From contig JAVEDU010000005.1 in the NCBI GenBank assembly GCA_030840805.1, positions 1-40,005 of the forward strand: 40,005 nt of DNA. Direction: 5' to 3'. The position numbers were made by a program, and so were the translations under genes. This DNA is from Actinomycetota bacterium. Lineage in GTDB: Bacteria > Actinomycetota > Actinomycetes > Mycobacteriales > HKI-0501. Within the stretch, counting starts at the first letter, position 1. Each line of letters opens with the position of its first letter. Below the pieces are notes generated by a model. It did not search any database, was not told the origin of the DNA, and worked only from the letters and a program-made list of their open reading frames with translations. Below are positions 1 to 40,005 of the stretch, piece after piece.

Positions 1-53
1 ATGGGGTTTGCCACAGGACACGCCGGCGAGTCCGTTGCAAACCCCATGATCAA
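1..53. repeat. Palindromic intergenic repeat, copy 1 (left edge cut)
   Basis: An imperfect inverted repeat: ATGGGGTTTGCCAC (1-14) pairs with GTTGCAAACCCCAT (34-47) with one mismatch, followed by GATCAA. It is nearly the same sequence as the element at 10886-10944, which has 22-bp perfect arms. The outer left TTGATC end presumably lies just outside the window. It ends 15 bp from the stop of the minus-strand SRPBCC gene, so it may act as a terminator as well as a dispersed repeat. Confidence 0.75.
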
Positions 54-68
54 CGCGGAGGGGGGGCC

Positions 69-533
69 TCAGCGGGCGGTGCGGCACACCCGGGCGATCT
101 CGGCGTTCCGCTCGGTCAGCAGCCTGCGCAGCCGCCGTTCCACGAACAGCCGGTCGGCGAGCCGCCCGAGCGCGCCCAGCGGCGACCGGTAGTACAGGTC
201 GTCGGTCATCCGGGTCCGGTGCCCGGGCAGCTCCTCGAACGTGTGCACGTGCCGGAACTCGGCGAACACGCCTCGTTCCATCTCGTCGACGAACCGCGTC
301 GGCCGGTCGTGCTCGGTGATCCGGCTGGTGTGGGTCCAGGTGATCCCGAAGTGCCGGGCCTGCCAGGTCACCGCCTGACCGTGCTCGATGATGCCGCCGG
401 ACCGCTCCGACCGGCGGGCGATGCGCATGCCGTAGGGGTCGCCGGCCCGCACCTCGAGGTCCAGGTCGAGCGAGGCGTCGAAGGCGCGCGCCTGCGGCGC
501 GTCGAGATCGGTGACGAGGCGGATGTGCGGCAC
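69..533 (-). CDS. SRPBCC (START/polyketide-cyclase-like) family protein
   Basis: A 154-residue protein with the look of a small SRPBCC hydrophobic-ligand-binding fold: an N-terminal strand (MPHIRLVTDLDAP), a central run of alternating polar and hydrophobic strands with WTHTSRI and FVDEMERGVFAEFRHVHTFEE, and a long C-terminal basic helix (LFVERRLRRLLTERNAEIARV). The segment FVDEMxxGxFxxFxHxHxF is typical of the ligand-binding subfamily that lacks a known enzyme activity. The start is GTG at 533 with only a weak GGGGA upstream. It lies 64 bp downstream of thioredoxin on the same strand, probably as a separate or read-through unit. The ligand and role are unknown. The fold is fairly sure; the function is not. 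Confidence 0.8.
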   Translation of the reverse strand: MPHIRLVTDLDAPQARAFDASLDLDLEVRAGDPYGMRIARRSERSGGIIEHGQAVTWQARHFGITWTHTSRITEHDRPTRFVDEMERGVFAEFRHVHTFEELPGHRTRMTDDLYYRSPLGALGRLADRLFVERRLRRLLTERNAEIARVCRTAR

Positions 534-575
534 CCGACGAGTGTCCCCGACCCGGGATCCGTTCCGGCGCCCGGG

Positions 576-592
576 CCGGGGTGTACCCCCGG
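576..592 (-). terminator. Short hairpin after thioredoxin
   Basis: CCGGGG and CCCCGG separated by 5 nt (TGTAC) form a 6-bp GC hairpin beginning 6 nt beyond the trxA stop codon. There is no T-tract, so this is a weak terminator candidate. Confidence 0.35.
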
Positions 593-597
593 ATGGG

Positions 598-1005
598 TCA
601 GGCCTGGGGCGAGTTCTCGGCCCCGTCGTGCTCGTGGTCGGGACCGGCGGACTGGTGCTCGGCGTACTTCTTCTTGATCTCTTCCATGTCGAGCTCCTTG
701 ACCTGGCGGATCAGGTCCTCGAGCGCCGAGGCCGGTAGTGAACCCGGGCGGCCGTAGACCGGGATGCCGTCCCGGTACACGACGAGCGTCGGGATGCTCT
801 GGATGCCGTACGCGCCGGCGAGCTCCTGGTCGGCCTCGGTGTCCACCTTGGTGAACACGAGGTCGGGGTGCTCCTCGCTGGCCTTCTCGTAGACCGGTGC
901 GAACTGCTTGCAGGGGCCGCACCAGTCGGCCCAGAAGTCGATGAGCACGATGCCGTCCGCAACGGTCGCGTCGTGCGTCTCGGGGGTCAAGGTGGTCGTG
1001 GCCAC
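598..1005 (-). CDS. trxA: Thioredoxin
   Basis: A 135-residue thioredoxin, a cytoplasmic disulfide reductase. The redox motif WCGPCK is at residues 28-33 (Cys29 and Cys32), preceded by the usual strand LIDFWAD, and the cis-proline loop SIPTLVVY has Pro72. The last ~25 residues form a charged tail rich in Glu, Asp and His beyond the normal 105-110-residue fold. The start is GTG at 1005 with GAAGGA 9 nt upstream. It lies 94 bp downstream of the transketolase-like gene on the same strand. The reducing partner (thioredoxin reductase) is not in the window. The family assignment is firm; whether this is the main thioredoxin or a paralog cannot be told here. Confidence 0.95.
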   Translation of the reverse strand: MATTTLTPETHDATVADGIVLIDFWADWCGPCKQFAPVYEKASEEHPDLVFTKVDTEADQELAGAYGIQSIPTLVVYRDGIPVYGRPGSLPASALEDLIRQVKELDMEEIKKKYAEHQSAGPDHEHDGAENSPQA

Positions 1006-1099
1006 GGCTGTCGTTCCTTCCGTCGCGGTGCCGCCCCGATCGGCGGTACCTCGTCTCCTGTTGAACCACGGGACGGCGTTCTCCCTTCCCAGGGTGCCC

Positions 1100-3478
1100 T
1101 CAGAGCGACAGGGCCGCCAGCGCGGCGTTGACGATGGCGCCGGACGTGAGGTCGTGCAGCTCGTACAGGTCCGCCACCGTCCCGGACTGGCCGAACGAGT
1201 CCACCCCGAGCGGTACGGCGGGCACCCCCAGCGCCGAGCCCAGCCACGCGAGGGTGTGGGAGGACGCGTCGTGGACGGTCACCATCGGGGCGCGCGCGGT
1301 GAACACGGTGCGGAGCGGGCCGGCCAGCGACGGCGCGGTGGCCGTGCGGACCCCCTGGCGCAGCGTGCGCTGCCAGGACGTGTACAGCCGATCCGCGCTG
1401 GTGACGTCGATGACATGCGCGGCGATGCCCTCCTCGGCCAGCTCGGCCGCGGCGGCGAGCACCTCGGGCAGCACAGCGCCGGTGCCGACGAGATACACCT
1501 GCGGACCGTCCACCTCCGCGTCGACCAGCCGGTACGCCCCGGCCAGCACGTGGCGCCGCAGCATCGTCTCGCCATACCGCTCCCGGGCCGCCTCGAACGG
1601 CGCCTGGTCGATCGGGCGGGTCGTGAGGCGGAAGTAATAGGAGCCGTCGTCGTAGGGCGCCGCCGTGGTGGTGCTGGGCGGCCCGGCGGCGATCCGGCCG
1701 AGCGCGTCGCACAGCAGCCAGTCCAGCGCCTGCCCGTACGCCGGTTCCAGCGCGGTGACCCCGGGGAGTTCCAGTCCGATGCTCGCCGTGATCGTGGACT
1801 GGTGGGCGCCGCCCTCGGGCGCGAGCGTCACGCCGCTCGGCGTACCGGCGACGACGAACCGCGCGCCGGAATACACGCCGTAGATGAACGCGTCGAGCCC
1901 CCGCGCCACGAACGGGTCGTACAGCGTGCCGACCGGGAGCAGCGGCTGCGCCGACAGGTCCCAGGACAGGCCGAGCTGGCCGAGGAGCAGGAACAGGTTC
2001 ATCTCCGAGATGCCCAGCTCGATGTGCTGCCCCTGGGGACTCTGCGCCCACTTGAGCAGCGAGTCCGTGGCCCAGTCGGGCTGCTCGGTGGGCGAGAAGA
2101 CGCCGGTCTTGTTGATGAAGCCGGCGAGGTTCGTGGAGGTCGCCACGTCCGGGGCGGTCGTGACGAGGTACGGCGCCACCGCGGGGTCACGGGCCAGGTC
2201 CACCAGGACGCGGCCGAACACCTCCTGGGTGGACACCGGCTTGCCGGCCCGCACCCCCGTCGCGGCCGGTACGGCGATCCCGAGGCCGGGGACGCGCGGC
2301 GAGCTGTGGAGTTCCTCCCGCCGCCGCGCCGCGAGCGCGCCGGCGGCCGTGCCCGGGTCGAGCCGGTCCCACTCGGTCGCTTCGGACAGCCCGAGGACCG
2401 CCCGCATCGACGCGATCTGGTCCCGGCCCAGGAGCGCGGAGTGGTTGCGCGGGTTGCCGGCGTTCGGCAGGCCCCAGCCCTTCACGGTGTACGCGAACAC
2501 CACGCTGGGGCGGTCGGTCTCCGCGTCACATTCGGCGTACGCCTCCAGCATGCTGCCGAGGTCGTGCCCGCCGAGGTCGCCGACGAGCGGGGCGACCTCG
2601 GCGTCCGGCACCTCGGCCAGCAGCGCGCGGACCTCGTCCGGTGCTCCCGAGCAGAACTGCTCCCGCAGTTCGGCGCCGGAGTACCCGAACATCGACTGGT
2701 ACCGCTCGTTCGGCATCGCATCGAGGTACGCCCGCAGGACCTCGCCCCCGGGCCGGGCGAACGCCTCCCGCAGCCGCCGCCCGTACTTCACCTCCACGAC
2801 GTGCCACCCGGCCGCGGCGAACTGCCCCCGCCACTGGTCGATCCGGATGCCGGGCACGATCCGGTCCAGCGACTGCCGGTTGAAGTCCACGATCCACATC
2901 ACGGTGCCGAGGCCCGCGGTGGCCGGGTCGGCGACGGCCTCCCAGATGTTGCCCTCGTCCAGTTCGGCGTCGCCCAGCAGCGCGACGAACCGTGACCGCG
3001 CGCGAGCTCCGAAATGCGCGTCCACGTACCGCCGGGTGACCGCGGCGAACAGCGGAGCCGCCGGCCCGAGCCCGACCGAGCCGGTGGAGAAGTCCACCCG
3101 GTCCGGGTCCTTGGTGCGGCTCGGGTACGACTGGAGACCGCCGCGGGCGCGGAGCGTGGTCAGGTACTCCCGGTCGAGGTCACCGAGCAGGTACTTGATC
3201 GCGTGGAAAACCGGCGACGCGTGCGGCTTCACGCTCACCCGGTCGTGCTCGGTGAGATGAGCGAAGTACAGCGCGGTCAGCGCCGTCACCAGCGAGGCGG
3301 AGGAGGCCTGATGCCCGCCGACCTTCACCCCGTCGCCGGTGTCGCGGTCGTGGTTGGCGGCGTCGACCATACGTACCGCCAGCCAGAGCACCCGCCGCTC
3401 GATCTCCGCCAGGACGGCGAGGTCCGGGTCCGGCGGCAGCGTGCCGGGCGGGACGGCGGTGGGCGGGGCGAGCGTCAC
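1100..3478 (-). CDS. Transketolase / pyruvate dehydrogenase E1-like thiamine-diphosphate enzyme
   Basis: A 792-residue protein of the transketolase superfamily. The N-terminal half has the thiamine-diphosphate site: GDGVKVGGHQAS (residues 48-59), then GDAELDEGNIWEA (169-181), the GDG-type Mg/ThDP motif, ending with the metal-ligand asparagines at VDFNRQ (198-202). The C-terminal half has the pyrimidine-binding and transketolase-C domains (LGISEMNLFLLLGQLG, then PLGVDSFGQSG near the end). Length and layout suit the actinobacterial transketolase-like proteins with a TK C-terminal domain, which resemble AceE more than classical transketolase. An upstream in-frame ATG exists, but GTG at 3478 is preferred because AGGAGG (3483-3488) lies 4 nt before it. 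The substrate, 2-oxo acid or ketose, is not decided by sequence alone. Confidence 0.9.
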   Translation of the reverse strand: MTLAPPTAVPPGTLPPDPDLAVLAEIERRVLWLAVRMVDAANHDRDTGDGVKVGGHQASSASLVTALTALYFAHLTEHDRVSVKPHASPVFHAIKYLLGDLDREYLTTLRARGGLQSYPSRTKDPDRVDFSTGSVGLGPAAPLFAAVTRRYVDAHFGARARSRFVALLGDAELDEGNIWEAVADPATAGLGTVMWIVDFNRQSLDRIVPGIRIDQWRGQFAAAGWHVVEVKYGRRLREAFARPGGEVLRAYLDAMPNERYQSMFGYSGAELREQFCSGAPDEVRALLAEVPDAEVAPLVGDLGGHDLGSMLEAYAECDAETDRPSVVFAYTVKGWGLPNAGNPRNHSALLGRDQIASMRAVLGLSEATEWDRLDPGTAAGALAARRREELHSSPRVPGLGIAVPAATGVRAGKPVSTQEVFGRVLVDLARDPAVAPYLVTTAPDVATSTNLAGFINKTGVFSPTEQPDWATDSLLKWAQSPQGQHIELGISEMNLFLLLGQLGLSWDLSAQPLLPVGTLYDPFVARGLDAFIYGVYSGARFVVAGTPSGVTLAPEGGAHQSTITASIGLELPGVTALEPAYGQALDWLLCDALGRIAAGPPSTTTAAPYDDGSYYFRLTTRPIDQAPFEAARERYGETMLRRHVLAGAYRLVDAEVDGPQVYLVGTGAVLPEVLAAAAELAEEGIAAHVIDVTSADRLYTSWQRTLRQGVRTATAPSLAGPLRTVFTARAPMVTVHDASSHTLAWLGSALGVPAVPLGVDSFGQSGTVADLYELHDLTSGAIVNAALAALSL

Positions 3479-3699
3479 GGGTCCTCCTGGGAGCGGTTCC
3501 GGCTGGGAGGTGCGGCCCGGCCAGCGTAGCCACGGTTCCCGACCGCACCGCACCGCAGCGTTCGGGCGCGGTGGCCCCGTGCGTGCCCGCCGCGGGACGG
3601 CTCGCCCGGTGTCGGCAGGGATCGGGCGGCCCGCCACCGCGGACGGGCCGGTGCCGGTGCCGTGCGGTGGACGCCGGTCCAGGGCGGTCCCCCGACCGG

Positions 3700-4002
3700 G
3701 GCCGCGCCGGCGACGGTGAGGTGACCCGGGGGCCCGCCCTGGTCCGCGAGCCGCCGGAGGGCCGGGAGCGCCGTCTCGGCGGGCAGCGGCCGGGCGGCGG
3801 GCCGGCGGCAGGAGTCCGGGGCCGATCCGGAGGCGGGACCCGTCGCCCCGGCGGACCGCGCCGCGAGCGTCGTGACGAGTCGGTAGCCGACCGCGTGCTC
3901 GAGCGCCGCGGCGGCCTCCGTCGCGCTGATTCCACCCGGGGCCTCGGCGACGAGCGTGCGCACGGCGTAGCCCCCGCCCCCGGGCCCGCGCGTGGCGGTC
4001 AC
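3700..4002 (-). pseudogene. IclR-family transcriptional regulator remnant (frameshifted)
   Basis: No intact gene fills 3479-4084. On the minus strand there are pieces of an IclR-type regulator in order. From about 3969 to 3855 the frame reads a winged helix (VRTLVAEAPGGISATEAAA, then HAVGYRLVTTLAAR), like the IclR HTH. From about 3844 to 3794 a different frame reads DGSRLRIGPGLLPPARR, the usual YRLGPGLL linker. From about 3772 the first frame resumes with ALPALRRLADQ and HLTVAGA, the start of the effector domain. Sequence down to about 3500 shows no further clear match. A GTG at 4002 could be the old start. The pieces are in the expected order, so a decayed regulator with two compensating shifts, or an assembly error, is likely. 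It may once have controlled the transketolase-like gene just downstream. Confidence 0.6.
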
Positions 4003-4030
4003 CCGAGGGGTACCGCCCGTACCTACGCGA

Positions 4031-4065
4031 ACGGAGGCCCGCCCGCGGTGCGGGCCGGCCTCCGT
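4031..4065 (-). terminator. Hairpin terminator of the short secreted protein gene
   Basis: ACGGAGGCC (4031-4039) pairs with GGCCTCCGT (4057-4065), and inside it GCCCGC pairs with GCGGGC. It begins 19 nt past the stop at 4085. Its left flank ACGCGAACGGAGGC is identical to that of the hairpin at 4604-4645, so the two terminators are related copies. Confidence 0.75.
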
Positions 4066-4084
4066 CCGGTGGTGGAGCTGGGTA

Positions 4085-4462
4085 CTACTTGACGACCCGC
4101 ACGGTGGCGGAGACGGTGCGGCCCTTGCGGGCGCCCTTCGCGTACAGCTTGACCGTGCCGAGCTTCTTGAAGGTGACCGTGATCTTGATGGTGCCACCCG
4201 CGCCGGCGCGCTTGGTGGTGACCGTCGTGGCGCGCCAGTTGGTGTACTGCTGGGTGACCTTGATGGTCTCGTTCGGGGCGAAGCCACGCGCGGAGAAGGT
4301 CACGACCTTGCCCGGCTTGACGGTGCTCGGCGAGACGGTCGCGGACGCCGCCGGTGCCGGGTAGGTCGGGGCGGCCGTGGCAACGGCCGGCGTGGCCAGC
4401 GCGACGCTGAAGGAAAGGACGGTCGCCGCGAGCGTGCGGCGCACCAGGTGGTCTCTGCGCAT
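4085..4462 (-). CDS. Secreted Ig-like/adhesion-type small protein
   Basis: A 125-residue exported protein. MRRDHLVRRTLAATVLSFSV begins a Sec signal peptide with a basic start and hydrophobic core; cleavage is likely after ATA at about residue 30. The mature part (VSPSTVKPGKVVTFSARGF, then PNETIKV) resembles a single bacterial Ig-like beta-sandwich of the kind that stabilises surface proteins, and it ends in a very basic segment (KLYAKGARKGRTVSATVRVVK region). It has no LPxTG or membrane anchor. A TTG at 4471 is in frame, but ATG at 4462 aligns with the start of the paralog at 4659-5237 and has GGAG about 9 nt upstream. The signal peptide, promoter and terminator are shared with that paralog, so the two are likely co-regulated. 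The specific role is unknown. Confidence 0.85.
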   Translation of the reverse strand: MRRDHLVRRTLAATVLSFSVALATPAVATAAPTYPAPAASATVSPSTVKPGKVVTFSARGFAPNETIKVTQQYTNWRATTVTTKRAGAGGTIKITVTFKKLGTVKLYAKGARKGRTVSATVRVVK

Positions 4463-4522
4463 CTGTGTCAACTCCAGTGAGTCAAGGGCGAGGCCAACTT
4501 GGTGACCCCCCGTGGGCGGTTC

Positions 4523-4580
4523 TAGGGGATAGGTCCCCTACAGCACGTTCGGTGAGCACGTTACATCACGCAGTGATCTG
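4523..4580 (-). promoter_or_regulatory. Conserved upstream control region of the 125-aa secreted protein
   Basis: It contains, about 70 nt before the start, the inverted repeat TAGGGGA-N4-TCCCCTA (4523-4540). About 100 nt before the start it has GTGA-N10-TCAC (4552-4569, reading GTGATGTA on the minus strand), and then ATCAC-N3-GTGAT. The same elements in the same order and spacing occur at 5298-5360 ahead of the paralogous LPxTG gene. Confidence 0.65.
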
Positions 4581-4603
4581 ACCCGAGTTTTGCGCCTGTC
4601 ACG

Positions 4604-4645
4604 CGAACGGAGGCATGCCCGCAGCTGCGGACATGCCTCCGTTCG
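4604..4645 (-). terminator. Strong hairpin terminator of the LPxTG gene
   Basis: A 14-bp perfect stem: CGAACGGAGGCATG (4604-4617) with CATGCCTCCGTTCG (4632-4645). The loop carries a further 12-nt palindrome, CCGCAGCTGCGG (4619-4630). It begins 13 nt past the stop at 4659. It is related in sequence to the hairpin at 4031-4065. Confidence 0.85.
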
Positions 4646-4658
4646 GAGCGACTACCGA

Positions 4659-5237
4659 TCAGATCTCGGCGGTCCGACGACGACGCGTGGCGGTGAAGCC
4701 GACGAGCACGGCGCCGAGGGCCAGCAGCGCGGCGCCACCGAAGGCGATCGGCTTGGCCGGACCGGTGCCGGTGACGGGCAGGTTCGCGCCGTCGGCGCCG
4801 TTCACGTCACCGTTCGTGCCACCGTTCGTGCCACCGTTCGTGCCACCGTTGTCCGGAGCGGCGACCGGGAGGACGCGGATGGCGGCGGTGACGCGGAAGT
4901 CCGAGGTGACACCGGTGGCGAAGAGGGTGGCGTCGCCGGCCAGGGGCGGCCGAACCTCAAGGCTGAAGGCGCCGAGCGAGGAGGCCACGGTCTCGTCCAG
5001 CTGGCCGCCGGAGTTCGCGTAGCCGATGCCGATGATGATCGTCTCGCCCGGCAGGAAGCCGCTGCCGCTGAAGGTCACGGTGCCGCCGGCCGTCACGGTG
5101 CCCGAGGACACCGAACCCTGTCCGGGCGGAGCCGGGTACGGCAGAGCTGCCGACGACATGCCGGGGGTGGCCACCAGCACGGCGAACATGAGGACGGCCG
5201 CCGCAAACAGGCGGCGGGCCAGGTTGTCTCTGCGCAT
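4659..5237 (-). CDS. LPxTG cell-wall-anchored surface protein
   Basis: A 192-residue sortase substrate. The signal peptide is residues 1-31 (MRRDNLARRLFAAAVLMFAV, cleaved near SSA-ALP). One Ig-like or adhesion-type domain follows (about 40-125), then a Gly/Asn/Thr stalk with repeats of NGGT (129-145), the sorting motif LPVTG at 153-157, a hydrophobic segment (about 164-183) and a basic stop (RRRR). After sortase cleavage between Thr and Gly it would be linked to peptidoglycan. ATG at 5237 is chosen over an in-frame ATG at 5336 because it starts the signal peptide, matches the start of the 125-aa paralog and has GGAG 10 nt upstream. No sortase gene is in the window. Confidence 0.92.
   Translation of the reverse strand: MRRDNLARRLFAAAVLMFAVLVATPGMSSAALPYPAPPGQGSVSSGTVTAGGTVTFSGSGFLPGETIIIGIGYANSGGQLDETVASSLGAFSLEVRPPLAGDATLFATGVTSDFRVTAAIRVLPVAAPDNGGTNGGTNGGTNGDVNGADGANLPVTGTGPAKPIAFGGAALLALGAVLVGFTATRRRRTAEI
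4808..4850. repeat. 12-bp tandem repeat in the LPxTG stalk
   Basis: Three exact copies of CACCGTTCGTGC (4808-4843) plus a partial fourth. They encode the NGGT repeats of the stalk. The number of copies could change by slippage without shifting the frame. Confidence 0.9.
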
Positions 5238-5297
5238 GTGCTCTGTACTCCGTCGAGTCCTGGGCGTGTCCGTAGTGATGAACCCCGCCGCTCGGCC

Positions 5298-5360
5298 CTT
5301 GAGGACATGTCCCTCAAGCGTACCGTCGGTGATCAAAGTACATCACTTAGTAATGATCGC
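5298..5360 (-). promoter_or_regulatory. Conserved upstream control region of the LPxTG gene
   Basis: The near-palindrome CTTGAGGACATGTCCCTCAAG spans 5298-5318, about 71 nt before the start. GTGA-N10-TCAC (5329-5346; GTGATGTA on the minus strand) lies about 100 nt before it, and ATCATT/AGTGAT half-sites lie further out. The arrangement matches 4523-4580. I infer a shared regulator or leader structure; which one is not known. Confidence 0.65.
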
Positions 5361-5365
5361 AAAGG

Positions 5366-7303
5366 CTACTTGCCACATGACACCGGCGCGGACCGGACAA
5401 TCCACGGCGTTACGGTCGGAGTGGTCCAAAACTGCGGCGTCACGGCCGCGCGGCCGGGCAGCTCGGCGGTCAGGACCGTGAGGTCCACGACGCTCCGATC
5501 GCCGGGTCCGAGATCGGCCGTGTAGTACCCCACCATCCGGTTGCGCTCCGTGCCGGTCGCGAGGGGCAGCGGCTTCCCGTCCACGGTCGCGGACTGGATC
5601 GCCCCGTCCACGGGCGCGAAGACGAGGACGTTGGTCCGCGCGACTCCGCGGACCAGACCGATCCGCCCGTCCGCGACGAGGTCGGGCAAACCGTCCGCCC
5701 GCGGCGCGGTGGAGTTGACGGTGATCCGGAGACGGATCTCGCGGCGCCGGTCCGGCCGGCAGGAGCCGCCCACGACCTCGACCGACTGCCGGAGGTAGTA
5801 GCTCATCTTCGCGCCGGTGCCGTCGTTCATGAACACGCCGATCAGCGGCGAGGGGCCGTCGCGCTCGGGGAGCTCGCCCGCCAGCACGGTGCCCTCGAGC
5901 ACCCGCTGCTCCTCGGCGCGGGTGCTCCAGACGAGGACGCGGTGCTCGTCGGCGGCCTTGGTGAGTCCGCTCACCGCGGCGCTCCCGCCGACGCGCCCGC
6001 CCGACAGGGCCTCGAAGATCGCTCGCGCGGCGGCGGCGAAGAACGCGTCCTGCGCGTCCGGGTCGCTGTACCTCGCGTACACCTCGGACAGCAGCAGCCG
6101 TACCGCGTTGTCCGCCCGCAGGGTCTCGCCGCCGGGGAGCGGCAGGCCCGCGGAGCCCTCCAGGAGGTACGACATCGCGACCGGGTCCGTGGCCACGACC
6201 GCGTCCACCCGCCCGCCGGTGCGCCGCTGGTACATCTCCTTGAAGAGCTTCGCCGCGGTGGGGAAGTGCGGCGTGAAGTTGACGTCGGCGGCGAAGGTGC
6301 CCAGGCGGTCGGTGTAGAGGTCGGTCTGGTCCGTGGTGAGCGGCAGCACCGGCTTCGGGAACATGCCGAGATCGGCCGCGGTGCCCTGTCCGACCAGCTG
6401 GATCCGGCCCCGGTCGGTACGGACGACGGCGTACGCACCGGGCAGGCCGCCGGTGGCGCGGACCTCGGCCGGGTTCTGGAACACCATGAGGTAGGTCCGC
6501 GGGCCGTCGGCGCCGAGCATGGGCGGCAACAGCGTCGTGGCCTTGCGCGCGGTGCCGGTGAGGCCCGCGGCGTCGTCCAGCTTCGCGCGGAGCCCGGTCA
6601 CCGCGTCGCGCAGCGGCGGCAGCAGGCCCTGCGTGTCGATCCCGACGACCTCTGCCCGGATGCGCCGGATCTCGTCGTCGGCCGTCCGGACGCGCGGGCC
6701 GATCCGCTGCAGCGCGGCGACATCGACGCGGCCGTTCTTCGGGGCGAACGTGGCGGGATCCAGCGAGGCGGCGGTCTCCACCAGCGGCGGGAGGGCGCGC
6801 TGGGCGAGCTCGTCGACCGCGCGGGCGGTGTCCGCCACGGCCGACACGTTGGTCCCGACCCAGGGCACCCAGCCGGCGGCCCGCCACACCGGGTCGTCGG
6901 TCTGGCTCCGGGCCGCGGCGGCCTCGTCCTGGAGGATCCCGAGGGTCAGCGTGGCGGGCTCTGTGTCGCCGGCGCGCGCCTGGGCCTGGAGCCGGGAGAC
7001 CAGCTGCGCCGAGGCCTCGAGGTGCCCCTTCGCCTGGTAACCGCGCAGGGCGAGCCACCCCACGCCGAGCAACGCGAGGATCGCCAGCGCCGCGACGGTG
7101 CGCAGCGACCAGCGGCGCACCCGTCGCGCGCGTCGCCGGCCGCGACGCTCCGCCCGGGCGGCATCCCGATCCGCCGCGCGCTCCGGCCCACCGCCGGCTT
7201 CTTCCTCCGCCGTACCGGGTGCGGCCACCTCGTCCGGCGCGTCGGGCTCGTTCTCAGAGCCCGGCTCGCGCCCGCTGTCCGTATCCGCACTATTTCGCTC
7301 CAC
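5366..7303 (-). CDS. DUF4012 domain membrane protein
   Basis: A 645-residue protein matching the actinobacterial DUF4012 family. It has a ~60-residue acidic then Arg-rich cytoplasmic head (ERRGRRRARRVRRW) and one membrane segment at about 65-87 (AALAILALLGVGWLALRGY). A long extracytoplasmic region follows with family features such as YLMVFQNPAEVRATGGLPGA, PHFPTAAKLFKEMY, VDAVVATDPVAMSYLLE and a C-terminal beta-rich part (MSYYLRQSVEV). It starts at GTG 7303 with AGGA upstream and is divergent from cysS. DUF4012 genes are often found near exopolysaccharide or surface genes, and this one sits beside two secreted-protein genes; the molecular function is not known. The family is sure; the role is not. 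Confidence 0.9.
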   Translation of the reverse strand: MERNSADTDSGREPGSENEPDAPDEVAAPGTAEEEAGGGPERAADRDAARAERRGRRRARRVRRWSLRTVAALAILALLGVGWLALRGYQAKGHLEASAQLVSRLQAQARAGDTEPATLTLGILQDEAAAARSQTDDPVWRAAGWVPWVGTNVSAVADTARAVDELAQRALPPLVETAASLDPATFAPKNGRVDVAALQRIGPRVRTADDEIRRIRAEVVGIDTQGLLPPLRDAVTGLRAKLDDAAGLTGTARKATTLLPPMLGADGPRTYLMVFQNPAEVRATGGLPGAYAVVRTDRGRIQLVGQGTAADLGMFPKPVLPLTTDQTDLYTDRLGTFAADVNFTPHFPTAAKLFKEMYQRRTGGRVDAVVATDPVAMSYLLEGSAGLPLPGGETLRADNAVRLLLSEVYARYSDPDAQDAFFAAAARAIFEALSGGRVGGSAAVSGLTKAADEHRVLVWSTRAEEQRVLEGTVLAGELPERDGPSPLIGVFMNDGTGAKMSYYLRQSVEVVGGSCRPDRRREIRLRITVNSTAPRADGLPDLVADGRIGLVRGVARTNVLVFAPVDGAIQSATVDGKPLPLATGTERNRMVGYYTADLGPGDRSVVDLTVLTAELPGRAAVTPQFWTTPTVTPWIVRSAPVSCGK

Positions 7304-7384
7304 GGCGGCGATCCTAGCCAGCGTGCGACGGGCCGTTTACGGAGTGTGGTTCACGCGCCGCGGCGGGGGAGCCGCGCGGGCCCG

Positions 7385-7390
7385 TAGACT
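7385..7390 (+). promoter_or_regulatory. -10 box of a leaderless cysS transcript
   Basis: TAGACT lies 6 nt before the GTG at 7397, and no Shine-Dalgarno sequence is present. This is the spacing expected when transcription begins at the first base of the start codon, a common actinobacterial arrangement. Confidence 0.55.
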
Positions 7391-7396
7391 CCCTGG

Positions 7397-8797
7397 GTGC
7401 CCCTCCGCCTGTACGACACGATGTCCCGGTCCGTCCGTGACTTCGAGCCCGTGACCCCGGGCCACGTCGGCATGTACCTGTGTGGGGTCACCGTGCAGGG
7501 CGCGCCGCACATCGGGCACCTGCGCAGCGGCCTGAACTTCGACGTCCTGCGCCGCTGGCTCGACTTCCGCGGCCTCGACGTCACCTACGTCCGCAACATC
7601 ACCGACATCGACGACAAGATCCTCACCAGGGCGGACGAGGAGGGCCTGCCGTGGTGGGCGCTCGGCGCCCGCAACGAGCGGATCCTCACCGCCGGGTACG
7701 AGACGCTCGGCTGCCTGCCGCCCACCTACGAGCCGCGGGCCACCGGCCACATCCCCGAGATGATCGAGATGATCAAGCGGCTGATCGATGGCGGGCACGC
7801 GTACGCCGCCGCCGGGGACGTGTACTTCGACGTGGCGTCGTACGGCGAGTACGGCGCGCTGTCCGGGCAGCGGCCCGACGAGGTCCAGCAGGGCGAGACC
7901 GCGGCCACCGGCAAGCGGAACCCGCAGGACTTCACGCTCTGGAAGGGCACCAAGCCCGGCGAGCCCGACACCGCCTCGTGGGAGACGCCGTGGGGCGCGG
8001 GCCGGCCCGGCTGGCACCTGGAGTGCTCCGCGATGGCCGGCAAGTACCTCGGCCCGGTGTTCGACATCCACGGCGGCGGGATCGACCTGGTGTTCCCGCA
8101 CCACGAGAACGAGCTGGCGCAGTCCCGCGCGGACGGACAGGAGTTCAGCCGGTACTGGCTGCACAACGCGTGGGTGACGCTGTCCGGCGAGAAGATGAGC
8201 AAGTCGCTCGGCAACACGCTGTCGATCGAGGCCGTCACCTCGCTGGTCCGCCCCGTCGAGCTGCGGTACTACCTCGTCGCGCCGCACTACCGGTCCACCA
8301 TCGAGTACTCCGAGGACGCGCTGAAGGAAGCGGCCACGGCGTACCGGCGGATCGAGGGTTTCGTCGAGCGGACGACCGAGCGGCTGGGCGAGGTCGGGCC
8401 GGGCACCCCGCCCGACCGTTTCGTGGTCGCGATGGACAACGACCTGGAGACCTCCGGCGCGCTGGCGGTCGTCCACGAGGCGGTCCGGGCGGGGAACGCG
8501 GCGCTCGCCGACGGTGACGACGACGCCGCGCGGGTGCGTGCCGCCGAGGTCCGCGCGATGCTGGACGTGCTCGGCCTGGACCCGCTCGACCCGCGCTGGC
8601 GGGCCGGTACGGACGACCGGCTCCACGGCGTGGTCGACGCGCTCGTGCGGGTGACGCTCGACGCCCGCCAGGCGGCGCGCGCACGAAAGGACTTCGCGGC
8701 GGCAGACGCCATTCGCGATCAGCTCAAGGCGGCCGGTGTGGTCGTCGAGGACACCGCGGCAGGGCCGCGGTGGACGCTTGCAGATGGAGACGTGTAG
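7397..8797 (+). CDS. cysS: Cysteinyl-tRNA synthetase
   Basis: A 466-residue class I aminoacyl-tRNA synthetase that charges tRNA-Cys. Seen: [13 protein letters not shown] with Cys29 (zinc ligand) and HIGH at 38-41, further zinc-site residues in WHLECS and HHENELAQS, and KMSKS at 266-270, followed by the C-terminal tRNA-binding region ending [14 protein letters not shown]. The length is normal for bacterial CysRS and longer than MshC, the mycothiol-pathway relative, so CysS is preferred. The GTG start at 7397 appears leaderless. It is immediately followed by rlmB; the stop and the next ATG are adjacent, so the two are one operon. Confidence 0.96.
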
Positions 8798-9778
8798 ATG
8801 GCCGGCAACTCTCAGCGCCCGAACCGCCGCAAGGCGGGCACCAAGAAGGGCGCCGTCGTCGGCTCGGGCGGCCAGCACCGCAAGGCGCTGCAGGGCAAGG
8901 GTCCGACGCCCAAGGCGGAGGAGCGCACCAAGCACCCCGCGGCGCGGCGGGCGAAGGCCGCCGCCAAGCGGGCCGAGGCCGGTCCGCAGGTCCGCACCGC
9001 GCCCGGTCGCCGTGGTTTCGCCGCCAAGGAGGCCCCGGAACTGCTCGTCGGCCGTAACCCGGTCGCCGAGGCGCTGCGGGCCGAGATCCCGGCGACGGCG
9101 CTGTACGTGGCGCTCGGCCTGGACAACGACGAGCGGATCACCGAGGCGATCCAGCTCGCCGGTGACCGCGGCCTGTCGGTGCTGGAGGTGTCGCGGCACG
9201 AGCTCGACCGGATGACCGGGGGCGTGCTGCACCAGGGCATCGGGCTGCAGGTTCCGCCGTACGCGTACAGCCAGCTCGACGACGTGCTGGAGCTGGCGCT
9301 CCAGTCCCGGACGGCCGGGCTGATCGTGGCGCTCGACGGGGTCACCGACCCGCGGAACCTCGGCGCCGTGGTCCGGTCGGCCGCGGCGTTCGGCGCGCAC
9401 GGGGTGCTGCTGCCCGAGCGCCGGTCGGCGAGCATGACGGCGACGGCGTGGCGTACCTCCGCGGGGGCGGCCGCCCGGCTGCCCATCGCCAAGGTCACGA
9501 ACCTGACCCGCGCGCTGGAACGCTGCCAGAAGGCCGGGTTCGTCGTCGCCGGGCTGGACGCGGACGGCGAGATGTCCCTCGACGAGCTGGAGCTCGCCAC
9601 CGACCCGATGGTGGTCGTGGTCGGGTCCGAGGGGCGGGGCCTGTCCCGGCTCGTCGGCGAGAAGTGCGACATCCGGGTGTCGATCCCGATGACGTCGGCG
9701 ACCGAGTCGCTGAACGCGTCGGTCGCGGCCGCCGTGACGCTGGCCGAGGTGGCGCGCCGGCGGCGTACCGCGTCCTGA
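8798..9778 (+). CDS. rlmB: 23S rRNA 2'-O-ribose methyltransferase (SpoU/TrmH family)
   Basis: A 326-residue SPOUT methyltransferase. It has a basic disordered head (1-80, many Lys/Arg, probably rRNA contact), a substrate-binding domain starting [12 protein letters not shown] (82-93), then the three SpoU motifs: [16 protein letters not shown] (180-195), [11 protein letters not shown] (273-283) and [15 protein letters not shown] (296-310). Together these bind S-adenosylmethionine in the trefoil knot. The pairing with cysS with no gap is a conserved actinobacterial arrangement and supports RlmB (Gm2251) over other SpoU members, although the exact target nucleotide is inferred. Confidence 0.93.
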
Positions 9779-9797
9779 CCGGCCGACCCGCCCTTCA

Positions 9798-9852
9798 CGT
9801 GATCATGAGTCCGTTTTCCGCGTTCCGTGCCGAAGACGGACTCATGATCACG
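9798..9852. repeat. Palindromic intergenic element with TGATCATG ends
   Basis: Perfect 17-bp arms, CGTGATCATGAGTCCGT (9798-9814) and its complement (9836-9852), extended by T/A and G-T pairs, with a loop of about 14 nt. It lies between rlmB and the flavin oxidoreductase. It shares the outer TGATCATG with the repeats at 1-53 and 10886-10944 but has a different inside. It may serve as the rlmB terminator. Confidence 0.75.
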
Positions 9853-9872
9853 GCACGGAAGTGAGGACAGCG

Positions 9873-10889
9873 ATGGAACTCGGCGTGTACTCGTTTGCCG
9901 AGGTGACCGGCGACGCCGGTCCCGAACAGCGGCTCCGTGACCTGGTCGAGGAGATCGTGCTCGCCGACCAGGTGGGCCTCGACGTGTACGGCCTCGGCGA
10001 GCACCACCGCCCCGACTACGCGTCCTCCGCCCCCGCGGTGGTCCTCGCCGCGGCGGCGTCCCGGACGACGAAGATCCGGCTCAGCAGCGCCGTCACGGTG
10101 CTCAGCTCGGACGATCCGGTACGGGTCTTTCAGGACTTCGCCACGCTGGACCTGCTGTCCGGCGGCCGGGCCGAGATCATGGCCGGCCGGGGGTCGTTCA
10201 TCGAGTCGTTCCCGCTGTTCGGGTACGACCTGGAGGACTACGACGCGCTGTTCGCCGAGAAGCTGGAGCTGCTGCTCAGGCTGCGCCGGGCCGAGCGGGT
10301 CACGTGGTCGGGACGGCACCGGGCGGCACTGAACGATCAGCCGGTGTACCCGCGGCCGGTGCAGGACCTGCTGCCGGTGTGGCTGGCCGTCGGGGGCAAC
10401 CCGCCGTCGGCTCTGCGCGCGGGCACGCTCGGGCTGCCGATGGCGCTGGCGATCATCGGCGGGCAACCGGAGCGGTTCGCGCCGCTCGTCGACCTGCACC
10501 GGCAGGCCGCCCAGCGGATCGGGCACGAGCAGCTGCCGGTCAGCCTCAACACGCACGGGTTCCTCGCGGACACGGCGGAGGAGGCGGCGGACGCGTTCTT
10601 CCCGCCGTACGCGGACGTGATGACCAAGCTCGGCGCCGAACGTGGGTGGAGCCCGATGTCGCGCCGGGACTTCGACGCGATGACCGACCTGCGGGGCGCG
10701 ATCATGCTCGGCAACCCCGAGCAGGTGGCGGAGAAGATCGTGTTCCAGCACGGGATCTTCGGGCATCAGCGGTACCTGATGCAGCTGTCGGTCGGGACGA
10801 TGCCGCACCGCAGTGTGCTGCGTGCGATCGAGCTGCTCGGCACCGAGGTGGCCCCGCTGGTCCGCAAGGAGCTGTCCAACGCCGGTTGA
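9873..10889 (+). CDS. LLM-class (luciferase-like) flavin-dependent oxidoreductase
   Basis: A 338-residue TIM-barrel protein of the bacterial luciferase-like superfamily, using F420 or FMN. Seen: [14 protein letters not shown], the [20 protein letters not shown] segment (about 50-70), [20 protein letters not shown], and [17 protein letters not shown], all hallmarks of this family; the C-terminus resembles monooxygenase-type members ([10 protein letters not shown]). A GTG at 9861 is in frame, but ATG at 9873 has GAGG at a good distance. The substrate is unknown. The gene stands alone between two palindromic elements, and its TGA stop (10887-10889) is the first part of the second palindrome. Confidence 0.9.
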
Positions 10890-10944
10890 TCATGGGGTTT
10901 GCAACAGGAAACGCCCGCGTGTCTGTTGCAAACCCCATGATCAA
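10886..10944. repeat. Palindromic intergenic repeat, copy 2
   Basis: The perfect 22-bp arms at 10886-10907 and 10923-10944 begin TTGATCATGGGGTTTGC. Inside, ACGC (10911-10914) pairs with GCGT (10917-10920). It lies between two converging genes and could end both transcripts. It contains the stop codon of the upstream gene. It is a close copy of the element at 1-53. Confidence 0.85.
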
Positions 10945-10960
10945 CGCGGCAGGGGGAAGG

Positions 10961-12052
<1,092 letters not shown>

Positions 12053-12124
12053 GGTGCGTCCTTCCACCGGCAGGAACGTGCCGGACGATCCGAGTACGGG
12101 ACGGCAGCCACTGCCCGCCCGCGG

Positions 12125-12154
12125 ACCGTAACCGATCGGCGTGACGCACGTCAC
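12125..12154 (-). promoter_or_regulatory. Putative promoter and operator of the sugar ATPase gene
   Basis: The minus strand has ATCGGTTACGGT (12125-12136), giving a TACGGT -10-like box. The 14-nt palindrome GTGACG-CA-CGTCAC (12141-12154) lies just upstream. The same ATCGGTTACGGT word occurs at the start of the intact LacI-family gene (13704-13715). Confidence 0.45.
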
Positions 12155-12259
12155 TCCGCTCGTCCGCCCGGCGCGCACCGCGCACACCTGTCCGCCTCCA
12201 CGGCGCCGGTCGGCCCGATCGTGAGGCAGGATCGTCGGGGACCGACGAAGGGAGGCACC

Positions 12260-12565
12260 GTGCCGGGACTCGCCGAGATCGCCGAGGCCGCGGGCGTCGG
12301 CATCGCCACGGTCGGCCGTGTCGCGGTCCGCCGCGCCGGGGTGAACTCCGGGACCCGGGCGCGCGTGCTCGCCGTGGCGCAGGTCGGGTCCGGGGTCGAC
12401 TGCGGCGCCGAGGGCGCCGGGCGGCTGCTGGACGGTGCGCGGCCGACCGGCGTGGTGGGCGCGAGCGACGCGACGGCCTCCGGCGCGACGACGGCGTCGC
12501 TCCCGCACTCGCGGGTGGTCCGCCCGCGCCCGATGCTCCGCGGCTCGACGGCGGCCCCGGCATGA
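12260..12565 (+). pseudogene. Internally deleted LacI-family regulator
   Basis: A 101-residue reading frame with GGGAGG just before the GTG start. The first ~40 residues match the LacI headpiece ([15 protein letters not shown], then [15 protein letters not shown]), although the hinge helix is altered. It then jumps directly to a segment like the end of the effector domain ([21 protein letters not shown]), and the last ~25 residues match nothing known to me. Most of the ~270-residue ligand domain is missing, so it is probably a deletion remnant. It could still make a small DNA-binding protein. Its TGA overlaps the ATG of the following ParA-like gene (ATGA). Confidence 0.6.
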
Positions 12566-13686
12566 GCCTCTTCCGCCGGCGGAACACCGATGTCGGCACG
12601 CCGCGCGAGGACACGCCGAACCGGGACACACCGGGACGGTCCGGGCTCGTAGGCTCTCGGAGGCACTGGTCGGAGTTGATGGGCGGTCGAACACAGGTGA
12701 GCGAGCCGGGCGGTCGGCAGAGCGTGGCCGAGCTTCCGGGGTATCCCCCTGGGGAGGCCCCGGCATCCGGGCACCTTCCGTCGGCGGGGCTGCGGCGGCT
12801 GTTCCGGTGGCGGCGGCACGAGGCCGGGGTCGCGGTCCACATCCCGACCGGCGGGGTGCTCGCCGACCCGCTGAACCTGCCGCCGTACGAGCTGGACGTG
12901 GTCCGCGCGGTCCGCGGGCTGATCCCCGGCCCGCGCATCGTGGCCTTCATCAACCCCAAGGGCGGCGTCCACAAGACGACCGCGGCGGTGCTCACGGCCG
13001 CGACGTTCGGGACGCTCCGCGGGCCCGGCGTGCTGGCATGGGACGACAACGAGCTGCGGGGCACGCTGGGGCTGCGCTCGGGCACCGCCCGGCACGGCCG
13101 CACGATCAAGCACCTGTTGCTGGACCTCCCGGAGCTGGAGGCCACCGGCGGCCCCTACCCCGAGGACCTGGACGCGTACCTGCGCCACCAGGACGACGGG
13201 GTGTTCGACGTGCTGGCGGCGGACGAGGATCCCAAGATCGGCCGGCTGCTCACCGCGGACATCGTGTCGCGGCTGACCTCGGCGGTGCTCCGGAGCCACC
13301 CGCTCGTGCTGGTGGACACCGGCAACAACGTCGACTCGGACAACTGGCGCACGATCGTGGCGCGGGCCGACCAGCTCGTCGTCGTCACGCTGCCGCGCGA
13401 GGACGCCGCGTTCGCGGCCGACTGGATGCTCGAGGTGCTGGTGGAGGACGGGTTGGAGCACAAGGTCGCCGACGCGATCACGATCTTCTCCACCCCCACC
13501 CCGAACGTCGACCCGGAGCTGCTCGCCGACCTCACCGAGCACTTCACCTCCCGGACCCGGGCGGTCGTGCGGACGCCGTACGACCCGGCGCTGGAGCAGG
13601 GCGGCCGGATCGAGTACGCGGCCCTGCGGCCGGAGACCCGGGACGCGTGGGTACACGTCGCGGCGCTGATCGCTCAGGGGTTGTAG
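12562..13686 (+). CDS. ParA/MinD-family ATPase
   Basis: A 374-residue P-loop ATPase. An N-terminal part of ~120 residues (basic, then a low-complexity stretch) precedes the ATPase domain. That domain has a deviant Walker [11 protein letters not shown] (131-140), with signature Lys133 and Lys138, in which the usual glycine before the last lysine is His. It is followed by [19 protein letters not shown] and a Walker [12 protein letters not shown] (246-256). As far as I recall, the WDxNExRGTLG segment marks an actinobacterial MinD/ParA group found outside the main chromosome-partition parAB pair. No ParB partner is nearby. ATG at 12562 overlaps the stop of the LacI remnant, which suggests coupled translation. 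Its cargo and role are unknown. Confidence 0.85.
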
Positions 13687-13709
13687 CGCTCGACGTGTCC
13701 TGAATCGGT

Positions 13710-13715
13710 TACGGT
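13710..13715 (+). promoter_or_regulatory. -10 box of a leaderless LacI-family gene
   Basis: TACGGT lies 6 nt before the ATG at 13722 and there is no Shine-Dalgarno sequence. The word ATCGGTTACGGT here is repeated upstream of the sugar ATPase (12125-12136, other strand), so it may also belong to an operator. Confidence 0.5.
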
Positions 13716-13721
13716 TCGGCC

Positions 13722-14801
13722 ATGTCGACCGGTAAGCGCACCCGTCGGACGGCGACACTGGCGTCGCTGGCCGCGGAGCTCGGGGTGTCCCGGACCACCG
13801 TCTCCAACGCGTACAACCGTCCCGACCAGCTGTCTCCGCAGCTGCGCCAGCGCGTGCTCGACGCGGCCAAGAGCCTCGGGTACCCGGGGCCGGACCCGGT
13901 GGCCCGGTCGCTGCGGACCCGCCGCGCCGGTGCGGTGGGGCTGCTGCTGACCGAGGCGCTGTCGTACGCGTTCCGCGACCCGGGCGCGGTGGCGTTCCTG
14001 GAGGGGTTGGCGCTGGCCTGCGAGGACGCCCGTACCGGCCTGCTCCTGGTGCCGGCAGTCGAGGGCAGCGGTACGGACCCCGCGGTGGTGTCGCGGGCCG
14101 CGGTGGACGGGTTCGTCGTGTACTCGATGCCGTCCGACAACCCGTACCTGGCGACCGTGCTGGAACGGCCCGTGCCGACCGTGATCGTGGACGAGCCGGC
14201 CGGGCTGGAGGGCGTGGACTTCGTCGGCGTGCAGGACCGCGCGGGCATGGCCGCGGTGGGCCGGCACCTGGTGGCCCTCGGGCACCGGCGGGTCGGCGTG
14301 GTGACCTCGGGCCTGTCGGCGGACGGATATGAGGGCCTCGCGGACCTGGCGCGGCAGCGCGCGGCGACCTACCACGTGGTCCGGGACCGGCTGGAGGGGC
14401 TCGCGGAGGGCCTCGCCACCGGCGGCATCGCGTGGGAGTCGGTACCGGTACAGGAGATGCCGGCCAACGCGCTGCACCTCGGGAAGACCGGCGCGCACGC
14501 GCTCCTCGACGCGTCTCCCGACCTGACCGCGATCGTCGGGATGAGCGACATCGTGGCCCTGGGCGTGCTCGACGCGGTCACCGAGCGCGGCGGCTCGGTG
14601 CCGGGCGACGTCTCGGTGACCGGGTTCGACGACACCGTGGCCGCGCGCGAGGTGGGCCTGACCACGGTGCACCAGCCGCTGCGCGAGAAGGGACGCGTCG
14701 CCGGTGAGCTGCTGCTCGACACCGGTGAGCGCACCGGACCGCGGACCCGGATCCTGCCCGCGGAGCTGGTGGTGCGGTCCACGACCGGTCCCGTTCGCTG
14801 A
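13722..14801 (+). CDS. LacI-family transcriptional regulator
   Basis: A 359-residue regulator with the DNA-binding headpiece at about 12-32 (TLASLAAELGVSRTTVSNAY), followed by the hinge (LSPQLRQRVLDAAKSLGYPG). The periplasmic-binding-protein-like effector domain runs from about 70 to the end and includes FVGVQDRAGMAAVGRHLVALG and SVTGFDDTVAAREVGLTTV. It probably responds to a sugar or sugar-like ligand; the ligand and operator are not given by the sequence. The start is ATG with a leaderless-type promoter. It is transcribed with its back to the ParA gene and ahead of the first LCP gene. Confidence 0.93.
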   Translation: MSTGKRTRRTATLASLAAELGVSRTTVSNAYNRPDQLSPQLRQRVLDAAKSLGYPGPDPVARSLRTRRAGAVGLLLTEALSYAFRDPGAVAFLEGLALACEDARTGLLLVPAVEGSGTDPAVVSRAAVDGFVVYSMPSDNPYLATVLERPVPTVIVDEPAGLEGVDFVGVQDRAGMAAVGRHLVALGHRRVGVVTSGLSADGYEGLADLARQRAATYHVVRDRLEGLAEGLATGGIAWESVPVQEMPANALHLGKTGAHALLDASPDLTAIVGMSDIVALGVLDAVTERGGSVPGDVSVTGFDDTVAAREVGLTTVHQPLREKGRVAGELLLDTGERTGPRTRILPAELVVRSTTGPVR

Positions 14802-14820
14802 TTCCCGCGGTTCGCCACGG

Positions 14821-14836
14821 GCGCCGCCCCCGGCGC
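14821..14836 (+). terminator. Hairpin after the LacI-family gene
   Basis: GCGCCG-CCCC-CGGCGC, a 6-bp GC stem 19 nt past the stop at 14801. There is no T-tract, so it is only a candidate. Confidence 0.4.
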
Positions 14837-14873
14837 GGTAGCCTCCGGGGCCGCTGATCGGTTGGATCCGGGC

Positions 14874-14900
14874 CGTATGGTTGCGCCAAGTAACCATACG
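14874..14900. promoter_or_regulatory. Inverted repeat in the leader of the first LCP gene
   Basis: CGTATGGTT (14874-14882) and AACCATACG (14892-14900) are perfect 9-bp arms with a 9-nt gap, ending 25 nt before the preferred start at 14926. It could be an operator or an RNA hairpin. A possible -10 box, TAGCCT, lies at 14838-14843. A related half-site, GTACCATAC, lies at 24731-24739. Confidence 0.5.
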
Positions 14901-14925
14901 AAGTCCGAGGGTGAACGAGGGCGAT

Positions 14926-15921
14926 GTGGTCGAGCAGGACAAGTCCGTGCTGACGAGTGCGTTCGAGCAACCCGAGGAGAACCCGGCGCCACGCCGGCGG
15001 CGCTCGACCCTGGTCAGGGTGCTGATCGGCATGGTGGTCGCGGTCGTGGTCATCGTCGCCGGTACCGCGGGCGCCGGCGTGTACTTCGCGAACAAGCTCG
15101 ACAAGAACATCGAGCGGATCGGCAACGTCTTCGGGCCGCTGCCCCGGGAGGGGCGCCCGGGCAAGGAGCCGGTGGCCGCCGACGCACTGAACATCCTGCT
15201 CGTGGGCTCCGACGTGCGCGCGAAGGGCCAGACCACCGGCTCGGCCGGTACGCCGACCGGTGGCAGCGAGCGCTCCGACACCATCATGATCGTGCACATC
15301 CCGGCGGACCGGAAGCATGCGTACGTCGTCTCGCTGCCCCGCGACTCGTGGGTCCCCGTCCCCGGCCGCGGCATCACGAAGATCAACGCGGCGTACGCGT
15401 ACGGCGGTCCGACCCTGCTGGTCCGCACCATCGAGCAGTTGACCGACGTGCAGATCGATCACTACGCGCAGGTCGACTTCGCCGGCTTCACGTCGATGAC
15501 CGACGCGGTCGGTGGCGTGGACATCCCGGCGGCGGGGCACCTCGACGGCGAGTCGGCGCTGGCGTACGTCCGCGAGCGGAAGACCCTCGCGAACGGTGAC
15601 TTCGACCGGATCAAGCGCCAGCACCGGTTCCTGCGGGCCCTGATGTCCCGGGCCAAGCCGACCGACCCCGTGGCGTTCACGAAGCTGATGGACGCGGTGA
15701 CCCGGTCGGTGAGCATCGACGACGGCATGTCCGGCGGTGACCTGCGGTCGCTCGCGCTCGGTATGCGGAGCGTCCGGGCCGGAGACATCCACTTCCACAC
15801 CGCGCCGACCAAGGGCACCGGGATGGTCGGCGACCAGAGCGTCGTGTTCCTCGACCCGTCCGCGGACCGGCTGCTGTGGGAGGCCATCCGCAACGACCGG
15901 ATGTCGACCTGGAAGAAGTAG
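14926..15921 (+). CDS. LCP (LytR-CpsA-Psr) family glycopolymer transferase, copy 1
   Basis: A 331-residue membrane-anchored protein. It has a short cytoplasmic head with RRRR, one membrane segment (about 29-53) and an extracellular LCP domain with ILLVGSDVRA (90-99), SDTIMI (117-122), LPRDSWVPV (137-145), YVRERK (214-219) and DFDRIKRQ (225-232). These are the Asp/Arg residues that bind the polyprenyl pyrophosphate and metal. LCP enzymes move polysaccharide from a lipid carrier to peptidoglycan. GTG at 14926 is preferred (GAGGG 4 nt upstream) over in-frame GTG 14911 and TTG 14881. It opens the polysaccharide locus, and a close paralog at 36755-37795 closes it. Confidence 0.93.
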   Translation: MVEQDKSVLTSAFEQPEENPAPRRRRSTLVRVLIGMVVAVVVIVAGTAGAGVYFANKLDKNIERIGNVFGPLPREGRPGKEPVAADALNILLVGSDVRAKGQTTGSAGTPTGGSERSDTIMIVHIPADRKHAYVVSLPRDSWVPVPGRGITKINAAYAYGGPTLLVRTIEQLTDVQIDHYAQVDFAGFTSMTDAVGGVDIPAAGHLDGESALAYVRERKTLANGDFDRIKRQHRFLRALMSRAKPTDPVAFTKLMDAVTRSVSIDDGMSGGDLRSLALGMRSVRAGDIHFHTAPTKGTGMVGDQSVVFLDPSADRLLWEAIRNDRMSTWKK

Positions 15922-15938
15922 CCACCGCCGTACGAGAT

Positions 15939-15976
15939 CGGGGCTCCCGTCAGCTCGGCAGGTGACGGGAGCCCCG
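15939..15976. terminator. Bidirectional hairpin between LCP copy 1 and the epimerase
   Basis: Perfect 14-bp stem: CGGGGCTCCCGTCA (15939-15952) and TGACGGGAGCCCCG (15963-15976), 10-nt loop. It lies between two converging genes. Confidence 0.9.
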
Positions 15977-15990
15977 AGCCGGGTCCGAGC

Positions 15991-16935
15991 TCAGCCCCCG
16001 GCGGCCGCGCGCTCCTTCCGGAACCACGCCACGGTGGCGGCGAGCCCGTCGTCCAGCGGCACCGGCGTGACGTCGGGGAACAGGCTCTTCAGGCGCGCGT
16101 CGGCCGCCTGCGAGTCCCGGACGTCGCCCACCCGCGTCTCGATGTGCGTGCGCTCCACCGGCGTGCCGAGGATCGCGCCGAGCCGGTCCAGGAGATCGAG
16201 CAGCGAGGTGCGGCTGCCGAACGCCAGGTTGACGGCGTCGGGGTGGGTGACCCGGCGGATGACCGCATCCCCCAGGACCTGGCACACCGTGCCGACGTAC
16301 GTGAAGTCCCGGCTCTGGGTCCCGTCGCCGAACACCGTGGCCGGCCGGCCGGACAGCGCCGCGTCGACGAAGGCGGGGATCACGGCGGCATACGCGTGAC
16401 CGGCCGCCTGGAGCGGTCCGTACACGTTGAAGAACCGGAAGGACAGCACGGGCAGGTCGAAGCTCGTGCCGTAGGCGAGGGTGTACGCCTCCGTGACGAG
16501 CTTCGACGCCGCGTACGGCGACAGCGGCCGGGTCGCGAGCCCCTCGTGCTTGGGCAGCGTCGGGTTGGCGCCGTACACCGAGCTCGACGACGCGGCGATC
16601 ACGTGCGCGCCGGCCTTGCGGGCGGCCTCGAGGACGTACAGCGTCCCCGTGGCGTTGACCTCGTGGCTGGCCACCGGATCCCGCAGCGAGCGGGGCACCG
16701 ACGGCCGGGCGGCGAGGTGCACCACGGCATCCGCGCCGGCGACCACCTCGTCGAGCACGGGACGGTCCAGGATGCTGCCGACCACGAGCTCGGCGTCGAC
16801 ACCGTGGAGATTCGACTCGAACCCGGTGGCCAGGTTGTCGAACGCGACGACCTCGTCGACATCGGGCAGTTCACTCAGGTGACGGCACAGATTGGCTCCG
16901 ATGAACCCTGCCCCGCCGGTGACAACGACGCGCAC
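15991..16935 (-). CDS. NAD-dependent sugar epimerase/dehydratase (UDP-glucose 4-epimerase-like)
   Basis: A 314-residue extended SDR enzyme. Rossmann motif GGAGFIG (7-13); active-site SSSSVYG with Ser near 116-119; Tyr141-xxx-Lys145 in SPYAASK. FRFFNVYGPLQ and ATVFGDGTQSRDFTYV are typical of 4-epimerases and related dehydratases acting on NDP-hexoses. The GTG start at 16935 has AAGGAAG upstream. It is the last gene of the minus-strand polysaccharide operon, 38 nt after the glycosyltransferase. The exact sugar (Glc/GlcNAc 4-epimerisation is most likely) is inferred. Confidence 0.9.
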   Translation of the reverse strand: MRVVVTGGAGFIGANLCRHLSELPDVDEVVAFDNLATGFESNLHGVDAELVVGSILDRPVLDEVVAGADAVVHLAARPSVPRSLRDPVASHEVNATGTLYVLEAARKAGAHVIAASSSSVYGANPTLPKHEGLATRPLSPYAASKLVTEAYTLAYGTSFDLPVLSFRFFNVYGPLQAAGHAYAAVIPAFVDAALSGRPATVFGDGTQSRDFTYVGTVCQVLGDAVIRRVTHPDAVNLAFGSRTSLLDLLDRLGAILGTPVERTHIETRVGDVRDSQAADARLKSLFPDVTPVPLDDGLAATVAWFRKERAAAGG

Positions 16936-16973
16936 ACTGCTTCCTTCCCATGGTCTGACGGATCGAGACGCCC

Positions 16974-18122
16974 CTACGCGCGGCGTGCCGCTCCGAGCAG
17001 GCTCTCGTACAGCTCTTCGGTATCTGAAACCAGGCGTTCGCGGCTGAACCGGTCCGCCGTGAAGCGGCGGGCGTGCGCGCCGAGCTCGGCGCGGCGGGCG
17101 GGGTCGTCCACCAGCTGCAGCGTCGCCGCGACGAGCTCGTCGTCGTCGGTGCCGACCAGGAGGCCGGTCTCCCCGTCGAGGACGACCTCGGCCACGCTAC
17201 CCACCCGGGTGGACACGGTCGGCACGCCGGCCATCCCCGCCTCGATGAGCGAGACGGGCGTGCCCTCGTTGTCCGAGGTGAGCAGGACGAGGTCGGCGGC
17301 GGCGTAGACGTTCTGGACGTCGGCGCGCCACCCGAGGAGCCGCACCCGGTCCCCGAAGCGCCTCAGGGCCGCCAGTTCGCCGGCCTCCGTCCCGTCGCCG
17401 CACACGATCAGCGCGGTGTCCGGCCGCGCCTCCAGGACCCGCTCCACCACGCGCGCCAGCCGGTCCGGCCGCTTGATCGCGGCGAGGCGGCCGACGAAGG
17501 CCAGTACGGTGGCGTCCCCGGCCACCCCCAGCTCCCGCCGGGCCTCGGCCCGCGGGAGGCCGGGCGCCAGGGCGATGCCGGGTGGGAAGATGGCGTACTG
17601 CTCGGGCCGGCCGATCCGGGCGCCGAGCAGGTCGTCGCGGACCCGCTCGCCGACCGCGACGAGCCGGGTGGACCCCTGCGCCATCGCCCGCTCGGCGAGC
17701 ACCACCGCGCGCGTGACGGCCGGGCCGAAGTAGCCGTACAGGACATGGCCGTGGAACGTGTGCACGACGGCCGGAACCCCGACCACGCGGGCCGCGACGC
17801 GACCGAGGAAGCCGGCCTTGGCGGTGTGGGTGTGCACGATGTCCGGCCTGAACTCACGCATGATCGCGATGAGCTCGCGCAGGGCCCGGAGGTCGGCGGC
17901 GAACCCGGGCGCGCGGCCGAGCCCGGCCACCCGCGTCACCGGTACGTGGGGGGCCCGCAGGGCCAGGTGGTCGCCCTCGCCCTCGTCGAGCTGCCCGACG
18001 ACGAGCCGGTGGTCGAACCGGTCGCCGTCGAGCTTCTCCATGAGTCCGGTGACCTGGAGGGCCGGCCCACCCACGTTCATCCGGGCGATGATCCGCAGGA
18101 CCCGGATCCTGTCGTCGGTCAA
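16974..18122 (-). CDS. GT4-family glycosyltransferase
   Basis: A 382-residue GT-B fold retaining transferase. The N-terminal domain starts VLRIIARMNVGGPALQ and has VVHTFHGHVLYGYFG. The C-terminal domain has VLAFVGRLAAIKRPDRL and the nucleotide-sugar motif DNEGTPVSLIEAGMAGVPTV, with the two Glu of the E-x7-E signature. It probably adds one sugar to the lipid-linked repeat on the inner face of the membrane. The start is TTG at 18122, overlapping the TGA of the methyltransferase (TTGA). A longer frame exists upstream, but it lies wholly inside that gene. The donor sugar is unknown. Confidence 0.9.
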   Translation of the reverse strand: MTDDRIRVLRIIARMNVGGPALQVTGLMEKLDGDRFDHRLVVGQLDEGEGDHLALRAPHVPVTRVAGLGRAPGFAADLRALRELIAIMREFRPDIVHTHTAKAGFLGRVAARVVGVPAVVHTFHGHVLYGYFGPAVTRAVVLAERAMAQGSTRLVAVGERVRDDLLGARIGRPEQYAIFPPGIALAPGLPRAEARRELGVAGDATVLAFVGRLAAIKRPDRLARVVERVLEARPDTALIVCGDGTEAGELAALRRFGDRVRLLGWRADVQNVYAAADLVLLTSDNEGTPVSLIEAGMAGVPTVSTRVGSVAEVVLDGETGLLVGTDDDELVAATLQLVDDPARRAELGAHARRFTADRFSRERLVSDTEELYESLLGAARRA

Positions 18123-18946
18123 GCCCGCCGCCGGAAGACGAACTCGTTGCAGCCCAGGCCGCCGCCGCAGGTCTTCAGCCGGGTGAGCTCGAAGCCGCGG
18201 TCCCGGTAGAAGTCGAAGATCTGCTCCGGCTTGGCGACCTCGAACGGGTACCCGCCGACCCAGTCGACCAGGTCGTGCTTGCGTGACATGCCGCGTGCGC
18301 GGGTGGGGCGCTCGGGGAGCCGGCGGTGGCGCACGGTACTGAGCGCGGTGGCGACAGCCTCCCGTCCGCGGAAGTAGCCGCTCACGCTGCCCGCGATCGC
18401 CCGCTTGCCCACCGCGCCCGACCGGACGTAGGTCTTCTTGACCTGGGTCCATCCTCGGGACGACAGCCCCTGGTCGTTGTAGATGCTGATGAACAGCTGC
18501 CCGCCCGGTGCGACGAGGTCGACCACATTGGACAGTGCCGACCACAGGTCACCCGTGTGGTGCAGGACCCCCCAGCTGTACACGACGTCGAACTGCCCGA
18601 GGGTGCCCAGGAACTCGGGGTCCAGCGCGGAGCCGCTCATGGTCTGCCAGCGCTCGTCGTCCGGCTGGTACCGACGCCGCAGTTCCTCGCCGCAGGCCAC
18701 GGACTCGAGGTCGTAGTCGACCGAGACCACCTCGGCGCCGAGCCGCCGCGCGGCCAGGGAGAAGAGCCCGCTGCCCGAGCCGAGGTCGAGCAGCCGCTTG
18801 CCGTCGAGCGTGTCCACCCCGAGCATCGCGCGCAGCGACTCCTCGGCGGCGCGGATGCGGTCGTCGTCGAGCTCGGCGAGGAAGCGCTGCCAGTTCTCTC
18901 CGAAGGCGAAGCGTTCGCCGCGGTCGATCTCCGTGTGGGCGGTCAT
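18119..18946 (-). CDS. Class I SAM-dependent methyltransferase
   Basis: A 275-residue methyltransferase. SAM motif I is LLDLGSGSGLFSLAARRLGA (52-71), the following acidic residue is in SVDYD, and the motif IV region is FDVVYSWGVLHHTGDLWSAL (119-138). The C-terminal ~90 residues (QVKKTYVRSG onward) are probably a substrate lid. This type is common in polysaccharide clusters, where it methylates a sugar. The ATG start overlaps the stop of the flippase gene (ATGA), and its own stop overlaps the next glycosyltransferase start. Substrate inferred from context only. Confidence 0.9.
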   Translation of the reverse strand: MTAHTEIDRGERFAFGENWQRFLAELDDDRIRAAEESLRAMLGVDTLDGKRLLDLGSGSGLFSLAARRLGAEVVSVDYDLESVACGEELRRRYQPDDERWQTMSGSALDPEFLGTLGQFDVVYSWGVLHHTGDLWSALSNVVDLVAPGGQLFISIYNDQGLSSRGWTQVKKTYVRSGAVGKRAIAGSVSGYFRGREAVATALSTVRHRRLPERPTRARGMSRKHDLVDWVGGYPFEVAKPEQIFDFYRDRGFELTRLKTCGGGLGCNEFVFRRRA

Positions 18947-20292
18947 GACTGTCCTTTCCGGTGCCGGCGGCGGCTGCCGATGGCACCTGCGGTCTGGCGG
19001 GCGACTCCCGCCAGCTCCGCCGGCCTCGGCAGGAAGTCCCGCCAGGGCGTGTCGGCGAAATGGCGGAAGAGTGCGAGGTAGGCGAGGGCGAGAGCGGCGT
19101 AGCCCGCGCTGGCAGCGATGGAGGCACCCACGATGCCCAGCACGGGTACGAGGAGGAGAACCAGCCCCACGTTGAGCATCCCCGCGGCCGCGGCGCTACC
19201 GGCCGTGAGCAGCGGCCGGTTCAGCCGGAGCAGGTAGGAGCCCACGGGCCGGGAGACGGCGAGGCACACGACCCCCGGGAGCAGCACGGCCAGCGGGACG
19301 ACCGCACCCGCGAACTGGGCGCCGTAGAGGAACGGCAGCAGGAGCGGGCTGGTCACGCCGATGCCGAGCGTGAGCACGACCGCGCCCACGATGCTGAACC
19401 GGACGCTGGCCGCGGTGACGCGGGCCGCGTCTGCGAGCTCGGAGTCGGCCTGCCGCGCCACGACGGCGTTGGCGACCGAGTCGGTGAACAACCAGACCAG
19501 TTCGGCCATGGTCACGGCGACGCTGTACAGACCGACCTGCTCCGGCGAGACGAGTCCGTTCAGCAGCAGCACGTCCAGCCGGAGTAGCAGGAAGAAGGCG
19601 GCGAGCCCGGCGTGGTATCGGAGGCCGGTCCTGATCGTCCGGACGGCGAGCGGCAACGACGCGTCCCGGAACCGCGGCCGGAGCGTACGCAGGCTCACGA
19701 GCAGCGGCAGGCCCATCGTCGCGCCCCACACGGCGACGACCGCGAAGGTCGAGATGTGGCCGGTGAGGGTCAGGCCGATCAGCAGCGCGCACTGCGTGAG
19801 CGCGCCGAGCAGCATGCCGGCGTTGTAGCGGCCCAGCTTGCCCGCGAGCAGCAGCAGCCCGTTGTTCCACATCACCATGAGGCTGAACGGGACGGCTGCG
19901 AGCGCGATGACCAGCGCGGTGGTGCTGAACAGCGGGACGAGGTCGGGCCCGAGCAGCGCCACCGCCACGGCGGCGACCACCGCGACCGCCCCGCCGACGA
20001 TCGCGGCGAGCAGACCGGCGTTGGCGATGAGTGCCCGCCGCTGCTCCCTCAACTCGGCCCAGAGATAGACGTGGGCCTGCTCCACGCTCAGGTGTCCGAG
20101 GGCGACGGCGATCGAGGACACCGTGACCACGACGACGTACTGACCGCGCCCCGTGGGCCCCAGCGCCCGGGCGATGATGATCCCGGTCAGGGCGCCGACT
20201 CCGGTCAGCAGGATGCGCGTGGCGAAGGTGCTGAGCATGCGCGCGCCCAGTGTTCCGCCGGTCGCGGGCGATACCTCGCCCGTCGCCGTCAC
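18943..20292 (-). CDS. Wzx-like polysaccharide flippase (MOP superfamily)
   Basis: A 449-residue integral membrane protein with about 12 hydrophobic segments. It starts LGARMLSTFATRILLTGVGA and ILIARAL-type text (GIIIARALGPTGRGQYVVVV), which is the typical first part of oligosaccharide flippases, and later has LDVLLLNGLVSPEQVGLYSVA. It should turn the lipid-linked repeat unit to the outer face of the membrane. The GTG start at 20292 overlaps the asparagine-synthase stop (GTGA). The family is clear from topology and motifs; the transported substrate is inferred. Confidence 0.9.
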   Translation of the reverse strand: MTATGEVSPATGGTLGARMLSTFATRILLTGVGALTGIIIARALGPTGRGQYVVVVTVSSIAVALGHLSVEQAHVYLWAELREQRRALIANAGLLAAIVGGAVAVVAAVAVALLGPDLVPLFSTTALVIALAAVPFSLMVMWNNGLLLLAGKLGRYNAGMLLGALTQCALLIGLTLTGHISTFAVVAVWGATMGLPLLVSLRTLRPRFRDASLPLAVRTIRTGLRYHAGLAAFFLLLRLDVLLLNGLVSPEQVGLYSVAVTMAELVWLFTDSVANAVVARQADSELADAARVTAASVRFSIVGAVVLTLGIGVTSPLLLPFLYGAQFAGAVVPLAVLLPGVVCLAVSRPVGSYLLRLNRPLLTAGSAAAAGMLNVGLVLLLVPVLGIVGASIAASAGYAALALAYLALFRHFADTPWRDFLPRPAELAGVARQTAGAIGSRRRHRKGQS

Positions 20293-22196
20293 CGTGCGGT
20301 GCCCGGCAGGGCGGGGGGCTCGGTGCCGGGCTTGCGGTCCAGCCATGTGCGGTGCCACAGCTCCAGTTGGAGGAGGGCCCAGAGTCGCGGCGAATGGTCG
20401 TGACCCGACGCGTGTTCGGTGAGCAGGCGCCGCACCTCTGCGGGGTCGAAGTACCCACGCCCGCTCGCCGTGGCGTCGGTGAGGAGATCCCAGGCCATGT
20501 CGCGGAGCTCGGACCGGAGCCAGGCGCCGATGGGAACCCCGAAGCCCATCTTGGGACGGTCGAGGATGTCGTCCGGAAGCCAGCCGCGCCCGGCCTCCTT
20601 GAGCAGGTACTTCGTCGTCCCCTGCCGGATCTTCCAGGACGACGGCAGTGAGGCGGCGAACTCCATGACGTGGTGGTCGAGCAGCGGGGATCGCCCCTCG
20701 AGTGAGTTGGCCATGGTCGCGATGTCGACCTTGACGAGCAGATCGCCGGGCAGGTAGCTCGCCACGTCCGTCGCGAGCATCCGATCGGTGAGGCTCTGAG
20801 CGTCGTTGTCCCACCAGATCTTGTCGAACAAGTCCCGCGACGCGCCGGGGCGGAGCTGTCGCCGCATGGCCGGGGTGTAGAGCTCCTGCTTCTGGCGGTA
20901 GTTGAAGTACGAGATCACGGCCAGATACCGGGCCTGGGCATCGTCGCCGAGCATCGACGAGGCTCGGGAGAGCTTGTGGACCAGGCCCCGCCGCGGATCC
21001 GCGGGCAGGTGGTCGTGCAGCCACCCGAACGCGGGCCGGAGGAACTTGAGGTCCGGGAACCGGTCGGCCGCGAGGTTCGCCGCGTAGCGCCGGTAGCCGC
21101 CGAAGGACTCGTCCCCCCCGTCACCGTTCAGCGCCACGGTGACGTGCTCCTTGGCCAGCTCCGACACGTAGTAGGTGGGCACCGCGGAGGAGTCGGCGAA
21201 CGGCTCGTCGTAGAACCAGGAGAGTCGCTCGAGGACGGTCGCGGCGTCCGGCCGTACGACCAGCTCGTGATGCTCGGTGCCGTACCGCTCGGCGACGCGC
21301 CGCGCGTACTCCCGCTCGTCGAACGCCTGGTCCTCGAATCCGATGCTGAACGTGCGGACCGGGCCGGAGGACTCACGGGCCATGGCGGCCACGACGAGGC
21401 TCGAGTCGACACCGCCGGACAGGAAGGCGCCGAGAGGGCGCTCGGACACCATTCGGATCCGGGTGGACTCGAGGATCAGCTCGCGCAGCCGCTCGACCGC
21501 CTCGGGCTCCGTGAGGGTCGTCTTGTCGGCGTACGACAGTTCCCAGTATCGGCGAAGGGTGCAGCGCCCGTCGACGTACGTCAGCGTGTGGGCGGGTGGC
21601 AGCTTCTGGACCCCGGAGATGATGCTCCAGGGCGCGGGCACGTACTGGAACGTCAGGTAGTGGTCGAGCGCCTGCAGGTCGACGGTCCGATCGAACCTGG
21701 GGTCCTGCAGCAGCGTCTTCAGCTCCGAGCCGAACGTCAGCTCGGTCTCGTTCGCCCGGTAGTAGAGCGGCTTCTTGCCGGCACGGTCGCGGGCGAGCAG
21801 CAGGAGCCGCTGTGTGGCGTCCCACACCGCGAAGGCGAACATCCCGCGGAGGTGCTCCACGCACCGATTGCCGTGGTCCTCGTACAGGTGCGCGATGACC
21901 TCGGTGTCCGAGTGGGTCCGGAACGTGTGTCCCGCCGCGATCAGCGACTGCCGCAGCTCGGGGTAGTTGTAGATCTCGCCGTTGAACACGACGGCAACCG
22001 TGCCGTCCTCGTTGAAGATCGGCTGCTGACCACCACCGACGTCGATGATGGCGAGGCGGCGCATGGCGATGGCCACGTCGCCGTCGACGTGCCGGCCCTC
22101 ACCGTCGGGCCCGCGGTGCTCGATCGCGTCGCACATGCGCTGTACGAGCCCGGCATCGGCACCTCCGGCGGAGACCTGACCGGCTATCCCGCACAT
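20289..22196 (-). CDS. Asparagine synthase (glutamine-hydrolysing)-like amidotransferase
   Basis: A 635-residue two-domain enzyme. The N-terminal glutaminase starts MCGIAGQ with the nucleophile Cys2 exposed after Met removal, and has AIEHRGPDG, NGEIYNY (72-78) and SDTEV (96-100). The synthetase domain has the PP-loop FLSGGVDSSLV (258-268), then NGDGGDESFGGYRRY and LEGRSPLLDHHVME. Such AsnB homologs occur in polysaccharide clusters, where some amidate uronic-acid groups (for example WbpS-like). The cluster also encodes a UDP-sugar dehydrogenase that would make such acids. Plain asparagine synthesis remains possible. The ATG at 22196 lies inside the 3' end of the upstream glycosyltransferase (13-nt overlap). 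Confidence 0.92.
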   Translation of the reverse strand: MCGIAGQVSAGGADAGLVQRMCDAIEHRGPDGEGRHVDGDVAIAMRRLAIIDVGGGQQPIFNEDGTVAVVFNGEIYNYPELRQSLIAAGHTFRTHSDTEVIAHLYEDHGNRCVEHLRGMFAFAVWDATQRLLLLARDRAGKKPLYYRANETELTFGSELKTLLQDPRFDRTVDLQALDHYLTFQYVPAPWSIISGVQKLPPAHTLTYVDGRCTLRRYWELSYADKTTLTEPEAVERLRELILESTRIRMVSERPLGAFLSGGVDSSLVVAAMARESSGPVRTFSIGFEDQAFDEREYARRVAERYGTEHHELVVRPDAATVLERLSWFYDEPFADSSAVPTYYVSELAKEHVTVALNGDGGDESFGGYRRYAANLAADRFPDLKFLRPAFGWLHDHLPADPRRGLVHKLSRASSMLGDDAQARYLAVISYFNYRQKQELYTPAMRRQLRPGASRDLFDKIWWDNDAQSLTDRMLATDVASYLPGDLLVKVDIATMANSLEGRSPLLDHHVMEFAASLPSSWKIRQGTTKYLLKEAGRGWLPDDILDRPKMGFGVPIGAWLRSELRDMAWDLLTDATASGRGYFDPAEVRRLLTEHASGHDHSPRLWALLQLELWHRTWLDRKPGTEPPALPGTAR

Positions 22197-23299
22197 CGCT
22201 TCTCCAACAGTTCCTCGTACAGCGCGATGTGCGCGGTGGTCAGCGCATCCAGGGTGAAGGCAGTCCGCGCGTGCTCTCTCGCCCGCTCCGCAAACTGCCG
22301 CCGGAGCGCGTCGTCGTCGACGAGGGTGCGGAGCCGGTCGGCGAGGGCGCCCGCGTCCGCGGGCGGGCACAGGAGCCCGTTCCCCGCCAGCGCCTCGGCG
22401 TTCCCGCCGACGTCGGTCGCCACTACCGGTACGCCGGCGGCCATGGCCTCCATGACCGCGTTGCTCATCCCCTCCTGCAGCGAGGGCAGGGCGAAGATGT
22501 CCCCGGCGGCGAGGATCGACGGCACGTCGAGGCGTCTGCCGAGGAACGCGGTCGGTACTCCGCTGCGGCGCGCCTGCTCCTCGAGGGACGCCCGCTCCGG
22601 GCCGTCACCCACGAGGACGAGGGACAGCAGCCGTCCCTCGGCGCGGAGCCGTGCCGCGGCCTCGATGAGGTAACGGTGCCCCTTGTAGTGGTGGAGGTTC
22701 GCCACACAGACGACCCGCGGTGCCGGCACGTCGAGCGCGGCCGGTACGGCCTCGTCGAAGAGCTCCGGCGGAAGCGCATTGGGGATCACGCGGAGCTTGC
22801 CGGGGTCGAGCCGCTCGCGCTCCAGGGTGTCCAGCGCGACCGCTTCGGAGTTGGGCACCACGGCGTCGGTGATCCGGGTGGCCAGTCGTTCCGCGAGCAG
22901 CAGCCTCCGACTGCCGGCCTTGAAGATGCCGAGGCTCCGACGTCCGGCGACCATCACCGGGACCCGCGTCACGCGCGCCACCACTGCCATGAAGACATAC
23001 GCGTGGAACAGGTAGGCGTGCACGACCTGGGGTCGGAGCTGTCGCAGCAGCAGCAGGGACCGGACGGTGTCGGGCAGGATCCACAGTCGCGGGAACCGGC
23101 GGCTCCAGGGGGACGGCGAGACCACGTGAACCGGCACGCCGGCTCGGGTGAGCTCCTCGAGCCGGGGTCCGCCCCGCTGACAGACGACGGTGACGTCGAC
23201 ACCCGCACGCCGGAGTCCGATGGCGAGCAGGACGAGTTGACGCTCGGCTCCGCCCAGGCCCAGCTGTCCGATCGTGAGCACCACCTTGTGCAGCTTCAC
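22184..23299 (-). CDS. GT4-family glycosyltransferase
   Basis: A 371-residue GT-B enzyme. The N-terminal domain has VVLTIGQLGLGGAERQLVLL, a glycine-rich acceptor-side loop, and VVHAYLFHAYVFMAVVAR. The C-terminal domain has VVCVANLHHYKGHRYLIEA and LPSLQEGMSNAVMEAMAAGV with the E-x7-E motif. The GTG start at 23299 overlaps the stop of the Wzy-like gene (GTGA). It is predicted to extend the repeat unit; donor and acceptor are unknown. Confidence 0.92.
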   Translation of the reverse strand: MKLHKVVLTIGQLGLGGAERQLVLLAIGLRRAGVDVTVVCQRGGPRLEELTRAGVPVHVVSPSPWSRRFPRLWILPDTVRSLLLLRQLRPQVVHAYLFHAYVFMAVVARVTRVPVMVAGRRSLGIFKAGSRRLLLAERLATRITDAVVPNSEAVALDTLERERLDPGKLRVIPNALPPELFDEAVPAALDVPAPRVVCVANLHHYKGHRYLIEAAARLRAEGRLLSLVLVGDGPERASLEEQARRSGVPTAFLGRRLDVPSILAAGDIFALPSLQEGMSNAVMEAMAAGVPVVATDVGGNAEALAGNGLLCPPADAGALADRLRTLVDDDALRRQFAERAREHARTAFTLDALTTAHIALYEELLEKRCAG

Positions 23300-24633
23300 C
23301 GGCCGCCCGTTCCGACGGGGACTCGAATCGCCGTGCTGCGCGGCGGCGTCGCCGACGGCGTGGAGGCCACGCGGTGACGCCGGGACGAGAGTGCGCCGAT
23401 CGCAATCCAGAACGGAGTTGCCACGGTGAGGTACGAAAGGCTGTTGATGAAGAGCTGCCCGACGACGAACGTGACGATCAGTGGCAGCGTCCGCTGCCAC
23501 TCCGAGCTACCGGAACGCGTGAGGATTCCCGCGAGTACCAGGAGGAAGAGCGCCAGACCGGGGAGTCCCGTCTCGGCGGCAAGGCGCAGGAAGTCGTTGT
23601 GCGTATTGATGTATTCGTTTGTCGCGCTCAGCGTGTAGGACGGGAAGTTGCCGTAGCCGATTCCGAAGAGCGGGTGCTCGGACGCCAACCGGATCGCGTG
23701 GAGCGCGGCCGTGCTCCGGCTTGCGTTGTTCGCGTCGAGTGACGAGGCGGACCGGACCCCGAAGGCGCCGTCGCCGAGGCTGTACACCACCGCTGCCAGG
23801 CCCGCCGCGATCAGCACGACCGCGCCCGCCACCGGAATCCGCTGCCGGCGCGACCCCTTGGCCAGCAGCTGTCCGGCGGCGTACACGGCGAGCCCGCAGC
23901 CCAGGGCGACCAATGCCCCTCGCGATTGCGTCATCCACAGTCCTGCGGCCTGGATCGGCAGGGCGATCATCGCGACGAGGCGGTTGCCCGTGTGCAGTTG
24001 GACGATGGCGCAGGCGAGACCCATCGCGATCAGGAGGCCCAGGGCGTTGGTGCCCAGTCCGAATGCCGTCGGTCTGCCGTCCAGGTCGGTCGGGTGCGTT
24101 CCGAGAAGCAGACCGGCAGCGACGATCGAGGTCGTGGCGATCGTGACCAGCCGCAAGACCACGGGTGACGGCGCCACGGACAGCGCGAAGCCGGCGAGGA
24201 GGACGCCCAGCACCAGGGTGACCGCGTCGGACAGCCGCGAGGTCTGGAGGAACGGGGCCGCGGGGATCGTCAGGACGCTACCGGCCATCCACAACGCGAA
24301 ACCGGCCAGCGCCAGATGGCGCCGGCCGTCTATGCGCAACTCCCCGGCGACGAAGGCGGTCACCATGGCGGCCACGAGCGGCACACCCACCAGGAACACC
24401 GTGCTCATGCCGAGGGCGCTGGTGAGGAGGAAGGCCGGGAATGCGGCGACGAGCGCGAACCGGGGACGCCACAGTGCGGTACCGAACACGGTCAGCGCGC
24501 ACAACGCGCCCGGCAACTTGTCGGCGGCCAGCATCGGACCCGCCACGACCAGCGCCATGACCAACGCGAGGAGGATCGGGACACGAGCGAAGGAGTCGTC
24601 GGCGTAGCTTCCGCCGACGCGGCGTCGCTCCAT
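23296..24633 (-). CDS. O-antigen ligase/polymerase family (Wzy-like) membrane protein
   Basis: A 445-residue protein with about 11-12 membrane spans. The PF04932-type signature is visible: MTQSRGALVALGCGLAVYAA, followed by a large extracytoplasmic loop and HPLFGIGYGNFPSY, then NTHNDFLRLAAETGLPGLAL. These proteins either polymerise repeat units (Wzy) or ligate glycans. With a flippase in the same operon, a polymerase role is most likely. The ATG at 24633 has GAGGGGGAA just upstream. It is the first gene of the seven-gene minus-strand operon (24633 to 15991). Confidence 0.9.
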   Translation of the reverse strand: MERRRVGGSYADDSFARVPILLALVMALVVAGPMLAADKLPGALCALTVFGTALWRPRFALVAAFPAFLLTSALGMSTVFLVGVPLVAAMVTAFVAGELRIDGRRHLALAGFALWMAGSVLTIPAAPFLQTSRLSDAVTLVLGVLLAGFALSVAPSPVVLRLVTIATTSIVAAGLLLGTHPTDLDGRPTAFGLGTNALGLLIAMGLACAIVQLHTGNRLVAMIALPIQAAGLWMTQSRGALVALGCGLAVYAAGQLLAKGSRRQRIPVAGAVVLIAAGLAAVVYSLGDGAFGVRSASSLDANNASRSTAALHAIRLASEHPLFGIGYGNFPSYTLSATNEYINTHNDFLRLAAETGLPGLALFLLVLAGILTRSGSSEWQRTLPLIVTFVVGQLFINSLSYLTVATPFWIAIGALSSRRHRVASTPSATPPRSTAIRVPVGTGGR

Positions 24634-24837
24634 CCGTTCCCCCCTCGCCGGCGGCCGGAGCCGCAGGCCGGTCGGCTGCCAGCTTTCGCCTCATCTGCCG
24701 GGTTGCCGCGTCCCACAACGCCCTGTATGCGTACCATACCTCTCGGTCACGCAGCTTTGCGGTGTGGCTCCCTTGTCCGGGATCGTCGGTGTTCCGGGCG
24801 GGGCCGCTGAACATGACTCGGTAGGGGGAGCGGCGGC
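24634..24837. promoter_or_regulatory. Divergent promoter region at the centre of the polysaccharide locus
   Basis: A 204-bp gap with no gene, driving the Wzy-led operon leftward and the epimerase-WecA pair rightward. It contains GTATG-CGTAC-CATAC (24725-24739), whose right half GTACCATAC resembles the arms of the repeat before LCP copy 1. No clear -35/-10 pair can be assigned by eye. Confidence 0.5.
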
Positions 24838-25845
24838 GTGGCGGAGCAGAAGTTTCTCATCACGGGCGGGGCTGGGTTCGTGGGATCGCATCTCACCGAC
24901 CGGCTGTTGGAGGCCGGGCACTCGGTCGTAGCGCTCGACAACCTCTCGACGGGTCAGCTCAGCAACCTCGACCGGGCCGGGCGGAACCCGAACTTCCGCT
25001 TCGTGCAGGGTTCCGTGCTCGACGAGCTGATCGTGGACGAGCTCGTCCACCAGTGCGACACGGTCGTGCACCTGGCGGCGGCCGTGGGCGTCCAGCTGGT
25101 CGTCGACGAGCCGTTGCGGTCCCTGACCACCAACATCCGGGGGTCCGAGAACGTCATCGGCGCCGCGCACCGCTACCGGCGCACGGTGCTGATCGCCAGC
25201 ACGTCGGAGATCTACGGCAAGAACTCGGCCGGGCCGCTCCGCGAGGACGCCGACCGGATCCTGGGGTCGCCGTCGGTGTCCCGCTGGGCGTACAGCACCG
25301 CCAAGGCCGTCGACGAGATCCTCGCCAACGCCTACCACCGCGAGCGGGGCCTGCCCGCCATCATCGTCCGGCTGTTCAACACGGTCGGCCCGCGGCAGAG
25401 CCCCGCCTACGGCATGGTGATCCCCCGCCTCGTCCGCCAGGCGCTGCGGAACGAGCCCATCACCGTCTTCGGCGACGGCAAGCAGACCCGTTGCTTCGCG
25501 CACGTGCAGGACGTGGTCACGGCCCTGGTGGGGCTGCTGGACGAGCCCCGCGCGATCGGCGGGACGTACAACGTCGGCCACGCCGAGGAGATCTCGATGT
25601 ACGACCTCGCCGAGGAGATCAAGCGGCTGACCGGCAGCGAGTCGACCATCGACCTGATCCCCTACGAGCAGGCCTACGGCGACGGGTTCGAGGACATGCG
25701 TCGGCGGGTTCCGGATACCGGAAAGATCCGCGCGCTCACCGGCTGGCACCCGACGCAGTCGCTCGACTCGATCCTCGGCGACACCATCGCCGAGGCGCGC
25801 GTCGAGCTGCACCAGGAGGAAGCGCTCGGGGGGTCCGTGCGGTGA
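24838..25845 (+). CDS. NAD-dependent epimerase/dehydratase (extended SDR)
   Basis: A 335-residue enzyme. Rossmann motif GGAGFVG (10-16), Ser/Thr of the active site in ASTSEIYG (120-127), Tyr152-xxx-Lys156 (YSTAK). FNTVGPRQ and FGDGKQTRCFAHVQDV match the UDP-glucose 4-epimerase / UDP-glucuronate decarboxylase group. RRRVPDTGKIRALTGWHP near the end is typical of these SDRs. The GTG start has GGGAG upstream. Its TGA overlaps the GTG of the phosphoglycosyltransferase. The product sugar is not determined. Confidence 0.9.
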   Translation: MAEQKFLITGGAGFVGSHLTDRLLEAGHSVVALDNLSTGQLSNLDRAGRNPNFRFVQGSVLDELIVDELVHQCDTVVHLAAAVGVQLVVDEPLRSLTTNIRGSENVIGAAHRYRRTVLIASTSEIYGKNSAGPLREDADRILGSPSVSRWAYSTAKAVDEILANAYHRERGLPAIIVRLFNTVGPRQSPAYGMVIPRLVRQALRNEPITVFGDGKQTRCFAHVQDVVTALVGLLDEPRAIGGTYNVGHAEEISMYDLAEEIKRLTGSESTIDLIPYEQAYGDGFEDMRRRVPDTGKIRALTGWHPTQSLDSILGDTIAEARVELHQEEALGGSVR

Positions 25846-26885
25846 CCTCCGCAGTGACCGTCCCGGTGACGGTGGCAGTGGTGGGAGCCGTCGGGGCGCT
25901 GCTGGCGACCCCGGTCGCCCGTGCCGTGGCGATCAGGCTCGGGGTGACCGACAACCCCGACGGGCGGAAGGCGCACACCACCCCGACGCCGTACCTCGGT
26001 GGCCTCGCCATCGCGTTCGGAATCGTGGTCGGCGTCCTGGCCGGCCGCTCCTTCTCGTGGGCCGCGACGGCGGTCGCCGCGGGCGCGCTCCTCCTGGTGG
26101 TCGTCGGCGTGGTGGACGACCTCCGCAACCTCTCGCCTGTGCTGCGCCTCGGCCTGGAGGCCGGTGCCGCCGGCCTGGCGCTCCTGGGCGGCGTCGCGTT
26201 CCCCGTCCACGCGCCGGTGGTGCTGCTTCCTGTGGCGCTGGCTTGGATCGTGCTCCTGGCCAACAGCGTCAACCTGCTCGACAACATGGACGGCGCGGCG
26301 GCCTCGAGCACCGGCGCGGTCGCCGGTGTGCTCGCCGTCGGCGCCGCGCTGTTCGAGCAGCCGCTCACCGCGGTGTTCGCGGCGGCCACGGCCGGTGCGT
26401 GTGCCGGGTTCCTGCGGTGGAACTGGCGCCCCGCGCGCATCTTCATGGGTGACGGGGGCTCGCTGCTCCTCGGGTACCTGCTCGCCGTCGGTTCGCTCGC
26501 GGTCGTGCGGGACGTGGAGCTGGGGAGGGCCGCGGTCGCCATGGTCCTGTTCGCCGCCCTCCCGCTGTTCGACACCTCGCTCGTCGTCATCTCGCGGCGC
26601 CGCGCCGGACGGTCGTTCCTCCAGGGCGGCACCGACCACAGCTCCCACCGCCTCCGCCGGGCCGGCCTGTCCGTGGGGGGCTCCGCGGCCATTCTGGCCG
26701 CCGCCGCCGCCGCGCTGGCCACGATGGGCCTGTTCGTGGCCCGTGGGCAGCTCCCGGTCGTCCCGGTGGCGATCGTGGCCGCGACCGCGTGGGCGGTCCT
26801 GCTGACGCTCGGCCTGCGGGTGTCGTGTTACCCCGGCGACCGGGTGCGCCGGCGCACCGAGACGATCCCACTTCCGCACAACTGA
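25842..26885 (+). CDS. Polyprenyl-phosphate HexNAc-1-phosphate transferase (WecA/WbpL/TagO family)
   Basis: A 347-residue, roughly 10-span membrane enzyme that starts the lipid-linked unit by moving a sugar-1-phosphate onto undecaprenyl phosphate. Family motifs in order: NPDGRKAHTTPTPYLGGLA (the first cytoplasmic loop), VVGVVDDLRNLSP (the aspartate pair), NSVNLLDNMDG (the NxxNxxDxxDG motif), ARIFMGDGGSLLLGY, and TDHSSHRLRRAGLS (His-containing loop). GTG at 25842 overlaps the preceding stop (GTGA). The 4,6-dehydratase and reductase further right make QuiNAc- or FucNAc-type first sugars possible, as for WbpL. GlcNAc-1-P cannot be excluded. Confidence 0.93.
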   Translation: MTSAVTVPVTVAVVGAVGALLATPVARAVAIRLGVTDNPDGRKAHTTPTPYLGGLAIAFGIVVGVLAGRSFSWAATAVAAGALLLVVVGVVDDLRNLSPVLRLGLEAGAAGLALLGGVAFPVHAPVVLLPVALAWIVLLANSVNLLDNMDGAAASSTGAVAGVLAVGAALFEQPLTAVFAAATAGACAGFLRWNWRPARIFMGDGGSLLLGYLLAVGSLAVVRDVELGRAAVAMVLFAALPLFDTSLVVISRRRAGRSFLQGGTDHSSHRLRRAGLSVGGSAAILAAAAAALATMGLFVARGQLPVVPVAIVAATAWAVLLTLGLRVSCYPGDRVRRRTETIPLPHN

Positions 26886-26916
26886 GCTACGGGCCTCCGG
26901 GCCGTACCGGTGGACA

Positions 26917-26954
26917 CAGAGCGGGGTCACGTCGTCGGACGTGACCCCGCTCTG
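26917..26954. terminator. Bidirectional hairpin terminator
   Basis: A perfect 17-bp stem, CAGAGCGGGGTCACGTC (26917-26933) with its complement (26938-26954), loop GTCG. It separates the converging WecA-like and UDP-sugar dehydrogenase genes. Confidence 0.92.
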
Positions 26955-26976
26955 GTGTGTTCGGCGCGCTGGGCTC

Positions 26977-28233
26977 TCAGAGCCGCTCGACGGTCGGCGA
27001 CGGCACGAGTCGCGCCCGGGTGTCGAGGACGTAGCGCGCCTTGTCGGCGATCAGGTCGTAGTCGAAGTCGTCGTGGTCGGTGAGGAGCACGACGGCGTCC
27101 GCGTCCGCGAGCGCCTGCTCGGACAGCGGGACGAGCGAGATCCGCGGGTCCAGCGTGGGCAGCGCGATGTGCGGGTCCACCGCGGACACGTTCGCGCCGA
27201 GCGTCAGCAGCTGGGTGACGACCTCGGTCGAGGGCGACTCCCGGGCGTCACCGGTGTTGCGCTTGTACGCGAGCCCCAGCACGAGGACGTTGCTGCCGTT
27301 CAGCGCCCGGCCCCGCTCGTTCAGGGCCATCATGAGGCGCTTGGTCACGTAGTCGGGCATGTGGTCGTTGATGTCGTTGGCGAGCTCGACGAACCGGAAG
27401 TTGTGGCCGAGCGTCCGGCGGATCTCCCACGACAGGTACGACGGGTCGATCGGGAGGCAATGGCCACCCACGCCGGGCCCCGGCCGGAAGGCCATGAAGC
27501 CGAACGGCTTCGTCTCGGCGGCGTCGATGGCGGCCCAGATGTCGATGTTGAGCTGCTGGGCGAAGATCGCGAGCTCGTTGACGAGCGCGATGTTGACGTG
27601 CCGGAACGTGTTCTCCAGGAGCTTGGTCAGCTCGGCCTCGCGGGGGGAGGGCACCGGGACGACCCGGTCCACCAGGCCGTCGTAGAACTCGCTCACGGCG
27701 GCCAGCGACCGCTCGTCGACGCCGGACACGACCTTGGGCGTGTTCTGGAACGTCCACACGCGGTTTCCGGGGTCGATCCGCTCGGGGCTGTAGCCGAGCT
27801 GGAAGTCGGGGCCCGCCTTCAGGCCGGCGATCTCGTCGATGAGCGGACCGACGAGCTCCTCGGTGGTCCCGGGGTAGGTGGTCGATTCGAGGATGACCGT
27901 GGACCCGGGGCGCACGTACTGGGCCAGCGTCTTGACCGAGGTCTCGATGAACGAGAGGTCGGGCAGCGACTCGCGCAGCGGGGTGGGCACGGTGATGACC
28001 GCGACGTCGAAGCCCTCCGCGCACGAGGCGTCGGCGCTGGCGCGGTACCGGCCCGTGGCGATCGCCGCGGAGAGGACCTCGTCGGTGATGTCCTCGACAT
28101 AGGAGGTGCCGTCGTTCAGGCGGCGCACGCGCTCGGCCTCGATGTCGTAGCCCACCACGTCGTGACCCACCTCGACCGCGCGCATCGCGAGTGGAAGGCC
28201 CACGTACCCTTGGCCGACAACGACGACTCGCAT
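26977..28233 (-). CDS. Nucleotide-sugar 6-dehydrogenase (WbpA/WecC group)
   Basis: A 418-residue UDP-sugar dehydrogenase that oxidises C6 to a uronic acid in two NAD-dependent steps. Rossmann VGQGYVGLPLA (6-16); YSPERIDPGN (148-157); the Lys204 segment AELTKLLENTFRHVNIAL; catalytic Cys259 in GVGGHCLPIDPSYL; and LGLAYKRNTGDARESPS near the end. The RIDPGN and GGHCLPIDP forms favour the UDP-GlcNAc/ManNAc dehydrogenase group over plain UDP-glucose dehydrogenase, but that is inference. The ATG has GGGGGAAG upstream. It gives the acid that the amidotransferase may modify. Confidence 0.93.
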   Translation of the reverse strand: MRVVVVGQGYVGLPLAMRAVEVGHDVVGYDIEAERVRRLNDGTSYVEDITDEVLSAAIATGRYRASADASCAEGFDVAVITVPTPLRESLPDLSFIETSVKTLAQYVRPGSTVILESTTYPGTTEELVGPLIDEIAGLKAGPDFQLGYSPERIDPGNRVWTFQNTPKVVSGVDERSLAAVSEFYDGLVDRVVPVPSPREAELTKLLENTFRHVNIALVNELAIFAQQLNIDIWAAIDAAETKPFGFMAFRPGPGVGGHCLPIDPSYLSWEIRRTLGHNFRFVELANDINDHMPDYVTKRLMMALNERGRALNGSNVLVLGLAYKRNTGDARESPSTEVVTQLLTLGANVSAVDPHIALPTLDPRISLVPLSEQALADADAVVLLTDHDDFDYDLIADKARYVLDTRARLVPSPTVERL

Positions 28234-28351
28234 CCGCTTCCCCCTATGTAATAATCACGTGACAGAGCGTGACAGATGTGAAGATACCAAGCCGGAGGAG
28301 GCGAACCCAAGTTCCGCCCCCGCGCCCCGACCGTGAATCTCGGGAACCGGC
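28234..28351. promoter_or_regulatory. Divergent promoter with GTGACAG direct repeats
   Basis: Between the dehydrogenase and the tyrosine phosphatase. GTGACAG occurs at 28259-28265 and 28269-28275 (10-nt period), followed by GTGAAGA at 28278. The AT-rich stretch on the left (TTATTACAT, minus strand) could hold the -10 of the dehydrogenase. A protein binding site on one face of the helix is likely. Confidence 0.5.
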
Positions 28352-28933
28352 ATGAGCCGCCCCTTCGGGGTGCTGTTCGTCTGCACCGGCAACCTCTGCC
28401 GCTCGCCCATCGCGGAGAGGCTCCTGGCCACGGCCCTGGCCGGTCCGGTCGCAGCCGGAGCGCTGACCGTCACGAGTGCCGGTACGCGTACCCGCGCCGG
28501 TCGTCCGATGGAGCGCGCCGCCGCCTTGGTGCTCGGCGAGGTGGGTGTCGAGGAGGCGGGCTTCGTGAGCAGCCGGCTGGACGAGGCGGCGGTGAACGGC
28601 GCCGACCTGATCCTGGTTGCCGCGCGTGAGCACCGGTCGGCCACCGTCTCGATGGCGCCGGCCGCGATGCGCCGGACCTTCACCCTGGTGGAGTTCGCGC
28701 GGCTGCTCGCCCTGGTGGACGACACGCCGGTGGACGGGCGGTCACCGCGGGAAAGCTGCCGGACGCTGGTGGAGAGCGTGGCCAAGCAGCGCGGCCGGGT
28801 GTTCCTGGGTGCCGAGGCGGAAGACCTCCCCGACCCGATCGGTGCGCCGGTGGAGGTCTTCCGCGTCAGCCGTGACGACATCTCGGCGCTGCTGACCGGG
28901 CCCGTGCGGGCCCTCGCCGCCGCGCTGGGCTAG
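28352..28933 (+). CDS. Low-molecular-weight protein-tyrosine phosphatase (Wzb-like)
   Basis: A 193-residue phosphatase. The catalytic loop VCTGNLCRSP has Cys11 and Arg17 (CX5R), and the general acid is Asp161 in LPDPIG. It is about 40 residues longer than typical Wzb because of an inserted helix region (about 105-150) before the acid loop. It would remove phosphate from the tyrosine kinase encoded next door (28946-30427) and so control chain length or export. ATG at 28352 is preceded only by a weak GGGAAC. It ends 12 nt from the end of the converging kinase gene. Confidence 0.92.
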   Translation: MSRPFGVLFVCTGNLCRSPIAERLLATALAGPVAAGALTVTSAGTRTRAGRPMERAAALVLGEVGVEEAGFVSSRLDEAAVNGADLILVAAREHRSATVSMAPAAMRRTFTLVEFARLLALVDDTPVDGRSPRESCRTLVESVAKQRGRVFLGAEAEDLPDPIGAPVEVFRVSRDDISALLTGPVRALAAALG

Positions 28934-28945
28934 CGAACTGCCGGA

Positions 28946-30427
28946 CTAGCGGGTGCGGTCGTGGCGGCCGGCCGCGACCGGGCCCGACGCGTACTCCGTC
29001 GAGGTGGTGTCCCGGCGGGGCGGGGTGACGGTGCGGGCGTGGGTCGGGGTCCGGGAGGTGTCCTTCTCGTCCTCGGCCCGGTAGCCGTAGTACCCGCCGT
29101 ACGCCTCCTCCTTGCGCGAACGCTGGACGGCGTTGACCACGAAGCCCAGGACCGGCGCCTGGACCACCGCGAGCGTCTCGAACGACTTGGTGAGCTGGTC
29201 CCGCTTGGTCACCCCCGCGCGGGCGATGAGCACCACGCCGCTGGTCGAGCCCGCGAGGATCGAGGCGTCGGTGACCGGGAGCAGCGGCGGAGCGTCGATC
29301 AGGACGATGTCGAAGTCGGACCGCAGCTTCTCGATCACGTCGGCCATCGCCGAGGAGCCGAGCAGCTCGCTCGGGTTCGGCGGGATGGGTCCGCTCGGCA
29401 GTACCGTGAGGTTCCCGTCGCCCCACTGCTGCAACGCGTCCGTCAGCGAGAGCTGGCCGATGAGCACGTTCGTCAACCCCACCGCCCCCTCCAGGCCCAG
29501 GTACTCGGCCACCTTCGGGCGGCGGAGGTCACCCTCGATCAGGGCGACCCGCATGCCGGCCTCGGCGAGCGTGATGGCCAGGTTGGACACCGTCGTGGAC
29601 TTGCCCTCGCTGGGGACCGAGCTCGTCACCACGATCGCCTGGACCTGACCGGTGGTGTTCACGAACCGCAGGTTCGTCCGCAGGTGACGGAACTCCTCGG
29701 CACGCAGACTGCCCGGCTGTTCGTGGACGATGAGCGGCGACTTGTCCGCGTCGGGGAAGAACGAGATCCGGCCGAGGCTCGGCGCGTCGGTCAGCGCACG
29801 GACATCGCCCTCGTCCTTCACGGTGTTGTCGAGGCGCTCCCGGATCACGGCGATGCCCACGCCGAGGAGCAGGCCGAGCACGACCGCGCCGCCGAGGTTG
29901 CGGACGGGATCGGGGGAGACCGGGCTCGTCGGCAGTCCGGCGGGCTGCACCAGACTGATCTTCACGGGCGAGACTCCGCCGGCCGGGGGCTTCTCCAGTT
30001 CCTGGACGAGCAGCGGGAACTGCCTGCCGACCGCGTTCGCGATCGCCTGGGCCTCCTTCGGCCGCGGGCCCGAGACCGTGACCTCGAGCAGCACGGTGTC
30101 CGGCACGGCACTCGCCGAGATCGCCCCCGCCACCTGGGCCGGCGTGATGCCGGAACCCAGCTGGTCCGCGACGGACTGGGCCAGCGCGGGCGTGGAGACC
30201 AGGTCGGCGTACGACTTGGCCCGCTGCTGGGAGAACAGCCCACCGTTGTACGCGGAGCTGCTACCCCCGGCGGCGTCTGTGGTGGAGATGAACAGCCGGA
30301 TGGAGGCGCTGTACACCGGCTGCGCCAGCAATGTGTACGCGAGGGAAGCCCCGAGCGCGAGCAGCACGCACAGCACGATCGATCGCGCCCGCTTGCGGAT
30401 CGTGCGGAGAGAATCGGCCAGGTCCAC
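28946..30427 (-). CDS. Wzz/BY-kinase fusion (polysaccharide co-polymerase with tyrosine autokinase)
   Basis: A 493-residue inner-membrane protein. Membrane span 1 (about 17-35) and span 2 (about 178-196) enclose an extracellular Wzz region (YSASIRLFIST; VTVSGPRPKEAQAIANAV). The cytoplasmic kinase has Walker A VPSEGKSTT (271-279), A' ALIEGDLRRP (295-304) and Walker B IVLIDAP (374-380). A tyrosine cluster YGGYYGY (443-449) is the likely autophosphorylation site. About 44 further residues rich in Thr and Arg follow it, more than usual. Start is GTG at 30427. Kinase and co-polymerase in one chain is the Gram-negative Wzc layout, also seen in actinobacteria. Confidence 0.93.
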   Translation of the reverse strand: MDLADSLRTIRKRARSIVLCVLLALGASLAYTLLAQPVYSASIRLFISTTDAAGGSSSAYNGGLFSQQRAKSYADLVSTPALAQSVADQLGSGITPAQVAGAISASAVPDTVLLEVTVSGPRPKEAQAIANAVGRQFPLLVQELEKPPAGGVSPVKISLVQPAGLPTSPVSPDPVRNLGGAVVLGLLLGVGIAVIRERLDNTVKDEGDVRALTDAPSLGRISFFPDADKSPLIVHEQPGSLRAEEFRHLRTNLRFVNTTGQVQAIVVTSSVPSEGKSTTVSNLAITLAEAGMRVALIEGDLRRPKVAEYLGLEGAVGLTNVLIGQLSLTDALQQWGDGNLTVLPSGPIPPNPSELLGSSAMADVIEKLRSDFDIVLIDAPPLLPVTDASILAGSTSGVVLIARAGVTKRDQLTKSFETLAVVQAPVLGFVVNAVQRSRKEEAYGGYYGYRAEDEKDTSRTPTHARTVTPPRRDTTSTEYASGPVAAGRHDRTR

Positions 30428-30544
30428 GCGTGAGGCCCTTCTTGTCCGGTCGGGTGCAGTTCACCACGGTCTCCCGGCTTGTCCGCCCCCGGTGGGCCGC
30501 GGGTCGAGCCAGTGATCCACGGAAAGGGTACGCTGCGTGCCCTG

Positions 30545-31498
30545 ATGCGTACTCCACGTGGCCGAGTGTGGCTCTCCAACACGGTGTTGATCGCCGTTCT
30601 CGGCGCCGATCTGGTGCTCGCTGTCGCCCTGGTCACGCGGCATTCCGCCCGGACGGTATCGGATGTCCAGGTTTTCGACGCCGTCCCGGAGACGGCGAGC
30701 CCGACACCCTCGGCCAGCGTGTCGGTGGCTCCCCCCGCGCCGGCCGCCCCCAGGGCGGTGCTCGCGGCGACGGCCCCGGACGGTGCCGCCCTCCGGGCGA
30801 GCACGCCGTCGCGGTGCGACGCCACGCCGCCGGCGACCGTGGAGATCAGCGCGGGCTCGGGACGCAGCTGGACCGTGGTGGACAGCCCCGCCCCGGTCAT
30901 CGTCCGGGTCACGCTGACGAGCGCGACCGACGGGTGGCTGATCGGGAGCGACAGCGCCTGCCGGACCTACCGGTACTACGGCACCACGGACGGCGGCAGG
31001 TCCTGGCAGCCCAGCGCCGACACGGCGGGGTACTGGTACCCGCTCGCCGGGCGCGCCGAGACGGTGCACACCCCGATCGGGAACCGCGACCTCCCCTGCC
31101 CGGCCGGCACCACCTCCGTCACCCTGACGCCCCGGAGCGTTCCGGAGGCCGAGGCGACCTGCGTCGGGCCGACGACCAGCAGGCTGCTCCGTACGACGGA
31201 CAGCGGCGACACGTGGACGCCCGTACCGCAGCCGCGGGTTCGGGCGACCGCCGTCACGTGGCCGACCCCGACCGCCGGTTTCCTGGCGGCCGAGCCGGAC
31301 GCCCAGTGCTCCGGGATCCCGGTGTGGCGTACGACCGACGGGCAGCGGTGGTCCAGGGTCGGGTGCGGCTCCATCGCAGGGCTCGCCGCACTGTCGTTCT
31401 CGGACGAGCGCGCCGGGGTCATGGTCGTGGCGGGTTCGGTCGGGCTCCGGACCCTCCTCACCGCGGACGGGGGCCGCACGTGGCGCCCGGCCGTCTGA
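30545..31498 (+). CDS. Membrane-anchored BNR/Ycf48-like beta-propeller protein
   Basis: A 317-residue exported protein. The N-terminal membrane anchor (WLSNTVLIAVLGADLVLAVA, about 10-29) is followed by a Pro/Ala/Ser linker (about 50-75). Then come repeats with the BNR/Asp-box look, GTTDGGRSWQP, RTTDSGDTWTP, RTTDGQRWSR and TADGGRTWRP. These are typical blades of a sialidase- or Ycf48-type propeller, here about 4 visible. There are several Cys that may pair outside the cell. No catalytic site is seen. In-frame TTG 30479 and GTG 30512 are alternatives; ATG at 30545 is chosen for the anchor position, and no strong Shine-Dalgarno decides it. The function in the polysaccharide locus is unknown. Confidence 0.75.
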   Translation: MRTPRGRVWLSNTVLIAVLGADLVLAVALVTRHSARTVSDVQVFDAVPETASPTPSASVSVAPPAPAAPRAVLAATAPDGAALRASTPSRCDATPPATVEISAGSGRSWTVVDSPAPVIVRVTLTSATDGWLIGSDSACRTYRYYGTTDGGRSWQPSADTAGYWYPLAGRAETVHTPIGNRDLPCPAGTTSVTLTPRSVPEAEATCVGPTTSRLLRTTDSGDTWTPVPQPRVRATAVTWPTPTAGFLAAEPDAQCSGIPVWRTTDGQRWSRVGCGSIAGLAALSFSDERAGVMVVAGSVGLRTLLTADGGRTWRPAV

Positions 31499-31514
31499 CC
31501 CGGTAGGCGACTGC

Positions 31515-33587
31515 TCAATTCTCCGGCGGGGCCGCAGCCGACCGCGCGTGGGAGCGGACGAGCTGCTCGAACCTCGGCGTCAGGCCGAGGGCGCCTCCGA
31601 CGCTCAGGTGCGACTCGTCGCGATAGATCCACTGGCCGTCGCGCTGGGCCGAGCATGCGTCGGGCGTGCAGAGATAGTCGATGAAGTCGACGCCGGCGGC
31701 CAGTGGCAGGCCGGCAATCGCACGGACCTCGGGTCCTCGTGAGTACCGGGTGCTCTCCGCCTCGGTCCGGCTCTGGCTGCGCCCGCAGGCTGTCTCGTCC
31801 AGGTAGATGCGGAACGCGGGACACGTCCTGAGGTCGAAGTCGTCGAACTGGGGTACGGCGTAGAGGACCACCACCGGCACCCCGGACTCTGTGAGCCGCG
31901 ACACGGTCGAGACCGTGCCCTTCTCCAGCAGTCGCGACTTGCCGGCGAGATCGGAGGCCACCTCGCCGGTCGTCCTGCTCGTGAACGACAGACCGTTCCC
32001 GCCCTCCGCGTAGTGGGAGGCGTTGGCCAGCAGGACGAGCGAGGGTCGTGAGGTCGCGAGCGCGTCGGTCCAGGCCGACACGAAGCCGCGACAAGCCTTG
32101 TCGTCGTACGGTGTGTCGTGGCTGGTGATGATGTCGGTGAAGGGGCAGCCGCCGTAGGTCGCGAGCGTGAGGTCGAAACCCGCGGCGTTGGCGGCGGCCG
32201 CGGCGGGCTCGACGAACTGCCCCGCGTTGGAGTCGCCGACGAGCACGACCGTGCCCCTGGGGTGCGGCACTCGCCAGGTGCAGCTCCCGGCCGTCCGGGG
32301 ATCGCCGGGCAGGTTCGCGGCACAGCGCCGCGTGAGATCGGCATGGTAGGAGGCCTGGGTCACGAGATCCGCCATGGTGCTGCTGGGAGCCCGGCTGTTC
32401 AGCCACAGCCCCGCGAACAGGAGGGCGGGCAGCAGCGCGCACGCCAGGCCCAGGGCAACGACCCGGCGTCCGCGGAACCGTACGCTCGAACGGATCGGTT
32501 CTTCCACGAAGCGGTACGTGAGCCAGGCGGGGGCGAGCGAGGCGGCGGCGGCAACCACCAGGACCCACGTCCCGAGGTCGGGCCAGGTGGCGTGGGCGAA
32601 GACGATGAACGGCCAGTGCCACAGGTACCAGCCGTACGACAGGTCGCCGATCCACCCGAGCGGGCGGGTGCCCAAGGCCGTCGTCACCACGTTGCGGCCG
32701 ACCGTGCCGGCGAGGACCAGGAGGCCGGCGCCGAGCACCGGTACCAGCGCCGCGCTGCCGGGGAACGCCGTCGTGCCGTCGAACCCGAACGCGGCCACCA
32801 GCAGCAGGGCGACCCCGCCGACGGCGGCGGCCGTGCCGACCGCCCGGCGGAGGCGGGCGAGCCGCCATTCGGCGATGGCCAGCAGGGCTCCGAGCGCGAA
32901 CTCCCAGGCGCGGACCGGGGAGGCGTAGAAGGCGAACGCCTGGTTCGAGGACGTCGAGTCGAACGGCGGGCCGCTCGAGGAGGTCAGCAGGACGGAGGCC
33001 GCCAGGGAGAGCGCGAAGACGCCCGCGATGGTGGCCGCCACCGTCCTCGTCCGGGTGCTCGGCCGACGGTGCCGGGCAACCCACCAGGCAGCGATCAGCA
33101 CGGCAGGGAAGACGAAGTAGAACTGCTCCTCGACCGCGAGGGACCAGGTGTGGACCAGCGGGTGGAGGTCCGAGGGGGCGGAGAAGTAACCGCCGATCGT
33201 GAAGAGCTCGCCGTTTGCCGCGAAGAGCGCTGCCGCGATCCCCGTCCGAGCCGTCTGCTGCTGCAGGCCGAGCGGGCTCTGGAAGATCAGCGAGCCGACC
33301 GCCACGAAGGCCAGGACCACGGCGAGCGCGGGCAGGAGTCGCTTGACGCGTCGCGCGTAGAAGGCCCACAGGTCGATCCGGCCGGACTCGCGCAGCTCCC
33401 GCCAGAGCAGTCGGGTGAGGACGAATCCGGAGATGACGAAGAAGACGTCGACGCCGACGAAGCCACCGGGGACCGGGAGGTCTGCGTGGTGGAGCACCAC
33501 GAGAAGCACCGCGAGGGCTCGCAGCCCTTGGATGTCTGGGCGACGCGGCGCTCCGCGGTGATCGACGGGCGGCATGGCGAACAGCAT
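31515..33587 (-). CDS. Acyltransferase-3 (OafA-like) fused to SGNH domain
   Basis: A 690-residue, two-part enzyme that O-acetylates surface glycans. The AT3 part has about 10 spans: RPDIQGLRALAVLLVVLHHA (with His33/34), GGFVGVDVFFVISGFVLTRLL, and HTWSLAVEEQFYFVFPAVLI (146-165). The C-terminal SGNH esterase/transferase part has GDSNAGQF (451-458, catalytic Ser453) and DESHLS (Asp657, His660). ATG at 33587 is the first candidate and another ATG (33575) follows at residue 5; neither has a good ribosome site. It likely decorates the polysaccharide made here. The acyl donor and target sugar are unknown. Confidence 0.93.
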   Translation of the reverse strand: MLFAMPPVDHRGAPRRPDIQGLRALAVLLVVLHHADLPVPGGFVGVDVFFVISGFVLTRLLWRELRESGRIDLWAFYARRVKRLLPALAVVLAFVAVGSLIFQSPLGLQQQTARTGIAAALFAANGELFTIGGYFSAPSDLHPLVHTWSLAVEEQFYFVFPAVLIAAWWVARHRRPSTRTRTVAATIAGVFALSLAASVLLTSSSGPPFDSTSSNQAFAFYASPVRAWEFALGALLAIAEWRLARLRRAVGTAAAVGGVALLLVAAFGFDGTTAFPGSAALVPVLGAGLLVLAGTVGRNVVTTALGTRPLGWIGDLSYGWYLWHWPFIVFAHATWPDLGTWVLVVAAAASLAPAWLTYRFVEEPIRSSVRFRGRRVVALGLACALLPALLFAGLWLNSRAPSSTMADLVTQASYHADLTRRCAANLPGDPRTAGSCTWRVPHPRGTVVLVGDSNAGQFVEPAAAAANAAGFDLTLATYGGCPFTDIITSHDTPYDDKACRGFVSAWTDALATSRPSLVLLANASHYAEGGNGLSFTSRTTGEVASDLAGKSRLLEKGTVSTVSRLTESGVPVVVLYAVPQFDDFDLRTCPAFRIYLDETACGRSQSRTEAESTRYSRGPEVRAIAGLPLAAGVDFIDYLCTPDACSAQRDGQWIYRDESHLSVGGALGLTPRFEQLVRSHARSAAAPPEN

Positions 33588-33677
33588 GACAGTTGCAAAG
33601 AGTGATTTACACCTCGCCCCACGTCACGAAGGTGGGTTGAGCGGCTTGCGGCGGCCCGCCGACGGGTCCGTCCCGCC

Positions 33678-35492
33678 TCAGTGGGCGAGCGTGCTGCCGT
33701 CGGACCGCTGCAGGAGCCGGAGCCGGTCGAGGACCTCGGTGGGCGCGCCGGCCGGGTCCAGCGCCCGCGCCTCGTCGGGGTGCAGCGGCGGTACGGCCAC
33801 GTGCGAGATCAGCGGGTGCAGCGACCGCTGGCCGTCCTCGTCCGAGCCGAACAGCTCCTCGTGCAGCTTCTCGCCGGGCCGCAGGCCGGTGTAGACGATC
33901 TCGATGGGCCGCGCCGACGCCTCGGCCATCTGCCGCGCGACGTCGTCGATCCGGACCGGCTCGCCCATGTCCAGTACCAGCGCCTCGCCGGGGTCGCCGA
34001 CGGCGGCCGCCTGGATCACCAGCTGCACCGCCTCCGGCACGGTCATGAAGTACCGAGTGACCTCGGGATCGGTGACGGTGAGCGGCCCGCCCGCCTCGAT
34101 CTGCGCCGCGAACGCGGTCAGCACCGAGCCCCGGCTGCCGAGCACGTTGCCGAACCGGACGCTGACGAATGTCCCGGGGACCTGCTGGGCCACATGTGCG
34201 GTGAGCCGCTCGGCGATGCGCTTGGAGTAGCCGAGCGCGCTGGTCGGGTCCGCGGCCTTGTCGGTCGAGATGTTCACGAACCTCGCCACGCCGGCGTCCG
34301 CGGCCGCCTCCAGCACGGTCAGCGTGCCCCAGACGTTGCTCTTGACCGCCTCGCCGGGGAACTGCTCGAGCAGCGACAGGTGCTTGAGTGCCGCCGCGTG
34401 GAACACGACCTCCGGGCGCCGGTCGGTGAAGACGTGCCGGAGGTGGTCGGTGTCGCGGATGTCCGCGAGCACGAGGTCGGTGCCGTCGAGCAGCGCGCGC
34501 CCGTGGATCGACAGCTGGACGGCGTGGAGGGCGGACTCGTCCCGGTCCAGCATGATCAGCTCGCTCGGCGACAGCCGGTGGAGCTGACGGCACAGCTCCG
34601 AGCCGATCGAGCCCCCGGCGCCCGTGACGAGCACCCGGCGGCCGGTGATGTACCCGGCGATGGCGTCGATGTCGGTCTCGATCTGGTGCCGCCCGAGCAG
34701 GTCGGTGACATCGACGTCGCGCACGTCGGACACCTCGACCGGGTGGTCGATCACCGCGCTGATCGACGGCAGGATCTTGCAGGCCGCGCCCGCCTGCCGG
34801 GAGAGGTCCCGGACCTCCCGGACCAGGCTGCTGCTCGGGTCGCTGACCGCGATGATCACGGCCGTCACGCCGAGCTCGGACGCCACCTGGGTCAGTCTGG
34901 GCCGGTCGGCGACGACCGGTACGCCGTTGATCCGCAGGTGCCGCTTCGCCGGGTCGTCGTCCACCAGCCCCACCGGCAGGTAGGCGCTCGCCGGATCGCG
35001 GAGCATGCTGCGTACGAGCCGGGTGGCGGCCTCGCCGGCGCCGAAGACCAGCACCGGCTGGGCGTCCTCGCGGGGTCGCATCATCCGCTCGCGCTGCGCC
35101 CGCCGGACGTACCGCGTCGCGAACATCAGCAGCAGCGCGATGACGCCACCGACGAGCGGGGTGCTGATCGGCACCGGCCGGCCGGGGAGCGCCAGATCAC
35201 CGGCGGTGAGCACCAGGGCCGTGGCGCCGACGGCCGCCGACACGGCGCGGATCTCGTCGAAGCTGCCGAACGGGTACCGGCCCCGGTACACGTAGAGCTG
35301 GAAGCCGATCGCCGCCTGGAGGGCGAAGGCCGCGAGGAACGCCACGGTGAGCGCATGGAGGTGGCCGGTGGCGAGGCTGAGGTCGAACCGCGCCCAAGCG
35401 GCCAGGAAGATGCCGACCCCCCAGGCGGCACCGTCGACCACCAACTGACTCCAGAGGCGTACCCGCTGGTCGATCCTCGTGGTGCCGGACAC
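33678..35492 (-). CDS. CapD/WbpM-like membrane NDP-sugar 4,6-dehydratase
   Basis: A 604-residue protein. Four membrane spans fill about residues 10-120 (VDGAAWGVGIFLAAWA; VGGVIALLLMFATRYV). A first Rossmann-like region starts VLVFGAGEAATRLVR. The dehydratase Rossmann domain has RRVLVTGAGGSIGSELCRQL and active-site GYSKRIAERL; also NISTDKAADPTSALG and VRFGNVLGSRGSV. This is the membrane form (WbpM, FlaA1-related) that converts UDP-GlcNAc to a 4-keto-6-deoxy sugar. GTG at 35492 is preferred because GGAG lies 8 nt upstream and it starts the first span; an ATG further upstream would add a non-matching tail. Divergent from the SDR at 35710. Confidence 0.93.
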   Translation of the reverse strand: MSGTTRIDQRVRLWSQLVVDGAAWGVGIFLAAWARFDLSLATGHLHALTVAFLAAFALQAAIGFQLYVYRGRYPFGSFDEIRAVSAAVGATALVLTAGDLALPGRPVPISTPLVGGVIALLLMFATRYVRRAQRERMMRPREDAQPVLVFGAGEAATRLVRSMLRDPASAYLPVGLVDDDPAKRHLRINGVPVVADRPRLTQVASELGVTAVIIAVSDPSSSLVREVRDLSRQAGAACKILPSISAVIDHPVEVSDVRDVDVTDLLGRHQIETDIDAIAGYITGRRVLVTGAGGSIGSELCRQLHRLSPSELIMLDRDESALHAVQLSIHGRALLDGTDLVLADIRDTDHLRHVFTDRRPEVVFHAAALKHLSLLEQFPGEAVKSNVWGTLTVLEAAADAGVARFVNISTDKAADPTSALGYSKRIAERLTAHVAQQVPGTFVSVRFGNVLGSRGSVLTAFAAQIEAGGPLTVTDPEVTRYFMTVPEAVQLVIQAAAVGDPGEALVLDMGEPVRIDDVARQMAEASARPIEIVYTGLRPGEKLHEELFGSDEDGQRSLHPLISHVAVPPLHPDEARALDPAGAPTEVLDRLRLLQRSDGSTLAH

Positions 35493-35709
35493 AGATCTTC
35501 TCCCCAGGGCATCCTCGGCGGGGGCCGCAGCCACCACCTCGGGACACCGCGCGTTCGGACGTGAGCGTGGCCATTCGGTTACGCTTCGGGACCGGAATCT
35601 CCGATACAGCTTAGGGGTCGACGCGCGTGCAGCTCGGGTACCGCCCCTCGACCCGCCCCCAAGGCCCTGTGCAGACGAGCGTTGCCGCTGTCGTGGCGAC
35701 GGTCCGCGG
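35493..35709. promoter_or_regulatory. Divergent gap between dehydratase and SDR genes
   Basis: A 217-bp spacer. TTCGGTTACGCTTCGG at 35576-35591 resembles the ATCGGTTACGGT word seen before the sugar ATPase and LacI genes, giving a possible TACGCT -10 box for the SDR or another gene. Nothing else is clear. Confidence 0.4.
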
Positions 35710-36675
35710 GTGAGCGCCGCCGAGGGAATCGTCGCCGCGGTCGTCGGAGCTTCGGGCTTCGTCGGCTCGGCCGTGGTGCGGGCGTTGGAGGCCGACGGCG
35801 CCACGGTGATCGCCGTCGCGGCTCCCCGGCTCCGTACCGGGGAGAGAGACCCGGACGCGCTCGTCCGGCACGCCGCCGGCCTGTCCGGGCCAGGCCTCGA
35901 CGCACTCCGGGGCGCCGATGTGGTGGTGATCGCCGCCGGGGTCCCGGACGCCACCGGTTCCGACGTCGACCAGCTCGTCGGGGCGCACGCCCTGTTGCCC
36001 GCGGCGGTGTTCGCGGCGGCGCACCGGGCCGGCGTCCGCCGGGTGGTGCACGTCAGCTCGGGCGCCGTCCAGGGCGCCGCCGAGGTGCTGGACGAGAGCC
36101 CGCACCGCGCGCCGGAGTCGCCGTACGCCGTCTCCAAGGCGCTCGGCGAGGAGGTGCTGGACCGGCTCGCCCGGTCCGCCGGGATGGAACTGGTGATCTA
36201 CCGACCCCCATCCGTCCAGGGGCCCGGCCGCCGTGTCACCGAACGGATCGTCGCGCTCGCCCGGTCGCCGCTGCGCTCGGTCGCCGGGAACGGCCACTCG
36301 CCGTCCCCGCAGGCCCTCGTCGGGAACGTCGGGGCCGCGGTGGCCGCCCTGTGCGCGCTGCCCGGCGTACCCCCGTATGTGATCCACCCGTGGGAGGGGA
36401 TCACCAGCGGGTCCCTGCTGGAACTCCTCGGTGCGGGGCGGCGACCCCGCCGGATCCCGGCCGTGCTCGCCCGGTCCGCGGTCCGGCTCGCCCGCGCCAC
36501 ACTGGGCCGGACGGCCGGCGGGGAGGGGACCGTCCGGCGCATCGAGGTGCTCTGGTTCGGTCAGCGGCAGGCGCCGAGCTGGCTCACCGCGCAGGGCTGG
36601 GTCCCGCCGGTGGGGGCCGAGGGCTGGACGCGGCTCGCCGAGGACGTCGCCACGTCCACCCGGACGAACGGCTGA
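35710..36675 (+). CDS. NAD-dependent SDR reductase (WbpV/WbpK-like)
   Basis: A 321-residue extended SDR. Rossmann GASGFVG (13-19), active-site VSSGAVQG with Ser near 116-117, and Tyr139-xxx-Lys143 (YAVSK). This is a compact form resembling enzymes that reduce UDP-4-keto-6-deoxy-GlcNAc to UDP-QuiNAc or UDP-FucNAc. That would use the product of the neighbouring 4,6-dehydratase. GTG at 35710 lies at the beginning of the fold, with a weak upstream ribosome site. An in-frame ORF to 35479 would add a low-complexity tail and is not favoured. The reaction is inferred. Confidence 0.8.
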   Translation: MSAAEGIVAAVVGASGFVGSAVVRALEADGATVIAVAAPRLRTGERDPDALVRHAAGLSGPGLDALRGADVVVIAAGVPDATGSDVDQLVGAHALLPAAVFAAAHRAGVRRVVHVSSGAVQGAAEVLDESPHRAPESPYAVSKALGEEVLDRLARSAGMELVIYRPPSVQGPGRRVTERIVALARSPLRSVAGNGHSPSPQALVGNVGAAVAALCALPGVPPYVIHPWEGITSGSLLELLGAGRRPRRIPAVLARSAVRLARATLGRTAGGEGTVRRIEVLWFGQRQAPSWLTAQGWVPPVGAEGWTRLAEDVATSTRTNG

Positions 36676-36754
36676 GCCGCGCCGCTCCGTCCCGGTGGAG
36701 GTACGGCGCTAACCTGAGGCCGCGCAACCCGCCGCCCGAAGGTGAGGAACGACC

Positions 36755-37795
36755 GTGAGTTACCAGCCCCAGCCCGACGACGGGCGCGGTGCCGTGTACG
36801 GCCGTGCGAGCGTCCGGCCCCGTTCGGGTGACGGAGGCGTCCCGCGCGGAACCGACGGCCCCTCGCGCGGAACCGGTCGCGCCGGCGGTTTGCCGCCCGC
36901 CCCGCCCCGCCGGATCCGGTGGGCCCGCGTGCTCCTGGCGCTCGGCGTGCTCGCGCTGGTGCTCGTGGTCGGCACGGTGGCGACCGGCATGTACCTGTTC
37001 AACAAGTTCGACGGGCAGGTGAAGCGCGTCGGGGACGTGTTCGCCGCCCTGCCGGAGAACGAGCGACCGGCGAAGTCGGTCGGCGGCGCGACGAACATCC
37101 TGCTGGTCGGCTTCGACTCGTGGCGGAACAGCGTGCCGCGGTCCGACACGATCATGCTCATCCACCTCCCGGCGGACCGGAAGAAGGCGTACGTCGTCTC
37201 GATCCCGCGCGACTCCTGGGTGCCGGTGCCGGGTTACCGCCGGGCCAAGATCAACTCGGCGTTCGCCTGGGGCGGTCCGACGCTGCTGATCAAGACGATC
37301 GAGCAGTTCACCGACGTGCGGATCGATCACTTCGCACAGGTGTCGTTCTCCGGGTTCGAGGCGATGACCGACGCCGTCGGGGGCGTCGACATGCCCGGTG
37401 CGGGGCATCTCGACGGCAAGTCCGCGCTGAAGTACGTCCGGGAGCGCAAGACCCTCCCCGGCGGCGACTTCGACCGGATCAAGCGGCAGCAGACCTTCAT
37501 CAAGGTGCTGATGAAGGAGACCTCCGGCAGCATGAACAATCCGGTCGCACTCGTGAAGCTCGGCGACGCGGTCAGCAAGGCCGTCAGCGTCGACTCCGGG
37601 CTCACCGGAAGCGAGCTGCGGTCCCTGGCGCTGAGCGCGCGGGGGCTGCGAGGCCCGTCGGTGGTGTTCTCGACGGCACCCACCACCGGTACCGGGATGA
37701 TCGGCGACCAGAGCGTCGTGTTCCTCGACAAGTCGGCCGGGATCAGGCTGTGGACGGCGATGCGCGAGGACCGGATGGCGGACCTGAAGGGCTGA
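36755..37795 (+). CDS. LCP family glycopolymer transferase, copy 2
   Basis: A 346-residue membrane protein with a longer Gly/Pro/Arg-rich cytoplasmic head (1-55), one membrane segment (about 58-82) and an LCP domain: ILLVGFDSWRN, SDTIMLIHLPADRKKAYVV (130-148), PRDSWVPVPG (151-160), YVRERKTLPGGDFDRIKRQQ. The GTG start has GAGGAA upstream; a possible -10 box TAACCT lies at 36710-36715. It is closely similar to copy 1 along its whole outer domain and should do the same transfer of polymer to the wall. One may serve the polysaccharide made here and the other a different polymer. Confidence 0.94.
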   Translation: MSYQPQPDDGRGAVYGRASVRPRSGDGGVPRGTDGPSRGTGRAGGLPPAPPRRIRWARVLLALGVLALVLVVGTVATGMYLFNKFDGQVKRVGDVFAALPENERPAKSVGGATNILLVGFDSWRNSVPRSDTIMLIHLPADRKKAYVVSIPRDSWVPVPGYRRAKINSAFAWGGPTLLIKTIEQFTDVRIDHFAQVSFSGFEAMTDAVGGVDMPGAGHLDGKSALKYVRERKTLPGGDFDRIKRQQTFIKVLMKETSGSMNNPVALVKLGDAVSKAVSVDSGLTGSELRSLALSARGLRGPSVVFSTAPTTGTGMIGDQSVVFLDKSAGIRLWTAMREDRMADLKG

Positions 37796-37805
37796 TCGCC
37801 GGGGC

Positions 37806-38177
37806 TCACCCCGCGGTGAGGATCTCCAGCAGGTGTCCGTCCGGGTCGGGAAAGTACACCGAGCGCCCGCCGCGTTCGGTGTTGATCTCGCCGTACCGCA
37901 GCGGTTCGTGCGGGTTGGCGTGGTACCGCAGGCCGGCCTCGCGGATACGCCCGAAGATCTCGTCGAACTCCGGTTCGCTCACCCGGAAGGCGTAGTGCCG
38001 CGACTCGATGTCGGCTGCCGTCGAGTCGGCGTAGTCCAGGGTGGAGGCGCCCACCCGGACGGGGACGAACGGGCCGAACGGAGCGCCGACGTCGAGCCCG
38101 AGCAGTGCCGCCAGGAACTCCGCGGAACGGCGCTTGTCGCGGGCCGGGACGATCGTGTGGTCGAGTGAGATGGACAT
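37806..38177 (-). CDS. VOC (glyoxalase/bleomycin-resistance fold) family protein
   Basis: A 123-residue single-domain protein. Two beta-alpha-beta-beta-beta units are visible, SLDHTIVPARDKRRSAEFLA and SRHYAFRVSEPEFDEIFGRI, and the end SVYFPDPDGHLLEIL has the Glu and His-containing strand typical of metal-binding VOC enzymes. Metal ligands would be His of SLDHTIV and Glu of LLEIL. ATG at 38177 is chosen over an in-frame start at 38231 because it begins the fold. Substrate unknown. It converges with LCP copy 2 with only 10 nt between. Confidence 0.88.
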   Translation of the reverse strand: MSISLDHTIVPARDKRRSAEFLAALLGLDVGAPFGPFVPVRVGASTLDYADSTAADIESRHYAFRVSEPEFDEIFGRIREAGLRYHANPHEPLRYGEINTERGGRSVYFPDPDGHLLEILTAG

Positions 38178-38381
38178 GTCGCACCCCCGGTGTGGACGAG
38201 GTCTCGTCCTCCGGTCTACCGCGGCAGTCAACCCCTCGGCCCCGGACGGGGTCCTCCCCGGAACGGCTGAGTGAGCGGACGTCGGACCTCCAGTGGCCCG
38301 AAGAGTGCGCGTGGGAGGATGTCACTCGGATCACGGGGATCGTCGTCCCGAGAATTGTCGCGACTACAGTCCCCCTGTCCC

Positions 38382-38454
38382 GCCGACGTGGCGCAATTGG
38401 TAGCGCACCCGACTTGTAATCGGGCGGTTAGGGGTTCAAGTCCCCTCGTCGGCT
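38382..38454 (+). tRNA. tRNA-Thr (anticodon TGT)
   Basis: A 73-nt cloverleaf: acceptor GCCGACG (38382-38388) with CGTCGGC (38447-38453), D-arm, anticodon arm CCCGA-CTTGTAA-TCGGG with anticodon TGT (38415-38417), T-arm AGGGG-TTCAAGT-CCCCT, discriminator T. The CCA is not encoded. A possible -10 box TACAGT is at 38365-38370. It is followed at 38530 by an integrase, so its 3' end is the likely attachment site of an integrated element. Confidence 0.95.
38420..38454. other. Presumed attachment (att) site of the integrative element
   Basis: Actinomycete integrative elements of this gene order insert in a tRNA 3' half, copying a short piece of it so the gene stays whole. The tRNA-Thr is intact and the integrase stop is 75 nt after its end. 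The opposite copy would be on the other side of the element, outside the window, so the exact core cannot be set. Confidence 0.5.
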
Positions 38455-38482
38455 CTGTCTCCACCGCAGGTGAGAGCGCCGA

Positions 38483-38511
38483 GGGGCGGTCCGGGTCGGC
38501 CGGGCCGCCCC
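38483..38511. terminator. Hairpin between tRNA-Thr and integrase
   Basis: GGGGCGG and CCGCCCC with CCGG/CCGG inside, loop GTCGG, one G-T pair: about 12 bp. It may end the tRNA transcript, the integrase transcript, or both. Confidence 0.55.
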
Positions 38512-38529
38512 GTACGTGTCACAGAAATG

Positions 38530-39693
38530 TCACGAGCGCCGCCGCAGCGCCTTCGCGGCGACCCGGAGCGATTCTTCCTGGGAGTGCACGTAGGTCCGCA
38601 TCGTGAACGCCGAGTCCGCGTGACCGAGCCACGCCGCGATCACCGCGGTCGGCACACCTTGGAGATGCAGGACCGTCCCGCAGGTGTGCCGCGCATCGTG
38701 TAGCCGGATGCGCCGGACCTTCGCCCGGGCGACCAGCGCGTCCCAGCGAGAGGACAGCGTCTCCGGATGCAGCGGACCGCCGATCTCGTTGGTCACCACG
38801 TACCCGGAGTCCTGCCACGCCGCTCCGGCGATCTTCCGCTCGCCCTCCTGCCGCTTCTGCGCTCGCCGCAGCACAGCCGCCAGGTCCTTGGTCAGAGGCA
38901 GCCGACGCACGCCCTTGACGGTCTTCGGGGTGGACGGAGTGGCCCGTCCGTCCACCGCGACCCGCGTCACCCGGACCGCCAGCACACCCTCATCGAACAG
39001 CACGTCCGACCACGGCAGCCCCGCCACCTCGCCACGACGAAGGCCATACAGCGCCAGGTACCACGCGTGTTCCAGCCGGTCGTCACGCGCGGCGGCGAGC
39101 ACCCGGTCCACCTCCGCCGGTGCGTACGTCTGCATCTCCTGGCGGTCCTGCGGCAGCCGGTCCACCAGCTCAGCCACGTTCCGCGCCACGATGCCCTGCC
39201 GCCGGGCGTCGTCCAGCACCTGGCCCAGCGTGAACAACAGGAGGTTGACGGTCCGCGGCCGCCAGGGCCGGCGCAGCTTCCCGTCGGCCCGTTTCATCCC
39301 GCCCGCGGTGAGCAGACCCACCAGCTCCACGACATGCTGCTTGCTGAGCTGGCGGACCGGCAGCGCGCCATACGCAGCAGTCACCGGCTTGAGCACGTCC
39401 CGATAGCCCGCCAACGTGCTGGGCCGGATGCCGTGCCGCCCGGCCAGCCAGCCGTCGATCACCTCCTGCACCGTGACTCCGGACCGCACCACGTAGGTGC
39501 CGCCACTAGCTGCCGACCGGACCGCGGCGTACGCGTCGGCGGCCTCGGTAACCGTCCGGAACCGACGGCGAGTCTGACGCCGCTTGCCCGTCCGCGGGTC
39601 AAGCCCGACGTCGACCACCAGCTCCACCCGGCGGACGCCACCGAGCAGCTCCACCCAGCGTGCGCCCGGAGGCAGACGCCGCCGTATCGTCAC
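38530..39693 (-). CDS. int: Tyrosine recombinase / integrase
   Basis: A 387-residue phage-type integrase. The N-terminal DNA-binding part (RRRLPPGARWVELLG) is followed by a SAM-like core-binding domain (about 70-170) and the catalytic domain with Arg219 (LYGLRRGEVAGL), Lys257 region (STPKTVKGVRRLPL), His332-xx-Arg335 (LHDARHT), His358 (WLGHAD) and Tyr368 nucleophile (TYVHS). All the catalytic residues are in place, so it is probably active. Start GTG at 39693 overlaps the TGA of the excisionase gene (GTGA). Target site is presumably the tRNA-Thr just beside it. Confidence 0.95.
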   Translation of the reverse strand: MTIRRRLPPGARWVELLGGVRRVELVVDVGLDPRTGKRRQTRRRFRTVTEAADAYAAVRSAASGGTYVVRSGVTVQEVIDGWLAGRHGIRPSTLAGYRDVLKPVTAAYGALPVRQLSKQHVVELVGLLTAGGMKRADGKLRRPWRPRTVNLLLFTLGQVLDDARRQGIVARNVAELVDRLPQDRQEMQTYAPAEVDRVLAAARDDRLEHAWYLALYGLRRGEVAGLPWSDVLFDEGVLAVRVTRVAVDGRATPSTPKTVKGVRRLPLTKDLAAVLRRAQKRQEGERKIAGAAWQDSGYVVTNEIGGPLHPETLSSRWDALVARAKVRRIRLHDARHTCGTVLHLQGVPTAVIAAWLGHADSAFTMRTYVHSQEESLRVAAKALRRRS

Positions 39694-39872
39694 GCCGCCG
39701 ACCCGTCCGCCAGCTCGGTCACAAAGCGCCGCAACGCATCGACCGGCACTCGACGGCAGCGACCGAGCTTGACCGACGGCAGGGCGCCGGACCCCATCAG
39801 CTCGTACACCTTGTTCCGCCCGACGCGGAGCGCACGCGCGGCTTCCTCCGGTGTGCACAGCAGTTCATCCAC
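39690..39872 (-). CDS. xis: Excisionase / MerR-like helix-turn-helix (Xis)
   Basis: A 60-residue winged-helix protein: LCTPEEAARALRVGRNKVYE, the typical DNA-binding-domain excisionase pattern (DNA-binding domain 17), then SVKLGRCRRVPVDALRRF. It would assist the integrase in excision. The GTG start is preceded by AGGAGG (39879-39884) with 6-nt spacing, an unusually strong ribosome site. It overlaps the integrase start, so the two are one operon. Confidence 0.92.
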   Translation of the reverse strand: MDELLCTPEEAARALRVGRNKVYELMGSGALPSVKLGRCRRVPVDALRRFVTELADGSAA

Positions 39873-39886
39873 TGTGGACCTCCTGG

Positions 39887-40005
39887 CTAGGCGGCGCGGT
39901 CGGCGTCGCTGGGTGGTGGGTCGGTGCCGTCGGCGGCGGCCTGGGCTGCGCGGAGTTCGGCCTGCCAGCGGAGTCGTTCGGACAGGGCGTGCAGGATCAG
40001 CCGCC
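39887..40005 (-). CDS. 3' end of an upstream mobile-element gene (partial)
   Basis: The frame open to the window edge ends with a TAG at 39887-39889. The last ~38 residues are charged and alanine-rich (RLILHALSERLRWQAEL, then RAAQAAADGTDPPPSDADR). In actinomycete elements of the pSAM2 type the order is replication initiator, xis, int. This may be the end of such a replication gene, but nothing here proves it. Only the C-terminus is seen. Confidence 0.55.
   Translation of the reverse strand, partial: RLILHALSERLRWQAELRAAQAAADGTDPPPSDADRAA

Follow-up and report, generated by a model that had tools for sequence, protein, structure and literature searches.

The window, that is, the whole stretch of DNA analysed in this work, corresponds to an entire contig (C62) of 40,005 bases, one of the 111 contigs of a 4.46-Mb genome. 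Its GC content is 72%, and its genes have actinobacterial relatives. Three genes of the minus strand follow one another in the order DUF4012, B and A. The first of them (5366-7303) encodes a membrane protein of 645 aa matching PF13196 (E=5.3e-48), and its stop codon is separated by 128 nt from the start of gene B (4659-5237; P0002, 192 aa). Gene A (4085-4462; P0001, 125 aa) encodes a basic secreted paralogue of B without anchor. Upstream of both B and A, and on the same strand, a GTGA-N10-TCAC box was located by sequence and genome pattern search: box A, GTGATGTAACGTGCTCAC (4552-4569), begins at -107 with respect to the ATG, and box B, GTGATGTACTTTGATCAC (5329-5346), at -109. Between box and gene there is a leader dyad, analysed by folding and simulation, which in A is TAGGGGACCTATCCCCTA (4523-4540, stem of 7 pairs, beginning at -78) and in B is CTTGAGGGACATGTCCTCAAG (5298-5318, stem of 8 pairs, beginning at -81). 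Each gene is followed by a terminator-like hairpin, at 4028-4068 for A and at 4604-4645 for B. The positions that an initial annotation of this DNA had assigned to the boxes, dyads, hairpins and the 14-mer common to both hairpins (4025 and 4601) were all correct.

Protein B is built like a sortase substrate, with signal peptide, Ig-like domain, GGTN repeats, an LPXTG-type motif (LPVTG, 4767-4781), a hydrophobic helix and a basic tail, the predicted helices covering residues 3-22 and 169-190. Judged from these parts of its sequence, B is a sortase substrate. A single PF04203 match (G000:C47:25724-26107, locus L203) represents the sortase in this genome, which is rated 95% complete; by eye, frames for a glutamine amidotransferase and for a PASTA-like protein lie near it. 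The linker of GGTN repeats that precedes the sorting signal is encoded by a 24-base repeat present three times in overlapping copies with a spacing of 12 bases (4798-4845). Protein A has no C-terminal sorting signal and ends directly after its Ig-like domain, at the point where that of B also stops. The mature part of A is basic (17 K+R, 1 D+E, pI 11.5) whereas the domain of B is acidic (3 K+R, 6 D+E, pI 4.3). The predicted B domain aligned with macromomycin (2mcm; Z 11.3, rmsd 2.1, 85 residues) and also matched neocarzinostatin. Since other Ig-like domains were found at most one Z unit away, this resemblance implies no chromophore or drug function. No Pfam family was reported for B at E up to 1, and the score of A against PF00960 (E=0.018, 15.5 bits) was below the Pfam gathering cut-off of 25.

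Proteins A and B are 41% identical over 124 aa (BLASTP, E=1e-24), which covers nearly all of A and extends beyond the signal peptide into the mature domain. The initial annotation had described the signal peptide and the flanking DNA elements as shared; the homology of the mature domain and the sorting signal of B are additions to that description. At DNA level, the 114 nt at the gene starts are 71% identical. The upstream regions share 77 of 131 aligned positions. Identity amounts to 22 of 29 positions for the box block, 19 of 32 for the dyad block and 30 of 54 for the remaining leader, and the homology fades further upstream of the box block (6 of 16). When the two 140-nt upstream regions were aligned, the Smith-Waterman score was 28, against a maximum of 22 in 100 dinucleotide-shuffled pairs. 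Downstream of the genes, the 14-mer ACGCGAACGGAGGC begins at 4025 and at 4601, each copy being the outer arm of a hairpin, and these are its only two exact copies in the 4.46-Mb genome. The outer arms of the two hairpins have 20 of 22 bases in common, their arms are 19 and 21 nt long and the folded stretches reach -45.2 and -43.2 kcal/mol. A stable GC-rich hairpin is therefore present after A and after B, as an intrinsic terminator would have, but the terminator scan found no T run after the stem and the sequence behind both stems also lacks one. Because the homology comprises upstream regions, reading frames and hairpins, the whole unit must have been copied once. There is hardly any doubt that A and B are old tandem paralogues copied as a complete unit, including the 5' block with the box, the leader, the reading frame and the terminator-like hairpin, as the proposal of a duplicated transcription unit had anticipated.

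The distribution of the third gene was studied by scanning genome contigs with a profile of the DUF4012 alignment, which gave 177 relatives; the same kind of scan with B as query found no relative. In the best 80 of these 177, mostly from Micromonospora, a frame with a sorting signal starts at most 341 bases past the DUF4012 stop codon, on the same strand, in 75 loci, and these positives span 14 named genera as counted from the titles. The five misses were L093, L100, L144, L163 and L169, and in L144 just 225 bases remain to the contig end. A stricter detector, applied anywhere in the locus, recognized a sorting signal in 74 of the 80 (L103 being additionally missed), versus one of 62 control loci of the window's own genome (181 kb), which are shorter than the 80. 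Matches to A or B by phmmer (E up to 0.01) were obtained in 60 of these 80 loci, always in the gene adjoining DUF4012. None of the 80 had two homologues, so that the tandem pair is, within this sample, peculiar to the genome of the window. In a second set of loci from relatives, the strict detector identified a sorting-signal gene in 20 of 29 and detected none in the other 9; 18 of the 20 lie downstream on the same strand, one upstream on the same strand (L084) and one upstream on the other strand (L085). Both sets partly overlap (for instance, the contigs of G097 and L143 are equal in length) and, as a consequence, the two counts are not independent. Finally, 9 of 120 other relatives were matched by B as well as by DUF4012 at the cut-offs applied, the two matches being adjacent in five of the nine (G010, G028, G050, G088 and G097) and in reversed order in G088; the family members G001 and G002 gave neither match at the same cut-offs. 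In the sampled actinobacteria, DUF4012 has a near-constant partner, which is a sorting-signal Ig-like protein. Given that A extends no further than the Ig-like domain of B, and that the anchor is present in nearly all DUF4012 neighbours elsewhere, A has most simply lost its anchor.

Some individual loci showed features of their own. The layout of the window is mirrored in G050 (C1:3338013-3341769), where a single sorting-signal gene follows two tandem DUF4012 genes. The neighbour of DUF4012 in the Mangrovihabitans locus L093 (5955-6578) is a homologue with a degenerate sorting motif that is very basic like A (net +23 in the region counted). In the Arthrobacter locus L163, the gene after DUF4012, near 5730-6084, seems disrupted; a frame with a sorting-signal-like tail is present there and no phmmer homologue was read.

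The AlphaFold2 model of DUF4012 had a mean pLDDT of 86.3 and a pTM of 0.81, with a core at about residues 260-470. Among the 50 entries listed by VIA-align, ranks 1 to 23 cover model residues 259-471 with 155-186 residues and Z values of 8.5-12.0, to be read against the Z of 7-8 that unrelated models commonly reach and the Z of 8.4 of the first unrelated row in this search. Fifteen of these 23 entries are titled LCP (LytR-CpsA-Psr), Tag or MsrR, and include TagT, TagU, TagV and the LcpA of A. oris, the latter (5v8c) with Z 9.2, rmsd 4.0 and 163 aligned residues. The remaining eight are structural-genomics entries which we take to be LCP members. The LCP fold was thus found for DUF4012 on its predicted model. 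By Foldseek alone, LCP chains appeared mixed with aminopeptidases, the best E value being 6.2e-4, to 3nxh. At sequence level, PF13196 was the only Pfam family reported and no PF03816 match appeared at E up to 1. Comparison of the whole-length profile with the five LCP proteins of the genome aligned only another stretch, with a probability of 36%, and when the core alone was compared with LCP, 77 columns were aligned with probabilities of 69% (local) and 4.5% (global). R269, R282 and R455 are invariant across 31 sequences, and E280 also belongs to the invariant residues; the core profile alignment is partial and gives no mapping of them onto the canonical LCP arginines. A search of solved structures with the DUF4012 sequence gave a single match, at E=1.1. 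Taken together, the DUF4012 core resembles LCP enzymes in its predicted fold, with slight support from sequence.

The window also contains a capsule-type gene cluster that encodes Wzy, Wzz with a kinase domain, a UDP-glucose dehydrogenase, epimerases, an acyltransferase and two ordinary LCP proteins. The LCP genes, both on the plus strand, lie at 14881-15921, inside the cluster (PF03816, E=1.4e-41), and at 36755-37795 (E=2.7e-40). The genome has five LCP genes, as given by 7 PF03816 matches in 5 frames. The region 14881-37795, with an LCP gene at each end, looks like a capsule or exopolysaccharide cluster, and a low-molecular-weight phosphatase and an acyltransferase-SGNH protein are also encoded there. 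To sample the context elsewhere, 12 DUF4012 loci were laid out and 20 frames from 8 of them were scanned. Genes for glycosyltransferases, Wzz or UDP-glucose dehydrogenase were identified in six of these eight loci of other genera (L092, L124, L157, L158, L162 and L164), and no polysaccharide gene was found in the scanned frames of L107 and L165.

We tentatively propose, by analogy with the action of LcpA on GspA and on the strength of the model, that DUF4012 could be an LCP-like glycopolymer transferase having B as acceptor or partner. The slight sequence support and the mixed Foldseek result count against this proposal, as do the relatives' loci in which a sorting-signal gene is undetected or lies upstream. 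A different assignment within one surface-polysaccharide pathway is also credible, though far from assured, in which DUF4012 would be a structural or export component and the anchored protein a passive binder or spacer. It would fit with an LCP resemblance that comes from a predicted fold and is weak by sequence, with the presence of DUF4012 in an EPS locus of Bifidobacterium (PMC5412050), and with the strongly basic character of A, which could suit a protein that binds an anionic polymer. However, DUF4012 is paired one-to-one with a sorting-signal gene, a closer linkage than a general EPS factor would require.

Concerning the DNA in front of A and B, both boxes contain a TAnnnT hexamer in the same place (TAACGT at 4558-4563 in A and TACTTT at 5335-5340 in B). 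With such hexamers, transcription would start near the TCAC half, and the box would be an operator lying over the promoter. The dyad would then form a hairpin within the 5' leader, which would run for roughly 90 nt up to a GGAG motif. A consensus scan found no promoter of the TTGACA/TATAAT (sigma-70) type. Going by the sequence, the shared box is probably an inherited promoter with an overlapping operator; as neither box nor dyad appeared in any orthologue examined, the case for a promoter comes from these two copies.

A more demanding interpretation is that box and leader hairpin form a two-part control element under selection, specific to A and B, in which a dedicated dimeric regulator would act together with an RNA hairpin. 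Both parts have persisted although the proteins diverged to 41% identity, and the box block is better conserved than the leader behind it (22 of 29 versus 49 of 86 identical positions), but this excess is marginal (Fisher p=0.054). As for the hairpin, the initial annotation had reasoned that inverted repeats at about -70 which differ in sequence and keep their symmetry would be expected under selection for structure or for dyad binding. Both repeats are indeed present and symmetric. However, their pairing registers are one base apart, and when mutated copies of A were simulated, 4.4-4.7% of them had a stem of 8 pairs or more and 11.6-12.6% one of 7 pairs or more. With a register shift and a comparable stem in about 4-13% of the simulated copies, the conserved symmetry is weak evidence for selection; two sequences, with a chance of about 5-12% and with no dyad in six homologous gaps, do not establish it.

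The specificity of these elements was analysed at several levels. The bare GTGA-N10-TCAC pattern occurs at 23 sites in the genome, compared with 7 for the reversed control, and is therefore unspecific, while the extended box GTGATGTANNNTGNTCACCGA has only two perfect sites, those of A and B, and a further one with three mismatches. Two of the other 21 bare sites were inspected: one, in contig C109, lies inside a frame of 371 aa, and for the other, an AT-rich site in contig C81, the frames listed include none behind the site that would encode a short secreted protein. Their setting is not comparable to that of A and B, and a genome-wide GTGA-N10-TCAC regulon was rejected. A covariance model of the 140-column leader detected, at E up to 10, the A and B leaders alone in their own genome, and a single match among the order's 396 other genomes (G186, E=0.0024 per genome), which is of the size expected by chance. 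The suggestion of a shared RNA element or regulon consequently found no backing in this search. In 393 other genomes of the class there was one box site with one mismatch (L214). It begins 165 bases ahead of a frame that by eye resembles an XRE-type regulator, and such a single match is indistinguishable from chance. The orthologues examined gave no sign of conserved boxes: six homologous DUF4012-neighbour intergenic regions of other genomes contained neither box nor dyad; nor was GTGA-N10-TCAC present inside the DUF4012-neighbour gap in any of the 80 loci, the best of 177. Rfam gave no element at the leader, and its sole match in 3500-7500 at E up to 1 was to a microRNA family, on the terminator hairpin of B (24.2 bits versus a gathering score of 79). 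Thus, within the samples searched, the box and the terminator arm mark a local duplication of the lineage of the window and not a wider regulon. The restriction of the extended box to two sites of the genome would also be expected of a dedicated two-part element; with no orthologous copy in the gaps examined, no convincing one in the order and class samples and no further regulon member, we consider such an element rather unlikely.

It is less likely still that B is mainly the second gene of a DUF4012-B operon, so that the intergenic box and dyad would be remnants or processing sites, promoter use being confined to A. The 128-nt gap between DUF4012 and B has no long inverted repeat, and in most Micromonospora loci the corresponding gap is of about 13 bases, an operon-like arrangement. 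Nevertheless, A has the same block immediately behind a strong hairpin. Finally, chance similarity between A and B in a sequence of 72% GC, for which the 23 bare boxes of the genome and the 43 exact 7-bp dyads of the window could be invoked, is refuted by an alignment score above all 100 shuffles, by a box and a 14-mer limited to two sites and by the homology of the proteins.

The explanation that we favour begins with an ancestral gene encoding an Ig-like protein that was secreted and anchored by sortase. This gene would have been the partner of the upstream DUF4012 gene and would have undergone tandem duplication, with promoter region, leader and terminator included. B would retain the ancestral form, with the LPVTG anchor and adjoining DUF4012, and A would have lost the anchor to become a basic secreted protein. 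The set would constitute a cell-surface polysaccharide module, in which DUF4012 may transfer the glycopolymer of the neighbouring cluster to the anchored B, or hold it there. As a whole, this combination of a tandem duplication of the unit and a surface-polysaccharide module with DUF4012 and B seems to us quite probable. A broader and speculative generalization, unlikely to hold in all its parts, is that DUF4012 forms a second branch of the LCP fold, distinct in sequence, each member being dedicated to the adjacent sorting-signal protein and joining capsule-type polysaccharide to it. Many actinobacteria would then display protein-linked surface polysaccharide, and in the window the acceptor would be duplicated, one copy having become a basic, soluble companion whose promoter follows the same design. 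The duplicated unit alone is a case of ordinary evolution, and the DUF4012 partnership is the more useful result. If the partner were the substrate of DUF4012, many Actinobacteria would be expected to glycosylate anchored proteins in the LCP manner; and because enzyme and substrate would be neighbours, the role of DUF4012 can be tested directly.

Several known systems can be compared with this locus. The predicted fold of the B domain and the weak profile score of A recall the neocarzinostatin and macromomycin apoproteins (PF00960); in contrast to these, the profile score here is below the cut-off and the orthologues are wall-anchored and placed beside DUF4012. CwpA and CwpB, class E sortase substrates of Actinoplanes missouriensis, are alike (PMC13251363) in being secreted proteins of an actinobacterium with C-terminal sorting signals, but the sorting motif of B is LPVTG. 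With regard to DUF4012 itself, published work presents it as an auxiliary protein of a Bifidobacterium EPS cluster (PMC5412050), a role repeated in a survey (PMC6744442), and as one of the hub genes of a data set on biofilms (PMC7917626). In the extracts that our search covered, with subscription literature outside it, nothing was found that connects DUF4012 with LCP enzymes or with partners carrying a sorting signal. Compared with LytR-CpsA-Psr transferases (PF03816), DUF4012 shares the predicted core fold and a site beside capsule-type genes, in a genome with five LCP genes, but misses their sequence profile. The closest parallel is A. oris, in which LcpA mediates the glycosylation of GspA, a sortase-anchored protein encoded by an adjacent gene (PMC6381275; PMC7831098), a case which a review names as so far unique for LCP-type glycosylation of an anchored protein (PMC7831098). 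Unlike LcpA, DUF4012 belongs to another sequence family without PF03816 match, its activity is only predicted, and its core is preceded by a long helical N-terminal part and followed by an additional beta part; the partner, unlike GspA, is here small, Ig-like and encoded by a duplicated gene. Both systems nevertheless agree in their neighbouring genes for a membrane protein, whose predicted fold is LCP-like in DUF4012, and for a surface protein with a sorting signal, in a genome provided with a sortase.
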